The translations under genes and the position numbers were made by a program. Shown here one piece after another: positions 1 to 64,000 of a stretch of DNA of 64,000 nucleotides. The DNA comes from Prochlorococcus marinus subsp. marinus str. CCMP1375 (GTDB taxonomy: Bacteria; Cyanobacteriota; Cyanobacteriia; PCC-6307; Cyanobiaceae). The DNA lies in contig NC_005042.1 in the NCBI RefSeq assembly GCF_000007925.1, forward strand, positions 1,488,001-1,552,000, in the 5' to 3' direction. The notes under the pieces were generated by a model that saw nothing but the letters and a program-made list of their open reading frames with translations, had not been told where the DNA came from and did not search any database. Every line of letters starts with the position of its first letter. Position 1 is the first letter of the stretch.

Positions 1-718
1 ATGTCCATGGGAAAATCGACAACAGTTCCGGTCTGTCTAATGCTTCTAATCCAGCAATCATTTGAGACATTCCACCTGAAGCATTGATGACCGTAAAAGC
101 AAGAACAAAAGCACCTACCAGTGCCAATAGCAACTGAACAAAATCGTTTACAACAACTGCCCATAATCCACCTACTGCTGTATATACAAGCATGAAGAAA
201 GCGACAATCAAAAGAAGCAAGAATGTATCAGTCACAGATCCAATTACACGATGTCCATCGACCATTCCAAGAGCTTCTGCAACCTTTCTCATTGCTAGAA
301 AAGCATATCCAATACCAATACAATTAATAGGGACAGAAAGCAAAAAAGCCTTAATTCCTCTTAACCAAGCAGCAGCAGACCCCCCATAACGCAATTCAGT
401 AAAAGCAGCATCAGTCAAAACACCGCTACGTCTCCACATAGGTGCAAAAACAACTGTCATAGCAACATGAGCCAATCCAAAACTCCACCACTCCCAATTT
501 CCAGCAAGCCCTCTAGTCCCAACTAAACCAGCAACATATAGAGGTGTATCGATTGAAAAAGTTGTTGCAGCCATTGAAGCTCCAGCAAGCCATCCTGTTA
601 ATTTGCGGCCAGCAATAAAGTAATCATCTTCACTATTATTTCTACGAGATAGAACAAGACCTAAGAAAAGTGAAAGCATCAAATAAAAGCTCAAAACCAT
701 CCAGTCTATTAATGCCAT
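1..718 (-). CDS. Sodium:solute symporter (SSS family), 3' end outside window
   Basis: Partial gene. Translation from an ATG at 716-718 runs open for 239 codons to the window edge, so the C-terminal half is missing. It begins MALIDWMVLSFYLMLSLFLG, a membrane helix, followed by a short polar stretch with SRRNNSEDDYFIAGRKLTGW. The 'dyFiAGR' loop after the first helix and the following small-residue helix with 'STMAATTFS/DTPL'-like character are typical of sodium/solute symporters of the LeuT-fold SSS family. Further hydrophobic segments follow. Such proteins use the sodium gradient to import small solutes across the plasma membrane. The substrate cannot be told from this fragment. It shares the minus strand with rlmN upstream. 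Confidence 0.8.
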   Translation of the reverse strand, partial: MALIDWMVLSFYLMLSLFLGLVLSRRNNSEDDYFIAGRKLTGWLAGASMAATTFSIDTPLYVAGLVGTRGLAGNWEWWSFGLAHVAMTVVFAPMWRRSGVLTDAAFTELRYGGSAAAWLRGIKAFLLSVPINCIGIGYAFLAMRKVAEALGMVDGHRVIGSVTDTFLLLLIVAFFMLVYTAVGGLWAVVVNDFVQLLLALVGAFVLAFTVINASGGMSQMIAGLEALDRPELLSIFPWT

Positions 719-768
719 GAAGTGTTTGATTTTTGTTGATAGTTCTATTTAAACGTTTTCTGACGATT

Positions 769-1815
769 TTACATATTCATACTTCTAAGTTGTCCACATG
801 CAGCATTCTTATCTAAACCTCGACTTGCACGCAAGCTAACTACGATTCCTCTTTTTTGTAATGTCTTAATAAATATATTGACACGTTGATTGCTAGGACG
901 TTGAAAAGACTCACCATCTATGGGGTTATAGGCAATTAAATTGACATGGCTCTGAAATCCTCCAACAAGATCAGCTAACTCTTCCGCATGTTCAATATGA
1001 TCATTCAAATGACCTAAGAGAATATATTCAAAGCTGACTCTCCGACCTGTTAGATCTAAATAGTGACGACAGTCTTCTAATAAAAGTTTTATAGGATAAT
1101 TTTGTGCTGAAGGAATCAATGACTCACGTAATTTTTGATTTGGGGCATGCAAACTTAATGCAAGTGTAAATTGAACACTCCCTAGGAATTGAAGCGCAAG
1201 CTCTGCAAGTTGAGGCAAAGTATTCTTTACCCCCACAGTGCTAACAGTTATTCGACGTTGTCCAATACCTAAATCTTTATTTAAACAACAAATAGATGAT
1301 AGTACTTCTTCAATATTCAAAAGTGGCTCACCCATTCCCATGAACACAACATTGGAAGGGCTTCTATTAAAGGCTTTTTTTACCGCAAAAACTTGCGCTA
1401 CAATTTCATTGACTTTCAATGATCGCTTAAGGCCATCTTTACCAGTTGCACAGAATTGACATCCCATTGGGCAGCCAATCTGGCTAGAGACACAAATCGT
1501 CAATCGATTCCCTGAAGGAATCCCCACTGTCTCAATAATCTCACCATCGCCTGTAGATAATAATAATTTAATAGTTCTATCACCAGCTATAAATCTATTT
1601 ACTTCTACAAGTCCTCCAACCGATATACCTTTTTGAATTAAAGAATTTCGCCAAGCCTTGGGCAAAACAGTTATATCATCAAGATTATCTACTCCCTTTT
1701 GATATAGCCATTGATGTAATTGCCGTCCTCTATACAAAGACTCACCATGATCTAAAGCCAACCTTTCGAGCTGACTAAGATCTAGACCAAGTAACTGAAT
1801 CTTATGACTTTCCAA
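769..1815 (-). CDS. rlmN: 23S rRNA (adenine2503-C2)/tRNA (adenine37-C2) methyltransferase RlmN
   Basis: Radical-SAM enzyme that methylates C2 of A2503 in 23S rRNA (and A37 of some tRNAs in other bacteria), working in the cytosol on the assembling large subunit. The radical-SAM iron-sulfur motif is visible as C115-x3-C119-x2-C122 ([12 protein letters not shown]). A further cysteine near the C terminus (C340, in KNAACGQL) matches the family's methyl-carrying cysteine, and 'MGMGEPLLN' is the usual SAM-contact motif. The length of 348 residues is normal. It lies between a solute symporter and a short hli gene, all on the minus strand. Start ATG at 1815. Confidence 0.97.
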
Positions 1816-1826
1816 TATGTCAAAAA

Positions 1827-6135
<4,309 letters not shown>

Positions 6136-6173
6136 CTAATCAGTTTTGAGAAATAAAGTGGTTAAAAGAAAGT

Positions 6174-8093
<1,920 letters not shown>

Positions 8094-8128
8094 TTAATTA
8101 AAAATGTAAGAAAACGGAGTAAAGATAG

Positions 8129-11100
8129 TTAATCCTCTTGATAATCAGAACCTAGAGATTCATAGGTTGGCCTACTTGGTGTACTTCTTCGAGGATTAAC
8201 ATCTTGCATTAAATCAACTTCTTTACCTTCATCTGTATAAACACCAATATCTAATCCTAGGGATTGAAGTTCTCGCATTAAAACCTTGAATGATTCGGGA
8301 GTGCCTGGTCTCGGGATAGGTTTACCTTTAACTATTGCATTCAAGGCCTCATTCCTACCTTGCATATCATCCGATTTAACAGTGAGCAATTCTTGCAATG
8401 TATATGCTGCACCATATGCCTCTAATGCCCAAACTTCCATTTCACCCAATCTTTGTCCACCTTGTTGAGCTTTTCCTCCAAGAGGCTGTTGAGTAACTAA
8501 AGAATAAGGACCTGTAGAACGAGCATGAATCTTGTCATCTACTAAATGAACCAATTTAAGGAAGTGAGAGTATCCAACTGCTACTGGTTGATCGAATGCC
8601 TCACCGGTTCTTCCATCTCTTAATAAAAGTTTTCCTGGATCATCTGGATTAAAGACCCATTCCTTTCCAGGTTGCTTAGCAGCTTCTTTTAGATAAAGCT
8701 GAACAGTTTCATAAGACTTTTCAGCTCCATACATTTCATCAAAAGGAACCACTTTAACTCTGCAATCAAGATTAGCTGCAGCCCATCCCATTAACAGTTC
8801 AAAAACCTGCCCTACATTCATTCTGCTCGGGACGCCAAGAGGATTCAATACAATGTCAACTGGAGTGCCATCTGGTAAATAAGGCATATCTTCTCGAGGC
8901 AAAATTCTACTGATTATCCCTTTATTCCCATGGCGTCCAGCCATCTTGTCGCCAACTTGAATCTTACGTCTTTGAGCAACGTATACCCTTACCACCATAT
9001 TGGCGCCAGGGGGTAATTCGTCTCCTTGTTCTCGGGTATATATCCTTACATCAACAACTCTGCCTTTTTCAGTACTAGGGACCCTCAAAGAATTATCTCT
9101 TACATCGCGAGCTTTCTCTCCAAAAATTGCTCTCAAAAGCTTTTCTTCAGGCGGTTGATCAGATTCCCCCTTAGGGGTAACTTTACCTACAAGAATATCT
9201 CCACTTTCTACAAAAGCTCCTACACGAATAATCCCCATTTCATCAAGATTACCTAGGCTCTCTTCTGCAATATTGGGTATCTCTCTAGTAATCTCCTCAG
9301 GGCCCAATTTTGTTTGCCTAGCTTCTATTTCATACTTTTCTATATGGACGGAAGTATATAAGTCATCTTTGACTAATCTCTCGCTAACTAAAATTGCATC
9401 CTCATAGTTATATCCTTCCCAAGGCATGTACGCGATTAAAACATTTTGTCCCAGGGCGATTTCACCACCTTCACAAGCAGAACCATCAGCTAAAACTTGA
9501 CCAATTATAACTTTGTCTCCATTCCTTACTATTGGTCTTTGATTAAGACAAGTATCTTGATTTGACCTTTGATATTTCTGTAACTCATGTAAATGCTCGC
9601 CACCCTCATCGTCAGTTACGACAATTGAATTTGCATCTACATAAGTGACTGTTCCATTTACCTGCGAAATAGGCACCATCCCAGAATCTCTTGCAACTTG
9701 AGTCTCTAATCCAGTACCAACAAGCGGCCGCTCAGGTCTTAAAAGTGGTACAGCTTGACGCTGCATATTTGATCCCATTAAAGCTCTGTTGGCATCATCA
9801 TGTTCAACAAATGGGATAAGAGATGTTGCTACAGAAATAACTTGAACTGGAGAAAGTTGAACATAATCAACTTGAGCTGGCGGTACTTTTTCAAAATCTT
9901 GGCGATATCTGACTGGAATCAAATCTGCCAATATCATGCCATCTTTGTCAGTTGCAACATCACCTGGAGCCACTCGGCATTCATCTTCTAAATCTGCAGA
10001 AAGATAAATAGGGTCTCCTACTTTAATAACTCTTCCTTCCTCTACCTTCCAAAATGGGGTTTCTATAAAGCCATAAGAATTAACTCTCGCATGAGTAGCA
10101 AGTGAATTAATCAATCCTGCATTTGGCCCCTCAGGAGTTTCTATTGGACATAATCGACCGTAATGAGAAGGGTGAATATCACGAACAGCAAAACCTGCTC
10201 TCTCCCTTGTCAAACCTCCAGGACCTAAAGCAGATATACGCCTTTTGTGAGTTAATTCAGCAAGTGGATTAGTTTGATCCATAAACTGGCTTAACTGACT
10301 TGAGCCAAAAAACTCTTTAATAGCAGCTACAAGAGGTTTGGGATTAACAAGCTGAGCAGGTGTTAAGGAATCAGTCTCGCCAACTGTCATTCTTTCTTTA
10401 ATAATTCTTTCTAATCGATTAAGTCCTACTCGAACTTGATTCTGAAGCAATTCACCAACTGATCTAACTCTACGGTTACCTAAGTGATCAATATCATCTA
10501 AAGTTGCTCCTCCAACATCAAGCTCTAAATTGATCAAATAGTCAATCGTAGAAAGAACATCTTCATGAGTCAATGTTCTGACTGAATCTGGAATAGTTAG
10601 TCTTAATTTCTTGTTAATCTTATATCTACCGACTCTACCTAAGTCATATCGTTTAGCATCAAAGAATCTACTTTGAAGTAGCTGCTGACCACCACTAACA
10701 GAAGGAGGTTCCCCAGGTCTTAGTTTCTTATAAAGTTCAAGAAGTGCCTGATCTTCGGAACTAATCCCTTCATCATCAGCCGCCTGAATAGACTTCTTAT
10801 AATATTCTGGATGTCTTAACTTATCAATAACATCATTATCCGAGAGACCCATTGCCCTCATTAATACATGTGCATTTATTTTTCTGGTTTTATCGACTCT
10901 TACATGTAGAAGATCATTCTTGTCAGTTTCAAATTTTAACCAAGCTCCCCGATTAGGGATAACACTTGCATTATAAGTTCTTCTACCATTTTTATCCTGC
11001 TCATCTTTAAAATAAACACCAGGACTTCTTACAATTTGATTAACAATAACTCTTTCGGCACCATTAATGATAAATGTACCTCTTTCAGTCATTAATGGAA

Positions 11101-11419
11101 GTTCACCTATAAATACTTCTTGTTCTTTTATTTCACCAGTTTCTTTATTAACTAATCGACAAGTGACATACATTTGAGAAGCAAAAGTTGCATCTCTTCT
11201 TTTTGCTTCTTCAACATCATGTCTTGGACGCTTAAGTCTATATTCACTCCCAATAAAATGAAGTTCCAGCTTACCTGTATAGTCCGTTATTGGAGAAAAA
11301 TTTTCAAGCTCCTCTATTAATCCTTTCTCTAGGAACCATTTGAAGCTTGCCCGCTGCACCTCAACCAAATCGGGCAGATATGTCGCGGTCTTAGCGACCT
11401 GAATCGCGCTTCTACTCAT
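8129..11419 (-). CDS. rpoB: RNA polymerase beta subunit RpoB
   Basis: Beta subunit of RNA polymerase, 1096 residues, the short form lacking the large insertions of enterobacterial beta. Landmarks are the region around residue 420 ([16 protein letters not shown], part of the rifampicin/active-centre area) and the basic motif near 825 ([19 protein letters not shown]) that contacts nucleic acid in the catalytic centre. The C terminus with [20 protein letters not shown] is the highly conserved clamp-anchoring part. First gene of rpoB-rpoC1-rpoC2; 276 bp separate it from tatD upstream, enough for a promoter and leader. Confidence 0.98.
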
Positions 11420-11695
11420 TCGAGAACCTACTGCTGAAAAAAGAAGGAACTAATCTTGGGGAAGGACCTAACTAAGTTGAATTGATGAATCACAATTCTG
11501 TCGCACTCCTCTATTAATAGAGAAAATACAAAGAACTGAATGGCTCAAATCAATCCAAATAAGAACGTCAATTGTCGAAACAATCCTTGTAGAGAGAAAA
11601 ACTTCTCAAGATAGAGACGCAACAAACTACGCCAAACCCAAGACAATATCCAATATTACACTTATAACTTTTTTTTTTCTAGATAAATCACCAAA
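11420..11695 (-). promoter_or_regulatory. rpoB upstream region with a 14-bp palindrome
   Basis: Gene-free 276 bp between tatD and rpoB, presumably holding the rpoB promoter and leader. A perfect 14-bp palindrome (CTCTATTAATAGAG) lies at 11509-11522, about 90 bp before the rpoB start; it could be a hairpin in the leader or a protein-binding site. A run of T on the plus strand near 11670 gives an A-rich stretch on the transcribed strand, so I see no classical terminator for tatD. The promoter position is inference. Confidence 0.35.
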
Positions 11696-12484
11696 TTATG
11701 GCAAACCGAACAATAATCTTGCATTAGAAGTACTTCTTTCTGCCACAAAAGCAAAGCTTTCCCCTCTTATATCAGCGACTTTAGAAGCCACTGCTTCAAC
11801 ATACGAAGGTTCATTCCTTTTACCTCTTTTAGGAACTGGCGCCAGAAAAGGGCAATCTGTTTCTATTAAAAACCGATCTTCTGGCACTTTTAAAGCACAT
11901 TCATGAATTTTCGTAGCCTTTGGGAAAGTTACGGTTCCACTAAAACTTATATAAAAGCCAAAAGATAAAAACTTTTCCATTTCATGTACATCCCCACCCC
12001 AGCAATGCATTACCCCTTTTACTAAACGTCCTAATTCTTTAAGCTCTTGCAACAAGGAAATCATTGGAGTGGCAGCATCCCTGCAATGAACAATTACTGG
12101 CAAATCTAATTCAAATGCCAAATCAAGCTGAGGACGAAGCACTGCTAATTGTTCTTCTAAATTAGAATCTTTAAAAAGATCCAATCCCAACTCACCAATA
12201 GCAACAACTCTGGAATCTTGAAGCGCAGCCTTTCTTAAAACATCTATTGTTTCTATACCTCTCCAATGTTTTGTATCCAATGGGTGCACTCCAACAGAAT
12301 ATCGAAGCTCAGGGAATCTATCGGCTAAAGCCTTAATAGCGGGTATTTCAGAAGGCTCTACACAAGCATGTAAAAGACTTTTGACCCCAACGGCTCTCCA
12401 TCGAGCTGCCACCTCTTCTAAATCATCTTCAAAATTAGGGAAAACGATGTGGCAATGACTATCTATAAGAGGACTACTTGTCAC
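11696..12484 (-). CDS. tatD: TatD-family metal-dependent hydrolase/deoxyribonuclease
   Basis: TIM-barrel metallohydrolase of the amidohydrolase superfamily, 262 residues, normal for TatD/YcfH. Metal ligands can be recognised: the N-terminal H-x-H (IDSHCHIVF, H10 and H12), the glutamate in AIGELGLD, the histidine in VIVHCRDA, and the terminal aspartate in ETDCPFLAP. Family members are 3'-5' exonucleases or DNases linked to DNA repair and turnover; the physiological substrate here is not shown by sequence. It follows rpsT by 83 bp on the same strand and precedes rpoB. Confidence 0.9.
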   Translation of the reverse strand: MTSSPLIDSHCHIVFPNFEDDLEEVAARWRAVGVKSLLHACVEPSEIPAIKALADRFPELRYSVGVHPLDTKHWRGIETIDVLRKAALQDSRVVAIGELGLDLFKDSNLEEQLAVLRPQLDLAFELDLPVIVHCRDAATPMISLLQELKELGRLVKGVMHCWGGDVHEMEKFLSFGFYISFSGTVTFPKATKIHECALKVPEDRFLIETDCPFLAPVPKRGKRNEPSYVEAVASKVADIRGESFAFVAERSTSNARLLFGLP

Positions 12485-12567
12485 TTGCTAACTGCTTTTA
12501 AGAGAAACAAATTGCATCTTTCAATTATTTTTTAATTACTTCTAATAAAAGGAAACCTGATTTTATT

Positions 12568-12873
<306 letters not shown>

Positions 12874-13000
12874 CTAGAAAATGCTTTGTAAGTTAGAAAT
12901 TCTAGCCTAACAAACTAACTAAAAAAAATATCTTGTTCAAATAAAGGACAATTAAATAGAGAAGGATCTAACTTGGAGTAAGAGTTACCAGGTAAAAAGC

Positions 13001-14323
13001 TTGTCTGAAAGAAAGCAAATATTGAATTGCATTGATGATCCACAACAGGCTCTCATAATGCTGAAACGAATATCTGCTAGGACTTCATTGGAAGTTCAAG
13101 AAAATGCTATTTCCTCTGTACAAAATATTCTTACTGAAGTAAAGCAACTAGGTGATGAAGCCTTATTCCGACTTACAGAAAAATTTGATGGATTTATTCC
13201 TAAACCATTAGAAATAACTCCTGAACAGACATTAGAGGCTTGGGAGAAAACTCCTACACCTTTGCAAGAAGCCCTACAACTTGCAAAGAACCGAATCGAA
13301 GCATTTCACAAATATCAAATTCCAAAAGATTTTCTTAAAGAAGGGATTCATGGAGAACTTCTTGGAAAGAACTGGAGTCCAGTAGAAAAAGCAGGGATTT
13401 ATATCCCAGGAGGAAGAGCCGCATATCCCAGTACAGTTCTTATGAATGCAGTTCCTGCCTTGGTAGCAGGAGTTAATGAAATTATTATGGTTTCACCTGC
13501 TGGCCCAAATGGTCAACTAAATAGAACTGTCCTTGCAGCAGCATATATTGCTGGAATTAAAAAAATCTTTCGTATTGGTGGTGCTCAGGCTATAGGCGCT
13601 CTCTCTTATGGAACGCAAACAATCCCCCGAGTAGATGTAATTAGTGGGCCAGGAAATTTATATGTAACTTTGGCAAAAAAATTGGTTTATGGACAAGTTG
13701 GCATTGATTCGCTTGCAGGGCCAAGTGAAGTATTAATAATTGCTGATCATAGTGCTGATGTTGAACAAGTGGCGACTGATCTGCTCGCACAAGCAGAACA
13801 TGATCCTCTGGCTGCCTCAATCTTATTAACTACAGAGTCAAACCTTGCAAAGAAAATCAATTTAGAAATAGAGAATCAGTTAAAAGATCACCCTCGCTCA
13901 GCTATTTGCCGCAAATCATTAAAAGATTGGGGGCTGATAGTAATTTGCAAAGACATTAAATCTTGTGCTGCTTTAAGCAATAGTTTTGCCCCAGAGCATC
14001 TTGAATTATTAATTGAAAAGCCTTTCGAATTTATTTCTCAAATAAAAAATGCTGGAGCAATATTTCTAGGAGAATGGAGCCCTGAAGCTACTGGAGACTA
14101 CCTAGCTGGACCAAATCACACTTTGCCGACTTCTGGAACCGCAAGATTCAGCAGTGCACTAAGTGTAGAAACTTTTATGAAAAGTACATCCATAATCAAT
14201 TTCAACCAAGCAGCTTTGAATAAAACTAGTGCTGCAATAATGGAATTAGCTAATAGCGAAGGCCTACATAGCCACTCAAGGTCTATAGAAATAAGAAGGT
14301 CTAAGCCTTCTTCAGACGATTAA
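13001..14323 (+). CDS. hisD: Histidinol dehydrogenase HisD
   Basis: Catalyses the last two steps of histidine synthesis, oxidising L-histidinol to L-histidine with two NAD+, using zinc. The sequence of 440 residues has the NAD-binding core ([15 protein letters not shown]), the DVISGPGN and DSLAGPSE motifs, AEHDPLA with a zinc-ligand histidine, and FAPEHLEL with the catalytic Glu-His pair. I use the TTG at 13001, preceded by a weak AGG about 8 nt upstream; the following residues look family-like. Its 3' end overlaps that of rpiA on the other strand by 23 bp. Confidence 0.96.
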
Positions 14324-15014
14324 CACTCGATACACCATTTTTAATTTCACCAACCAAAACTTCATCTGTCAGATTGACAAATAAACCATTCTCCAAAACT
14401 CCTGGAAAATTATTTATTTGTTTTTCAAGATTCTGAGGATCTGAAATTCCATCTGCAAATTGCACATCAAGGACTAAGTTCCCTTGATCAGTAACAATTG
14501 GCCCAGCTTTTTTCTCCGCCATTCGAAGATCAGATTTTGCTCCTAAGTCATTCAGCTCCTTTTGGACCAATTTCCAAGCCGCAGGTAACACCTCAACAGG
14601 AAGCTTAAATTCGAGATTTAACTTCTCTACAATTTTAGTTGAATCAACCACTACAACAAAACGATCTGCAATAGAAGCAACAAGTTTCTCTTGAACATGG
14701 CAAGCCCCTCCTCCCTTAATTAGCTGAAAATTAGGATCCACCTCATCAGCACCATCTATGGCTAAATCGATTTTGCTAACTGCTGAAAAAGCTCTTAAAG
14801 GTATCCCAAGCTGAGAAGCAAGTACTTCGCCTTGGAAAGAAGTTGGAACACCAATTATCTCTTTGAGGGAACCTTCTTTAAGTTTTTCACCTAAAGACTT
14901 AATCATCAAAGCAGCAGTAGACCCTGAGCCAAGACCAAGGATCATTCCGTCTTTTATCTCACCGATAGCCTCTTGAGCTACCGCTATTTTCATTTGTGTT
15001 TGCAGATCTGTCAT
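14301..15014 (-). CDS. rpiA: Ribose-5-phosphate isomerase A
   Basis: Interconverts ribose-5-phosphate and ribulose-5-phosphate in the Calvin cycle and pentose phosphate pathway. The 237-residue protein shows the phosphate-binding GLGSGSTA near the N terminus, [11 protein letters not shown] with catalytic acids, and [13 protein letters not shown] with the catalytic glutamate/lysine region, all diagnostic of RpiA. Upstream, 40 bp away on the same strand, lies the HtrA protease. The 3' end overlaps hisD by 23 bp in convergent orientation. Confidence 0.97.
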
Positions 15015-15054
15015 CTAATAAAAAGAAAAATTGGACAAGGCACTTGCAAGTTTC

Positions 15055-16218
<1,164 letters not shown>

Positions 16219-16321
16219 TCAACTGCAGCGAAGGTAAAAACAAAAATCTAGATGAGATAAAACCAATTCAATTATAGAAAAGTAAAAGATCATCCAGTAG
16301 AATTATCTTGTCTGACGGTTA

Positions 16322-16390
16322 CCTCCATATGGAGGCAGATTAAATCAAAACCTGTTGGGCTTAAATCACCCAACTAGCATTTCTGCCTCT
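16322..16390 (+). promoter_or_regulatory. rimP leader with two competing stems
   Basis: Read by eye. Stem A is CCTCC-ATAT-GGAGG at 16322-16335. Stem B pairs GGAGGCAG (16331-16338) with CTGCCTCT (16383-16390), seven Watson-Crick pairs plus one G-U, ending on the first base of the TTG start codon. The GGAGG is shared, so A and B exclude each other. Stem B encloses a third hairpin, GTTGGG/CCCAAC (16354-16359 with 16369-16374). Such an arrangement could switch translation of rimP and the nusA operon on and off. Function is inference. Confidence 0.4.
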
Positions 16391-16857
16391 TGCAAAAGCA
16401 TATCGTCAAAGATTTAGAACTTTTAGCAGCAAATGCGGCTGCTAAAGAGGGCTTTGAGATAATTAGGTTGGAAGTACTTGCCCAAATGAAGCCTATGAAA
16501 ATTCAACTTCAAATTCGCCATAAAAATGGTAGTGATGTTTCTTTGGAAGATTGTTCTCGATTAAGTAGGCCAATTGGAGAAGTTATAGAGAATTCTAAAT
16601 TAATTAATCAATCATATATTTTAGAAATTAGCAGCCCTGGTCTCAGTGATATCTTGGAAACAGATAAAGAGTTTGCAACATTCAAAGGGTTTCCAATTCA
16701 AGTTTCTACAAAAAATAAATCAAATTCTACAATTCTTCAAAATGGATTGTTACACACAAAATCAAAAGAACACCTGCTCATAAATATCAAAGGCAAAATG
16801 AGCAAAATACCAATAGACAATGTTATTCAAGTGCGACTAGCTAGTCCCACTGATTAG
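16390..16857 (+). CDS. rimP: Ribosome maturation factor RimP
   Basis: Helps maturation of the 30S subunit; 155 residues. The N-terminal half has the RimP-type IIRLEVLAQMKPMKIQLQI strand pair and the 'SLEDCSRLSRPIGEVIE' helix with following YILEISSPGLSD, the family's most conserved motif. The C-terminal half is an Sm-like barrel. A stop codon in frame at 16375-16377 and no ATG before codon 23 make the TTG at 16390 the probable start, although no clear Shine-Dalgarno precedes it. First gene of rimP-nusA-ylxR-infB, the common bacterial order. Confidence 0.9.
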   Translation: MQKHIVKDLELLAANAAAKEGFEIIRLEVLAQMKPMKIQLQIRHKNGSDVSLEDCSRLSRPIGEVIENSKLINQSYILEISSPGLSDILETDKEFATFKGFPIQVSTKNKSNSTILQNGLLHTKSKEHLLINIKGKMSKIPIDNVIQVRLASPTD

Positions 16858-16904
16858 CATCAAAAAGATTAAACCAATCATTTCACATTTATTCCCCATC
16901 ATCG

Positions 16905-18323
16905 ATGGCATTAGTTCTTCTCCCTGGACTCAATAATTTAATCGAAGACATAAGTGAGGAGAAAAAACTCCCTGCTCAAGTCGTCGAAACAGCTCTTAGG
17001 GAAGCTTTGCTCAAAGGGTATGAAAGATATCGCAAAACGCTTTACTTAGGAATAAATGAGAATCCTTTTGAAGAAGAATATTTCAGCAATTTCGACATAG
17101 GTTTAGACCTTGATCAAGAAGGATATAGGGTATTAGCAAGCAAAATAATTGTTGAAGAAGTTGATAGTGAAGACCATCAAATAGCACTAGCAGAAGTAAT
17201 GCAAGTCGCTGAAGATGCCCAAGCAGGTGACACTGTCGTACTTGATGTAACTCCAGAGAAAGAGGAGTTTGGTCGAATGGCTGCTTCAACCACAAAACAA
17301 GTTCTTTCGCAAAAGCTAAGAGATCAGCAAAGACGAATGATTCAGGAAGAATTTGCAGATCTTGAGGACCCTGTCTTAACAGCTCGCGTAATTCGTTTTG
17401 AACGTCAATCAGTGATCATGGCAGTAAGTTCTGGGTTGGGAAGGCCAGAAGTCGAAGCAGAGCTACCTAGGAGAGACCAGTTGCCAAACGATAACTATCG
17501 AGCCAATGCAACATTCAAAGTCTTTCTTAAAGAAGTTAGTGAAGTTCCTAGACGCGGTCCTCAGTTATTTGTGAGTCGAGCCAATGCAGGTTTAGTTGTT
17601 TATTTATTTGAAAATGAAGTTCCTGAAATCCAAGAAGGTTCTGTAAGAATTGTTGCTGTTGCTCGAGAAGCAAATCCCCCTAGTAGATCTGTAGGGCCAC
17701 GGACAAAAGTTGCAGTAGATAGTATTGAAAGAGAAGTAGATCCAGTTGGAGCATGTATTGGAGCTAGAGGTTCAAGAATTCAACAAGTGGTCAATGAGCT
17801 TAGAGGGGAAAAAATTGATGTCATACGTTGGTCTACTGACCCAATTCAATACATTTGCAATTCTCTCAGTCCAGCCAGAGTTGAGAACGTAAGATTAGTA
17901 GACCCAGATGGGCAACACGCGCATGTACTTGTTCCTCCTGATCAATTAAGTCTCGCAATAGGTAGAGAAGGTCAAAACGTAAGACTTGCAGCCAGGCTAA
18001 CTGGATGGAAAATTGATATTAAAAACTCTCAAGAATACGACCAATCTGCCGAAGATGCCATTGTGGCTGAGCTTATCACTCACAGAGAAGAAGAAGAATC
18101 CCTACAAAAAGAAGCCGAAGATCGCCTTGCTGCTGAGCAAGCTGCGAGGGCTGAAGAAGATGCTCGTCTAAGAGAGCTATACCCTCTTCCTGAAGATGAA
18201 GAAGAAGAATCTGAAAATATAGAAAACGACACAAGTAGTCTCGAAATGAATTACAACGATGAAGAAAGTAAAGATTCTTATATACCAGAAGAATCTAATT
18301 CCAATGAGGATAGAGAGCGGTGA
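16905..18323 (+). CDS. nusA: Transcription termination/antitermination protein NusA
   Basis: RNA-polymerase-binding elongation factor affecting pausing, termination and antitermination. The N-terminal polymerase-binding domain covers about 1-125, followed by an S1 domain and two KH RNA-binding domains with GACIGARGSRIQQVV near 282 and LAIGREGQNVRLAA near 352. The C terminus, from about 390, is strongly acidic (many Glu/Asp) and lacks the enterobacterial repeats. Length 472. It overlaps ylxR by 4 bp (GTGA), indicating coupled translation. Confidence 0.97.
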   Translation: MALVLLPGLNNLIEDISEEKKLPAQVVETALREALLKGYERYRKTLYLGINENPFEEEYFSNFDIGLDLDQEGYRVLASKIIVEEVDSEDHQIALAEVMQVAEDAQAGDTVVLDVTPEKEEFGRMAASTTKQVLSQKLRDQQRRMIQEEFADLEDPVLTARVIRFERQSVIMAVSSGLGRPEVEAELPRRDQLPNDNYRANATFKVFLKEVSEVPRRGPQLFVSRANAGLVVYLFENEVPEIQEGSVRIVAVAREANPPSRSVGPRTKVAVDSIEREVDPVGACIGARGSRIQQVVNELRGEKIDVIRWSTDPIQYICNSLSPARVENVRLVDPDGQHAHVLVPPDQLSLAIGREGQNVRLAARLTGWKIDIKNSQEYDQSAEDAIVAELITHREEEESLQKEAEDRLAAEQAARAEEDARLRELYPLPEDEEEESENIENDTSSLEMNYNDEESKDSYIPEESNSNEDRER

Positions 18324-18598
18324 AACGAAATTCCGTCCTGCGTCGCTGTGTTGCTTGTAAAAAGCTTGTTGACCGTAAGCAACTTTGGAGAGTAGTCAGG
18401 GACTATCAGGATGGCATTGTTCTCGATCAAGGTATGGGTAGATCTGCTTATCTATGTCCTTCAGAGAATTGCCTAAAAGAAGCATGGCAGCGAAAACGTT
18501 TGCAAAAAGCTCTGAGATGTCAGGTAAATGTAAGTGTTTTAGAGGTGCTGCAAAATAGATTGAATCACTGCAATGATTCAATTACTAAGGCAATATAA
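18320..18598 (+). CDS. ylxR: YlxR family RNA-binding protein (DUF448)
   Basis: Ninety-two residue basic protein with the DUF448/YlxR signature: RRCVACKKLVDRKQLWR at the N terminus and GRSAYLCPSENC in the middle. YlxR-type proteins lie between nusA and infB in many bacteria and have been reported to bind RNA or the nucleoid; the role in cyanobacteria is not established. The start is GTG at 18320, overlapping the nusA stop by 4 bp. The gap to infB is 63 bp. Confidence 0.92.
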   Translation: MKRNSVLRRCVACKKLVDRKQLWRVVRDYQDGIVLDQGMGRSAYLCPSENCLKEAWQRKRLQKALRCQVNVSVLEVLQNRLNHCNDSITKAI

Positions 18599-18661
18599 AA
18601 GATGTAACCCAAATCAAAGGGAACTACTGACAATTATTGCCTGTATCCACTCAAAAATTTA

Positions 18662-21600
18662 ATGACCAGCAGCGGCAAAATCAGAATCTACGAGCTCTCC
18701 AGAGATTTACATCTGGAAAATAAAGATGTGCTTGACGCTGCAAACAAACTTTCAATATCAGCGAAGAGCCATAGCAGCTCTATTAGTGATGAAGACGCAA
18801 CAAAAATCAAAAAGTTACTTTTGGCTCAAAAAAGTTCAAACTCTTCTTCGCCTCCAGCAAAGCAAAAACCAAACAAAGAAATACTAACCCTTAAGAAAGC
18901 CATTACTTCTCCTCCAACAAAGTCAGAAGCTAATGCAAAAACTAATGCTTCTCTAGACAAAACTTCCAGCCTAAAGAATAAGCCTGCTAGTCCAAAAAAG
19001 GAAATTCCAACATCTCCTAAACCTCCCTCTGCTGCGAAACAGAGAGTTGATGCGATAAAAAAACCAACTCCTTCAATATCTAAAAACAATTCATTAAAAG
19101 TACAGCCAACAATAAAAAAGCCTTCTTTAGTCTCTCCGAAACAACCAAATATTCCATCACCACCGATTGCACCAAATAAAGGAATCAAACCAACTATTAA
19201 AAGACAAGATTCAAATAATGAAAATCTTGAAACAAATAAAACCAAGGCAAAGCCAAATATTGTTAGCAAGCCCCAAGCCAGACAAATTAAACAATCCTCA
19301 GATTTAATTAATCGTTCTCCAAAAACATCTCCTAAGCAACCAATTCAAGAAATACAAACAAACAAGCCTAAAGCTCCTCAAAGACCAATAGCTCCGCCCC
19401 CACGACCAAAAGTACAGTCACAATTCAATCAAAAGCCTGGAAACAATAATCTAAGAGGCGGTCCAAATCAACGCAAAGGTATACCCCAAGGAGCCCCTTC
19501 AGGCCAACCAGGTAGTACAAAACATCCAAGGAATCTCCCTACAGGTTCGTACAAAGGAAATCGAGTAGAACTTGTAGGCGCACCTATTAGACGAAACACT
19601 AAGCCTGACAATGGTGGCAGAGGAGCAAGAGATGGTAACTTCCGTCAAGGAGGTCCAAATCAAGGTCCCCCAATATCGCGACAAGGTGGAGCTAGACGAC
19701 AAGAAGGAGGCGGAGGGCGTGGTCAACAAATGAGACCACGCACAGGGATGCCTCCTGGCATGCGTAAGCCAGTAGCACCTGGAGAGCTTATGCAATTGCA
19801 GAAGCCAACAAGCAGCGCTACACCTCCTATAAAGCGTGGTGACCTTAATAAAGGTCCTAAAAAGGATGGCATCTCAACTGCCAAACCACCTGCTAACAGA
19901 CCAACCCCTTCTGCAGCCCCTAAACGGCCGCCAGCAAGAACAGGTGCTCCAGGTTCCTCAAGAAAAAGAAAGCCTGATTGGGATGATGCCGCTAAACTTG
20001 AAGCTCTTAGAAACAAATCGCCTCAAAAGCAACGTCAAAAAGTTCACATTATTGGTGAAAACGATGATGCTTTAACTGCAGAAACAAGTGGCTTTGCAGG
20101 TGGAGGTCAAGCAGTAGTACTTTCAGCAAGTCTTGCACGCCCTGGCAAACCAAAAGCAAGCAAAAAAAGTGGTTCCAAGCCAACAGGTGCACTCCGCAAA
20201 CGCAAAAAAGAATCAACTCGACAAAGGCAACGTAGAAGAGCTATGGAATTGCGAGCTGCTAGAGAAGCTAAGCAAATTCGTCCGGAAATGATTGTTGTTC
20301 CTGAAGACAACATCACCGTCCAAGAGCTTGCTGACAAACTGAGCGTAGAGAGTTCTGAAATCATCAAATCTCTTTTCTTTAAGGGCATTACCGCAACAGT
20401 TACTCAATCATTAGATCTATCAACAATTGAAACTGTCGCAGAAGAATTTGGTGTCCCTGTTTTACAAGACGACATCGAAGAGGCTGCAAAGAAAACTGTT
20501 GAGATGATCGAAGAAACAGATATCAAACACTTAACGAGAAGACCACCAGTAGTAACAGTTATGGGGCATGTAGATCATGGGAAAACAAGTCTTCTCGATG
20601 CAATTCGCAAAGCAAGAGTCGCAGCAGGAGAGGCGGGAGGCATTACTCAGCATATTGGCGCTTATCAAGTCGAAGTCGAACATGAAAAGAAGCTACGCAC
20701 CCTAACATTTTTGGATACTCCTGGTCATGAAGCTTTCACAGCAATGCGAGCTAGAGGAACAAAAGTCACTGATGTAGCTGTTCTTGTAGTCGCAGCTGAT
20801 GATGGCGTCAGGCCACAAACCTTAGAAGCTATTAGTCACGCACGCGCAGCAAAAGTGCCAATAGTAGTTGCTATTAACAAAATTGATAAAGAAGGAGCGT
20901 CTCCTGATCGCGTAAAACAAGAGTTATCTGAGCAAGAGTTAGTAGCTGAAGAATGGGGTGGAGATGTAGTAATGATGCCCGTAAGCGCAATAAAAGGAGA
21001 AAATATAGATAAGTTATTAGAAATGATTCTTCTAGTCACTGAAGTTGAAGACTTACAAGCCAACCCAGCACGGCTCGCTAAAGGAACTGTAATCGAAGCA
21101 CATCTTGATAAAGCAAAAGGACCTGTGGCGACATTGCTAGTACAAAATGGCACATTGAAAGCAGGCGATGTTGTAGCCGCTGGGCCTGTGCTTGGAAAAG
21201 TTAGAGCAATGGTTGATGAAAATGGGAAACGACTAAAAGAAGCTGGTCCTTCATGCCCAGTGGAAGCTCTTGGATTTAATGAAGTACCTACAGCCGGAGA
21301 TGAATTCGAAGTCTACCCCGATGAAAAATCCGCAAGAAGTGTAGTAGGTGAAAGAGCTTCTGATGCTAGAGCTACACGCTTAGCGCAACAAATGGCGTCA
21401 AGAAGAGTATCTCTTTCAGCAATGTCAGGCCAAGTGAATGATGGTGATCTCAAAGAGTTAAACCTTATTCTTAAAGCTGATGTGCAAGGAAGCGTTGAGG
21501 CCATACTAGGTTCATTAGAACAACTGCCAAAAGATGAAGTCCAAGTCAGAGTCCTCCTATCTGCTCCAGGTGAAATAACAGAAACAGATGTTGATCTTGC

Positions 21601-22066
21601 TGCCGCCTCCGGAGCAGTAATTATTGGGTTCAATACATCTATGGCTTCTGGAGCAAAAAAAGCCGCCGATGCAAACAGTGTTGATGTTCGAGACTATGAA
21701 GTCATTTACAAACTTCTTGAAGATATACAATTAGCAATGGAAGGTCTGCTTGAACCTGATTTAGTAGAAGAGAAAATTGGAGAAGCTGAAGTAAGAGCAA
21801 TATTTACTATTGGCAAAAGTGCAGTTGCAGGCTGTTATATAACAAATGGGAAGCTACAGCGCAATTGCAAAGTCCGTGTTAAAAGAGCTGATCAAATTGT
21901 TTTCAATGGAGATCTTGACTCTTTGAGACGAAATAAAGATGTAGTTAAAGATGTCTCGAGTGGCTTTGAATGTGGAATAGGCTGCGATAGGTTTGCCAAT
22001 TGGAAAGAAGGCGACACAATTGAAGGCTATAAATTAGTAACACAGCGCAGAAAGTTAAATACTTAA
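18662..22066 (+). CDS. infB: Translation initiation factor IF-2
   Basis: GTPase that brings formyl-Met-tRNA to the 30S subunit and promotes subunit joining; 1134 residues. An N-terminal IF2-N-like helical piece (about 1-55) is followed by a very long, low-complexity linker (about 60-450) rich in Pro, Lys, Ser, then Gly and Arg. A second IF2-N domain lies near 550-600. The G domain starts with [12 protein letters not shown] at 635-646, with DTPGHEAF and NKIDKEGA as further nucleotide-binding motifs. Domains II-IV, including the tRNA-binding C terminus, follow. Last gene of the rimP-nusA-ylxR-infB operon. Confidence 0.98.
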
Positions 22067-22152
22067 AGCATGAAAACTATCTTATCAACTCATGAAAAGA
22101 GATGATATTCTATAAACAACTATTAAGGTGAGATATAACTTGTTAGTCTTCT

Positions 22153-22389
22153 TCAATCATTTTTGGAGCGATCAATAAGCACTAAAGAAGCAAACAATAC
22201 AAAGGCTGTAATCTGAATAATTAAATCGTTTTTCAAGACATTTTCACCAGCGAAAGATCTTATGCCCATAATCAAAAGGCCAATGCCAGCAGAAGCTGAT
22301 AAGGCAAGCCATAAAACACGTCTTATCCCCCTAAAAGGGTTTCGAGACTCTTGTAAAAGTTTTTCACGAATGTTGGGATCTAAATTCAA
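22153..22389 (-). CDS. Conserved membrane protein, DUF3493-like
   Basis: Seventy-eight residues with a polar N terminus (NPFRGIRR, basic) and two hydrophobic helices at about 24-44 and 54-71. The arrangement resembles the DUF3493 family of cyanobacteria and plastids, to my recollection; function is unknown to me. It is convergent with infB (86 bp between stops) and divergent from tRNA-Thr, whose 5' end lies 18 bp from its start codon. Confidence 0.75.
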   Translation of the reverse strand: MNLDPNIREKLLQESRNPFRGIRRVLWLALSASAGIGLLIMGIRSFAGENVLKNDLIIQITAFVLFASLVLIDRSKND

Positions 22390-22407
22390 GGTAAAGTTCC
22401 ATTGTTA

Positions 22408-22479
22408 GCCGGTGTAGCTCAGGGGTAGAGCAACTGATTCGTAACCAGTAGGCCAGCGGTTCAATTCCGCTCACCGGCA
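22408..22479 (+). tRNA. tRNA-Thr (anticodon CGU)
   Basis: A 72-nt cloverleaf: acceptor GCCGGTG/CACCGGC, D stem GCTC/GAGC, anticodon stem 22433-22437 with 22445-22449, loop TTCGTAA holding CGT at 22440-22442, variable loop of 5, and T stem AGCGG/CCGCT around TTCAATT. Discriminator base A; CCA is not encoded. Reads ACG codons. The anticodon stem has an A-C mismatch next to the loop (positions 31-39). An apparently non-core stretch of 1.4 kb follows. Confidence 0.96.
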
Positions 22480-22555
22480 TATTTTGAATTCCAAGTCTAA
22501 TCATTAAGTCACACAAGAAAATAACTCAATAACCAGAAGATTTATAAATACAACA

Positions 22556-22583
22556 AAGGAGAGGCCTAAATAGGCCTCTCCTT
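22556..22583 (-). terminator. Strong hairpin, likely minus-strand terminator
   Basis: Perfect inverted repeat, AAGGAGAGGCC (22556-22566) with GGCCTCTCCTT (22573-22583) around a 6-nt centre TAAATA. Read on the minus strand the stem is followed by a T-rich run (TTTGTTGTATTT partly overlapping the stem end), whereas on the plus strand it is followed by AATCCAACCG. So it fits better as the 3' end of a minus-strand transcript than as the tRNA-Thr terminator, though it may act both ways. Confidence 0.6.
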
Positions 22584-22880
22584 AATCCAACCGAAAGTAT
22601 TAAAAATTAATTAATAAAGATTAGATAGAAAGATAACGAAGATTCTGGCTAATGGCACCTGGGGCCATATTTCTACTTGTAAGGCTTAACCTCCTTTAAG
22701 GGCACCTAAACGATGCATAGGAGTACCGACTAAATTGACGCACCTTAATCATTGATCCTTGTCAATTCAGACGAAAGCCCAATTTAAATTGAGACTGTTG
22801 GAGCAGGCACCAGAAGTCAGCGTGCTTCTAGTAAATGCTCAGGTGGAGTATCTACCGTCATAAGGCACCTCCGAGTTCGA
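22556..22880 (-). ncRNA. Candidate structured non-coding RNA (unknown family)
   Basis: No ORF of credible length exists here, yet the sequence is rich in paired segments. On the minus strand, from 5' to 3': CTC-GG-AGGTG pairs with CACCT-GAG (22838-22875 region); GAGCA..AGAAG pairs with CTTCT..TGCTC (22801-22840); ATTGAC with GTCAAT (about 22734-22766); CTTAA with TTAAG (22685-22700); ATGGC with GCCAT (22652-22668); then the terminator hairpin. A weak promoter-like TTGAAA (22906-22911) lies 17 bp from TACTTG. It lacks the motifs of RNase P RNA, SRP RNA and tmRNA that I know. Extent and strand are inference. Confidence 0.35.
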
Positions 22881-23277
22881 TACAAGTATCATTACTGGAT
22901 ATTTATTTCAACGCAATCAGTCTTAATGCCCATTGCGATTTGCTGGTAATTGGATGAAAATGAAAGATTGGCCTAAAAGGAAAAGGTCTGAACGAGTCTC
23001 GTAGATCAAACGTTTTTATACATGACAACTGAAAGCATTAAAAAAAGATAATTACTATTAATCCAGGAGAAAGATGCTATTTCAACTTAGCTACTAGCCA
23101 TATCGGCATATAAGAAATCATCCATTAATAAAGAAGCTCATTGTCTGAAATTTTTTATTGAACAGAGAAAGAAGCATACTACTCTTAAATTATGACAAGT
23201 GAAGTCTAAATACCTCAAATAAATTAATCTTATTACGATAATTATTTTTTTAAATATAGATAATAGGTTCTAGTTAT
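22881..23277. other. Gene-free stretch downstream of candidate ncRNA
   Basis: AT-rich DNA without a supported gene. It holds a small hairpin (CGCAAT at 22912-22917 with ATTGCG at 22932-22937) and two very short plus-strand frames: a 16-codon one at 22954-23004 rich in Lys/Arg, and a 7-codon one preceded by AGGAGAAAG near 23070. Neither is convincing. I see no repeat, transposase remnant or copy of the tRNA-Thr 3' end. Confidence 0.3.
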
Positions 23278-23310
23278 GATATTTAAGCATGTATTATATG
23301 CTTAAATATC
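23278..23310. repeat. Perfect 13-bp inverted repeat (AT-rich hairpin)
   Basis: GATATTTAAGCAT at 23278-23290 is repeated inverted at 23298-23310 around GTATTAT. On the plus strand TTTT follows the second arm, and it overlaps the stop codon of the 119-codon minus-strand frame. It may be a weak terminator or a binding site. Low GC makes it a weak terminator stem. Confidence 0.5.
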
Positions 23311-23661
23311 TTTTGCTAACTTAATAATTAATTCCACCAATTCGTCTCCAAAACAATTAGAGTTTATTCTAGCCTTATTATTGGCATGAATAGATTTATC
23401 TGAGTTTAGTGTTTGAGGCTCTCTACTGTCACAACAATTACAAACTATATGCACTTTCCTGCCGTCCTTTTGTTCTTTAACTCTAGCAAATACCCAAGAC
23501 TTAGCTTGTATGTTTGTCCAATTTTCAAATGGACCTTGGCAATCTATTTGCTTTTGACAAGTATCCTTATCACGAAAGATACCTGAATGCTGCAAGTGTT
23601 TATATCTGAAACCTTGCTGTCTAGCCTGCTTGATTCCTATGTGTGTAATTTGGGAGTGCAA
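23302..23661 (-). CDS. Doubtful hypothetical protein without ATG start
   Basis: Open frame of 119 codons from a TTG at 23659-23661. There is not one ATG in the frame, a TAA lies eleven codons upstream, and no Shine-Dalgarno is seen, so the start is weak. The predicted product is polar, with a basic middle, five cysteines including CNCC, and an amphipathic C-terminal helix (ELVELIIKLAKDI). I recognise no family. It lies alone between the tRNA-Thr region and a conserved radical-SAM gene. It may be a lineage-specific small gene or the remnant of one whose 5' end has been lost. Confidence 0.35.
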   Translation of the reverse strand: MHSQITHIGIKQARQQGFRYKHLQHSGIFRDKDTCQKQIDCQGPFENWTNIQAKSWVFARVKEQKDGRKVHIVCNCCDSREPQTLNSDKSIHANNKARINSNCFGDELVELIIKLAKDI

Positions 23662-23882
23662 TTTTAGTGTAGTTATAAATAAGACTTAACTGAATATATA
23701 TTAAGAATACAAAAATAAACAAAATAATCAAATATCAGAAGTCACATGAAGATGAGAAGCCTTCTAAAACAACTGGATAGATGCTGATATATCCTCTTAG
23801 AAGAACTCCTATAACAATTAATTCTCAAGTCTTTTAAGTGCATGATCACTATTCAATTGATTTAGGCTAGTAAAGTTAGGCA

Positions 23883-25508
23883 ATGAGTAACCCTCAATCC
23901 AAGAAATTAAATGCCCTAAGGCAACCATCTTCGACTTTAGAGAATGCAAAAGTCTTGATTATAAGGTTGCCTTGCAACCCAATATTTCCAATAGGACCAA
24001 TCTATTTAGCTGATCACCTCCATAAATGCTTTCCAACACTACCTATAAAAATTCTTGATCTTGCAGCCTTACCAAGTATTGATGTTGAAAGAGTTTTAAT
24101 ATCTAATATCAATAGTTTTCAGCCTACTCTTCTAGTTTTTTCTTGGAGAGATATACAAATTTATGCACCTGTTGATGGGCGAGGGGGCAATCCTCTTCAA
24201 CATTCTTTTGAAGCATTTTATGCACAAAATCCACTAAAAAAAATAAGAGGTGCAATTGGCGGCTTGCGTTTGATGAAAAGTCATTATGGAGAACTCTGGC
24301 GCAATCAACGTTTAATAAAAAAAGGAGTTGAGCAAGCCAAAATTTATTTCAAAAATGCAATGGCTTTAGTTGGTGGTGGAGCTGTAAGTGTTTTTTATGA
24401 GCAACTTGGTAAATCTCTCCCCAAAGGAACCATTATTTCTATTGGAGAAGGAGAGCCTTTGTTAGAGAAATTGCTTTTGGGCAAGAGTATTAACGAAGAA
24501 AGATGTTTTATTGTTGGTAAAACTCCTAGATCAGGATTAATACATGAGCAACCAAAAAGTGCTATTAAAACTGCCTGTGATTATTCATACATTGCCTCTA
24601 TTTGGCCTCAATTGAACTGGTATCTTGATGGAGGCGACTTTTATATAGGTGTTCAAACTAAGAGAGGTTGTCCACATAATTGTTGCTATTGTGTTTATAC
24701 AGTAGTCGAGGGTAAACAAGTCAGAGTAAACCCTGTCGAAGAAGTTATTAGTGAAATTCGTCAATTATATAAATTAGGTGTTAGAAATATATGGTTCACT
24801 GACGCTCAATTCATACCAGCTAAGCGTTATATAGAAGATGCCAAAGAACTCCTCAAAGCTATTAAAAAAGAGAAGATGGATGGGATACGTTGGGCTGCAT
24901 ATATCCGAGCAGACAACTTAGACGCCGAGCTCGCAAAACTAATGGTTGAAACAGGTATGAGTTACTTTGAGATTGGGATTACATCTGGATCTCAAGAGTT
25001 GGTTAGAAAAATGCGAATGGGATACAACTTAAGGACTGTAATTGAGAACTGTATTTTACTTGCTAATGCTGGTTTTAAAGATCATGTCTCTGTCAATTAC
25101 TCATTCAATGTCATTGATGAAAGGCCTGAAACCATTCGTCAAACAATTGCCTACCATAGAGAACTAGAAAGGATTTTTGGAGTGAAGAAAGTTGAGCCAG
25201 CCATCTTCTTTATAGGGCTACAACCTCATACTCATCTTGAACAATATGGCTTTGACAAAGGTCTTCTCAAACCAGGCTACAACCCTATGAGCATGATGCC
25301 ATGGACAGCTCGAAAGCTTTTGTGGAATCCAGAACCAATGGGCAAAACATTCGGGAGAATATGTTTAGAAGCATTTGACTCTTGTCCAAATGACTTTGGG
25401 CGTACAGTTATGAACTTATTGGAAAGAGATTATGGAGTTGCACCTTTAGCAGAAGCATTGCGCGCTCCATTAGAAGGACGTTCAGCTATAGCAAAAGCAG
25501 TTCGATAA
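23883..25508 (+). CDS. B12-binding-type radical SAM protein (possible photosystem II high-light acclimation protein)
   Basis: 541 residues. The N-terminal 200 residues resemble a cobalamin-binding Rossmann-like domain (GPIYLADHLHKCFP, LVGGGAVSVF, IGEGEP). The radical-SAM motif is C263-x3-C267-x2-C270 (RGCPHNCCYC). Later parts (WFTDAQFIP, EIGITSGSQELVRKMRMG, VNYSFNVIDE) fit the TIM-barrel of the family. Conserved cyanobacterial proteins of this type are annotated as photosystem II high-light acclimation radical SAM proteins; I place it there tentatively. Substrate and reaction are unknown. Its last 79 bp overlap the 3' end of the CPBP protease gene on the other strand. Confidence 0.85.
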   Translation: MSNPQSKKLNALRQPSSTLENAKVLIIRLPCNPIFPIGPIYLADHLHKCFPTLPIKILDLAALPSIDVERVLISNINSFQPTLLVFSWRDIQIYAPVDGRGGNPLQHSFEAFYAQNPLKKIRGAIGGLRLMKSHYGELWRNQRLIKKGVEQAKIYFKNAMALVGGGAVSVFYEQLGKSLPKGTIISIGEGEPLLEKLLLGKSINEERCFIVGKTPRSGLIHEQPKSAIKTACDYSYIASIWPQLNWYLDGGDFYIGVQTKRGCPHNCCYCVYTVVEGKQVRVNPVEEVISEIRQLYKLGVRNIWFTDAQFIPAKRYIEDAKELLKAIKKEKMDGIRWAAYIRADNLDAELAKLMVETGMSYFEIGITSGSQELVRKMRMGYNLRTVIENCILLANAGFKDHVSVNYSFNVIDERPETIRQTIAYHRELERIFGVKKVEPAIFFIGLQPHTHLEQYGFDKGLLKPGYNPMSMMPWTARKLLWNPEPMGKTFGRICLEAFDSCPNDFGRTVMNLLERDYGVAPLAEALRAPLEGRSAIAKAVR

Positions 25509-26344
25509 CAAAAGAGAGTCAACGCAAGACATACAATTCCTATAAGGCCTCCAATTGGGTTAGGAGTAACTGAACCTGGACCTACAATCCAAGTAGGTGT
25601 AGTCGGAAGAATTTCTATCAAGTCAGCATCAATAAGAAACCATAAGCCAACCAAACCTCCATGTAAGCCTATACAACCACTTAATGACCCATTGTCGAGT
25701 ATCCTTCTTAAAGCAAGAACTAACCCCAATAGAAATAACCCTATCAAAAGACTTATTAATTCAACAAAGGATAAATCAGATTTTATCAGCGCACTCAAAT
25801 GAGCCAAGCTAAAAATTCCAGCTTGTAAGAAAATACCTTTAGAAGCTCCTACTAATAAGTTAGCTTCACCCCACAACCAACTTCGAAAAACCAATTCTTC
25901 TGCAAATCCAACACCTATACCGAGAAACACAGCATTTATGAAATTGGCAATGCTAATTCCACCACCTACCAAATCACCCCAAGAACCTAGGAAAATAGGT
26001 GCAAGTATGCAAACCAATAACACTCCAGCCCAACAAAACCCCCTAAAAAATGATCTAACAGAATGCTTACTAGCTAAACCACTCAATCCTAAAGCAAGAG
26101 AAGGTTTTCTATAGCGCCATCTAAACTTTACCCAACTTGGGAGTGTAAATAAAAAGAAAGTAAAGGTAAATAATGTACCTACTAAAGAAAGATCATTCTG
26201 CTCAATCTTTTCGAAAAGAAATCCTAAAGGTCTTACTATTAACCAACCACAAAAATATAAAAATGGTAAATGCGAAACAGTAGGTATCCAACGTCGACGC
26301 TGAAGTAGCCAATTCTTCCAAGAAGCAGCAATTAAATTAATCAG
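25430..26344 (-). CDS. CPBP (CAAX/Rce1-like) intramembrane metalloprotease, unusual start
   Basis: Polytopic membrane protein with the CPBP motif EELVFRSWLWGE and a downstream membrane-embedded histidine motif (FSLAHLSAL). CPBP proteins are glutamate-type intramembrane proteases or protein-maturation factors; the substrate is unknown. The first standard start is TTG at 26084-26086 (218 residues), but the frame is open for 86 more codons upstream, up to the clpS stop, and encodes hydrophobic, membrane-like sequence (SHLPFLYFCGWLIVRPLGF). No ATG, GTG or TTG occurs there; only CTG (26342-26344, in a CTGA overlap with clpS) or ATT (26339-26341) could start it. I give the longer form; if wrong, use 25430-26086. 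Confidence 0.7.
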   Translation of the reverse strand: MINLIAASWKNWLLQRRRWIPTVSHLPFLYFCGWLIVRPLGFLFEKIEQNDLSLVGTLFTFTFFLFTLPSWVKFRWRYRKPSLALGLSGLASKHSVRSFFRGFCWAGVLLVCILAPIFLGSWGDLVGGGISIANFINAVFLGIGVGFAEELVFRSWLWGEANLLVGASKGIFLQAGIFSLAHLSALIKSDLSFVELISLLIGLFLLGLVLALRRILDNGSLSGCIGLHGGLVGLWFLIDADLIEILPTTPTWIVGPGSVTPNPIGGLIGIVCLALTLFCYRTAFAIAERPSNGARNASAKGATP

Positions 26345-26652
26345 CTTTCTGGTTCTATAGTACTGGTAAGGCCTTTGCCTTTAAGAGATTCAGAATAAAA
26401 TTCTGCAGGTTCAAGATCACATGTAATAACTAAACCAATTCCAGTATTATGGGTTTCAAGCATAACCGCCATAGCATCTTGCTCACTTAGCTGTGGCACA
26501 ACCTGCCGCAAGGTAGTAACAACATAATCCATAGTATTTACAGGATCATTATGAAGCAAGACCTTATATCGAGGAGAGGTCTTCCTCACTCGCTCAGTCT
26601 GCTTGTCAACAACTGCCGCACCGCCAGGGCCACGGCCTGGATTTCCGACCAT
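26341..26652 (-). CDS. clpS: ClpS adaptor protein
   Basis: Adaptor for ClpC/ClpP that hands over N-end-rule substrates; 103 residues. After a glycine-rich N terminus comes the ClpS core with YKVLLHNDPVNTMDYVV, where the N-D-x-x-T/N-M-x-x-V residues line the N-degron pocket, and METHNTGIGLV including the conserved histidine. Cyanobacteria often have two ClpS forms; I cannot say which this is. It lies 61 bp after dapL and immediately before the CPBP protease frame, suggesting dapL-clpS-CPBP cotranscription. Confidence 0.95.
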   Translation of the reverse strand: MVGNPGRGPGGAAVVDKQTERVRKTSPRYKVLLHNDPVNTMDYVVTTLRQVVPQLSEQDAMAVMLETHNTGIGLVITCDLEPAEFYSESLKGKGLTSTIEPES

Positions 26653-26713
26653 ATTCAGAATTGCTAATTAAACCAAATGTACGAACAATTTAACCTATAG
26701 AACCTAATCAAAA

Positions 26714-27940
26714 TCAAATACTAGTGATCCTTCGCATAGCTTCTTCTACATTTGACCGGCTATTAAAAGCCGAAAGACGGAAATAGCCCTCCCCCGCTAC
26801 ACCAAAACCACTGCCAGGCGTCCCCACTATATTTGCTTTATTAAGTAAATGATCAAAGAATTGCCAAGAATCCATCTCTGTTGGTGCTTCTAACCAAACA
26901 TAAGGAGCATGTTTGCCTCCATATATCTTGTAACCAGCCAATGTCAGCTGTTTGCGAATAATTTCAGCATTTTTCATATAAAAACTAACCAGCTTATTGG
27001 TTTGAGATTGACCTTCTAATGAATAAACCGCTTCTGCCCCTCTTTGAACTATGTAACTAACACCATTGAACTTAGTGCTTTGGCGACGATTCCAAAGTGA
27101 CCAGAAATCAACTTCTGCCCCATCCAAAGTTTTGCCTTTAAGTGATTTCGGTATAACAGTGAAAGCACATCGCGTTCCTGTAAAACCCGCGTTTTTAGAA
27201 AATGAGCGAAATTCAATTGCGCAATCAGTTGCTCCATCAATTTCAAAAATTGAATGCGGCAATAAAGGGTCTTGAATAAATGATTCATAAGCAGCATCAA
27301 AAAGAATCAATGCATGATTTTTCTTCGCATACTCAACCCATTTGGTCAATTGAACCTTTGAGGCAACAGCACCAGTAGGATTATTGGGAAAACATAAATA
27401 AATCAAATCAACTGGCTCTGATGGCAATTCTGCTTCAAAACCATTCTCTGCATTCAAAGGTATATAAACTAGCCCTTCATAATGTCCTGAAGAGGCTGCT
27501 ATACCAGTTTGTCCTGCCATAACATTACTATCCACATAAACCGGGTATACGGGATCAGTTACTGCAATCTTGTTACCTGTGCCAAGAATATCGAGAATAT
27601 TACTGCTATCGCATTTTGAGCCATCAGAAACGAAAATTTCATCAGCCGAGATTTGGCATCCTCTTGATTGAAAATCATTTTTAGCAATTGCCTCACGAAG
27701 CCATAAATAGCCTTGCTCTGGCCCATAACCACGAAAACCAGAGGTGCTTCCCATCTCTTCAATTGCTGTTTTCATAGCCTTACAGCATGCTTGAGGCAGT
27801 GGCTCAGTAACATCGCCTATACCCAATCGAATAAGACTGGCAGTTGGATTGAGCTCACAAAAAGCATTGACTCGTCTAGAGATCTCGGGGAAGAGATAAC
27901 CCGCTTTAAGCTTTAGGTAATTACTGTTGACCTGAACCAC
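26714..27940 (-). CDS. dapL: LL-diaminopimelate aminotransferase DapL
   Basis: PLP enzyme converting tetrahydrodipicolinate directly to LL-diaminopimelate, the lysine/peptidoglycan route of cyanobacteria, plants and chlamydiae. 408 residues. The PLP lysine is K249 in [14 protein letters not shown]; other fold-type I marks are [10 protein letters not shown] near 69-78, CFPNNPTGA near 183-191 and LFDAAYESF near 213. The N-terminal [17 protein letters not shown] is typical of DapL. Divergent from the large radical-SAM gene at 27991 with 50 bp between starts. Confidence 0.97.
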
Positions 27941-27990
27941 GAGGAAAAGCTATTTAAACCTTATATATACTGCCTTGGAAAGGTACCTAT

Positions 27991-30720
27991 ATGGAAGAAA
28001 ATTGCATACGATATGACAAGGAAAGCTTTTTAACTTTGACAGCTTCTGTAAGTTCTGGCGCAAAATATAAGCATCTTGGTGAACCAATTCACTTTGAGAC
28101 ATTAGTAGATGTTGATATTCATCAGCCTGGCCAATATATGGGACATGAGCTAGGGGTTGAAGAGAAAAACTGGCATGAGAGTAACGTTCGCTGGGTACTT
28201 AGCTATCCAGAAACATATCAAGTTGGTGCAAGCAATCTTGGTCACATCATTTTATATTCCATTTTAAATACAATCCCAGGGCAAATTTGCGATAGAGCAT
28301 ATCTTCCTGGCATTGATTTAGCCCAACGTTTAAGAGAAAAGTCGATACCTTTATTCGCTGTAGAATCAAGATGTGCACTGAAGAACTTTGATATTGTTGG
28401 ATTCAGCCTTAGTTATGAATTAGGAGCAACCAATATTTTAGAAATGCTTGATTTGGCAGGCATAGATCTCTACTCGAACAAAAGAAAAGATCTTCCTCTC
28501 AATGATCCAAGTTCATTGCCTCTTATATTTGCAGGAGGTCCAACAGCAACGAGTAATCCTGAACCTTATGCAAATTTTTTCGACTTTTTTGCTCTTGGAG
28601 ATGGAGAGGAACTACTTCCTGAAATTGGTCTAATAATTGCACAATCAAAAAAGTTAGGAGTTAAACGTTCGCAAGCACTTCTCAATCTTGCCGAAATTCC
28701 AGGTGTATATGTTCCTTCCCTATATCAACAATCAAAAGATTGTGCATCAATAAAACCATCACATACCTCTGCACCTAAAAGAATTATTAGGCGAGTAGCG
28801 CAACCTATTCCGTATTATTCAATGGGATTAGTATCAAATGTTGAAACAGTTCACGATCGACTAACCATTGAGATCAGAAGAGGCTGTACTCGAGGTTGTC
28901 GTTTTTGTCAGCCAGGTATGTTGACAAGACCCGCTAGAGATGTGGAGCCTAAAGAAGTCATCGAAGCTGTTGAAAATGGGATGAAGAAAACAGGTTATAG
29001 CGATTTTTCTTTGCTTTCTCTTAGCTGTAGTGACTATTTATCACTACCAGAAGTCGGTGTTGAGCTTAGAAACAGACTTGGAGAAAAAAATATTACCTTA
29101 CAATTACCAAGTCAACGCGTCGATAGATTTGATGACAATATTGCTCATATTCTTGGGGGGAGTCGTCAAGCAGGGCTTACATTTGCTCCAGAGGCTGGAA
29201 CTCAAAGACTGCGAAACATTATCAATAAAGGGTTAACAAACGATGAGCTGCTCAATGGAATACGTAAGGCAATGGAACATCAATATAAAAAAGTTAAGCT
29301 TTATTTTATGATAGGACTACCAGGCGAGCTAGATGAAGACATCCAAGGAATTGCTCAGACTTGTAAATGGCTTCAAGAACAATGCCAAGATATAGGCAGA
29401 TTGAAATTAAATATAACTATTAGTAATTTCACGCCCAAACCTCATACACCATTTCAATGGCACAGTGTTGCAACTACTGAGTTATTAAGGCGACAACAAA
29501 TTCTAAAAGATGCTATTTCCGATTTCAAAATCAGGAATATCAAAGTTAATTTTACTGATGTAAGGATTTCAGCAATAGAAGACTTTCTGGGTCGAGGGGA
29601 TAGGAGATTAGGATCTGTCATTGAATCCGCTTGGCGAAGTGGAGCTGGAATGGATGCTTGGTTTGAATCCCAAGATCGTGCATATAACGCATGGACTACT
29701 GCAATTTCAAAAGCAGGCTTTGCTAATGAGCTTAGAAAGTTAGAAATGGGTAATTGGGGCAATGTAAAAACTTTGGATGAAAAAAATGATCTCATTAATT
29801 TCTGCGCCCAACCCCTCCCATGGGATCACATAGATACAGGCATAGACAAAGATTGGTTAATCAAAGATCTTCAACAAGCTCTTAATGCAACCGTTGTTCC
29901 TGACTGTTCATTTTATAAATGCAGTAGCTGTGGCGTATGTGGCCCTGAGTTAGGTCACAATAAAGTCATAACACCTACATCTATACCTCCTATACAAGAC
30001 TCTAAACTTCCACAAACACAGAAAGCCTGTCGAATAAGAATTCAATTTGAAAAAGCCAAGCCAATGCATCTCATTAGTCACCTTGATCTAATTCGTTTGT
30101 TAGAGAGAGCATTACGAAGAAGTAACTTGCCTATTAGCTATACAGGAGGGTTTCATCCGCTCCCTCGTTTGCAAGTTGCACTTGCATTGCCTCTTGGCAT
30201 TGAAGGATTAGGAGAATGGATGGACATGGATTTCTTCGAAGACATTAATGCCACATCTATGAAGGATGAACTCCAAAAATATTTACCTAAAGGAATCAAG
30301 TTAATTCAAGCCCAAGCAATCCCAGTGAGTAAAACAAGCCTTTCTCAAGAACTAGTTCAAGCAAACTGGAGCTTTAAGCTAGAGAACAGCTCTAAGCAAA
30401 AACCAGAATCAAAAAAGTGGGTCGACACAATCCAAACAATTTTAAATTCAAAAGAATTAATATGGATAGATAAAGATAAAAAAGGTCGAAAACGAGAAAG
30501 GGATTTTCGTCCTGAATTAAAAAGTTTATTTATCACAAAATTCCAATCTGATAAATCAAATTCCAAGCAAATAATCTCAATAGAATTGAAGTCTTTGATC
30601 AGCCCAATAGGGAAAAGCATCAAGCCGATTCATGTAAAGCATTGGCTTGAAAAGGCTACTGAAAAGGAATTGAAGATTACAGACATCCAAAGAAATGAGC
30701 TGGTCTTAAAAAAGTGCTAA
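27991..30720 (+). CDS. TIGR03960-type radical SAM protein with C-terminal DUF2344 domain
   Basis: 909 residues. The N-terminal part (about 45-260) looks like a B12-binding-type domain; the radical-SAM cluster motif is C299-x3-C303-x2-C306 (RRGCTRGCRFCQPG). A short cysteine-rich segment (CSFYKCSSCGVCGPELG) near 640 may bind metal. From about 680 to the end a radical-SAM-linked (DUF2344) domain is seen, starting RIRIQFEKAKPMHLISHLDL. Such proteins are usually encoded just before RNase E/G genes, as here (rne begins 242 bp downstream). The substrate is unknown; a tRNA or rRNA modification role is only a guess from context. Confidence 0.92.
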   Translation: MEENCIRYDKESFLTLTASVSSGAKYKHLGEPIHFETLVDVDIHQPGQYMGHELGVEEKNWHESNVRWVLSYPETYQVGASNLGHIILYSILNTIPGQICDRAYLPGIDLAQRLREKSIPLFAVESRCALKNFDIVGFSLSYELGATNILEMLDLAGIDLYSNKRKDLPLNDPSSLPLIFAGGPTATSNPEPYANFFDFFALGDGEELLPEIGLIIAQSKKLGVKRSQALLNLAEIPGVYVPSLYQQSKDCASIKPSHTSAPKRIIRRVAQPIPYYSMGLVSNVETVHDRLTIEIRRGCTRGCRFCQPGMLTRPARDVEPKEVIEAVENGMKKTGYSDFSLLSLSCSDYLSLPEVGVELRNRLGEKNITLQLPSQRVDRFDDNIAHILGGSRQAGLTFAPEAGTQRLRNIINKGLTNDELLNGIRKAMEHQYKKVKLYFMIGLPGELDEDIQGIAQTCKWLQEQCQDIGRLKLNITISNFTPKPHTPFQWHSVATTELLRRQQILKDAISDFKIRNIKVNFTDVRISAIEDFLGRGDRRLGSVIESAWRSGAGMDAWFESQDRAYNAWTTAISKAGFANELRKLEMGNWGNVKTLDEKNDLINFCAQPLPWDHIDTGIDKDWLIKDLQQALNATVVPDCSFYKCSSCGVCGPELGHNKVITPTSIPPIQDSKLPQTQKACRIRIQFEKAKPMHLISHLDLIRLLERALRRSNLPISYTGGFHPLPRLQVALALPLGIEGLGEWMDMDFFEDINATSMKDELQKYLPKGIKLIQAQAIPVSKTSLSQELVQANWSFKLENSSKQKPESKKWVDTIQTILNSKELIWIDKDKKGRKRERDFRPELKSLFITKFQSDKSNSKQIISIELKSLISPIGKSIKPIHVKHWLEKATEKELKITDIQRNELVLKKC

Positions 30721-30906
30721 AGTAAATATGGTTAGTAGAAAGGCTCAGCAGAGCTCACTTAACCTGAGTTTTTGAAGAAAGTCCTGTCTAAATTAGACAA
30801 ATCTGGCACGCCATATCCGGATTTCCAACATCAACCTTCAATCAGAACTAATCCGAATTGACTATCTCTTTCAAAAACTGAGTACAAAAAGTTTATCTAA
30901 CTAACA

Positions 30907-30950
30907 GCAGTTTTACTGCAAATTAATTTTAATTCTGAGCTAAAGAGCTC
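30907..30950 (+). promoter_or_regulatory. rne leader hairpins
   Basis: Two small stems precede the rne start: GCAGT (30907-30911) with ACTGC (30915-30919), and GAGCT (30937-30941) with AGCTC (30946-30950), separated by an AU-rich single-stranded stretch. RNase E commonly controls its own mRNA by cleaving its 5' leader, and this structure would suit that; the role here is inference. The whole gap before rne is 242 bp. Confidence 0.35.
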
Positions 30951-30962
30951 TCATTTCTTTAT

Positions 30963-32798
30963 ATGCCTCAAAAAATTATCATCGCAGAGCAAGAGCGAAT
31001 AGCTGCCTTGCTTACCGATGGAAGAGTAGACAAATTAATTGTCGCCCAGTGTCATTATCAAATTGGAGATATTTATCTTGGTATAATCGAAAATGTAAAG
31101 CCTGGAATAGATGCAGCCTTTGTAAATATCGGTCCAAGTGAAAAGAATGGGTTTTTAAATGTAAATGATCTAGGCCCTTTAAGATCAAAGCAAACTGCAG
31201 CAAGTATTAATGAATTACTCAGACCTAGTCAACCAGTATTAGTTCAAGTACTAAAAGAACCTACTGGAAATAAAGGTCCACGTTTGACAGGTAATATTTC
31301 TTTGCCAGGACGATACCTAGTTCTACAGCCAACTGGGCAAGGAGTAAATGTATCTCGTCAAATAAATACTGAAACTGAGCGCAATAGATTAAAAGCTTTA
31401 GGGGTATTAATTAAGCCTCCAGGAACAGGCCTTACAGTTCGTTCAGAAGCTGCGGAAGTCACGGAAGAATTAATAATCGATGATCTTGAAAATCTTCTTA
31501 AGAAATGGGAGTTAATACAACAAACAAGAGACCGTGCAAATCCGCCTTCTCTTCTAAGTCGTGATGAGGATTTCATCCACCGTGTTCTTCGAGACAACAC
31601 AAATTCTGATCTTTCTGAAGTTATTGTTGAAACAACAGAAGCTAGTGATAAGGCTAAAAGATTTCTTACACCAAGCAATAAAAATGTAACTGTAGAATGT
31701 TTAAGTGAGAGCGTTAATTTACTACAGCATTATCAAATTGATATAGCAATATTAAATGCTCTTAAGCCTAGAGTAGATTTACCTTCTGGTGGATATATAA
31801 TAATTGAACCAACAGAAGCATTAACGGTAATTGATGTTAATTCAGGGTCATTTGCTTCAGCCAATTCAAGTGAAACTGTTCTCTGGACAAACTGTGAAGC
31901 TGCAATAGAAATAGCAAGACAATTAAAACTAAGAAATATAGGTGGAATTATTATTGTTGATTTTATTGACATGGATTCACGTAGAGATCAGTTGCAACTC
32001 TTAGAATATTTCACATCTGCTATAAAGGATGATTCTTCCCGCCCAAAAATCTCACAATTAACTGAACTAGGTTTAGTAGAGTTAACTAGAAAAAGGCAAG
32101 GTCAAAATATTTATGAACTATTTAGCAAAGAGTGTTCAGCGTGTTCTGGTTTAGGTCACATTTCAAATATACCTCAAAAGAATCAAATACAACCCTCTGC
32201 TTTAAATCTAGGGTTGGTTGAATCTACACCCGTACTTCAAAATGAAGTGAAGTTAAATAATAATAATAAATCCAAAAATAATGACCAAAATGAACTATCA
32301 GATTCAATAAATTTATCGAAAAATGTGAATCGGGATAATAATTTAGACCAACCAATTATTAAGCAAGAGCAAATTGAAATAAAAATGAATGAAGATGAAG
32401 AGTATGTGTTTAGCTCGCTTGGCCTGAATCCAACATTAATGTTAGACAATCAAACCAATCACGAAAACCTTTCAATTCAAATAATAAAAGCTGAGAGTCA
32501 TAAAAAAATAACAACTAATAAAACGGAAGAAAAACAAAGCTCTTCAGAAATCAAAAAAGAAAAAGGAAATTCAAGAGTATTTTCTAGTCTAGAAGAGGAT
32601 GAGGAGTCAATCTTGGATGATTCCAACAAAGATAATGAACTTGTGTCAGATTCTTCCAAACAAGACGAAATAAACAATCAAATAGAAACTTCCGTTGAAT
32701 TAATAAACTCACAAAGCACCTCGATAGATCCAGAATCCTCAGAACAAGACCTGGAAGAAACTAGACGCCGTAGGCGTCGTTCTTCTGCTGCAAATTAA
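30963..32798 (+). CDS. rne: Ribonuclease E/G
   Basis: Endoribonuclease that starts mRNA decay and processes rRNA and tRNA. 611 residues. The S1 RNA-binding domain is at about 35-120. Catalytic magnesium ligands are D291 (VIDVNSGSF) and D336 (DFIDMDS); the zinc-link cysteines are C391-x2-C394 (CSACSGLGH). Beyond about 410 the chain is disordered and rich in Asn, Lys, Glu and Ser. It ends with six consecutive arginines followed by SSA, matching the C-terminal peptide by which cyanobacterial RNase E binds PNPase. rnhB starts 3 bp after its stop. Confidence 0.97.
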   Translation: MPQKIIIAEQERIAALLTDGRVDKLIVAQCHYQIGDIYLGIIENVKPGIDAAFVNIGPSEKNGFLNVNDLGPLRSKQTAASINELLRPSQPVLVQVLKEPTGNKGPRLTGNISLPGRYLVLQPTGQGVNVSRQINTETERNRLKALGVLIKPPGTGLTVRSEAAEVTEELIIDDLENLLKKWELIQQTRDRANPPSLLSRDEDFIHRVLRDNTNSDLSEVIVETTEASDKAKRFLTPSNKNVTVECLSESVNLLQHYQIDIAILNALKPRVDLPSGGYIIIEPTEALTVIDVNSGSFASANSSETVLWTNCEAAIEIARQLKLRNIGGIIIVDFIDMDSRRDQLQLLEYFTSAIKDDSSRPKISQLTELGLVELTRKRQGQNIYELFSKECSACSGLGHISNIPQKNQIQPSALNLGLVESTPVLQNEVKLNNNNKSKNNDQNELSDSINLSKNVNRDNNLDQPIIKQEQIEIKMNEDEEYVFSSLGLNPTLMLDNQTNHENLSIQIIKAESHKKITTNKTEEKQSSSEIKKEKGNSRVFSSLEEDEESILDDSNKDNELVSDSSKQDEINNQIETSVELINSQSTSIDPESSEQDLEETRRRRRRSSAAN

Positions 32799-32801
32799 GC
32801 C

Positions 32802-33377
32802 TTGAAAGCTTATACCGCAGCAGGTCTAGATGAAGTGGGACGAGGGGCTCTATTTGGGCCAGTATTTGCAGGAGCAGTAATTTTAGATAACCAAGCAGAA
32901 GATCAATTAATTGATGCTGGGCTTAAAGACAGCAAAAAATTATCCGCGCTAAAAAGATCGAATTTAGTACCTCTAATAAAAAAAATTTCACACTGCTGGG
33001 CTATTGGGCAATCATCCGCAAGGGAAATAGATCTACTAGGCATTCGTAATGCGACAGAAAAAGCAATGATCAGAGCAGTTCACCGTTTAGAAAAACAACC
33101 AGATGTTCTCTTGATTGATGGCTGTTTAAATTTAAGACTTTGGCATGGAGAACAAAAAACTGTCATCAAAGGAGAAGATCTCTATCCATCAATTGCAGCA
33201 GCAAGTGTCTTAGCAAAAGTAGCTAGAGATGATCTCATAAAACGAATGGCTGAAAAATATCCCCAATATGGTCTTGAAAAGCATGTTGGCTATGGAACAG
33301 CGCTACATCGTGCCGCTATAAGCAAATTTGGCAAAACTAAACTTCATAGAAAAACATTTCTTTCAAAGATCCAATAA
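32802..33377 (+). CDS. rnhB: Ribonuclease HII
   Basis: Removes RNA from RNA-DNA hybrids and single ribonucleotides from DNA; 191 residues. Catalytic acids lie in the N-terminal AGLDEVGRGALFGP, in DSKKLSALKR, and in LIDGC; AAASVLAKVARDD and HVGYGTALH complete the RNase HII pattern. The start is TTG at 32802, four bases after the rne stop, so the two genes are almost certainly cotranscribed. Convergent with the DUF1997 gene. Confidence 0.96.
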   Translation: MKAYTAAGLDEVGRGALFGPVFAGAVILDNQAEDQLIDAGLKDSKKLSALKRSNLVPLIKKISHCWAIGQSSAREIDLLGIRNATEKAMIRAVHRLEKQPDVLLIDGCLNLRLWHGEQKTVIKGEDLYPSIAAASVLAKVARDDLIKRMAEKYPQYGLEKHVGYGTALHRAAISKFGKTKLHRKTFLSKIQ

Positions 33378-33396
33378 ATTACGGTTCAAAAACTAT

Positions 33397-33933
33397 TCAT
33401 TCTTCACTACACCAACTCGAAAAATCTTGAATCAATTGTTGACCTACACGAGCCTTTATACCTAGCAAAATACCATTCAAAATAGAATGTCCTGTTGATT
33501 CAAGTATTTTTGGTGGGATCAATCGCAACAACGGAGGTTGACTTACACTAACTCCAAGGAAAGCCTCTCCAACCAAGCCTGTATCCGTTGCGATGAGAGT
33601 TGCATCAAGCATTAATTCAAAATCATCCACTATTCCTAAGCCATCAAGCTCACTATCAGTAGCATGCATATGTAATTTTCTACCTTCACTATTTACAACA
33701 GCTATTGAAACCACTGGATTTACCTCTAATTGAAAAACTTTAAAACTAGTAACGGTATATCGAAAATTACCTTTGCCTAAAGAAACAAGCTTTTTGGGAT
33801 CAAGCATTGCTCCAACAACTCTTTCCTGTTGTAAGAGATAATCAGGAAGTCGCTGAATATGCGTTTTGACAGGTAAATCAATTTTCTGTCTAGCATTGAA
33901 AGCCAGAGACATGATTGGCAGCTGACGCGACAT
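33397..33933 (-). CDS. DUF1997 family protein
   Basis: 178 residues, conserved in cyanobacteria and plastid-bearing plants as far as I recall. It begins with polar sequence and contains VKTHIQRLPDYLLQQERVV, FRYTVTSFKVFQLEVNPVV and an alternating beta-rich core, suggesting a START/SRPBCC-like lipid-binding fold; that fold assignment is inference. The function is unknown. Divergent from pheA (33 bp between starts). Confidence 0.75.
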   Translation of the reverse strand: MSRQLPIMSLAFNARQKIDLPVKTHIQRLPDYLLQQERVVGAMLDPKKLVSLGKGNFRYTVTSFKVFQLEVNPVVSIAVVNSEGRKLHMHATDSELDGLGIVDDFELMLDATLIATDTGLVGEAFLGVSVSQPPLLRLIPPKILESTGHSILNGILLGIKARVGQQLIQDFSSWCSEE

Positions 33934-33966
33934 GATCCTATCGACACTTGCCCTCTTTTTTAACTA

Positions 33967-34809
33967 ATGCCAACTCAAGTCGCCTATCTCGGACCTAAAG
34001 GGACCTATGCCGAACAGGCAGCTGGCTATTTAGCAAAGCTAGAAAAGCTGTCTCAGCCAGAGTTTATACCTTGTTGTGGGCTGAGATCAGTAATCGAACA
34101 CCTTGTCAATAAACATTGTGAAGCTGCTGTCGTACCTATAGAAAATTCTGTAGAAGGAGGGGTTACCACAACATTAGATTCCTTATGGGCTCATCCAAAT
34201 TTATTCATACAAAGAGCATTAGTTTTGCCAATTCGCCATGCATTTATTAGTAGTGGATCTCTTAATGAAATCACAGAAGTCTTGTCACACCCTCAAGCTC
34301 TTGCTCAATGCACAGATTGGTTGAGCAATAATGTTCCAAATGCTATTCAATTACCAACCAATTCCACTTCAGAAGCAGTAAGGATGGTTAAAGGTAGCAA
34401 ATTCCGAGCTGCAATAGCATCCAAAACATCATCTGAAGTTGAAGGTCTTGAAAATATTGCTTACCCGATTAATGACGTAGCAGGGAATTGCACTAGATTT
34501 GTACTACTAACAAATCAGAAAAGCGATATAACAGGCGACATCGCAAGCTTTGCATTTTCTTTACATGCAAATAAGCCAGGTGCATTATTAAAAGCATTAA
34601 CATGCATTGCTGATTTAGGTCTAAATATGAACCGAATAGAATCAAGGCCTTCAAAAAGAGAATTAGGCGAATATATTTTTTTCGTAGATATTGACTTACA
34701 AGAAAAGTCTATTGACACAAAAGATAGGCTCAACAAGCTGCTAAAACCTTTATGTGAAAATATTATTTATTTTGGTAGTTATGTAACTAGTGAAATGACT
34801 TTAGATTAA
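33967..34809 (+). CDS. pheA: Prephenate dehydratase PheA
   Basis: Converts prephenate to phenylpyruvate in phenylalanine synthesis. 280 residues: a catalytic domain with LGPKGTYAEQAA at the N terminus, VPIENSVEGGV near 58, and the diagnostic GNCTRFVLL near 178; then a regulatory ACT domain from about 195 (FSLHANKPGALLKAL, NRIESRPSKRELGEY) for feedback by phenylalanine. No chorismate mutase domain is fused. Convergent with the methyltransferase gene, one base between stops. Confidence 0.97.
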   Translation: MPTQVAYLGPKGTYAEQAAGYLAKLEKLSQPEFIPCCGLRSVIEHLVNKHCEAAVVPIENSVEGGVTTTLDSLWAHPNLFIQRALVLPIRHAFISSGSLNEITEVLSHPQALAQCTDWLSNNVPNAIQLPTNSTSEAVRMVKGSKFRAAIASKTSSEVEGLENIAYPINDVAGNCTRFVLLTNQKSDITGDIASFAFSLHANKPGALLKALTCIADLGLNMNRIESRPSKRELGEYIFFVDIDLQEKSIDTKDRLNKLLKPLCENIIYFGSYVTSEMTLD

Positions 34810-34810
34810 A

Positions 34811-35740
34811 TTATCCTCTAGAGCGAAAAACTCCAAATTGCATAAGGCCAGTATGAAAGGCCCATCGCATTAATACAATTGTAGGCACTTCTCTAATTGC
34901 TTTAAAAAAAGATCCTAAACCCAAGTCAAAAAAAACATTTGGCCTTCGAATACCTTCAATAATTGAATCATTCCAAGAAGGTATCGTATATTTTGTCCAG
35001 TCATCAGTTTCGACTCTGCCTGCAGAGTAAATACTATCTGATAGATTATTTCTAAAACCATAAATAGTTGCAAAGTCTGGGTGAGACCATTGATTTAATA
35101 ACTGTTTAAGAACTAAACTATTTAAAAATCCAATTTCTTTTTTCGCATAATCTCTTCTATTCCAATCAGCAACAGCCAAAACACCCCCTGGACGTAATAC
35201 TCTAAGCATTTCATCAGCAAATAATTGTTTATTTAAAATATGAGGACCTGCTTCAACACTCCAAACCCCATCGAAACTTCCATCTTCGAATTTCAAATTA
35301 AGTGCATTCATGATTTCAAAGTGACATTTGAGCTCTTTTGGAGTTAATTGATTTGCTCTTTTTACTTGTTCGGAACTAATTGTTATACCAACAACATCAA
35401 ATCCGTAGTCTTTAGCTAAAATCCTGGAACTTCCTCCAATACCACAACCAATATCAATAATACGAGAACCTTTAGGAAGAGTGGAAAGCCCACTCCAATG
35501 AGCTAACTTATGAACAAAATCTATCTTTGCCTGTCGAAAATCCTTCGTTTTATAAGAATTTTCATAATAACCAAGATGAATATGTTCACCCCACAATTTT
35601 TCTAGCAAGCGATCATTAGTCCATGAATCATATGCTGAAGAAACACTTTCAGAAGATTTATACTTTCTGTCATTAAATAGCCATAAAAATATTAAAGAAA
35701 GGACTAATAGAGAGACTATTGGCAATAAGAAAGCTATCAT
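34811..35740 (-). CDS. MPBQ/MSBQ methyltransferase-like (tocopherol/plastoquinone synthesis)
   Basis: SAM-dependent methyltransferase of 309 residues with an N-terminal membrane helix (about 3-22). The SAM motif DIGCGIGGSSR lies at about 96-106, and GITISSEQVKRANQLTP, VWSVEAGPHI and LRPGGVLAVADWNRRD follow. This closely resembles Synechocystis Sll0418 as I remember it, which methylates 2-methyl-6-phytyl- and 6-solanesyl-benzoquinone, acting at the membrane in vitamin E and plastoquinone formation. Its start overlaps the stop of the LON-domain gene by one base (TAATG), so translation is probably coupled. Confidence 0.85.
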   Translation of the reverse strand: MIAFLLPIVSLLVLSLIFLWLFNDRKYKSSESVSSAYDSWTNDRLLEKLWGEHIHLGYYENSYKTKDFRQAKIDFVHKLAHWSGLSTLPKGSRIIDIGCGIGGSSRILAKDYGFDVVGITISSEQVKRANQLTPKELKCHFEIMNALNLKFEDGSFDGVWSVEAGPHILNKQLFADEMLRVLRPGGVLAVADWNRRDYAKKEIGFLNSLVLKQLLNQWSHPDFATIYGFRNNLSDSIYSAGRVETDDWTKYTIPSWNDSIIEGIRRPNVFFDLGLGSFFKAIREVPTIVLMRWAFHTGLMQFGVFRSRG

Positions 35741-36402
35741 TAATTATTTTTCTGATCAGCATTAGATAGTGTTTCTTTTAATGCCGTTCGTGCAGCTAAT
35801 TGTTTACGAGTATGGTCAAGCATTTGATATTCGCGGCTTAGTCTATGCTTGGTATCCAACATTTCCAGAAGTTTTTGCTGCTCATCAGCAACTGGCCCTC
35901 CTAAATGTGATGCGACCCAAAAAGACAATTCCCTTGGAATTGTAGGTAATCCCTCAGGCAAGTTTCTTTCAGAGTCTGTCAGTTTGCCTGTCAAAGAAAC
36001 CACATCTTTCAATGCAATCAATACAGAGTTCGAAAGATCACTTAACTCATCTTGGTCAGAATCAATACCATCATCTACCCAACTGACCATAGCTGTATAA
36101 AAAGGTGCTTCTCGAAGAATCTCTAAAACACGAAAACGTTGCTGACCAAGTGTAACTAAGTTGCTGCGTCCATCTTCAGATGTTTGATGTTTGATTATCT
36201 GAGCGCAGCAACCAACATCTGCAATTTTTTTGGTTGCAGGGTTCAGTCGAATCACTCCAAATCGACTATCAGCTTCTAAAACAGTTTGAAGCATTATTCG
36301 ATACCTTGATTCAAAAATATGAAGTGGCAATACCTCCTGAGGAAATAAGACAACATCAGGTAGAGGAAACAACGGTAACTCCCTGACTGAAATATCCGTC
36401 AC
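35740..36402 (-). CDS. LON substrate-binding-domain protein
   Basis: 220-residue protein consisting of the N-terminal domain of Lon protease without ATPase or protease parts. The signature is ELPLFPLPDVVLFPQEVLPL followed by HIFESRYRIML. Such stand-alone LON domains are common in cyanobacteria; a role in recognising proteins is assumed but unproven. It follows rpsJ by 63 bp and precedes the quinone methyltransferase with a 1-bp overlap, so it may be at the tail of the str operon transcript. Confidence 0.88.
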   Translation of the reverse strand: MTDISVRELPLFPLPDVVLFPQEVLPLHIFESRYRIMLQTVLEADSRFGVIRLNPATKKIADVGCCAQIIKHQTSEDGRSNLVTLGQQRFRVLEILREAPFYTAMVSWVDDGIDSDQDELSDLSNSVLIALKDVVSLTGKLTDSERNLPEGLPTIPRELSFWVASHLGGPVADEQQKLLEMLDTKHRLSREYQMLDHTRKQLAARTALKETLSNADQKNN

Positions 36403-36465
36403 GGAATCTTCTCGAACACATATAGATACTACTTAAATCTTGTGGTCATTGACGTATTAACAACA

Positions 36466-36786
36466 TCAAAGCTTAACTTCGATATCAACTCCGCTTGGTA
36501 AATCAAGCTTCATCAGAGCATCGATTGTCTTTGCTGAAGGGCTATAAATATCTATGATTCTTCTATGGGTCCTAGTCTCAAAGTGCTCTCTAGAGTCTTT
36601 ATCTACATGGGGGGATCTAAGAACGCAATATATCTTCCTTTTTGTAGGAAGAGGGATAGGACCAATTGCTGTCGCTGCAGTATTGTCAGCTGTTTCAATG
36701 ATCTTGTCGCATGAAAGATCTAACATCCGCCTATCAAATGCTTTAAGGCGTATCCTTATCTTCTGTTGTGCTATTGCCGTTGACAT
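36466..36786 (-). CDS. rpsJ: 30S ribosomal protein S10
   Basis: Binds the head of the 30S subunit and, with NusB, acts in antitermination. I choose the ATG at 36784-36786, giving 106 residues starting [18 protein letters not shown], the usual S10 length; an in-frame start 20 codons upstream would add a non-family extension. Core motifs are [20 protein letters not shown] and [13 protein letters not shown]. It follows tuf by 134 bp in the cyanobacterial rpsL-rpsG-fusA-tuf-rpsJ order. Confidence 0.95.
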
Positions 36787-36920
36787 AAGTTCCTTATTGT
36801 ATGTTTCCCCTAAAGGGGGTGATGAAAATAAATTTTCAAGGTTCAAAAGCTTTAGAAAGACTAAAGCCCAAGTTGTTAATTTAACTTATTGGAGATTTTT
36901 CTCCAGCAAAAAACAAAGAT

Positions 36921-38120
36921 CTACTTAATAATCTTTGAAACGACACCAGCGCCAATTGTTCGGCCACCTTCACGAATAGCAAATCTCATACCTTGTTCAA
37001 TTGCAACTGGACAAATAAGTTCTCCTGTCATTTTGATGCGATCTCCAGGCATAACCATTTCCACACTACTTCCGTCATCAGCTGTAAAAGCTGTGATTTG
37101 TCCTGTCACATCGGTTGTACGTATGTAAAACTGTGGTCTATACCCAGCAAAGAAAGGAGTGTGTCTTCCTCCTTCTTCTTTCTTAAGCACATAAACCTCT
37201 CCTTCAAATTGAGTATGAGGAGTAATGGATCCTTTTTTAACAAGAACCATTCCGCGCTCAATATCCTCTTTCTGTATTCCCCTTAGCAAAAGGCCTACAT
37301 TGTCGCCTGCCATCCCTTCGTCGAGAAGCTTACGAAACATCTCTACTCCGGTGACGGTTGTAAGCCTTGTATCTCTAATACCAACTATCTCTACCTCCTC
37401 TCCTACAGTCACCTTCCCACGCTCAATTCGTCCTGTTGCAACTGTGCCTCTACCGGTAATTGAAAAGACATCTTCTACTGCCATTAAAAAAGGCTTATCA
37501 ACTTCTCGTTCTGGCTCAGGAATTGAAGCATCTACAGCCTTCATTAACTCCTCAACCTTGCCTTCCCATTCAGAATCTCCTTCAAGAGCTTTTAAACCTG
37601 ATACTTGAACAATAGGGATCTCATCTCCAGGGAAATCATAACTATCTAATAGTTCACGAATCTCCATCTCAACTAATTCAATGATCTCAGGATCATCAAC
37701 CATGTCGCACTTATTAAGGGCAACTACAAGAGCTGGAACTCCCACTTGCTTAGCAAGAAGTATGTGCTCCTTAGTTTGTGCCATTGGGCCATCAGTAGCC
37801 GCACAAACTAAAATAGCTCCGTCCATTTGAGCTGCACCTGTGATCATATTTTTCACATAGTCAGCATGACCTGGACAATCAACATGGGCGTAATGTCTGC
37901 CATCAGTCTCATACTCAACATGAGCTGTATTAATTGTGATACCGCGCTCTCTCTCTTCTGGAGCACCATCTATATCACCATAATCTTGAGCTTGGGCTTG
38001 TCCCTTCTTGGCTAACACATTTGTGATAGCTGCAGTAAGGGTAGTTTTCCCATGATCAACATGCCCAATTGTCCCAATGTTGACGTGAGGCTTGTTTCTT
38101 TCGAACTTCTCTCTGGCCAT
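36921..38120 (-). CDS. tuf: Elongation factor Tu
   Basis: GTPase delivering aminoacyl-tRNA to the ribosome; 399 residues, the cyanobacterial length with the small insertion relative to E. coli. GTP-binding motifs are GHVDHGKTT (about 18-26), [12 protein letters not shown] and NKCDMVDD. Domain II and III landmarks are [13 protein letters not shown] and [13 protein letters not shown] at the C terminus. Lies 46 bp after fusA. Confidence 0.99.
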
Positions 38121-38166
38121 TTGTTTAAAGAATCAGGTTAATAATAGACGATTGATGATGAAGATA

Positions 38167-40242
38167 TCAGGAATTGCCCTGATTCTTAGAGATGATTGCT
38201 TCAGCAACATTCCGAGGAACCTCCTCATACTTGCTGAACTCCATTGAGAATATACCTCGCCCTTGAGTCATTGATCGCAGTTGAGTGGCGTAACCGAACA
38301 TTTCAGCCAAAGGTACTTTTGATTGAACCTTTGAAATTCCATCATCAATAGATTGGCCTTCAACTTGACCCCTTCTTGAAGAAAGATCTCCAATAATTGA
38401 ACCTAGGAAGTCCTCAGGAACCTCAACTTCTACTTTCATCATTGGCTCTAGAAGAACAGGGTTACACTTTTTAACCCCATCTTTGAAGGCCATTGAGCCA
38501 GCAATCTTAAATGCCATTTCAGATGAATCAACATCATGAAAAGAACCATCAACCATAGTTACCTTTACATCAATCAAAGGATATCCAGCCAATACACCAG
38601 ATTCACATGTCTCTTTCATACCATTCGATGCAGGGCCGATATATTCCTTAGGCACAACACCACCAACAATTTTATTAATAAATTCAAATCCTGATCCTGG
38701 TTCACCTGGTTCCATTTCAATAACGACATGTCCATATTGCCCCTTACCTCCTGTTTGGCGCGCATACTTACCTTCGCCTTTTGAACTCGATCTAATTGTT
38801 TCTCTATAAGAAACTTGAGGTGCTCCAATATTGGCTTCGACTTTAAACTCACGAAGCATTCTGTCTACAAGAATCTCCAAGTGAAGTTCTCCCATACCAG
38901 CAATAACAGTCTGATTTGTTTCTTGGTCAGTACTTACACGAAATGTTGGATCTTCTTCTGCAAGAGATACTAAAGCCTTAGAAAGTTTCTCCATATCACC
39001 TTTGGTTTTAGGCTCTACTGCAACAGAAATCACAGGCTCTGGAACAAAAAGCGTCTCAAGAACAATCGGGTCATCAGTGGAACATAAAGTATCTCCGGTA
39101 GTGGTATTTTTTAAACCAAGTACAGCACCCAAATCTCCTGCACGCAGCTGATCAACTTCCTCGCGATCATCTGCCTTTAATACTACTAGTCTTGAAATTC
39201 TTTCTTTAGCATCCTTAGTGGAATTAAGGACATAACTTCCTTTTTCAAGGACACCTGAATACATCCTTACAAAAGTTAGTTTGCCATAAGGATCAGCCAT
39301 AACTTTAAAAGCTAATGCACTAAATGGAGCATTATCTTCAGAGGGCCTTACGTCATCCTTTCCACTAGGCAAAACACCTTGAATAGGAGGAACATCAATA
39401 GGGGCTGGTAAATAGTCAATTACTGCATCAAGAACTAACTGAACACCTTTGTTTTTGAAAGCTGAACCACACAACATTGGAACAAGCCCATGCTTTAAAA
39501 CTCCTTCTCGAATACCTTTTTTCAATTGGTCGATAGTAAGTTCACCATTCTCAAGGAAAGATTCAATTAATTCTTCATCAGTTTCTGCAACAGTTTCCAT
39601 TAATTTTGATCTCCATTCAGCAGCTTTCTCGGCCATATCAGATGGGATTTCAGTCTCTTCTATATCAGTCCCAAGATCGTTTTTATATATGTGAGCTTTA
39701 TTACTAACTAGATCAATAATCCCCGACAGATCTCCTTCTGCGCCAATAGGTAGCTGAATTGGAGCAGCATTTGCTTTCAGTCGATCTTTAATCTGGTCAT
39801 AAACCTTTAAGAAATCTGCTCCTGTTCTATCCATCTTATTGACAAAGACCATTCTAGGGACTGAATAACGGTCAGCTTGACGCCATACGGTCTCTGACTG
39901 TGGTTGAACTCCACCAACCGCACAGAAAACTGCAATTACACCATCAAGGACTCGCATGGATCTTTCCACCTCAATGGTGAAATCCACGTGCCCAGGAGTG
40001 TCAATAATGTTAATCCTATGCTCTTGCCAACTTGTGGAAATTGCTGCTGCAGTAATAGTTATCCCCCTTTCTCTCTCTTGAGCCATCCAATCAGTTACGG
40101 CAGCTCCATCATGAACTTCACCAATCTTGTGAACTACACCTGAATAGAAAAGTATCCTTTCAGTGGTAGTGGTTTTTCCAGCGTCAATATGCGCTGCAAT
40201 ACCAATATTTCTTACGCGTTCTAGGGGGAAGGCACGAGCCAC
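38167..40242 (-). CDS. fusA: Elongation factor G
   Basis: Translocase GTPase, 691 residues. The G1 motif is [13 protein letters not shown] near 17-29, followed by [11 protein letters not shown] (switch I), DTPGHVDF and NKMDRTGAD. The C-terminal domains include [16 protein letters not shown] and [15 protein letters not shown], typical of bacterial EF-G domains IV-V. Located between rpsG and tuf. Confidence 0.99.
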
Positions 40243-40334
40243 AGCTATTTCTCCAGTTTCAGGGTTTAAAAGCGGATGTGACTCTACAGTCCATCAGGTA
40301 AAAGTGAAAGTATTTGGTATTTATATCTAAAAAA

Positions 40335-40805
40335 TCAATACCGATAATGAGCAAAAGCTTTATTTGCTTCGGCCATTTTATGGGTTTCCTCACGCTTGCG
40401 AACTGCATTACCAGCTTCATTTGCAGCATCCATTAATTCTCCAGCAAGTTTATGAGCCATGCTTCGACCATTTCTTGATCTGGAGAAATTAACAAGCCAC
40501 CTTAATGCCATCGCTGTACCCCTCTCCTGACGAACTTCCATAGGGACTTGGTATGTAGCGCCACCTACACGTCTTGCTCGAACTTCAACAAGAGGAGTGG
40601 CGTTTTTGATAGCTGTTTCAAAAAGCTCTATAGGATCTCCACCAGTTCGCTCGTTTATTAAACCAAATGCTTGCGAAAGAATTTTTTGCGCAGTGGACTT
40701 TTTACCATGTTTCATTAGTCTTGCAACCATCATTGTTGCCAGACGATTATTAAATTGTGGGTCAGGTAAGACTGGTCGTTTTTCAGCTGCGTTTCTTCTA
40801 GACAT
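40335..40805 (-). CDS. rpsG: 30S ribosomal protein S7
   Basis: 156 residues starting [17 protein letters not shown]7 organises the head of the 30S subunit by binding the 3' domain of 16S rRNA. Recognisable segments are [37 protein letters not shown] and [17 protein letters not shown]. Second gene of the str operon, 42 bp after rpsL and 92 bp before fusA. Confidence 0.98.
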
Positions 40806-40847
40806 TTGGTTAAATTAATTTAGTTAAGTAATTGATGAAAAATTTCT

Positions 40848-41222
40848 TTACGATTTTGGAGCCTTAGCTCCATATTTTGATCGAGCTTGCCGACGATCTT
40901 TGACACCGGCAGTATCAAGCGTTCCTCGAATAATGTGATAACGGACCCCAGGAAGGTCTTTAACCCGGCCGCCACGCAATAGCACAACTGAGTGTTCTTG
41001 AAGATTATGTCCTATACCAGGGATATAAGCTGTCACTTCAAAGCCTGAAGTAAGTCGAACTCTAGCGACTTTGCGCAATGCAGAATTTGGCTTTTTTGGC
41101 GTTGATGTATAAACCCTTGTACAAACGCCCCTCCTTTCCGGGCATGATCGCAATGCTGGCGACTTGGTTTTGCGAGTAAGTCGCTGTCGCTCAGTTCTAA
41201 TTAGCTGTTGAATGGTTGGCAT
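40848..41222 (-). CDS. rpsL: 30S ribosomal protein S12
   Basis: 124 residues, beginning [15 protein letters not shown]. Decoding-centre motifs [15 protein letters not shown] and the [11 protein letters not shown] loop with the proline-glycine preceding the streptomycin-relevant lysine region are present. First gene of rpsL-rpsG-fusA-tuf-rpsJ. The upstream gap contains a nested inverted repeat directly before the start codon. Confidence 0.99.
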
Positions 41223-41223
41223 C

Positions 41224-41268
41224 GAAGATTGACTCGGTCAGTAATTTGGGTCCGAACTGATAATCTTC
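41224..41268 (-). promoter_or_regulatory. rpsL leader inverted repeat
   Basis: Directly before the rpsL start codon, GAAGATT (41224-41230) pairs with AATCTTC (41262-41268), and inside it TCAGT (41238-41242) pairs with ACTGA (41256-41260). The minus-strand mRNA would carry this two-part stem immediately 5' of the ATG, where it could limit ribosome access. Autogenous control of the str operon is known in other bacteria, but at a different site; a regulatory role here is inference. Confidence 0.4.
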
Positions 41269-41477
41269 TATTCTACTAGCTCGAGGGCAATAAGAAGAAT
41301 TTTTTATAAACCCATTTGTCTCAATACGAAGCTATTAAATAAAAAAGCACTCAAAACATTTGATTTATAACCTCTTGGCGTTTTAAATCAATTAAACAAA
41401 TACACCTAGAATCATTTGATACCTAACACACTATTTTTCAATCTGCTAAGGCGAATCTAAAAAGCTTGATTTCTTTC

Positions 41478-44400
41478 ATGCCTAAACAACCACATATTCC
41501 CAATTGGCCTTACTGTGACAGCAGCTCTCCCAATGCCTTGACAGGTGAAAGGGATGCTTGCGGTGTTGGTTTTTTAGCACAAATTGAAGGCAATTCCAAT
41601 CATTGGGTTTTAGAGCAAGCACTTCGAGGTTTGGAGTGTATGGAACATCGAGGTGGATGTGGAGGTGATAGTGATTCTGGTGATGGAGCAGGGCTATTAT
41701 GTGAAATTCCTTGGAGTTTTTTAGAAAGCATTTGGTCGGAAATTAAAAGTCGAAATAACTCACAGAAATTAGGGTTGGGGATGCTTTTTATGCCCAATAA
41801 CTTAGAAGAATGCACAAAGGCTAAAAATATTTTTGAAAAAGAAGCAAAAACTCTTGGATTGACTTCTAGAGGATGGCGTGAAGTTCCTGTTAACCCTTCT
41901 GTCCTTGGTCCTCTAGCTAAAGAAACAGCACCTTTTATATTGCAATGGCTTGTAGAAGGAAATGATCAAGAAGAAAATTTTGAAAGTTTGCTATTTCGCT
42001 TAAGGAAGCGTATTCAAAATCAATGTGCTAATTCATTCAAAGAAATTGACAAACAACCCTATATAGCTTCTTTAAGTTCTCGCACAGTTGTTTATAAAGG
42101 AATGGTTAGATCAGAAGTTTTAGCAGATTTTTACCAAGATCTTCGTCACAAGGAATTTAAAATTTCTTTTGCTATTTATCATAGACGATTCAGTACAAAC
42201 ACTCTTCCCCGTTGGCCTCTCGCACAACCTATGCGACTACTAGGACACAATGGTGAAATCAATACTCTTCTTGGAAATTTAAATTGGGCAAAAGCCACAG
42301 AAGTGCATCTAGAAGAAATTTGGGGTGAATCAGCAAAAGACCTAACACCTGTCGTCAATTCTTCATTTAGTGATTCAGCTAATCTAGATGCAACTCTTGA
42401 ACTCCTTGTTCGTAGTGGCCGTCCAATTACAGATAGTCTGCTAACTCTAGTCCCAGAGGCTTTCAGAGATCAGCCCGAACTAGAAGAGCAAGAAGAAATA
42501 AATGCCTTTTATGAATATTCAGCATGCACTCAAGAAGCATGGGACGGGCCTGCTTTACTAGTTTTTTCTGATGGTCATTTTATCGGAGCAACATTAGATA
42601 GAAATGGACTACGCCCAGCAAGATATTGCGTCACAAAAGATAATCTTGTGATAATGGGATCTGAGACTGGAGTAGTTGACATTGAAGACAGCCAAATTAT
42701 AGAAAAAGGAAGATTAGGGCCAGGTCAAATGTTGGCAGTTGACCTGCAAAAAGGAAGATTATTAAAGAATTGGGAAGTAAAGAAAGAAGCTGCAAATAGG
42801 CATCCCTATCAAAGCTGGTTATCAGCAAATCGTGTCATCTTTAAGAATCAACCATGGGTAGAAAAAACTAATTTAGAGCAATTAGATCTACTTCAAAAAC
42901 AAACTGCTTTCGGTTTTTCTGCTGAGGATTTTGATTTAATTATTAATACAATGGCAAGCGAAGGCAAAGAGCCTACATATTGCATGGGAAATGATATCCC
43001 GCTTGCAATTCTTTCTAATAAAGCTCATATATTATACGACTACTTTAAACAAAGATTTGCACAAGTTACAAATCCTCCTATAGATCCATTACGTGAAAAA
43101 CTTGTAATGAGTCTTGAAATGCATCTAGGGAAAAAAGGTTCTCCGCTATCGCCACAAAAAGATGGATTCTCAGTAATTAGTTTAAACTCTCCAATAATTA
43201 ATGAAAATGATCTTATTAAGCTTTGCAGTCAAGGTCTCTCTACAAAAATAATTTCAACATTAATATCAATTGAAGAAGGTCTTATAGGGCTAGAAAAAGT
43301 ACTTAAAGATATCTGTAATGATGCAGAATTAGCAGTCAGAAATGGCACAAGAGTATTAATACTTTCAGACCGAGGATTAAATCAAAGCAAAACATATATA
43401 CCTCCATTATTAGCTGTTGGAGCAGTTCACCATCATTTGCTAAAACATAAATTGAGGCTTGATGTATCAATAATTATTGATACTGCTCAATGCTGGAGCA
43501 CGCATCACGTTGCTTGTCTAATTGGCTACGGAGCAAGCGCTATATGTCCTTGGTTGGCTTGGGAAACAACTAGGCATTGGTGGAAAAGTCCTAAAACTCA
43601 AAAACTAATAGAAAGTCAAAATCTTGCAAATTTAACAATTCAAACAGCACAAGCCAATTTAAAGAAAGCATTAGAAGATGGCTTGCGAAAGATACTATCA
43701 AAAATTGGTATTTCCCTTTTAGCTAGTTATAACGGAGCGCAGATTTTCGAAGCAGTCGGGATAGGTGCTGACATAATTGACATAGCTTTTAAAGGAACAA
43801 CAAGCAGAATATCGGGATTAACCCTTAAAGAATTGGCCAATGAAACACTTTCATTTCATTCAAAAGCTTTCCCAAATATAGATCTAAAAAAACTTGAGTT
43901 CTTTGGTTTTGTTCAATTTCGGAGTGGTGGAGAATTTCATTTAAACAACCCTGCAATGTCAAAAGCATTGCATTCTGCAGTAAGGCAAGGGTCTAACTAT
44001 GATCATTTTTCCACTTATCAATCTCTACTTGAATCAAGACCAGCGACTTCCCTTCGCGATTTATTGACATTTAAAAAAGCCAAAAAGCCTTTACCTATCG
44101 AGCAAGTTGAAAGTGTTGAAAACATTTGCAAACGGTTTTGCACAGGAGGAATGAGCTTAGGTGCTCTTTCCAGAGAGGCCCATGAGGTCCTAGCAATAGC
44201 TATGAACCGCATTGGAGGTAAAAGCAATAGCGGAGAAGGAGGCGAAGATCCTCAAAGATTCAAAATTCTTACTGACGTAGATGAACAAAACCTTTCAGCC
44301 AGTTTCCCAAACCTAAAAGGACTTAAGAATGGCGATAGTGCATGTTCAGCAATTAAACAAATAGCTTCGGGCAGGTTTGGTGTTACTCCTGAATATCTAA

Positions 44401-46052
44401 GAAGTGGCAAACAATTAGAAATTAAAGTAGCCCAAGGTGCAAAGCCTGGCGAAGGTGGGCAATTACCTGGCAAGAAAGTAGACACTTATATTGCAAAATT
44501 ACGAAATAGCAAAGCTGGTGTTGCTCTAATTTCTCCACCACCTCATCACGATATTTATTCAATCGAAGATCTAGCTCAATTAATCCATGATCTCCATCAA
44601 ATTCATCCAAAAGCCAAAGTAAGTGTGAAGTTAGTTGCAGAAATAGGCATAGGTACAATTGCTGCAGGAGTAGCAAAAGCAAATGCAGATGTTATACAAA
44701 TATCTGGTCATGATGGAGGTACTGGCGCCTCTCCTCTTAGTTCAATCACCCATGCAGGATTGCCGTGGGAGTTGGGCTTGACTGAAGTACATAGAGTTCT
44801 CTTGGAAAATGGATTAAGAAATCGAGTATTACTTAGAGCAGATGGAGGTTTAAAAACAGGATGGGATGTTGTTATGGCGGCCCTCCTAGGGGCAGAAGAA
44901 TATGGATTCGGCTCAATTGCAATGATTGCAGAAGGTTGCATAATGGCGCGCATATGCCATACCAATAAATGTCCAGTAGGAGTAGCTACTCAACAAGAGG
45001 CCTTAAGAAAGCGCTTCTCTGGAGTTCCTGAACATGTAGTTAATTTTTTTCTATTTGTAGCAGAGGAAGTCAGACAAATAATGAGTCTCTTAGGGGCATC
45101 AACATTGGAAGAAATTATTGGCAACACAGAAATGCTGCAATCTCGAAATGTAAAGCTTGCCAAAACGAAGGAAGTAGATCTTTCCTCTTTGCTAAAACCA
45201 ATACCAAAAGTTCAAGACAGGTCATGGCTTGTGCATCAAATTGAGCCGCATAGCAATGGAAACGTTCTCGAAAATGCACTTCTAAAAGACTCAGAGATTT
45301 GCAATGCAATAATTAATCATGGAAATGTTTCTAGAATTATTCCAATAGCAAACACGGATAGGAGTGTTTGTGCTCGTATTTCTGGCGAGATAGCAAAAGA
45401 ACACGGTAATAAAGGTTTCAAAGGAACACTTGATCTAACCTTTAAAGGTGCTTCAGGACAAAGCTTTGGCGCATTCTTATTACAAGGTATGAATGTTCGT
45501 CTTATAGGCGAAGCTAATGATTATGTAGGGAAAGGCATTAACGGCGGAGCAATTACTTTAATCCCCCCCACTATTAATGAAAATGCCTCTAACCAGGTAA
45601 TTCTTGGCAACACATGTCTATATGGAGGTACTGGCGGAAAATTATTTGCTCTTGGAAAAGCAGGGGAACGTTTTGCAGTAAGAAATAGTGGGGTAGAAAC
45701 AGTGGTTGAAGGAGCAGGCGATCATTGCTGTGAATACATGACTGGTGGAATAGTGGTAGTGCTAGGAGAAACTGGCAGAAATGTTGGAGCAGGAATGACT
45801 GGAGGAATAACTTTTTTACTCAATGAAGATAATCAAGTAAATAATCGCGTAAACACCGAAATCGTTGAAATTCATAGTTTATTAACAACTGAGCAAGAAG
45901 ATATTGTTAAGCCATTAATAAAAGAACATTATCAAAAAACGAAGAGTTTTAAAGCTCAAAAAATAATTAATGAATGGGCGTATTATAAGCAAAAGTTCAA
46001 GATTTTAGTACCACCAAGTGAGAAATTAAGATTAGGGTTGTTAGACCAATAA
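41478..46052 (+). CDS. glsF: Ferredoxin-dependent glutamate synthase
   Basis: Makes two glutamates from glutamine and 2-oxoglutarate with electrons from reduced ferredoxin; central to nitrogen assimilation. I choose the ATG at 41478 (MPKQPHIPNW, 1524 residues) over a TTG four codons upstream. The class II glutaminase domain needs Cys28 (ERDACGVGF) exposed after removal of a 27-residue propeptide. The FMN/synthase domain follows, and the 3Fe-4S cysteines are C1154-x5-C1160-x4-C1165. The C-terminal part is the beta-helix domain with repeated Gly-rich strands. No NADPH subunit lies nearby, as expected for the ferredoxin type. Confidence 0.97.
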   Translation: MPKQPHIPNWPYCDSSSPNALTGERDACGVGFLAQIEGNSNHWVLEQALRGLECMEHRGGCGGDSDSGDGAGLLCEIPWSFLESIWSEIKSRNNSQKLGLGMLFMPNNLEECTKAKNIFEKEAKTLGLTSRGWREVPVNPSVLGPLAKETAPFILQWLVEGNDQEENFESLLFRLRKRIQNQCANSFKEIDKQPYIASLSSRTVVYKGMVRSEVLADFYQDLRHKEFKISFAIYHRRFSTNTLPRWPLAQPMRLLGHNGEINTLLGNLNWAKATEVHLEEIWGESAKDLTPVVNSSFSDSANLDATLELLVRSGRPITDSLLTLVPEAFRDQPELEEQEEINAFYEYSACTQEAWDGPALLVFSDGHFIGATLDRNGLRPARYCVTKDNLVIMGSETGVVDIEDSQIIEKGRLGPGQMLAVDLQKGRLLKNWEVKKEAANRHPYQSWLSANRVIFKNQPWVEKTNLEQLDLLQKQTAFGFSAEDFDLIINTMASEGKEPTYCMGNDIPLAILSNKAHILYDYFKQRFAQVTNPPIDPLREKLVMSLEMHLGKKGSPLSPQKDGFSVISLNSPIINENDLIKLCSQGLSTKIISTLISIEEGLIGLEKVLKDICNDAELAVRNGTRVLILSDRGLNQSKTYIPPLLAVGAVHHHLLKHKLRLDVSIIIDTAQCWSTHHVACLIGYGASAICPWLAWETTRHWWKSPKTQKLIESQNLANLTIQTAQANLKKALEDGLRKILSKIGISLLASYNGAQIFEAVGIGADIIDIAFKGTTSRISGLTLKELANETLSFHSKAFPNIDLKKLEFFGFVQFRSGGEFHLNNPAMSKALHSAVRQGSNYDHFSTYQSLLESRPATSLRDLLTFKKAKKPLPIEQVESVENICKRFCTGGMSLGALSREAHEVLAIAMNRIGGKSNSGEGGEDPQRFKILTDVDEQNLSASFPNLKGLKNGDSACSAIKQIASGRFGVTPEYLRSGKQLEIKVAQGAKPGEGGQLPGKKVDTYIAKLRNSKAGVALISPPPHHDIYSIEDLAQLIHDLHQIHPKAKVSVKLVAEIGIGTIAAGVAKANADVIQISGHDGGTGASPLSSITHAGLPWELGLTEVHRVLLENGLRNRVLLRADGGLKTGWDVVMAALLGAEEYGFGSIAMIAEGCIMARICHTNKCPVGVATQQEALRKRFSGVPEHVVNFFLFVAEEVRQIMSLLGASTLEEIIGNTEMLQSRNVKLAKTKEVDLSSLLKPIPKVQDRSWLVHQIEPHSNGNVLENALLKDSEICNAIINHGNVSRIIPIANTDRSVCARISGEIAKEHGNKGFKGTLDLTFKGASGQSFGAFLLQGMNVRLIGEANDYVGKGINGGAITLIPPTINENASNQVILGNTCLYGGTGGKLFALGKAGERFAVRNSGVETVVEGAGDHCCEYMTGGIVVVLGETGRNVGAGMTGGITFLLNEDNQVNNRVNTEIVEIHSLLTTEQEDIVKPLIKEHYQKTKSFKAQKIINEWAYYKQKFKILVPPSEKLRLGLLDQ

Positions 46053-46066
46053 ATCAGTAAATTACA

Positions 46067-46399
46067 ATGCCTTTATTTATAAAAAAAGAACAATTTACAC
46101 AAGAGACTTTATCATTATTGCCAGAAATAAAAAAACAATATCTTGCAGATCACAAAATCTGGGTTAAGGAATTAATCGCTTCTGGCAAGAATATTTCTTC
46201 CGGGTATCTAACCGATCAAGAAAGGAATCCTGGAGGTGGAGGATTACTTTTTATAGAAGCAACTAACTTTGAAGAAGCCAAGGATATTATTCAGCAAGAT
46301 CCAATGATTAGAAATAACTTGGTAAATTGGGAAATTCAAGAATGGGTTCCAGTTGCTGGGAATTTATTAGAACAATTCAACGTGGATAAATTTGCATAA
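46067..46399 (+). CDS. YCII-related domain protein
   Basis: 110 residues. The ferredoxin-like YciI fold is suggested by [23 protein letters not shown] in the middle of the first half and [23 protein letters not shown] in the second, with the conserved histidine in ADH. YCII proteins are small, often dimeric, and mostly of unknown function. It begins 14 bp after the glsF stop, so it is likely in the same transcript, and its last 23 bp overlap the end of lipA on the other strand. Confidence 0.8.
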
Positions 46400-47261
46400 G
46401 TCTCTTAACTTCGCCAGCGTGATAACTACTACGAGTTAATGGAGAACTAACTACCTGTAGAAAACCAAATCGGGTTTGTCCTTCCTCCTTGTATTTTTGA
46501 AACTGGTCAGGAGTCACAAATCTATCTACTGGCAAATGCTTTGTCCCTGGAGAAAGATATTGACCTATCGTAACTATATCTACATTATTATCATGAAGAT
46601 CTGAAAGCACTTGCAAGACCTCATCATCTGTCTCACCAAGTCCAACCATCAAACCTGATTTGGAATATACATTTGGAGATTCTTGTCTAACACGTCTTAA
46701 CAGTTCTAATGAACGCTTATATAAACCTTGGGGTCTTGCTCGTTTATATAATCTAGGGACAGTTTCAATATTGTGATTTAAAACATTTGGGGAAGCATTC
46801 ATAACCTTTTTAAAAGCATCCCAATTTCCACAAAAATCGGGAATGAGTAATTCAATTGTGGTTTCTACAGAACTAGCTCGAACTGCATCAATGCAACTAA
46901 CAAATTGACTGGCTCCTCCGTCTTCTAAATCGTCCCTATTTACAGAAGTAATTACTACATGTTTTAAGCCCAGTCTTTTAACTGCTTCGCCAAGTCTTTC
47001 AGGTTCAGAAGGATCCAAACTTCGAACACTTTTATCAAAATCAATATCACAATAAGGACATGCTCTAGTACAACCTGGTCCCATTATCAAAAACGTAGCT
47101 GTGCCACCTGCAAAACACTCACCAATATTTGGGCAACTAGCTTCTTGACAAACAGTATTTAAATTTAAATCTGATAATAAATCAGCTACATAACCAATCC
47201 GTTCATGCTGAGGAGCTTTCACTCTTAGCCAATCAGGCTTATGCGTATTCATACTTGCCAC
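46377..47261 (-). CDS. lipA: Lipoyl synthase LipA
   Basis: Radical-SAM enzyme inserting two sulfurs into protein-bound octanoyl groups. 294 residues. The auxiliary cluster motif is seen as [12 protein letters not shown], and the radical-SAM motif as [10 protein letters not shown] (C-x3-C-x2-C). The terminal RSSYHAGE contains the conserved serine ligand of the auxiliary cluster. Many cyanobacteria have two lipoyl synthases; this appears to be a standard one. Located 38 bp after the CbiG-CobJ gene on the minus strand. Confidence 0.96.
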
Positions 47262-47299
47262 AACTTAAAAATAAGCAAAGCCATTTCATAAAAAACATA

Positions 47300-49117
47300 C
47301 TAATAACCACGAGGAGTAACTAAACATCCGTCTTTGAAAAAGCTCTTGCTATTACCAACTAGTAATAGTGTAAGCATGTCCACCCTATCTATAGGGAAAG
47401 AACCAATAGTATGAACTTCAACTGTTTCATCAGCTCTACCGAGTTGTCGAGCAAAAGCTATTGGAGTATGTAGCGGCTTATTTTGAAGCAAAATTTCAAA
47501 TGCTTTTTGCAGTTGCCAATTACGACTTTTAGACTTTGGGTTATAAAAAGCAATAACAAAATCAGAGATAGATGCTGCTCTAACCCTTTCTTCAATTTGC
47601 TCCCATGGCGTTAAACAATCACTAAGACTAATCGCACAAAAATCATGCATTAATGGAGCACCTATTCTTGCAGCAGCAAGCTGAATAGAACTAATACCCG
47701 GATGAACTTTGAATTCTGGGCGATCTTCTTTTGGTCGTTCCAACCAAAGCTCTAAAGCTAAACCAGCCATCCCATAAATTCCGCTATCGCCAGAAGAAAT
47801 TAATGAAACGCGAATACCTTGCGTAGCTAGGTTTAATGCCTGCTCACACCTATCTCGTTCGTTCGTTAAAAAACTATCAATGCGAGCTTGGTCAAATTTC
47901 CTAATTGGCTCAAGCAAGTCTAAATATGGCTTGTAACCAATCCAAACAGCACTTCTTGCAAGGGCAAGACGAGAATCATTTGTTAAAAAACTTGGATCAC
48001 CTGGGCCACTCCCCACTAAATGGAGCTCACCTCGTGTGGGAGCGAAAGGCTCTATTGCTTCTGCTATTGCAATAGTTACTGAACCTTTTTCGGATTTGTT
48101 TGATGTATAAATGTGTTTTTGAAATTTAAGGATGCCTCTTTCACCAGCAGCTAAAATTGATGCAGCTTCCGCAACTGATGGAGTACCTACTTCAGAATCA
48201 ACTATTCTGGAAGGATTAGGTACATCAATTTGAGAAAGGTCTTGGGCACTATATAAACGTAGTGGGAAGAAATATTTAGATCGAAGAGATTTTATAGCAG
48301 GCTCATCATATTTAATGTCTATAGTTGCCAGCCCAGCAATAGCTTCTCTTGCTAAACAAGCCTCTTCAAGTGCTGCTTCTAAGGCTCTTGTAACAAGCCC
48401 ATAACTTGTATTTCTTTCACATCCAATCCCAACCCACAATGTTGCTGGATGCCAACAACATTGTGGCGATTTCTGTGAAGAGATTTTCATCAAATGAGAT
48501 TTAGGAATATCTTTCTGATTTTTAGATCCCTCCAAAGTATTTATTGCTCCTTCCATTGTTTTCCATAAAAGAGAGCCACTAGTTTGTTCAACTTTGATTG
48601 GTTCTTTTAAAGCGATTAGAATCATTAAGTTCTTCCAATCTGATATATCCCCTTTACGCCTCCATCCCCAAGCATCACCAAAACTATCAAGTGCAATATT
48701 TTCTTCAGTTCTCGAAAAGCCTGTAGATACAAAATGGCCACCAAAATCTTCAGCCAATTGACAAGCAAGTTCATCAGCACCAGCTTGATGACCTCCTAAT
48801 AAGGAAACAATGTTCTGCGCTCTTGAATCCATGACAACAACAGCAGGGTCACTCTCTTTATCTGTTATCAAAGGAGCAATCATTCTTACAACCGCTCCAA
48901 TCGCCCCTACAACAATAAAAGCTGCTCTAGGTTCCCAAAACCTTTGAAAAATATCTTCCGGTTTATGAACCAAGCATTTGCTACCAAAAAGATCTACTTG
49001 TGCAGCAGCTTTAGGACTTAAAGCAATGGAGTCCACATGCCCACGAGCTTTTAATCTCAGCAATAGGCTATATGCAGAAGATGAAAAGGCAAGCGCAACT
49101 CTGTTATTCGGGTTCAA
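47300..49117 (-). CDS. cobJ: CbiG-CobJ fusion: cobalamin ring-contraction protein
   Basis: 605 residues joining two cobalamin-pathway functions. Residues about 1-350 are CbiG-like: an N-terminal domain with VGAIGAVVRMIAPLI and LLGGHQAGADELA, and a C-terminal CbiG domain with WVGIGCERNTSYGLV. Residues about 360-605 are precorrin-3B C17-methyltransferase (CobJ/CbiH), with the SAM-binding LVGSGPGDPSFLTNDS near 368 and IYGMAGLALEL, VHPGISSIQLAAARIG. Together these would methylate C17, contract the macrocycle and process the resulting lactone on the way to (pseudo)cobalamin. The fusion is usual in marine picocyanobacteria. Confidence 0.93.
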   Translation of the reverse strand: MNPNNRVALAFSSSAYSLLLRLKARGHVDSIALSPKAAAQVDLFGSKCLVHKPEDIFQRFWEPRAAFIVVGAIGAVVRMIAPLITDKESDPAVVVMDSRAQNIVSLLGGHQAGADELACQLAEDFGGHFVSTGFSRTEENIALDSFGDAWGWRRKGDISDWKNLMILIALKEPIKVEQTSGSLLWKTMEGAINTLEGSKNQKDIPKSHLMKISSQKSPQCCWHPATLWVGIGCERNTSYGLVTRALEAALEEACLAREAIAGLATIDIKYDEPAIKSLRSKYFFPLRLYSAQDLSQIDVPNPSRIVDSEVGTPSVAEAASILAAGERGILKFQKHIYTSNKSEKGSVTIAIAEAIEPFAPTRGELHLVGSGPGDPSFLTNDSRLALARSAVWIGYKPYLDLLEPIRKFDQARIDSFLTNERDRCEQALNLATQGIRVSLISSGDSGIYGMAGLALELWLERPKEDRPEFKVHPGISSIQLAAARIGAPLMHDFCAISLSDCLTPWEQIEERVRAASISDFVIAFYNPKSKSRNWQLQKAFEILLQNKPLHTPIAFARQLGRADETVEVHTIGSFPIDRVDMLTLLLVGNSKSFFKDGCLVTPRGY

Positions 49118-49493
49118 TGAAGAAATAATCTGTGGGTTTGTAAAGAATTTGAGAGGCTCGAAGTGATATAAAAATTACTTTTTATTCATACATTAATTTT
49201 AATGATTCGACCACTCCTGACAATTCTAAAAAGCAAAGCCCTTGCCTTCACTATGTTTACGCATTCAAGTGCCGAGTATTTTCCATTTTTCACCTAATTA
49301 GAAAAATTTTCCTGGGTAGAACATTTGTTACTTGAATACGTAGTAACTGGCTCTCGGATCTATGCTTCCTAAATCAGATCCTTTAATAGGGATCCTTTCA
49401 TTCAATTTAGAAATAGATTTGGTTCTATTTCATTAATTGAAAACCAGGTGGAAACAAACCCACCTAGAACCCATTCCTCGAGGAAAAATCTCG
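49118..49493 (+). promoter_or_regulatory. psaA upstream and leader region
   Basis: Gene-free 376 bp between the divergent cobJ start and psaA. Three stems lie in a row: GTTAC/GTAAC (49327-49331 with 49343-49347); GGATCT/AGATCC (49356-49361 with 49376-49381), with an alternative GATCC/GGATC (49377-49381 with 49390-49394); and GAAATAG/CTATTTC (49410-49416 with 49425-49431). A good Shine-Dalgarno, GAGG at 49480-49483, precedes the ATG. A cyanobacterial psaA leader RNA motif with several hairpins has been described; I cannot confirm identity by eye. Confidence 0.4.
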
Positions 49494-51815
49494 ATGACCA
49501 TTAGCCCACCAGAACGTGGGGAGAAAGCAAAAGGGGCAGCACCCACCCCTTACGACCAGCCAGTTGATAGAGATCATGCTCCTATCGACTATGAAAAACT
49601 CAACAAACCTGGGTTCTGGTCTTCAAAGCTTTCAAAAGGTCCCAAAACCACAACTTGGATTTGGAATCTCCACGCTGACGCTCACGACTTCGATACTCAT
49701 CTAGGTGACCTAGAAGAGACCAGTAGAAAGATCTTTTCTGCGCATTTTGGACACTTAGCAGTCGTCTTCATTTGGATGAGTGCTGCTTTCTTCCATGGAG
49801 CGCGCTTCTCTAATTACACAGGCTGGTTAGCCGATCCTACAAACGTAAAGCCTGGAGCACAGGTTGTATGGCCAGTAGTTGGACAAGAAATTCTTAATGC
49901 TGATTTAGGAGGCAACTATCAAGGCCTCCAAATCACATCAGGTATTTTCCAAATGTGGCGTGCATGGGGCATTACCAGTGAAGTGCAACTGATGGCCTTA
50001 GCTATCGGTGGTGTAATCATGGCTGCCTTAATGCTTCATGGTGGTATTTATCACTACCACAAAGCTGCTCCAAAACTTGAATGGTTCAGAAAGATTGAAC
50101 CAATGCTCCAACATCATCAAATTGCTTTGATTGGTTTGGGCTCAATTGCTTGGGCTGGTCATTTGATTCATATAGGAGCGCCAGTTGCAGCACTCTTAGA
50201 TGCAATAGATGCAGGGAACCCTCTTGTAGTAGATGGGGTTTCAATTGCTAGCGCAGCAGACGTTACAAACCTTGCACCAAGGCTTTGTGATCCAGCTGTA
50301 GCAAGTCAAATTTTCCCTAGCCTTGCAGGCCGTACTGTAGAGAACTTCTTCACTCTCAATTGGTGGGCATTTACCGATATTCTTACAAACAAAGGTGGCT
50401 TAAATCCAGTAACTGGAAGCCTTTGGATGACAGATATCTCGCACCACCATCTTGCGTTTGGTGTGTTTGCCATTTTCGGCGGACATATGTGGAGAAACAA
50501 CGTTCATGGTGTTGGCCACAGCATGAAAGAAATCATGGATGTTCATAAAGGAGATCCAATTCTTTTCCCCGCACCTAAAGGTCATCAAGGAATCTTTGAG
50601 TTCCTTAGCAATAGTTGGCATGGTCAATTAAGTATCAACCTTGCAATGGTTGGATCCGCAAGCATTGTGGTTGCACACCATATGTATGCATTGCCTCCAT
50701 ACCCTTACATAGCTATTGACTATCCCACGGTTCTAGGCCTATTTACTCATCACATGTGGATAGGTGGTTTGTTTATATGCGGTGCTGCGGCTCATGCTGG
50801 CATTGCCATGATCAGAGATTATGACCCAGCAGTTCATATAGATAACGTATTGGATCGTATCCTTAAAGCACGAGATGCCATTATTAGTCACTTAAATTGG
50901 GTTTGTATGTGGCTTGGCTTCCATAGTTTTGGCCTTTATATCCATAATGATGTAATGAGGGCTCTTGGAAGACCTAAGGATATGTTTAGCGATACAGGTA
51001 TTCAATTGCAGCCATTCTTGGCCCAATGGGTACAGAATCTTCAGCAGAGTGCAGTTGGAACTGGAGACTTAGTAGGCGCTGGTAATTTACCTGGAAGTGT
51101 TCTAAGTGAAGTTTTCAATGGAAATGTTGTTGAGGTAGGAGGCAAAGTTGCTATTGCTCCGATTCCCTTAGGAACTGCTGACTTGATGATTCATCATGTT
51201 CACGCTTTTACTATCCATGTAACTCTCCTAATACTTCTCAAGGGTGTTTTATACGCAAGAAGCTCAAGACTTATTCCTGATAAAGCTCAGCTTGGATTCC
51301 GTTTCCCTTGTGATGGTCCTGGTAGAGGAGGAACATGTCAGGTTTCTTCTTGGGACCACGTCTTCCTAGGTCTATTCTGGATGTACAACAGTCTTTCTGT
51401 TGTTATCTTCCATTTTTCTTGGAAGATGCAAAGTGATGTCTGGGGGCTAACAGGTGGGAATTTTGCACAAAGTTCTATCACTATTAACGGTTGGCTTCGT
51501 GACTTCCTTTGGGCTCAGTCTTCACAGGTGCTTACAAGCTATGGCCAGCCTATTAGCATGTATGGCCTAATGTTCCTTGGTGCTCATTTTGTATGGGCAT
51601 TCAGCCTTATGTTCCTATTCAGTGGCAGAGGCTACTGGCAGGAACTTTTTGAGTCCATAATTTGGGCACATAATAAATTGAAAGTTGCTCCAACTATTCA
51701 GCCACGTGCTCTTTCAATTACCCAAGGTCGTGCAGTAGGTGTTGCTCACTTCCTTCTAGGTGGAATCGCTACCACCTGGGCCTTTTTCCACGCCCGCCTT
51801 ATCGGGCTCGGCTAA
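49494..51815 (+). CDS. psaA: Photosystem I P700 apoprotein A1
   Basis: Core reaction-centre protein binding P700, A0, phylloquinone and half of the FX iron-sulfur cluster. I start at the ATG at 49494 ([14 protein letters not shown], 773 residues), preceded by a good GAGG; an in-frame TTG 19 codons upstream would give a non-family extension. The FX ligands are C606 and C615 in [12 protein letters not shown]. Eleven membrane helices with many histidines that coordinate chlorophyll are apparent. The chlorophyll-binding HHHLAFG and MDVHKGD segments are normal. psaB follows after 22 bp. Confidence 0.99.
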
Positions 51816-51837
51816 CCTTTCCTGAACCTCTCCCTCA

Positions 51838-54081
51838 ATGGCAACGAAATTTCCATCGTTCAACCAGGGTCTGGCACAGGACCCTACAACCCGTCGTATT
51901 TGGTACGGCATCGCAACAGCTCATGACTTTGAAAGTCATGACGGAATGACCGAAGAGCAGCTTTATCAAAAGCTATTTGCTACTCACTTTGGTCATCTAG
52001 CCATAATTGGCTTATGGGTTGCAGGGAACCTGTTCCATATCGCCTGGCAGGGCAACTTCGAACAGTGGGTTACCGACCCGCTACATATTCGCCCAATTGC
52101 CCATGCAATTTGGGACCCTCACTTTGGCCAAGGCATTACAGATGCCTTAACCCAAGCTGGGGCAACCTCTCCTGTAAACATTGCTTATTCAGGTCTTTAC
52201 CATTGGTGGTACACCATTGGAATGAGGACCAATGCACAACTTTTCCAGGGTGCGATTTTTCTAAATATTCTTGTTTGCTGGTTATTGTTTGCTGGTTGGT
52301 TGCATTTACAACCCAAATTCAGACCTTCCCTAGCATGGTTCAAGAATGCTGAAGCTCAATTAAATCATCATTTAGCTGTTTTATTTGGTTTTAGCAGCAT
52401 TGCTTGGACAGGCCACCTTGTTCATGTAGCTATACCTGAATCAAGAGGTCAGCATGTTGGCTGGGATAACTGGCTAAGCGTCCTACCTCACCCTCAAGGT
52501 CTTGCTCCATTCTTCTCATTAAATTGGGGTGCATATGCTCAGAATCCTGATTCCTTAGATGCTGTTTTCGGCACTTCTCAAGGAGCAGGAACAGCTATTT
52601 TCACATTCCTAGGAGGACTTCATCCTCAAAGTGAATCTCTATGGCTAACTGATATTGCTCATCACCACCTAGCAATTGGTGTGATGTTCATAATTGCTGG
52701 TCATATGTATAGAAATACATTTGGGATAGGCCACACTTTAAAAGAAATAACAGAAGCACATAACACTGATAATCCAAATGATCCTCATACCACTGCCAAG
52801 GATGGGCGTCATTTTGGTGTTAATCACAATGGGATTTTTGAGACAGTTAACAACTCTCTCCATTTCCAACTTGGACTTGCTCTTGCTTCTCTAGGAGCTG
52901 CATGTAGCTTGGTTGCTCAACATATGGGGGCTCTTCCCTCTTATGCTTTCATAGCTAGGGACTACACAACACAGTCTGCTCTTTATACGCATCATCAATA
53001 CATAGCTATGTTCTTGATGGTTGGAGCTTTCTCTCATGGAGCAATATTCTTTGTTCGGGACTATGATCCAGAACTAAATAAAGGTAATGTTCTTGCAAGA
53101 GTTTTAGAAACTAAAGAAGCCCTAATTAGTCATCTAAGCTGGGTGACTATGCTGTTAGGTTTCCATACCCTTGGCATATATGTTCACAACGATGTTGTAG
53201 TTGCTTTTGGTAATCCAGAAAAGCAAATACTTGTTGAACCAGTTTTCGCTCAAGCCATCCAAGCATTTAGCGGAAAAGTCATGTATGGCATTAACGCCCT
53301 CTTGGCAAATGCCAATAGTTCAGCAACCCTTGCAGCGAACAGCATGCCTGGCAATCACTATTGGATGGACATGATTAACAGGCAAGATGCCTTAACTAAT
53401 TTCCTTCCAATTGGACCTGCTGATTTCTTAGTTCACCATGCGATTGCACTTGGTTTGCATACAACTGCATTGATCCTTATTAAAGGAGCTCTTGATGCAC
53501 GAGGATCCAAACTCATTCCTGATAAGAAAGATTTTGGATATGCCTTCCCTTGTGACGGTCCTGGTAGAGGAGGTACCTGCGATAGTTCAGCTTGGGATGC
53601 TACTTACCTCGCTATGTTCTGGGCACTTAATACAATTGCTTGGATCACCTTCTATTGGCACTGGAAGCATTTGGCTATTTGGCAAGGCAATGTTGCTCAA
53701 TTCAATGAATCAGGAACTTATCTAATGGGATGGTTCAGAGATTATCTGTGGCTAAATAGTTCACAGTTAATCAATGGATATAATCCATTTGGGGTAAATG
53801 CTTTGTCTCCTTGGGCATGGATGTTCCTATTTGGCCACTTGATATGGGCTACTGGTTTTATGTTCTTGATCTCCTGGAGAGGGTACTGGCAAGAACTAAT
53901 AGAGACTCTTGTGTGGGCTCATCAACGTACTCCAATTGCCAATCTTGTTGGTTGGAGAGATAAGCCGGTAGCACTTTCTATTGTTCAGGCCCGTTTAGTT
54001 GGTTTAACACACTTCACTGTTGGTAACTTTGTAACCTTTGGTGCTTTTGTGATTGCCTCTACTTCAGGTAAATTCGGATAA
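51838..54081 (+). CDS. psaB: Photosystem I P700 apoprotein A2
   Basis: Partner of PsaA in the PSI heterodimer, 747 residues. The FX cysteines are C572 and C581 in [12 protein letters not shown]. The N-terminal [20 protein letters not shown] and the HHHLAIG segment are typical. It contains eleven hydrophobic helices rich in chlorophyll-ligating histidines. Cotranscribed with psaA, 22 bp apart, and followed 31 bp downstream by a strong hairpin terminator. Confidence 0.99.
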
Positions 54082-54111
54082 CTAAGCCTAGTTGAGAGTA
54101 GAAAGGAAAGG

Positions 54112-54146
54112 AAACCCTGTCAGCAGTTATGTTGACAGGGTTTTTT
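54112..54146 (+). terminator. psaAB intrinsic terminator
   Basis: AAACCCTGTCA (54112-54122) pairs perfectly with TGACAGGGTTT (54133-54143), an 11-bp stem with a 10-nt loop, and six T residues occupy 54141-54146. It overlaps the last bases of the convergent beta-lactamase-like gene, and on the minus strand is followed by TTTCC repeats, so it may stop transcription from both sides. Confidence 0.9.
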
Positions 54147-55041
54147 CTTGAATATTCCATTTCCGCAATTCATTTGCGAAAGCAGGTAACAAAAAATTAT
54201 CTTCAGCTAAAGTTTTGCCTTCAGAAAACACTATCAATAACATAGTCATCCCTTGAGGTGTAATGAACCAAGCCGCATCATGCCTTGCTTCACTCATTAA
54301 ACCAGCTTTGCTCCATAATTTTGTCCCTTTGATTAATCCTTCGCCAAGAAAGCCATCTATCTGATTATCAGGATTACTCTTTCTTGTCATAAGGTCTAAA
54401 GAACGAAAAAGCAGTCGTTTTAGATTATTGGTTGCCTTTGGGGTTAGCAAAATCCCCGTCATCAAAGCTTCAAACAACCTTGCAGTTCCAATGGTGGTTA
54501 ATGCGTTTCTATTGTTATTATTTCGCCCATAGAAATCACTATCACGTCCAAAAGGTCCATCACCCCAAGTTTTTTGGCAACAATTAATAGATTTAAATTC
54601 TGACCAATTAAAACTACGAATCCAATCATTGATCAAATATCTCTGTTTTTTCCAAATTTCCCATCCTTCCCCTTTTAAAGAAGGCCCACTGGTAGTGGCT
54701 GTTAAGAGATCCACAATATAGCTTGTTGCATCATTGCTGGAATTAACAATCATGTCAGCTATCGCTCTACGCATTTCAGTCGAGTCAACTAACAAATCTT
54801 TTTGCAACCAAGTTTCAATAGCACATGCATAGAACAACTTAACTACACTGGCAGGGTATATAAGTTTGTTTTCCAACCAACCAGCTCCTATTCCACTAAA
54901 TGGCTCTGGATTCTGAGTTTTATAACAAACCCACGTGATAGAAACTTTCTTATGAAGATCTGGTCTGGATTCTTTCTCAAATCTCTCGATTAATTCACGC
55001 AACAAAATCCCCATCTCAGGATTATGAATGTAAAAGCTCAT
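54127..55041 (-). CDS. Class A beta-lactamase-like serine hydrolase
   Basis: 304 residues of the penicillin-binding/beta-lactamase fold. The catalytic motif is S65-V-V-K68 (YPASVVKLFYAC); the second motif is read as S102-N103-D104 (VNSSNDATS); the third appears as KAG (WSKAGLM) instead of the usual K-T-G. No signal peptide is seen, unusual for an enzyme acting on peptidoglycan or antibiotics. It could be a peptidase or esterase rather than a resistance enzyme. Divergent from the NlpC/P60 gene with only 18 bp between start codons; its 3' end lies in the psaB terminator. Confidence 0.82.
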   Translation of the reverse strand: MSFYIHNPEMGILLRELIERFEKESRPDLHKKVSITWVCYKTQNPEPFSGIGAGWLENKLIYPASVVKLFYACAIETWLQKDLLVDSTEMRRAIADMIVNSSNDATSYIVDLLTATTSGPSLKGEGWEIWKKQRYLINDWIRSFNWSEFKSINCCQKTWGDGPFGRDSDFYGRNNNNRNALTTIGTARLFEALMTGILLTPKATNNLKRLLFRSLDLMTRKSNPDNQIDGFLGEGLIKGTKLWSKAGLMSEARHDAAWFITPQGMTMLLIVFSEGKTLAEDNFLLPAFANELRKWNIQEKTLST

Positions 55042-55059
55042 CGCATGTGTATGTAATCA

Positions 55060-55812
55060 ATGGCTGTACTAAAAATAGCTTGTCAAAAAGAGACTCTTAT
55101 CCCTGGGAGCCTCTGGTTACTAAATAATAATATTAATGGCTACAAAAATATTGCAAGCAATGAACTTGCAACAGAGGTAATTGCTGGAAGGAAATTCGAA
55201 ATAATATATGACACCCAATCAACATCACCTCCCTCTGAAAAAGAAAGAGTCAAAGTTCGGCTATTGGAGGATGGTTACATTTGTTGGCTTGAAATAAGAG
55301 ATATTTTTGATCAAATTGAAACTACTGCGCCCTGGGAGCCAATATTGCTTGAGAAACATGAAATCGCTAATAGATTACCTAAAATCTTAATTTGGATAGA
55401 AAAAACATCTAAATCTCCTAATCAATATTTGTGGGGTGGAACTGCAGGGCCAAACTTTGATTGTTCTGGCTTAGTACAAACTGCATTTTCCTCAGAAGAT
55501 ATTTGGTTACCTCGTGATGCTTATCAACAAGAGAAATTTTGTAAGCCAGTAGATTTTAATAAAAATACTTTAAAAGAAATTATTCCAGGTGACTTATTAT
55601 TTTTTGGAGATAGCAAAAAATGCACGCATGTTGCCATATACAAAGGCAAAGGTAATTATTGGCATAGCTCAGGCACAAAAAATGGTAGGAATGGTATAGG
55701 CATAGATACCTTGAACCCCATACATAAAAATTCTATTTCCTCTTATTATTCCTCAATCTTAAGAGGAGCAGGGAGAGTTGAATCTTGTCATGATGGGTCT
55801 TCAATAGCCTAA
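55060..55812 (+). CDS. NlpC/P60 family cell-wall hydrolase with SH3-like N terminus
   Basis: 250 residues. An N-terminal SH3-like part (about 10-95) precedes the NlpC/P60 cysteine peptidase domain. The catalytic triad is C135 (FDCSGLV), H190 (CTHVAIY) and H202 (YWHSSG). Enzymes of this kind cut between D-glutamate and meso-diaminopimelate in peptidoglycan stem peptides, for remodelling or recycling. No signal peptide is visible. Divergent from the beta-lactamase-like gene, and followed by the glycosyltransferase after 29 bp. Confidence 0.92.
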   Translation: MAVLKIACQKETLIPGSLWLLNNNINGYKNIASNELATEVIAGRKFEIIYDTQSTSPPSEKERVKVRLLEDGYICWLEIRDIFDQIETTAPWEPILLEKHEIANRLPKILIWIEKTSKSPNQYLWGGTAGPNFDCSGLVQTAFSSEDIWLPRDAYQQEKFCKPVDFNKNTLKEIIPGDLLFFGDSKKCTHVAIYKGKGNYWHSSGTKNGRNGIGIDTLNPIHKNSISSYYSSILRGAGRVESCHDGSSIA

Positions 55813-55841
55813 TCAATCAAAACATCCAAAATTATTCTTTA

Positions 55842-56792
55842 ATGATCAATCAAATAGATATATCTATTGTTATTCCTATCTTCAATGAGGAAGAAAGTCT
55901 TCCTCAACTTGTGCAAGAAGTATTAAATTCAATGAGACCAACTCAAGAGAAATTTGAACTGATTTTAGTTAACGATGGTTCTTCTGATAAAAGTGCTGAA
56001 GTCTTATCAAAGCTAAGTAAAGAGATCCCAGAGTTAATATGCATCTTACTTAGGAAGAATTATGGTCAAACTGCTGCAATGGCAGCAGGTTTCGACATAT
56101 CCAATGGAGAAATAATAGTTAGCCTTGATGGTGATCTTCAAAATGATCCTGCAGACATACCATTACTTATAGATAAATTAAGAGATGGTTTTGATTTGGT
56201 TAGTGGATGGAGGTACGATAGGAAAGATTCAATAATTACTAGAAAATTTCCTTCTAAAATTGCAAATAAACTTATCGGGAAAGTAACAGGTGTTATTCTT
56301 AATGATTACGGTTGTTCTTTAAAAGCCTATCGACGTGAAGTGCTTTCTGATATGAAATTATATGGAGAGCTTCATCGTTTTTTACCTGTACTTGCCAATA
56401 TTGAAGGTGGAAGAATAACTGAGATAAAAGTTAATCACAGAGCACGCAGATTTGGCAAAAGTAAATATGGAATTGATAGGACTTTTAGAGTCATGATGGA
56501 TTTATTGACTATTTGGTTCTTAAACAGATTTCTAACTAGACCAATGTATATTTTTGGTTTTGGAGGGATAATTGCAATATTAAGTAGCTTACTAACAAGC
56601 TTTTACTTGTTAATAATGAAAATATTAGGAGAAGATATTGGCAATCGTCCCCTTTTAACATTTTCATTAATTCTTGGTGTCGCTGGTGTACAACTTTTTT
56701 GTTTTGGGCTTCTAGGTGAATTGCAAATACGTACATACCATGAAAGCCAAGGTCGCCCTATTTATCGCATTCGAGAAACATTAAGAGGATGA
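55842..56792 (+). CDS. Family 2 glycosyltransferase, GtrB/DPM1-like, membrane anchored
   Basis: 316 residues. The GT-A catalytic domain has IPIFNEEESLPQL, VNDGSSDKSAEVL and SLDGDLQNDPADIP (DxD-type metal site), and NHRARRFGKSKYG near 200. Two C-terminal membrane helices, about 232-257 and 270-292, anchor it. Proteins of this form transfer a sugar to polyprenyl phosphate on the cytoplasmic face for later use on the outside. The sugar is unknown. Its end overlaps the HEAT-like gene on the opposite strand by 31 bp. Confidence 0.92.
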   Translation: MINQIDISIVIPIFNEEESLPQLVQEVLNSMRPTQEKFELILVNDGSSDKSAEVLSKLSKEIPELICILLRKNYGQTAAMAAGFDISNGEIIVSLDGDLQNDPADIPLLIDKLRDGFDLVSGWRYDRKDSIITRKFPSKIANKLIGKVTGVILNDYGCSLKAYRREVLSDMKLYGELHRFLPVLANIEGGRITEIKVNHRARRFGKSKYGIDRTFRVMMDLLTIWFLNRFLTRPMYIFGFGGIIAILSSLLTSFYLLIMKILGEDIGNRPLLTFSLILGVAGVQLFCFGLLGELQIRTYHESQGRPIYRIRETLRG

Positions 56793-57229
56793 CGAACTAA
56801 CTTTATATTTTTAGTGTTCTGACTATGACCTTTAAATCTAGCAATTGCACTTGCTGCTTTTGCCACTACACGACTATCAACATCTCTCAAACCTAATTTT
56901 AATATCGGAAGAACTGACAAATCTCGCCATTTATCAGCTATTTCCATAGCCAGCAATCTTTCTTCTGACCCAGAGCAAATCAATCCTTTCATATATTTTC
57001 TAAGGTTGGATTTTTCTTTTGCAGTTTTTGGAGGCTGAAAATCAAAGAAATCCGAATGCATCTTAATTTTTTCTATATGAGCTGGCTCTGAGCGGTAAAC
57101 CAAAGACATATGGTTTACATAACGATACCCCGAGAACTTAGTCGCAAGAAGTCTTTTTGGCTTTCGGCCAAATCCCAAAAGCGTTATAGTAATCAGCAAG
57201 GCAGCACCTGCAGCGAAAAATTGATTCAT
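56762..57229 (-). CDS. Membrane-anchored HEAT-repeat-like protein
   Basis: 155 residues. An N-terminal hydrophobic segment (about 3-20, FFAAGAALLITITLLGFG) is followed by a basic stretch and, from about 75 on, helical repeats with SGSEERLLAMEIADKW and DLSVLPILKLGLRDVDSRVVAKAA, resembling one or two HEAT repeats. A scaffold or assembly role is possible; no function is known to me. Divergent from psaI, convergent with the glycosyltransferase. Confidence 0.7.
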   Translation of the reverse strand: MNQFFAAGAALLITITLLGFGRKPKRLLATKFSGYRYVNHMSLVYRSEPAHIEKIKMHSDFFDFQPPKTAKEKSNLRKYMKGLICSGSEERLLAMEIADKWRDLSVLPILKLGLRDVDSRVVAKAASAIARFKGHSQNTKNIKLVRHPLNVSRMR

Positions 57230-57355
57230 CGATTTAGAAGTGATAGATGTGTCATTGATTCGTATTGGATTGAACTTTTATGTCACCAATGGGGTCTTTA
57301 CGTTTCTATTACACGTTAACTCTATACAGTAATGGTGGAACTTTTGGTATTTCCA

Positions 57356-57472
57356 ATGTCTAGCGAGTTTGCCGCGACCTGGCTTCCTGCTGTCTTCGTC
57401 CCTCTTATAGGGCTTGTGACACCAGCAGTCTTTATTGTGCTCATTGGTCGGTACATCACAGCAACCGACTGA
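57356..57472 (+). CDS. psaI: Photosystem I subunit VIII, PsaI
   Basis: Single-helix PSI subunit that helps dock PsaL and trimerise PSI. Start ATG at 57356 gives 38 residues, MSSEFAATWLPAVFVPLIG then a helix and the family end GRYITATD; stop TGA at 57470-57472. An in-frame ATG at 57332 would add eight residues and cannot be excluded. Located 45 bp upstream of psaL. Confidence 0.93.
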   Translation: MSSEFAATWLPAVFVPLIGLVTPAVFIVLIGRYITATD

Positions 57473-57517
57473 AACACATTTTGTTTCCCTTAAGTCAACA
57501 AAGTTCTTTATACGCCC

Positions 57518-58117
57518 ATGACTGAATTCCAAGACCCTTTTTTAAAGTCATCTGAACCTGTCAAATTCAACGAAAAATACGTTGACAGCTCAGTTCGCCC
57601 TGGAGACATAGGAATTGTCGATCAGTGGGCTGTAACACCAGTCTCTGATCCATGCGTTGGTAATTTGTCGACACCTGTTAACAGTGGATATTTTACAAAA
57701 GCATTCCTAAATAATCTTCCCTTTTATAGGGGTGGACTTTCTCCAAATTTTCGTGGCCTAGAAGTAGGCGCGGCTTTTGGATATTTACTTTACGGTCCTT
57801 ATGCAATGACTGGGCCGTTAAGAAATACAGATTATGCTCTTACCGCTGGATTATTAGGAACCATTGGAGCAGTTCACATACTTACAGCTTTATTGGTTTT
57901 ATATAATGCCCCAGGCAAGGCACCTAATATCCAACCCTCGGACTGCACTATTAACAATCCACCAGCAGATTTATTTACGAGATCTGGCTGGGCAGATTTT
58001 ACCAGTGGATTCTGGCTAGGTGGTTGCGGTGGAGCAGTATTTGCCTGGTTACTGTGTGGCACGCTTCATCTAGATACAATAATGCCTATCGTTAGAGGAG
58101 TTTGGGCAGCTGGTTAG
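57518..58117 (+). CDS. psaL: Photosystem I subunit XI, PsaL
   Basis: 199 residues with three membrane helices; the trimerisation subunit of cyanobacterial PSI. The N-terminal part has [20 protein letters not shown], then [26 protein letters not shown], both typical. Chlorophyll-ligand histidine in AVHILTALL. Follows psaI by 45 bp and is followed by a long terminator. Confidence 0.98.
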
Positions 58118-58130
58118 TATCATTAATTGT

Positions 58131-58189
58131 TGATCGAAAAAATTGCCCGAGAAGGTTTAAACACTTTCTCGGGCAATTTTTTTCGATCA
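58131..58189 (+). terminator. psaL terminator, long near-perfect inverted repeat
   Basis: From TGATCGA (58131-58137) to TCGATCA (58183-58189) the two arms are complementary over about 26 bp with a one-base bulge in the A/T runs and one G-T pair. The GC-rich centre TTGCCCGAGAA/TTCTCGGGCAA is flanked by A6 and T7 runs, so it can work as an intrinsic terminator in either direction. It lies 13 bp after the psaL stop. Confidence 0.9.
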
Positions 58190-58213
58190 GCTACAACTTT
58201 GAATATCCTTTAA

Positions 58214-58354
58214 ATGATTTTAATTGAAAAGCATAAACAATTCATTTCTTGGTATCAAAAAAAGCTTGGCCTAAGTGATTACGGTTTGCTATGGCTAGTT
58301 TTTTTTAAAGGAGTAATAGTTACTCTAATTATTCAAAAATTGCTAATAAATTAG
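58214..58354 (+). CDS. Small membrane protein, 46 residues
   Basis: ATG at 58214, stop TAG at 58352-58354; begins MILIEKHKQFISWYQKKLGL. The first 25 residues are polar and basic-aromatic, the last 20 form one membrane helix (LLWLVFFKGVIVTLIIQKLL). The composition looks like a real protein and I recall similar short proteins in picocyanobacteria. It sits downstream of the psaL terminator, upstream of tRNA-Ser on the other strand. Function unknown. Confidence 0.65.
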   Translation: MILIEKHKQFISWYQKKLGLSDYGLLWLVFFKGVIVTLIIQKLLIN

Positions 58355-58388
58355 TTCAAGAACATGATCTTTCTATCAATTTATTAGA

Positions 58389-58416
58389 TCAACTCAACGA
58401 ATATTTGTTGAGTTGA
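58389..58416 (-). terminator. Hairpin after tRNA-Ser
   Basis: TCAACTCAAC (58389-58398) pairs with GTTGAGTTGA (58407-58416) around an 8-nt loop. Positioned 8 bp beyond the 3' end of tRNA-Ser on the minus strand and 34 bp after the small membrane gene on the plus strand. No strong T run follows, so it may be a processing or weak termination signal. Confidence 0.5.
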
Positions 58417-58423
58417 CATAGAG

Positions 58424-58512
58424 CGGAGAGGGAGGGATTCGAACCCTCGACAGGAGTTGCCTCCTGTAACTCCTTAGCAGGGAGCCGCTTTCAACCACTC
58501 AGCCACCTCTCC
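58424..58512 (-). tRNA. tRNA-Ser (anticodon GCU)
   Basis: An 89-nt class II tRNA on the minus strand. Acceptor GGAGAGG pairs with CCTCTCC, discriminator G, T arm GAGGG-TTCGAAT-CCCTC, anticodon loop CTGCTAA with GCT, and a long variable arm. No encoded CCA. Reads AGC/AGU serine codons. Confidence 0.96.
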
Positions 58513-58580
58513 AGCAATATCAATACCTTATCAAGCCAAGATTCATAAATAAAGAAATCATGCTGATTCCTTCAGAAATA

Positions 58581-59741
58581 TCAAATTACCACTCTGGGCA
58601 GCCGGTATTTAAAACTACACAAAATCTCCCAAGGAATAGATCCACTTATTTCGCTCCAATCATATGGTGTTATCGCTGAATCTCCATCAACCCCAAGTAG
58701 AGTAACAACTGATCCTATTTGTATTTGAGGACTTTCAGTGATATCTATAACAAGTTGATCCATCGTTATTGAACCCACTTGTGGATAAAACTTTCCATCA
58801 ATTAATACAGACATTTTCCCAGATAACGCACGACTTATACCATCAGCATATCCAATTCCCACAACTGCAAGTCTACTAGGGCGCTGCGTTATAAAAGTAT
58901 GGCCATAACTAACTCCTGTGTCAGAAGGAACATCTCTCAAAAGAGTAACTTTTGCTCTAACAGCCAAAGCAGGCTGCAAAGAGAAATTATTCCTTAAATC
59001 TTTTAAAGGGCTATAACCATACAAAGCCAAGCCAACTCGAACCATATCAAAATGTAGTCCTTTGTCTCTAAGAGTTCCTGCTGAATTAGCTAGATGCCTG
59101 TAAAGAGGCTTTCCTCTTGGCATCACGCTTGACAAAAGTGTTTCAAATTTTTCTTTCTGTTTGCTAGTAAATGAATTTGCTTGACCATTTGCTTCTACAT
59201 CAGCCAAAGCAAGATGACTATAAATTCCTCGAAGAGAAAGATTTTTAAGGTTGTCAACAAGTTGAATCAGCTCTGAGGCAAGCCTTAAATCGCATCCCAG
59301 CCTTGTCATGCCTGTATCAACTTTTATATGGACACAAAACTCTTTGTCGTGAGATTCAGCAATTTGATTGCACAATAAGGCCTCTCTAGCACTGCTTAAT
59401 GTGGGCATTAAATCCCAATGAATGCAAGCATCTAAATCTTCGGGATTAATTAAATTGCCAAGAACAAGTATCGGACAAACAATCCCTGCCTTTCTTAGCT
59501 CCAATGCTTCCTGCAATGTTGCCACTCCTAAATTAGTAGCACCACCAGCCAAAGCAGCTTCGGCAACAGTTTCAGAACCATGCCCATAACCATCTGCTTT
59601 AACAACTGCCATCAACAAGCACTGTTCATCTAATAAACTTCTAATGGCAAGAGTATTTGCCTTTATTGCATCTGGGGACACCTCTACCCAAGCTCTCTGG
59701 CGTGGATCAATTTTATTTAAAGGCATAGAAGTGGTAGCCAA
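58581..59741 (-). CDS. alr: Alanine racemase
   Basis: PLP enzyme producing D-alanine for peptidoglycan; 386 residues. The PLP lysine is K48 in AVVKADGYGHG, and the second catalytic residue is the tyrosine near 278 in VSYGHTF. A TIM barrel and C-terminal beta domain with VGIGYADG and SITMDQLVID are present. Divergent from the HNH gene with 59 bp between starts. Confidence 0.97.
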   Translation of the reverse strand: MATTSMPLNKIDPRQRAWVEVSPDAIKANTLAIRSLLDEQCLLMAVVKADGYGHGSETVAEAALAGGATNLGVATLQEALELRKAGIVCPILVLGNLINPEDLDACIHWDLMPTLSSAREALLCNQIAESHDKEFCVHIKVDTGMTRLGCDLRLASELIQLVDNLKNLSLRGIYSHLALADVEANGQANSFTSKQKEKFETLLSSVMPRGKPLYRHLANSAGTLRDKGLHFDMVRVGLALYGYSPLKDLRNNFSLQPALAVRAKVTLLRDVPSDTGVSYGHTFITQRPSRLAVVGIGYADGISRALSGKMSVLIDGKFYPQVGSITMDQLVIDITESPQIQIGSVVTLLGVDGDSAITPYDWSEISGSIPWEILCSFKYRLPRVVI

Positions 59742-59800
59742 GATAAAAGCAACTTTCCTTCAATACAAGTATGATGATTCAAAATTAACCAGCTGGCAGA

Positions 59801-60313
59801 ATGAGCCAGGTTCTAGTATTAAATGCATCTTATGAGCCTCTGAACATCACCACTTGGCGGAGGGCTACAGTGCTGATGATGAAAGGGAAGGCTGAAAGTT
59901 TAGAAGAAGATTCAAACCATCCCATTAGAAATAATATAAATCTGCCAACTGTTATAAGACTGCGATATTTCATTAAAATTCCATATAGAGAAGTTGCGCT
60001 TAATAGGAAGAATCTCATTCAAAGAGACAATTATTGCTGCCAATATTGTGGATATGCTGGAGAAAAATTATCAATTGACCATGTTCTTCCTAGAAGCAGA
60101 GGAGGCAAAGATTCATGGGAAAACGTTACTACAGCATGCCTGTCATGCAACATAAAAAAAGGTGATCAAACGCCTAAAGAGGCAAACATGCCATTAAAAA
60201 GACAGCCTCATAAGCCATTTGGGACACTATCATTTGAAGCAACTAAACAAATCGACTCGGGACTGTATAAAGAGTGGAGTAAATACGTAATAGGATGGAG
60301 GAATACAACGTAA
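59801..60313 (+). CDS. HNH endonuclease-domain protein
   Basis: 170 residues. An N-terminal part (VLVLNASYEPLNITTWRRA) typical of a family of cyanobacterial/actinobacterial HNH proteins precedes the HNH motif: CQYCG, then LSIDHVLPRSRGG with the catalytic histidine, N in WENVTTAC, and CLSC. Two CxxC pairs should bind structural zinc. The biological target is unknown; there is no methylase or toxin partner nearby, so a restriction or mobile role is not supported. Convergent with prfA, 3 bp between stops. Confidence 0.9.
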   Translation: MSQVLVLNASYEPLNITTWRRATVLMMKGKAESLEEDSNHPIRNNINLPTVIRLRYFIKIPYREVALNRKNLIQRDNYCCQYCGYAGEKLSIDHVLPRSRGGKDSWENVTTACLSCNIKKGDQTPKEANMPLKRQPHKPFGTLSFEATKQIDSGLYKEWSKYVIGWRNTT

Positions 60314-60316
60314 AAA

Positions 60317-61414
60317 TTACTCTTCTGATTGATTGCCCAACTTTTCCATTTTCAATCTTTGTTCTTCGGCAATACAAGCACCTATCAAATCATCCAATTC
60401 CCCTTCTAGCACTGTCTCTAATGGAAAATTTACACCTAAGCGATGATCAGTAGTACGATTGTCCTTGTAATTGTATGTACGAATTTTTTCACTCCTATCA
60501 CCAGTTCCGACTTGGGCTAATCTTGCAGAACGCTCTTTAGCATTAGCCTCTTCAATTTCCCTCTCTAATAATTTAGCTCTAAGTATCTCCAAGGCTCTTT
60601 CTCTATTTTGCAATTGAGAACGTTCCTGTGTACAGAAAACTCTTATCCCTGTTGGCTTATGCAGTAAATCAACAGCTGTCTCTACTTTATTTACGTTCTG
60701 TCCACCAGCTCCTCCAGATCTAGCAGTACTTATTTCTAAATCAGTTGGTTCTAATTTAACTTCTACTGGATCTGCCTCGGGCATTACTGCCACTGTTGCA
60801 GTAGAAGTATGAACTCTCCCTTGTGATTCTGTAGCAGGAACTCTCTGCACCCTATGCACACCAGCTTCGAATTTAAGTTGGCTAAAGACTGCTTTCCCTT
60901 TGACAGAGATAATCAATTCACGAAACCCACCCAAGTCAGCCTCAGTTGCACTCATAGCCTTTACGACCCAACCTACTTTGAGACCATATCTCTCATACAT
61001 TCTTGCCAAATCACCTGCCCAAATACAGGCTTCATCCCCTCCAGCACCAGCTCTAATCTCAAGCATTACACTTCTTTCATCTCTTGGGTCTTTAGGCAAA
61101 AGGGCTAAAGTCAATCGATTAACTAAATCTTTCTCAAGCTCTTCCAATCTGATTAACTCTTCTTGGGCTAATGCCTCCATCTCTTTATCTGATTTACTTT
61201 GACGAAGTAACTCTTTTGCTTCTTTGTACTCCAAATCTATCGCTTGAAGTTCTTTATAATCTAAAACCAAAGGCTCTAATCTTGCTCTCTCTCTGGCAAT
61301 TGTTTCTAGTTTTTTTGGGTCTGATGCAACATCAGGATCGGCTAATTGCAATTCCAAGTTGTTAAAAGTTGCACTTGCTGTCTCTAATCTTGCTTTCAAG
61401 GTTGAAGTGTCCAT
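60317..61414 (-). CDS. prfA: Peptide chain release factor 1
   Basis: Recognises UAA and UAG and releases the nascent chain. 365 residues. The GGQ motif is at about 234-236 ([16 protein letters not shown]), the stop-reading loop includes the PAT (VPATES) motif of RF1, and the N-terminal helical domain ends near 100. Last gene of the ribosomal cluster rplQ-truA-rplM-rpsI-rpmE-prfA, 35 bp after rpmE. Confidence 0.97.
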
Positions 61415-61449
61415 ACCACATCAACTCAAAATGTTTGTAAATAAATTAA

Positions 61450-61734
61450 TTAGGACCCCTTTGATGATGAATCCTCAGAAGTTTCTTTTTTAGATGACTT
61501 TGTATTCTTAGTGCTATCTTCATCGGGATTAGCCATGCCATATTTACGCATAAAGCGATCCACCCTACCTTCAGTATCAAGAATTTTTTGAGTGCCGGTA
61601 AAGAATGGATGATTTCCACTCCAAACATCAACATGAATCTCAGGTTGAGTCGAGCCAGTAGTCATAACGACCTCTCCATTGCAAATAACCTTTGCATCTG
61701 GATACCAATTAGGGTGTATATCTTTTTTGGGCAT
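61450..61734 (-). CDS. rpmE: 50S ribosomal protein L31
   Basis: 94 residues beginning MPKKDIHPNWYPDAKVICNG. It has one cysteine only, so it is the zinc-free (C-minus) form, and VDVWSGNHPFFTGTQKILDTEGRV is the L31 signature. The last 25 residues are a Ser/Lys/Glu-rich tail longer than in many bacteria. Lies 43 bp after rpsI. Confidence 0.96.
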   Translation of the reverse strand: MPKKDIHPNWYPDAKVICNGEVVMTTGSTQPEIHVDVWSGNHPFFTGTQKILDTEGRVDRFMRKYGMANPDEDSTKNTKSSKKETSEDSSSKGS

Positions 61735-61777
61735 TACTAAAAATAGTGTGAGAGTACAGGGGATGAAAAAGAAGTTT

Positions 61778-62188
61778 TTAGCGTTTAGAGAACTGAGGTG
61801 CTTTACGCGCTTTCTTTAATCCATATTTACGCCTTTCTTTAGCCCTAGGGTCTCTACTAAGATGACCCTCTGTTTTTAAAGGTTTGCGATTATCTACAGA
61901 TAGTTCACATAAAGCCCTAGCAGCTCCTTGCTTAATTGCATCAGACTGCCCAGTAAGACCGCCACCATAGACGTTGACTAAAACATCATATGCTTCTCCT
62001 AATCCAAGTGTATGCAATGGGGCTTTTACAGCAGAAAGATATGCAGGATTAAAATTCAAATAATGATCTCCTGGTCGTCCGTTAATTGTGATTTTTCCAG
62101 TGCCTGGAATTAATCTGACTCGAGCTACAGAAGTTTTTCGTCGGCCAGTGCCCCAATAGACAACAGCATTCTTGGAAGAACTATTCAT
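61778..62188 (-). CDS. rpsI: 30S ribosomal protein S9
   Basis: 136 residues. [19 protein letters not shown] near the N terminus and the C-terminal tail [12 protein letters not shown], which reaches the P-site tRNA, are diagnostic. Its start overlaps the rplM stop by four bases (ATGA), indicating coupled translation. Confidence 0.98.
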
Positions 62189-62637
62189 TTAACTAATTCG
62201 TTGGTAGTAATACTAAGAACCTGAGGGTTTTGAGCCGAATGAGGATGCTCAGAGCCCTTATAAACCTTCAACTTTCTAAAAAGTTGTCTGCCAAGAGCAT
62301 TGTGTGGAAGCATTCCTTTAATAGCTTTTTCAACAATTCTTTCAGGAATTCTTTCTTGAAGTGAATTAAAAGTTTCTACTTTCATTCCTCCAGGACGTCC
62401 TGAATGCCGGCGATAAAGCTTTTGCATTCCCTTTTTACCAGTAACCTTAATTTTTTCAGCATTGACAATGATGACAAAATCCCCTGTATCTAAATGAGGA
62501 GTAAAGCTAGGTTTGTTCTTTCCTCGAAGAACAGAAGCCACCTCAGTAGCCAGTCTTCCAAGCGTCTGATTTTCGGCATCTACGAGATACCACTGACGAT
62601 TGATTGAGTCGATGGAGGGAGTAATAGTCTTGTTCAT
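62185..62637 (-). CDS. rplM: 50S ribosomal protein L13
   Basis: 150 residues, starting [21 protein letters not shown]13 binds 23S rRNA early in 50S assembly. Typical segments are [30 protein letters not shown] and [19 protein letters not shown]. It heads the rplM-rpsI pair after a 155-bp gap containing three hairpins. Confidence 0.98.
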
Positions 62638-62640
62638 CTC

Positions 62641-62705
62641 TCCGGCATGCCGGGTTTAATTATGCCACTGTTTTGAACAGGGCCTGGTCTATGAGAGTAA
62701 GACCA
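62641..62705 (-). promoter_or_regulatory. rplM leader with three hairpins
   Basis: In the gap between truA and rplM, three stems are seen: TGGTCT/AGACCA (62685-62690 with 62700-62705), CTGTT/AACAG (62668-62672 with 62676-62680), and CCGG-CATG-CCGG (62642-62653) only four bases before the rplM ATG. Leaders binding L13 are known in other bacterial groups; whether this one is such a leader is inference. Confidence 0.4.
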
Positions 62706-62792
62706 AACCAATGATCTATAGCTCAAATAAATATTTTACACTTTTAAGGAAGCTTTTAGAAAAAAATTCAGAAAGTCCTTTTAAAGAAGAAT

Positions 62793-63674
62793 CTAAATAA
62801 TTCTTTCTGGAGGATCATTCGTAAGTAATAAAAAACCTGGAAAACTGTCAAAAACAATATTTTCACGAAAAATAGATTCCTTATATCCTGCGCGAATAAA
62901 ACAAAGACCACGTGCAGGTGCAGCCTCTTTAACTTCGGATCTCAGTTTTAATTTCCATCTTGTTTCGAAATCATTAATAGAAAGCCTATGTTCTCCTATT
63001 GATACAAGTTGCCCTACGAGTAATCTGACCATCCCATACAAAAAACCACTTGCTTGGATATCAAAAACTAATAAATCTCCATGCCTTACAAGCTTAACCT
63101 CTTGAATTGTTGTAAAAGCATGGGTGCGATTACTTCCACTTCGCTGAAAAGCAGAAAAATCATGCATTCCAATAAGTCCTTTTGCAGCTTCTTCCATTAA
63201 TTCTTCATCAAGTTGATATTGGTATTTATGCCAAGTCCAAGGGTTTAAAAAGAGGTTTGGAGTACATCCGTTATAAATGATATAGCGATATCTTCTATAT
63301 ACAGCTGAATGACAAGCATGCCAATCAAGAGATTGCTCAACAGAATCACGAACTCTAATTGCTTCTGGCAATCTCCCATTTAAAGCAGAAGGCCACCTAT
63401 GAACAGGAATTGGGCCAAAACTATCAAAATGTACTACTTGCCCAGCAGCATGAACCCCAGCATCAGTTCTACCAGCTGCAACAACTTTTGCTGGTTTAGA
63501 AGAATCTAATGAGAAAATGGCGTCTTCAAGAATTGCCTGAATAGTGTGTCCAACTTTCTGACGTTGCCATCCAGAAAAATTTGAACCTTGATATTGAATT
63601 GATAATGCAATTCGTTTGATTTTCGATTCTTTGTTGCAGTCAAAACCTTTTGTAGTTGCCATTTCATTAAGCAA
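62793..63674 (-). CDS. truA: tRNA pseudouridine synthase A
   Basis: Forms pseudouridine at positions 38-40 in the anticodon arm. 293 residues with catalytic D71 in [15 protein letters not shown], and [29 protein letters not shown] also typical. The ATG used gives [10 protein letters not shown]; an in-frame ATG four codons in is an equally possible start. Lies 12 bp after rplQ, in the ribosomal cluster. Confidence 0.96.
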
Positions 63675-63686
63675 CTTTCCAATTAT

Positions 63687-64000
63687 TCAAACAAGTTCAA
63701 TAATTGCCATTTCAGCATTATCCCCTCGTCTAGGAACAGTTCTAACTATGCGAGTATATCCACCTTGTCTGTCACCATAACGTTCTTGAGCTTTTTCAAA
63801 AAGAGAATGAACCAGTTTTTTATCATAGATATATCCAATCGCCCTTCTTCTTGCAGCAAGACTTCCATCCTTTGCAAGACCAATCATTCTTTCAACTTCA
63901 TCTCTTAGGGCTTTAGCCCTTGTTTTCGTTGTTGTAACCCTGCCTTCACGTATCAACTGTGTAGTTAAACCGCGTAATAAAGCTTTTCTCTGATCTGCTG
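63687..64000 (-). CDS. rplQ: 50S ribosomal protein L17, 5' end outside window
   Basis: The frame is open to the window edge. The product reads [20 protein letters not shown] at its visible N-terminal end, which is the L17 pattern, so the true start lies beyond 64000; an internal ATG at 63956 is not the start. [20 protein letters not shown] is the family C terminus. L17 lies at the peptide exit side of the large subunit. The neighbour upstream is expected to be rpoA. Confidence 0.96.

Follow-up and report, generated by a model that had tools for sequence, protein, structure and literature searches.

An interval beside a tRNA-Thr gene, in a 64,000-nt stretch of DNA (the window), was read in an initial annotation as a minus-strand gene for a structured RNA of unknown family, without a credible open reading frame. 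The window belongs to a genome of 1,751,080 bp, which we take to be that of Prochlorococcus marinus SS120. The locus raises two questions: which RNA is encoded here, and is that RNA really non-coding?

Anatomy and fold of the minus-strand gene

The features that we assign to the locus (Table 1) describe a minus-strand gene spanning about 330 nt, with a predicted transcript of 327-334 nt. The terminator hairpin proposed for this strand is there, with 12 pairs (22583-22556) enclosing a 4-nt loop and followed by TGTTGTATTT. Terminator-like sites in the region number three, compared to 0.6 in shuffled sequence, and relatives carry terminator-like hairpins of other sequence at the equivalent position. 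At the opposite end, the TTGAAA-17-TACTTG promoter is literally present at 22911-22883, and a consensus promoter scan did not report it. Transcription would begin near 22884-22877, judging from the published distance between palindrome and start (PMC5069720) and from where strong conservation begins on the upstream side. The palindrome lies approximately 30 nt ahead of this conserved 5' edge and is the sole zero-mismatch match to GCAATNNGN8CNGATTGC in the SS120 genome. Although allowing two mismatches yields 31 sites compared to 13 in a control, only this one is perfect, and we rejected the idea that the palindrome marks a larger regulon.

Adjacency to tRNA-Thr (22408-22479) also holds, but the tRNA lies on the opposite strand, converges on the element and has no evident part in it. 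A radical-SAM gene (23883-25508) occupies the far side. Between the element and a minus-strand ORF at 23302-23661, for which Pfam gave no match, the plus strand contains an AT-rich hairpin of 15 bp with TTTT after it (23278-23310). In the other direction, a 78-aa minus-strand ORF (22153-22389) between infB and tRNA-Thr matches DUF3493 (Low PSII accumulation1/Rep27).

Table 1. Features of the element, in window coordinates and in the order of the minus strand
Feature	Position	Strand	Basis or remark
Gene with palindrome and terminator	22936-22550	-	Single copy in SS120
Imperfect palindrome GCAATGGGCATTAAGACTGATTGC, candidate transcription-factor site	22936-22913	-	Upstream conservation in many copies, GCAAT...GATTGC
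Promoter region and inferred transcription start	22911-22877	-	Sequence; start from palindrome distance in PMC5069720 and edge of conservation
TTGAAA	22911-22906	-	17 nt before TACTTG
TAATGAT, alternative candidate -10	22894-22888	-	Sequence
TACTTG, candidate -10	22888-22883	-	Sequence
Shine-Dalgarno GGAGG, 6 nt ahead of ATG	22872-22868	-	GGAGG or a close form here in nearly all distinct copies
Micro-ORF, 14 codons, MTVDTPPEHLLEAR and stop	22861-22817	-	Translation; conserved frame and selection
P1 5' arm, GAAGC	22828-22824	-	Helix 1; 96.3% of cells paired, no both-sided change
Nearly invariant motif CCTGCTCCAACAG	22807-22795	-	CTGCTCCAA in 167 of 173 copies
P2, GGC 22779-22777 with GCC 22685-22683, around the central domain	22779-22683	-	Helix 2; both-sided changes in 2 of 3 pairs
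P3, central hairpin	22774-22726	-	Helices 3 and 4; both-sided changes in 8 of 11 pairs
P4/P5 hairpin, CTCCT/AGGAG outer, GCATC/GGTGC inner	22723-22691	-	Helices 5 and 6; nearly invariant GCATCG and AGGTGCCC
P6 hairpin ATGGCCCCAGGTGCCAT with nearly invariant GCCCCAG	22668-22652	-	Helix 7, weaker, 86.1% paired
P1 3' arm, CTTC (GCTTC in most relatives)	22641-22638	-	Helix 1
Intrinsic terminator, 12-bp stem 22583-22556 and T-rich tail	22583-22550	-	Terminator scan

Folding energy alone leaves the strand undecided: within the limits 22884-22550 none of 100 shuffles folds as well as the minus strand (z -3.2), but wider limits give z -2.2 for the minus strand and -2.1 for the plus strand. Approximately 180 nt of structured RNA lie between the micro-ORF and the terminator. 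Using RNAalifold and a helix scan, we derived a seven-helix structure. On an alignment of 27 copies (A1), 94.7% of its cells are paired, compared to 31-42% when the structure is slid along the alignment. Both-sided changes affect 13 pairs and 37 cells, a level that none of 500 shuffles reaches, and these counts lean towards the structure because it was partly chosen on the same alignment. Most of the covariation resides in the central hairpin P3. P1 is a long-range helix whose 5' arm, GAAGC, overlaps the end of the micro-ORF.

The compensatory changes fall outside the hairpin that the initial annotation had singled out. Several local inverted repeats do exist in the interval, including the two-part stem at 22801-22840 with its GAGCA/TGCTC and AGAAG/CTTCT arms, but this stem shows no both-sided change among the 27 relatives and does not beat shuffles, and we do not retain it. 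Some sequence motifs are nearly invariant: among 173 distinct copies, CTGCTCCAA occurs in 167, AGGTGCCC in 166 and GCCCCAG in 165. CCTGCTCCAACAG, which contains the first of these, is probably an exposed pyrimidine-rich element. Taken together, covariation and very wide conservation support a structured RNA. Separately, copies of the CC9605 type (L063, L072, L075, L078 and others) have a conserved AAACGAGCGAGYTAGGCCG just before the terminator, a region with a possible frame reading MHKRAS and stop that has no Shine-Dalgarno sequence.

Distribution and identity of the element

A search with all 4227 Rfam families at the gathering cut-off matched only the two tRNAs, in agreement with the earlier view that no known family accounts for the interval. 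The best sub-threshold match over the element, L20_leader, scored 25.9 bits against a cut-off of 58.7, and relaxed thresholds produced chance-level matches only. We also rejected tmRNA, which neither ARAGORN nor Rfam detected, and a phage origin, for which 50,697 phage records held no match. In IMG/VR, exact CCCTGCTCCAACAGTCT was not found, and only one of 11 loose-pattern matches is a real copy. It lies on a contig classed as viral (L152:4293-4506; IMG/VR 3300035003_000005) and could represent flanking host DNA or a piece of Cyanobium that was misclassified.

The element is confined to one family and is very common within it. A DNA search found it in 48 of 99 relatives, often in multiple copies. 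Of 400 genomes from this family, 349 were positive with a covariance model built on the 27 copies of A1. In a phylum-wide sample of 386 genomes, the 57 positives all belong to this family, with none among the 329 others. Some genomes contain seven to nine copies and SS120 a single one; in one genome, three copies stand in tandem with a 450-nt period (G124:C1:2267989-2269127; L140). Named records with copies include Synechococcus WH7803 (CT971583.1) and RCC307 (CT978603.1), and others come from Cyanobium, Vulcanococcus, Aphanothece and Prochlorococcus MIT 0701.

This pattern recalls a published RNA. A 2,510,659-bp genome (G256), which by its size we take to be that of Synechococcus CC9605, contains seven strong copies (E 4e-53 to 7e-34; one is at G256:C1:946998-947233) and one remnant. 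Measured to the terminator, the copies there extend about 338-374 nt. In that strain, Yfr103 was described as seven paralogous ncRNAs of 290-328 nt that together made up 55.2% of the CC9605 mdRNA-Seq reads from the Red Sea (PMC5069720). Homologs were listed in WH7803, RCC307, SS120, NATL1A/2A, MIT9303 and MIT9313 among others, and an imperfect palindrome was placed at about -29 to -58 relative to the transcription start (PMC5069720). The function was called enigmatic, and the RNA was treated as non-coding with a strongly conserved structure (PMC5069720).

Because the seven copies, the strain distribution and the palindrome agree with that description, we are highly confident that the element is Yfr103, an assignment that draws on copy number, distribution, length class and palindrome rather than on the published sequence. 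It is very improbable that we are dealing with a different RNA, undescribed so far. The comparison by description and the mismatch in length between the published paralogs and the copies in the presumed CC9605 genome would fit such an RNA, but it would also have to share the seven copies in that genome, the palindrome and a strain distribution that matches as far as checked. Thus, the structured minus-strand RNA gene of the initial annotation survives, with its terminator and at about 320-330 nt, while its description as a new family gives way to Yfr103.

A conserved short frame at the 5' end

The view that the interval has no credible ORF does not survive comparison. A 14-codon frame led by a Shine-Dalgarno sequence opens at the start of the predicted transcript (22861-22817), and Shine-Dalgarno sequence, start and short frame are kept in 172 of the 173 distinct copies. 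Since the model used to collect these copies covers the ORF region, ORF-less ones may be under-sampled, although copies with no recognizable ORF were met (L232, L113). The frame is exactly 13 or 14 aa long in 132 of the 172, whereas a stop at this position is expected in approximately 1% of shuffles. DTPP is present in 141 frames. Most frames start with ATG, and at least a dozen with TTG or GTG. About eleven translations carry a leading methionine that comes from a match to an upstream GGA/TTG; in these copies the following ATG is probably the real start.

The pattern of substitution points to a coding constraint. Within the D-T-P-P-x block, codon pairs that differ by a single base give a synonymous to nonsynonymous ratio of 4.62 in frame, compared to 0.12 and 0.03 out of frame. 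None of 300 column permutations reaches 4.62, with the caveat that the pairs are not independent, as paralogs and close strains are among the copies. On a tree computed from the non-ORF part of the element, parsimony assigns 16, 13 and 66 changes to the first, second and third positions of the DTPP codons, a distribution as extreme in only 1 of 495 column choices. The stop codon changes five times on this tree, always between TGA and TAA. By these measures the 13-14 codon frame is under purifying selection, and from its conservation we infer that it is translated.

Conservation is uneven along the frame. The first seven codons (MxDTPPE) are far better conserved than the rest and are spared by truncations. 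Approximately 40 of the 172 frames stop early, after 7-11 aa, or continue past codon 14 to reach 21-49 codons, and two copies are frameshifted, which shows that copies can lose the C-terminal half. The two frameshifted copies (L066 and L069, in the genome taken as CC9605) are identical and share a one-base loss in the core of the micro-ORF, which was perhaps spread by gene conversion. Two other mini-ORFs in the SS120 RNA, MHRLGALKGG and MAPGAISQNLRYLSI, were rejected because the alignment shows no conservation around their ATG codons.

The micro-ORF also occurs apart from the RNA. In seven species of the CC9605 genus (Synechococcus), a distinct short locus (L285, L288, L289, L291, L295, L297, L303) has a Shine-Dalgarno sequence followed by MRDD[SG]PTEQ[DG]LEAA and a stop. 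These seven loci have a different conserved upstream sequence, GAGTTGAAATACGGATGA, and their own terminator, and contain none of the three invariant motifs of the RNA body. Since the ORF persists at a separate locus that has no body, the peptide probably serves as a functional product or as a nascent-chain signal.

Could the codon-like pattern instead reflect a constraint on RNA or DNA, in a purely non-coding regulator that works solely through base pairing or through proteins that bind it? Yfr103 was, after all, published as an ncRNA with conserved structure (PMC5069720), and a sizeable minority of frames is truncated or extended. Moreover, GGAGG could pair with the CCNCC of the proline codons and free the third base of the first. 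Such pairing leaves much to explain: the third-base pattern extends to the aspartate, threonine and second proline codons, the stop varies only between TGA and TAA, and the frame stays open in copies that have lost CCNCC (the D-G/S-P-T copies and those of high-light strains). A non-coding reading must therefore account for third-base variation at four consecutive codons, for conservation of both Shine-Dalgarno sequence and stop, and for loci that retain these and the frame with no body. We regard it as unlikely.

High-light Prochlorococcus presents a further departure. Here a diverged homolog (for example, L086:1425-1820 and L091:1345-1720) keeps the palindrome, a Shine-Dalgarno sequence, the frame MIDSLP[EA]ISE with its stop, CTGCTCCAA, AGGTGCCC and CCCCAG; one genome that carries it, of 1,657,990 bp, is MED4 by its size, and the homolog lies near 979.9-980.2 kb in MED4. 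The central hairpin loop ACAAGGATCAATGATTTAGG lies 3' of CCCCAG instead of 5' of AGGTGCCC, a rearrangement of domains. With palindrome promoter and ORF retained and the body much changed, these strains, like the ORF-only loci, would suit a plain messenger for a small peptide whose long structured 3' UTR serves for stability. This, too, seems improbable to us, as family-wide invariant motifs and covarying helices exceed what a stabilizing 3' end needs.

Given that relatives of the element show both a conserved fold and a conserved frame of 13-14 aa, Yfr103 is probably messenger and structured RNA at once. We consider it likely, on comparative evidence, that SS120 carries its only copy of Yfr103 at 22936-22550 on the minus strand and that Yfr103 is a dual-function RNA.

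A possible mechanism and its relation to known systems

How might the two parts work together? From the anatomy and conservation described here, and from published expression of the relatives, a promoter under the conserved palindrome would produce a transcript of about 330 nt with its 3' end at the intrinsic terminator. A ribosome would load at the 5' Shine-Dalgarno sequence and read the short frame, M-x-D-T-P-P-[E/Q/N/G/R] and onward to the stop, as purifying selection suggests. The body, P1-P6, would expose the C-rich stretches CUGCUCCAA, AGGUGCCC and GCCCCAG, whose near invariance is observed and whose single-strandedness is predicted; base pairing with target mRNAs, at sites that resemble a Shine-Dalgarno sequence or are otherwise G-rich, would be their most likely role. 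Because the 5' arm of P1 lies within the last codons of the ORF, passage of the ribosome should compete with the closed fold and may couple translation to the regulatory form. In its full form, the proposal is that Yfr103, which ranks with the most abundant transcripts of oceanic picocyanobacteria, engages ribosomes, and that translation of MxDTPP both makes a conserved micropeptide and switches the multi-loop fold of the body, linking translational state to control of target mRNAs throughout the marine picocyanobacteria. We advance this version tentatively and think it doubtful as a whole.

The main rival within the coding view holds that the act of translating the first seven codons matters, and not the free peptide, since the C-terminal half is lost in approximately 40 copies. 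A start-proximal nascent chain or Pro-Pro motif would slow the ribosome, which could then cover GAAGC, hold the RNA open, protect it from decay, or be parked on a very abundant decoy mRNA. The N-terminal seven codons, much better conserved and spared by truncations, and the overlap of the ORF with P1 agree with this reading, and Pro-Pro motifs do slow translation. But Pro-Pro is absent from 15 of the 172 frames, including the high-light MIDSLPEISE and the D-G/S-P-T copies, and the ORF-only loci retain the C-terminal LEAA. We consider this reading less probable than a dual-function RNA, and those 15 frames led us not to adopt a universal Pro-Pro stall as the central idea.

If the frame is translated, an abundant RNA of the ocean has been filed in the wrong class. 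The high-light homolog, with its moved domain, extends the question to the dominant Prochlorococcus ecotypes.

Compared with Yfr103 as published, the element is likewise multi-copy in marine Synechococcus, has a homolog in SS120, and shows a conserved structure and an upstream imperfect palindrome. Its length is of the same class, about 300 nt, although the copies in the genome taken as CC9605 run above the published range. It differs in its conserved ORF of 13-14 aa where the published RNA is non-coding, in a diverged and permuted high-light Prochlorococcus homolog outside the published strain list, and in copies from Cyanobium and freshwater relatives. Among other cyanobacterial sRNA genes, Yfr6 has a conserved small frame of 33 aa (PMC2518516). 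However, in SS120 yfr6 and yfr7 lie elsewhere in the genome, at 923780-924640 (PMC1242208), and ORF and structure are different.

Leader-peptide attenuators share with Yfr103 a mini-ORF near the 5' end, led by a Shine-Dalgarno sequence, whose translation could alter downstream folding. Unlike them, Yfr103 looks free-standing rather than the leader of a gene, because in the window it has a terminator of its own, past which lies a convergent tRNA. A further likeness is to the dual-function sRNAs SgrS/SgrT, RNAIII/hld, SR1/SR1P and VcdRP, in which one transcript combines a small ORF with a regulatory RNA part. Here, we find a conserved ORF under selection with a Shine-Dalgarno sequence, joined to a conserved structured RNA. 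If translated, it would rank with the shortest conserved ORFs carried by structured RNAs of bacteria. Yfr103 departs from those four in belonging to another lineage, in being multi-copy, and in the size and placement of its ORF, which at 13-14 codons is far smaller than theirs, lies at the very 5' end and runs into one arm of a long-range helix.
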